Under the pieces are notes generated by a model. The model was given only the letters and a program-made list of their open reading frames with translations, was not told the DNA's origin and did not search any database. Positions 1-6,289 of a stretch of DNA of 6,289 bases are shown here, one piece after another. Source of the DNA: Candidatus Iainarchaeum sp. (GTDB taxonomy: Archaea; Iainarchaeota; Iainarchaeia; JAGGVJ01); assembly GCA_021158055.1 (NCBI GenBank), contig JAGGVJ010000029.1:1-6289 (forward strand), in the 5' to 3' direction. Positions within the stretch are counted from its first letter, which is position 1; every line of letters begins with the position of its first letter. The translations under genes and the position numbers were made by a program.

Positions 1-639
1 CAGTGAGTCAAATATTTCAGGATTAAGTATATACCGCCCGATTATGGCAAGATTGCCTGGCGCTTCTTCAACATGTGGTTTTTCAACCATTTTCTGGATT
101 TCATATGTGTTGTCGTTGATTTTCAAACCGGAAACAATTCCATATTTATACACTGATTCTAAAGGAACTTCTTCAATTCCGATAACAGATGAATTTGTCT
201 TTTTATGGCAGTCAATCAGTTGTTTTGTGCAAGGAGTGGTTGAATCAATAATGTCGTCTCCTAAAAGCACTGCAAACGCCTCGTTGTGCAAATGCTTTTT
301 TGCGCACAACACGGCGTGGCCAAGTCCAAGTTGTTCTTTTTGCCTGATGTAATGGATGTCTATTAAGTCTGAAAGCTCTCTTATTTGCTTTAATTCTTCG
401 TGTTTGTTGTGTTTTTTCAAGTGGTTTTCCAACTCAAAGCATTTGTCAAAATGATCTTCAATAGCTCTTTTTTTGGAGCCGGTAATTATGAGAATGTCTT
501 CTATTCCGGAAGCAACTGCTTCTTCCACCACAAATTGTATTGTGGGCTTGTCAACAATAGGCAGCATTTCTTTGGGTTGGGCTTTAGTTGCAGGTAAAAA
601 TCTTGTTCCAAAACCAGCTGCAGGGATAATTGCTTTCAT
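1..639 (-). CDS. galU: UTP-glucose-1-phosphate uridylyltransferase, C-terminus beyond left edge
   Basis: Makes UDP-glucose from glucose-1-phosphate and UTP in the cytoplasm. The 213 visible residues open with [19 protein letters not shown], the nucleotide-binding loop (GFGTR at 9-13), then [11 protein letters not shown] (22-32). LGDD at 126-129 supplies the metal-binding Asp, EKPHVEEAP (186-194) the sugar-phosphate lysine region, and AIIGRYIL follows at 198-205. These are hallmarks of GalU/GtaB rather than RmlA. The family is usually near 290 residues, so roughly a quarter is cut off by the window edge; the reading frame is open to base 1. The ATG at 639 is four bases past the ugd stop, and a GGTGA Shine-Dalgarno site overlaps that stop, so translation is probably coupled. 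GalU supplies the substrate of the adjacent Ugd. The identification is firm; use of glucose-1-phosphate specifically rests on family membership. Confidence 0.93.
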
Positions 640-643
640 AATT

Positions 644-648
644 TCACC
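644..648 (-). promoter_or_regulatory. Shine-Dalgarno site for galU, inside the ugd stop
   Basis: The minus strand reads TTGGTGAAATTATG. GGTGA matches the archaeal 16S rRNA 3' end, lies four bases before the galU ATG and contains the ugd TGA stop. It fixes the galU start and suggests re-initiation by ribosomes that finish ugd. Confidence 0.75.
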
Positions 649-1924
649 AACACATGCCCTCGTATTCTTGTTCCAAAGGCACGTTTTTAAAAATATGTCT
701 TCCGTCAATAACAAGTTTTCTTTTAAACAATTCTTTGTCTTTGAACTCAGGCCAGTCAGTTAAAACTAGCACAATGTCAGAGAAATTAACTGATTCAAAT
801 TTATCAGCACAAAATGTGACATTTTCTCCAAAAACTCGCTTTGCATTTTTCATTGCTTCAGGATCAAAAACAGCTAGTTCAAATCCGTCTTTGAGTAATT
901 CATTTACAATTACAATGGCAGGTGATTCACGAATATCATCAGTTCCACTTTTAAAAGCCAATCCAAGAACACTTAATTTTTTCGTGTTTTTTTCAATTGC
1001 TTTTTCTTTGACCAAATTAATGAATTTAAATGGTTGATTCTTGTTTACTTCAAGAACAGACCTCAAAAGAATCGGGTTTTCGCCTTCTTCAAGTGCTTTG
1101 AAGTACAACGCTTTTACGTCTTTTGGAAAACAACTTCCTCCAAAACCAATCCCGCTTTTCAGAAACTCTTTGGAAATTCTGTAATCAAGACCAATTCCTT
1201 CAGCAACATCGTAAGTATCTATTTTCAGTTTTTTGCATAAATTTCCTATTTCATTTATGAAAGAAACCTTTGTTGCAAGAAAAGAATTTGCAGTATACTT
1301 AATCATTTCAGCGGTTTTTGGATCAGTGAACAGAAAAGGACACGAAAAAGAAGAATAAACATTTTTCAATACATTTTCAGATGTTTTGTTTAAAGATCCA
1401 ATAACGATTCTATCTGGATTATTGAAATCTTTTATGGCGCTTCCTTCCTTCAAAAACTCTGGATTCATACAGATGCCAAAACCAACGCCTTCTTTTTTAC
1501 CTGAATATTCTTCAATGAGGGGTAATACGACAGTTTCAGTGGTTCCTGTAACAACAGTGCTTTTAACAACAATTGTGTGAAAAGAATCTTTTTCAGAAAT
1601 TGCAGTTCCGATCTGACGAGAAGCTTCTTTGATATAGGATAAATCAATTGAACCGTCTTCTCCAGAAGGCGTTCCAACACAAATAAATGTAACGTCACTG
1701 TTTTTTACCGCATTTTTCAAATCAGTTGTTGCGCGAAGTTTTTGGGGTACAAAAAGTTCTAATTTTTCTTTTAACCCATCTTCAAAAATAGGTGTTTTTT
1801 TGGAATTAATCAAGTCAACTTTTTCTTCTAAAACATCTACACAAGTGACATCGTGATCACAGTCTGCAAGACCAACTCCAGAAATTAAGCCGACATAACC
1901 TGTTCCAATAATAGATATCTTCAT
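644..1924 (-). CDS. ugd: UDP-glucose 6-dehydrogenase
   Basis: Oxidises UDP-glucose to UDP-glucuronate with two NAD+ in the cytoplasm. All 426 residues fit the family. The N-terminal Rossmann motif is IIGTGYVG (5-12), followed by [12 protein letters not shown] (81-92), VKSTVVTGT (120-128) and [10 protein letters not shown] (154-163). The central helix [11 protein letters not shown] (208-218) carries the catalytic Lys/Asn pair. The active-site loop is FGGSCFPKD (261-269) with Cys265 as nucleophile, and [16 protein letters not shown] (321-336) marks the UDP-binding domain. The GGSCFPKD form separates it from UDP-ManNAc dehydrogenases (WecC), which usually read GGHCIPVDP. The gene starts 16 bases after the upstream epimerase stop, has no strong Shine-Dalgarno site, and ends four bases before galU. 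It therefore looks like a middle operon gene using the GalU product. Nothing essential is missing. Confidence 0.95.
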
Positions 1925-1940
1925 TTAAACCAACTTTTAT

Positions 1941-2831
1941 TTAGTTATTTATAGTGCATAATTTTTCCACAGCTTCTTTAAATTCAGTTTTTACTTCAAA
2001 CCCTGTTTCTTTCAGTTTACTGATATCTGCATAATTATTAAAATCCTGTGTTTTTTGTTCAATTTCAGTGTGAACTACGTCTTTATCGCAATCCAAAACA
2101 CTTTTTATAATCTCAACCAATTCATTTACTGTGGTTGATTTCCCTGTCCCGATGTTGTAAACTTCTCCACCAGCACCGTTTTCAAGAATGGAAAACACTG
2201 CGTCTAACGCATCGTCAATCCAAATGAAATCCCTTCCGGCATTTCCGGATCCAAGAACTTCAATCACATCATCATTCAACGCTTTGCGGATTAAATCAGG
2301 AATAACCCTTTCTGTTTGTCCTGGACCAAACACATTAAAAAACCGACCGACTCGACAGTCAAGTCCAAACTTTTCAAAAAACAACTTGCAGTAATATTCT
2401 CCAAAAACCTTGTGAACGCCGTAAAAAGAATTCGGGTTTAGCTCGCGCGATTCGCTTAAGGCTCCGACTGCCCCTGCCCCGTAAACATACGCTGAAGACG
2501 GAAAAAACACTTTTTTAACCCCCCCGTCAACACATGCCTGCAAGACATTTCTTGTTCCTGTGACGTTGACCAATTCGCTTAAAGAAGGGTTTAATTCAGT
2601 AATTTTCGGGTGGCTGACAGCAGCCAGATGAAAAACAACATCAACATCAAAAAAGTATTCTTTTATTGAATCAAGATCAGTAATGCAACCCTCAAAGCAG
2701 TTTTCGCCTTTTTCCGGTTGTCTGTCAACTGAAATTACATGGATATTCTCATTTAACAGCCGTGCCTTGAGCGCCTGGCCAATAAAACCAGTGCTCCCCG
2801 TAATCAGCGCGCTTGAAAAACTAAGTTCCAT
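1941..2831 (-). CDS. extended-SDR NAD-dependent sugar-nucleotide epimerase/reductase
   Basis: A 296-residue extended short-chain dehydrogenase acting on a nucleotide sugar. TGSTGFIG (11-18) binds NAD(P), VFHLAAVSHP (66-75) follows the fourth strand, and the catalytic set is SSAYVYG (112-118) with YGVHK (Tyr137, Lys141). GRFFNVFGPG (162-171) and GRDFIWIDDA (199-208) are typical of 4-epimerases and related reductases, and EVYNIGTG (223-230) closes the nucleotide-sugar site. Two roles fit. It may be a UDP-sugar 4-epimerase acting on UDP-glucose or UDP-glucuronate from the next two genes, or a reductase of the gmd product (RMD-like, giving GDP-6-deoxyhexose). Motifs alone do not separate them. 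I start at the ATG at 2831 because the fold begins six residues later. The frame is open back to a TTG at 2909, which would add 26 hydrophobic residues from a T-rich spacer. Confidence 0.85.
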   Translation of the reverse strand: MELSFSSALITGSTGFIGQALKARLLNENIHVISVDRQPEKGENCFEGCITDLDSIKEYFFDVDVVFHLAAVSHPKITELNPSLSELVNVTGTRNVLQACVDGGVKKVFFPSSAYVYGAGAVGALSESRELNPNSFYGVHKVFGEYYCKLFFEKFGLDCRVGRFFNVFGPGQTERVIPDLIRKALNDDVIEVLGSGNAGRDFIWIDDALDAVFSILENGAGGEVYNIGTGKSTTVNELVEIIKSVLDCDKDVVHTEIEQKTQDFNNYADISKLKETGFEVKTEFKEAVEKLCTINN

Positions 2832-2854
2832 AACTAACACAAAGGCAAAGAATG

Positions 2855-2862
2855 AATTTATT
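2855..2862 (-). promoter_or_regulatory. possible weak TATA box for the epimerase gene
   Basis: The minus strand reads CAATAAATTC, placing AATAAATT about 24-31 bases before the ATG at 2831. That suits a leaderless archaeal transcript, and no Shine-Dalgarno site precedes this ATG. The match to TTTAWATA is poor, so read-through from gmd is equally possible. Confidence 0.25.
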
Positions 2863-2871
2863 GTTTTCTCT

Positions 2872-2901
2872 AAAACTAAAAACAAACCAATAAACAAGAA
2901 A
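2872..2901 (-). terminator. T-rich tract after gmd, possible archaeal terminator
   Basis: Immediately past the gmd stop the minus strand is a T-dominated stretch with a T5 run (2878-2882) and several TTT runs. Archaeal RNA polymerase terminates on such tracts without a hairpin. It may cause partial termination between gmd and the next gene. No stem-loop is seen. Confidence 0.35.
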
Positions 2902-3882
<981 letters not shown>

Positions 3883-3887
3883 TTATT

Positions 3888-3895
3888 TATATAAA
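3888..3895 (-). promoter_or_regulatory. TATA box of the gmd operon promoter
   Basis: TTTATATA on the minus strand is a full match to the archaeal TATA consensus, centred 33 bases before the gmd ATG. Initiation about 25 bases downstream would give a very short leader. The inverted repeat at 3895-3911 abuts it on the upstream (BRE) side, so a protein bound there should interfere with TBP/TFB. Confidence 0.65.
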
Positions 3896-3911
3896 ATTGA
3901 TATAATCAATT
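3895..3911. promoter_or_regulatory. 17-bp inverted repeat, candidate operator between divergent promoters
   Basis: AATTGATATAATCAATT has perfect 7-bp arms around a 3-bp centre. It begins at the last base of the gmd TATA box and ends 12 bases before the TATA box of the divergent gene. A further direct ATCAA copy follows at 3914-3918, giving TTGAT (3897-3901), ATCAA (3905-3909) and ATCAA. Short tandem or inverted half-sites are typical RHH operators, and the next gene encodes an RHH domain. Binding is inferred. Confidence 0.45.
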
Positions 3912-3923
3912 AAATCAACAGCA

Positions 3924-3931
3924 TTTAAATA
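3924..3931 (+). promoter_or_regulatory. TATA box of the RHH-nucleotidyltransferase promoter
   Basis: TTTAAATA matches the archaeal TTTAWATA consensus and is centred 25-26 bases before the ATG at 3953. That is the usual TATA-to-start-site distance, so transcription should begin at or next to the ATG. There is no Shine-Dalgarno site, which fits a leaderless mRNA. Confidence 0.6.
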
Positions 3932-3935
3932 GTTT

Positions 3936-3951
3936 ATTAATAATTATTAAT
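3936..3951. promoter_or_regulatory. 16-bp perfect AT palindrome just before the start codon
   Basis: ATTAATAATTATTAAT is its own reverse complement and ends two bases before the ATG of the RHH-nucleotidyltransferase gene. It would overlap the expected transcription start. It may be an autoregulatory operator, but it contains only A and T in an AT-rich spacer, so chance is a real alternative. Confidence 0.3.
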
Positions 3952-3952
3952 T

Positions 3953-4816
3953 ATGTCAAAAATTGTATCACTCAATATGTCTGAAGAACTGATTCAGGAA
4001 GTGGATTCAATCATTGACGGGCAAAAAATCCGCAACCGAAGCCATGCTTTTGAAATATTGATTACTGAAAGCCTGTCAAAGCGAAGGCTTTCACACGCAA
4101 TTATCCTCGCAGGCGGCAGGTCAAGCCAACTGCACCCGATAACCTATGAGATTCCAAAACCGATGATGCCAATAGGTGGAAAACCCATTTTAGAACACAC
4201 AATAAACCTTCTAAAAAAATATGAAATAACGGAAATATTTATTTCAGTGGGTTACCTGAAAGAAAGAATAATGGACTATTTTGGCGACGGTTCAAAATTC
4301 GGGGTAAACATAAAATACATAATTGATGAAAAACCACTTGGAACAAGCGGGCCATTAACCAAAATCAATTTAACCAATTCTTTTGTCGTAATCAACGGAG
4401 ACAATCTCTTAGACATTGACTTAAAAGACATGTTTGATTTTCACAAGTCAAACAAGTCAACAGCAACACTTGCTCTGGTAACAGTGGACAATCCTTCAAA
4501 ATACGGTCTTGTGAAAATGAGGGGTTCACAAATAACTGAATTCATTGAAAAGCCGATTGAAGAGCAAAAAACCACTTCAAAACTCATAAACGCAGGCATT
4601 TACATATTTGAACCGGAAATACTTGAAATGATCAAGCAATCAAACCAGCCAAATCAATCAACAAATAAAAAAAACATGCTTGAGCAAACAATTTTCCCGA
4701 TTCTTGCAAGGGAAGGCAAATTGTTTGGGTACACTTTCAGCGGCCAGTGGTTTGATGTCGGAGACCTTGAAAGTTACGAAGAAGCAATAAAAAACTGGAA
4801 AAACGTGAAAAATTGA
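3953..4816 (+). CDS. RHH DNA-binding domain fused to a sugar-1-phosphate nucleotidyltransferase
   Basis: A 287-residue two-domain protein. Residues 3-42 form a ribbon-helix-helix unit: a strand with alternating hydrophobics (V5, L7, M9; S6 and N8 expected to face DNA), helix A (10-21), a Gly turn, and helix B opening NRSHAFEILITESL (28-41). From residue 48 comes an NTP_transferase fold: PKPMMP (68-73), PLGTSG (128-133), metal-binding Asp150 in NGD, EKP (199-201), NAGIY (213-217) and Asp268 in WFDVGD. The nucleotide loop reads GGRSSQLHP (54-62) where the family has GGxGTRLxP, so the key Arg is Gln. A Gln/Asn-rich loop lies at 228-241. The fold resembles mannose/heptose-1-phosphate guanylyltransferases and RmlA-like enzymes; the sugar and nucleotide are unknown. 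The frame is continuous, so the fusion is genuine. It diverges from gmd and precedes wecB, suggesting transcriptional control or a trigger enzyme. Confidence 0.88.
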   Translation: MSKIVSLNMSEELIQEVDSIIDGQKIRNRSHAFEILITESLSKRRLSHAIILAGGRSSQLHPITYEIPKPMMPIGGKPILEHTINLLKKYEITEIFISVGYLKERIMDYFGDGSKFGVNIKYIIDEKPLGTSGPLTKINLTNSFVVINGDNLLDIDLKDMFDFHKSNKSTATLALVTVDNPSKYGLVKMRGSQITEFIEKPIEEQKTTSKLINAGIYIFEPEILEMIKQSNQPNQSTNKKNMLEQTIFPILAREGKLFGYTFSGQWFDVGDLESYEEAIKNWKNVKN

Positions 4817-4853
4817 TTTAATAAAAAATTAAAAGACATTAAAAAAACAGCGC

Positions 4854-4861
4854 ATAATTAA
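4854..4861 (+). promoter_or_regulatory. possible weak TATA box for wecB
   Basis: ATAATTAA in the 87-base spacer lies about 46 bases before the wecB ATG and could give a leader near 20 bases carrying the GGTGA site. The match is weak. The spacer is A-rich with no plus-strand T-tract, so co-transcription with the upstream gene is also likely. Confidence 0.2.
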
Positions 4862-4892
4862 AACAAAAATAACCAATGCAAAACAAACAAAA

Positions 4893-4897
4893 GGTGA
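4893..4897 (+). promoter_or_regulatory. Shine-Dalgarno site for wecB
   Basis: GGTGA with a six-base spacer before the ATG at 4904. It decides this start over the out-of-frame ATG at 4876. Confidence 0.7.
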
Positions 4898-4903
4898 AAA
4901 AAA

Positions 4904-6199
4904 ATGAAAATCGGAATCCTTACAGGCACAAGACCGGACATAATAAAAATGGCGCCTTTGTTTCACAAGGCAAAGGAAATGAACCACGAACCAGTGCTGA
5001 TTCACACAAGCCAGCACTACCCGTTTCACTTGTACGAGGGGGTTTACAGGGATCTTGAAATGGACTTCCCCGCGCATTTTGAAGTCGGGATGAGCATGGT
5101 TAAAAAAGCAGCGGTAAAAGCTTCAAAAGCAGCCCACCACGCAGACAGGAAAAACCCAAACCTCAAAGCGACAAAAAGACTTGAATCAGTTGCAACCAAA
5201 CTGTTTGACTCAAGACCAAACCCTGCGCAGACAGTTTCAACAATGATGAGCAACTTAAACAAGCTTTTCAGGACCGGCCTTAAAGACCTTGACATTCTTC
5301 TCACTCACGGCGACACATTAACCTGCATGTCCGGATCGCTTTCAGCAGCCCTAAATTTGATTCCGGTCGGGCACGTTGAAGCAGGGCTCAGAACATTTTC
5401 AAAAGAGCCCTTCCCGGAACAAATAGACACAAGAACAAGCGACGCGTGCGCAGACCTTTACTTCGCGGCAACAGAGGAAAACAAGGCAAACCTATTAAAC
5501 GAAGGGTTTCCAAAACAACGGATCAGCGTGGTCGGAAACACAGTTGTTGACGCCGCGCTTTGGGCTGCAGAAAAAGGAAAAAAACAAAGCACCATATTTG
5601 AAGACCTGAACATTGACAAAAACTCAAAAATAGTCTACTTTTCAGCGCACAGGAGAGAAAACCTCATGCACGAGCACAGGTTCAAAGCGATAACCGAATC
5701 CGCAATAGAGCTCGCAAACCAAGGGTACACTGTATTATGGTCAATCCGCCCCGGAACAAGAGTCGCCCTGCAGCAATACAATTTAGGCAAAAAAATAGAA
5801 AACATAGAAAACCTCCTGCCGGTAAGCGACATTCCAAACTATTCAGATTTAATGTACCTTCTCAGCAAATCATGGATGACCGTAACCGACTCCGGCTCGA
5901 TGCAGGAAGAGATATCAGCACTTAAAATACCTTGCGCGACACTCAGGTTCAACACAGACCGGCCCGAAAGCGTCAAGGCAGGGTTGAACAGGATTGCGCC
6001 CCCGAAAAGCAAGGAATCAATACTTGAAGTCGTAAAGACCATTGACCGGGACAACAAAGAAATGAGAAAAAGCAAAAACCCGTACGGAGACGGAACCTCA
6101 AGTGAAAAAATCATAAGGAAAATAGAGGAATTTGAAGGAAAACTGATTGAATGGGAGCACCAAAAACAAACCCAAAAGGGAAATAAAGTTTTTCCCTAA
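4904..6199 (+). CDS. wecB: UDP-N-acetylglucosamine 2-epimerase (non-hydrolysing type), divergent
   Basis: Interconverts UDP-GlcNAc and UDP-ManNAc, or acts on a related diacetamido sugar. The 431 residues exceed the usual 370-390. GTRPDIIKMAPL (8-19) carries Arg10 and Lys15. THGDT (134-138) and GHVEAGLRTF (156-165) supply the acidic residues matching E. coli WecB Asp95 and Glu117. VVGNTVVDA (209-217), SAHRREN (247-253, active-site His249), DSGSMQEE (329-336) and DRPESVKAG (352-360) complete the GT-B epimerase fold. Differences include GTRPD for GTRPE, PEQIDTR for the usual PEExNR, DSGSMQEE for DSGGIQEE, and a Lys/Ala-rich insertion near residues 62-104. No signal peptide or membrane helix is visible, so it is cytosolic. 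It follows the RHH fusion gene after 87 bases. Fold and family are sure; the exact substrate is less so. Confidence 0.88.
   Translation: MKIGILTGTRPDIIKMAPLFHKAKEMNHEPVLIHTSQHYPFHLYEGVYRDLEMDFPAHFEVGMSMVKKAAVKASKAAHHADRKNPNLKATKRLESVATKLFDSRPNPAQTVSTMMSNLNKLFRTGLKDLDILLTHGDTLTCMSGSLSAALNLIPVGHVEAGLRTFSKEPFPEQIDTRTSDACADLYFAATEENKANLLNEGFPKQRISVVGNTVVDAALWAAEKGKKQSTIFEDLNIDKNSKIVYFSAHRRENLMHEHRFKAITESAIELANQGYTVLWSIRPGTRVALQQYNLGKKIENIENLLPVSDIPNYSDLMYLLSKSWMTVTDSGSMQEEISALKIPCATLRFNTDRPESVKAGLNRIAPPKSKESILEVVKTIDRDNKEMRKSKNPYGDGTSSEKIIRKIEEFEGKLIEWEHQKQTQKGNKVFP
6177..6197. terminator. hairpin at the convergent gene ends, possible bidirectional terminator
   Basis: AGGGAAA and TTTCCCT form a perfect 7-bp stem with a 7-base loop spanning the last wecB codons. 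On the plus strand a T6 run follows at 6205-6210. On the minus strand a T-rich stretch with a T5 run follows the stem, inside wecB. The place suits termination of two convergent transcripts, although the T-tracts alone may suffice in archaea. Confidence 0.4.
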
Positions 6200-6289
6200 T
6201 CAGGTTTTTTCCGCAAACAATCCCTTTTTAACTTATCAAACACGCAGTGCCGGCACACAAATCCGTTGCATGCATAATAGAATATTACC
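6196..6289 (-). CDS. C-terminal end of a Cys-rich protein, N-terminus beyond right edge
   Basis: The minus strand enters the window in an open frame of 30 codons ending in TAG at 6198-6196. The tail carries ACNGFVCRHCVFDKLKRDC and then a basic end, LRKKPD. The cysteines are spaced C-x4-C-x2-C-x8-C, which suggests a zinc or iron-sulfur site, and the CRHC pair resembles half a zinc ribbon. The other two minus-strand frames are broken by stops here. The stop codon interlocks with that of wecB (CTAA read both ways), as in compact genomes. I do not recognise the family. Thirty codons is short, so a non-coding open frame cannot be excluded. Confidence 0.45.
   Translation of the reverse strand, partial: VIFYYACNGFVCRHCVFDKLKRDCLRKKPD

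Follow-up and report, generated by a model that had tools for sequence, protein, structure and literature searches.

Why should a ribbon-helix-helix (RHH) DNA-binding unit be joined to a nucleotide-sugar pyrophosphorylase, and what does the product do beside a divergent set of sugar-nucleotide genes? The locus that raises this question lies in a window of 6289 bases, i.e. the whole stretch of DNA that was analysed, which corresponds to one entire contig of a 1.15 Mb genome. The features of the window are collected in Table 1. The fusion gene is a single unbroken open reading frame. The initial annotation had placed an RHH unit and an NTP_transferase domain in this one frame, and the frame, the Pfam matches and homologues carrying RHH_1 all bore this out.

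Table 1. Features of the window, in order of position
Feature	Position	Strand	Evidence or remark
GalU-like nucleotidyltransferase, cut by the contig end	1..639	-	Pfam NTP_transferase, E 7.7e-29
UDP-glucose 6-dehydrogenase-like, probably in the gmd operon	644..1924	-	TIGR03026, 444 bits (cut-off 189.8)
NAD-dependent epimerase/dehydratase, probably in the gmd operon	1941..2831	-	Pfam Epimerase, E 6.4e-54
gmd, GDP-mannose 4,6-dehydratase, divergent	2902..3858	-	TIGR01472, 453 bits (cut-off 415)
Inverted repeat AATTGAT-ATA-ATCAATT, weak candidate, nearer the divergent promoter	3895..3911	.	Equalled in 32% of shuffles
TATA-box-like TTTAAATA of the fusion gene	3924..3931	+	Sequence
Perfect 16-bp palindrome ATTAATAATTATTAAT, candidate operator, between TATA box and start codon	3936..3951	.	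Unique in genome; shuffles
RHH-nucleotidyltransferase fusion gene, 287 aa	3953..4816	+	ORF (ATG 3953 to stop 4816); Pfam; full-length homologues
RHH domain, residues 1-45 (strand about 3-9, helices 11-19 and 29-43)	3953..4087	+	Homologues; profile; AlphaFold2
NTP_transferase (sugar-1-phosphate nucleotidyltransferase) domain, residues 48-281	4094..4795	+	Pfam E 1.5e-49; VIA-align Z 30.2
Eroded catalytic loop GGRSSQL, residues 54-60, replacing GGxGTRL	4112..4132	+	Active-site alignment
UDP-GlcNAc 2-epimerase-like (wecB), downstream of the fusion	4904..6199	+	TIGR00236, 274 bits (cut-off 210)

The two domains of the fusion protein

The RHH part of the window protein, searched alone, gave no Pfam match, even at E 10. 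Its identification as an RHH domain is strong, resting on homologues rather than on the window protein alone. Among 16 aligned fusions, Pfam matched RHH_1 in 14, over almost the full length of the profile, and the 47-residue N-terminus of a paralogue in the same genome (L002) scored 21.9 bits by itself (gathering score 20.5). A profile of 25 N-terminal sequences, the window included, retrieved NikR as its best match in the PDB (E 1.3e-4); CopG came next, below significance. Conservation is higher in the N-terminus than in the enzyme domain, with a mean identity of 67% vs 51% in the fusions classed below as type B and 65% vs 47% in type W. Six residues (D18, R27, R29, S30, A32 and E34, five of them in the motif R27-x-R29-S30-x-A32-x-E34) are invariant in the 25 sequences. 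Given this excess of conservation and these invariant residues, the unit is not a chance resemblance, and the initial reading, which depended on a conserved N-terminus, gained from both types.

The protein was modelled with AlphaFold2 from an alignment of 38 fusions, giving a mean pLDDT of 91.5 and values of 82-95 for the N-terminal blocks. Alignment depth matters here, as 16 rows gave 47-66 for the same N-terminus. The model has an extended segment followed by helices at residues 11-19 and 29-43, which agrees in helices and spacing with the RHH fold proposed for residues 1-45. The ribbon strand is missing from this monomer model because it depends on the dimer and cannot form in a monomer. 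The window RHH unit is divergent: its strand residues are I4-S6-N8 where the other types have R-T-T or R-T-N, and these altered ribbon residues could accompany a changed DNA site.

Residues 49-281 of the protein were matched to Pfam NTP_transferase (PF00483) with 169 bits (cut-off 21.2), over positions 2-241 of the 245 in the profile. A CheW match (E 0.0021) fell below the cut-off and was taken as chance. Comparison of the model with VIA-align returned human GMPPB (7d72_E, 1.9 Å over 229 residues), closely followed by RmlA, MurU and UDP-glucose pyrophosphorylase; matches to the enzyme domain take up this list, which is uninformative on the RHH part. The nearest solved enzymes include glucose-1-phosphate as well as mannose-1-phosphate transferases. 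None of the NCBIfam models listed reached its cut-off, the best scoring 159.9 bits vs 440, so the protein cannot be assigned to a substrate-specific enzyme such as RmlA, GMP pyrophosphorylase, GalU or GlmU, and the substrate cannot be named. Mannose-1-phosphate, raised earlier as a conditional possibility, is not established by these mixed structural matches, and related fusions adjoin UDP-glucose dehydrogenase or ADP-heptose genes.

In the RmlA-type fold, the Arg of the signature loop is a conserved residue that handles the nucleotide phosphates. The signature GxGTRLxPxTxxxPK is absent from the window copy, which reads GRSSQLHPITYEIPK: Gly-Thr-Arg has become Ser-Ser-Gln, the catalytic Arg being replaced by Gln and its two neighbours by Ser (GRSSQL). 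Lys69, Asp150, Lys200, Asp268 and the N-A-G motif are retained, and Asp150, Lys200 and Asp268 represent the metal and sugar-phosphate residues of the GD, EKP and WxDxG motifs. Judged from this alignment, the window copy is an intermediate that has lost the catalytic Arg and kept the other catalytic residues. Loss of this Arg makes impaired catalysis likely; as most catalytic residues are kept, the protein may still be active.

Distribution, types and gene neighbourhoods of the fusions

Full-length fusions are widespread in three DPANN lineages, Iainarchaeota/Diapherotrites, Aenigmatarchaeota and Woesearchaeota/Nanoarchaeota. The genome-contig scan was made with the type B alignment and is therefore biased towards RHH motifs resembling IRSRSQA. 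For another archaeal phylum, the one with a Methanoperedenaceae record, 100 genomes were searched: no above-threshold match covered the RHH region, the earliest beginning at position 27 of the profile and most of them at 35 or beyond.

The fusions were sorted into types by their catalytic loop. The GxGTRL loop is intact in types A and Y. It has been lost, together with the metal-binding Asp268, in type B (Diapherotrites and Aenigmatarchaeota) and type W (mostly Woesearchaeota). Types B and W retain Asp150, Lys200 and mostly the N-A-G motif, which line the sugar-phosphate side, and this loss of the catalytic loop with retention of sugar-binding residues is as expected of sensors. Loop erosion also occurs in single type Y-like proteins (L145, L148). 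The type Y proteins of Woesearchaeota, with a GKGTRL-type loop, are close relatives of the window protein (enzyme domains up to 54% identical). In several proteins of types A and C (L009, L012 and L035 among them), WF(P/T)TDT stands in place of the WxDxG of pyrophosphorylases, apparently a displacement of the metal-binding Asp by two residues. Another fusion (L137, G080 contig C31) has a longer N-terminal extension, in which a C-x2-C pair precedes the RHH unit.

All the sampled close relatives devoid of an RHH unit fall into one group (type C), and one state change on the tree suffices. The pattern is consistent with one fusion and a single later loss; other histories are possible. In a first tree the window protein stood beside type B (SH-aLRT 90). 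This placement was abandoned: after addition of type Y from Woesearchaeota, the window protein moved to the Y/A/C group (84), and its position is sampling-dependent.

Location of the fusion beside nucleotide-sugar genes, as originally described, was seen both in the window, with its divergent gmd operon, and in the partner operons of homologues. In most type B loci, a UDP-glucose 6-dehydrogenase gene is divergent from the fusion and is followed by genes for a GalU-like enzyme and an epimerase. The window has this gene set, ordered differently: after the fusion come divergent gmd, the epimerase, UDP-glucose dehydrogenase and GalU. The wecB-like gene on its other side matches its family model in two stretches, which suggests an insertion near residues 60-105.

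In type W, the divergent operon encodes a GmhA-like protein or a cupin, an HldE kinase (TIGR02198, above cut-off), a GmhB-like protein and an HldE adenylyltransferase (TIGR02199, above cut-off); by these family assignments it is an ADP-heptose pathway. The other flank carries a GT9 heptosyltransferase-like gene and an STT3 oligosaccharyltransferase gene. This adjacency of the ADP-heptose pathway to GT9 and STT3 genes was observed in L075-L115 (Woesearchaeota/Nanoarchaeota) and suggests the presence of heptose in archaeal surface glycans. In type Y, a phosphomannomutase/phosphoglucomutase-like gene comes directly after the fusion in 12 of 19 loci. Several type Y loci (among L158-L176, and L135) have a divergent fructose-1,6-bisphosphatase gene, some of them with aldolase- or GAPDH-like (gluconeogenic) genes. 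The paralogue L002 (contig C34), whose GQGTRL loop is intact, stands alone beside an ATPase-like gene, and no recognisable site was found in its upstream region.

Operator-like sites upstream of the fusions

Hexamers upstream of the fusion genes were counted without a prior motif. GTATGA/TCATAC was the most enriched hexamer in type B (27 observed vs 0.9 expected, 19 of 21 loci) and, counted separately, in type W (75 vs 2.5, 36 of 40 loci); these locus counts are not independent, the species being related. With a mean identity of only 51% and 47% in the enzyme domains, such alike intergenic DNA is not expected unless selected. In the 110 nt upstream of genes, in two sets, 20 sites were found for 22 fusion genes and 67 for 40, and 21 sites for 20 divergent partners and 77 for 35, the fusion and partner counts not being independent because the two genes have their intergenic DNA in common. 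All the other genes had 5 sites for 234 genes and 23 for 435. The sites hardly occur other than upstream of the fusion and its partner.

Of 26 loci of types A and B, 15 have TCATA-N5-TATGA (up to 1 mismatch) at exactly -21 relative to the start codon, a short way downstream of the TATA box. Perfect copies located 42-61 bases upstream occur in a few more type B loci, and in the Aenigmatarchaeota loci the sites are arranged differently. When whole genomes were scanned for exact copies, 0-5 were found per genome, and in most genomes having any, one was at the fusion gene. In type Y, the half-site is often a direct repeat (TCATAC) located upstream, not downstream, of the TATA box; it had 17 genome-wide matches in 14 genomes, 8 of the 17 at the Y gene. 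These operator-like sites in homologues lend support to the autoregulation proposed earlier.

The window promoter has no GTATGA site, and the best match to TCATA-N5-TATGA in the window has 3 mismatches, as expected by chance. It has instead the palindrome at 3936-3951, which is AT-only and unique in the genome even when 1 mismatch is allowed. Its significance is modest (shuffle P 0.028 if contiguous, 0.13 with a spacer allowed) and it was seen in one genome; it is a candidate for the window operator. The repeat at 3895-3911 is not significant alone, since arms of at least 7 with a spacer of 0-6 occurred in 32% of shuffles.

Proposed function and comparison with known systems

Because the fusion lies beside sugar-nucleotide genes, usually with conserved repeats in its promoter, its probable role is to sense the supply of sugar nucleotides and to turn those genes on and off. 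Our preferred reading, which we hold to be probable, is that the window protein is a one-component regulator made from a sugar-nucleotide pyrophosphorylase, repressing itself and probably the divergent operon. The RHH unit would dimerise and bind an inverted repeat in the common divergent promoter, 3936-3951 being the candidate. The bound regulator would repress its own gene and probably also the operon on the opposite strand (gmd, epimerase, UDP-glucose dehydrogenase and GalU). The pyrophosphorylase domain, damaged in its nucleotide-phosphate loop and intact on its sugar-phosphate side, would bind a nucleotide sugar or a precursor. Binding of this ligand would set the affinity for DNA, so that expression would be coupled to supply.

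The initial annotation had offered a trigger enzyme or a ligand-sensing repressor. The second term fits types B and W better, as their loop is gone, and the first fits the A and Y branches, where it is intact; for the window copy, the word enzyme is doubtful given its Gln and two Ser in the loop. A PutA-like trigger enzyme, i.e. a working pyrophosphorylase repressing genes according to the level of its substrate or product, is a minor possibility for the window protein. It would account for the retained Lys69, Asp150, Lys200, Asp268 and N-A-G motif, and for the type Y relatives with their intact loop and neighbouring mutase-like gene, but it has to accommodate Ser-Ser-Gln in place of the signature Gly-Thr-Arg. 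It is quite improbable that the protein is a plain metabolic enzyme whose RHH unit merely joins subunits. RHH units are indeed dimerisation domains, and an EcRHH-RcPutA chimaera provided evidence that the DNA-binding domain mediates dimerisation of trifunctional PutA (PMC5293562). Against such a role stand the strong, location-specific hexamer enrichment upstream of the fusions and their divergent partners and the two large branches that lost the catalytic loop yet keep the RHH unit.

The GTATGA sites might instead serve another regulator, the fusion acting elsewhere or on a different site. Their absence from the window promoter points that way, as do strand residues that differ among types B, A and W while the hexamer is common to B and W. 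We find this improbable, since the sites are near-exclusive to the intergenic region of the fusion across phyla and mostly absent from the other genes of the same loci. That the RHH call itself is wrong, the N-terminus being some other helical extension, is hardly credible: the lack of a Pfam match in the window protein and the unbuilt strand would suit it, but the RHH_1 matches of homologues, the NikR match and the helix spacing all contradict it.

For the family as a whole, we lean towards a single ancestral RHH-pyrophosphorylase fusion, DPANN-wide, from which came active trigger enzymes and, by repeated loop loss, pure nucleotide-sugar sensors. Through a common GTATGA half-site, these would regulate how much uronate, heptose and hexose is supplied to surface glycans.

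DNA-binding domains fused to enzymes sensing their own pathway are found in NadR, BirA and archaeal RbkR, with winged-helix or helix-turn-helix domains and enzyme folds unrelated to that of the fusion. NikR, the best PDB match of the RHH profile, likewise joins an RHH unit to a C-terminal ligand-binding domain, but this is an ACT-type metal-binding domain with nickel as ligand, whereas that of the fusion is an NTP_transferase. The fold of the latter is common to GMPPA/GMPPB, MurU, RmlA and archaeal sugar-1-phosphate nucleotidyltransferases, which are without a DNA-binding domain. Trifunctional PutA is an RHH-enzyme autogenous repressor responding to a metabolite of its own pathway (PMC5293562). 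It resembles the fusion in its N-terminal RHH unit joined to a metabolic enzyme and differs in being bacterial, in its unrelated flavoenzyme dehydrogenases and in having kept catalysis. The proline dehydrogenase and P5C dehydrogenase domains of PutA were not found in the fusion with Pfam, where only NTP_transferase-type domains were above the cut-off. GMPPA is a non-catalytic paralogue of pyrophosphorylases; it binds GDP-mannose and shows that such a paralogue can become a nucleotide-sugar sensor (PMC11228364), but its target is a partner enzyme and not DNA. No description of the RHH-pyrophosphorylase architecture was found in the open-access literature searched, which omits most subscription journals. 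Enzyme-derived regulators are already known, PutA being a precedent for the design of the fusion and GMPPA for its sensing half.

To our knowledge, almost nothing is known of gene control in the reduced DPANN archaea. Having predicted operators and target operons as well as a candidate class of ligand, the fusion family provides a regulator that is open to testing, and it appears to show the enzyme, trigger enzyme and sensor stages together.
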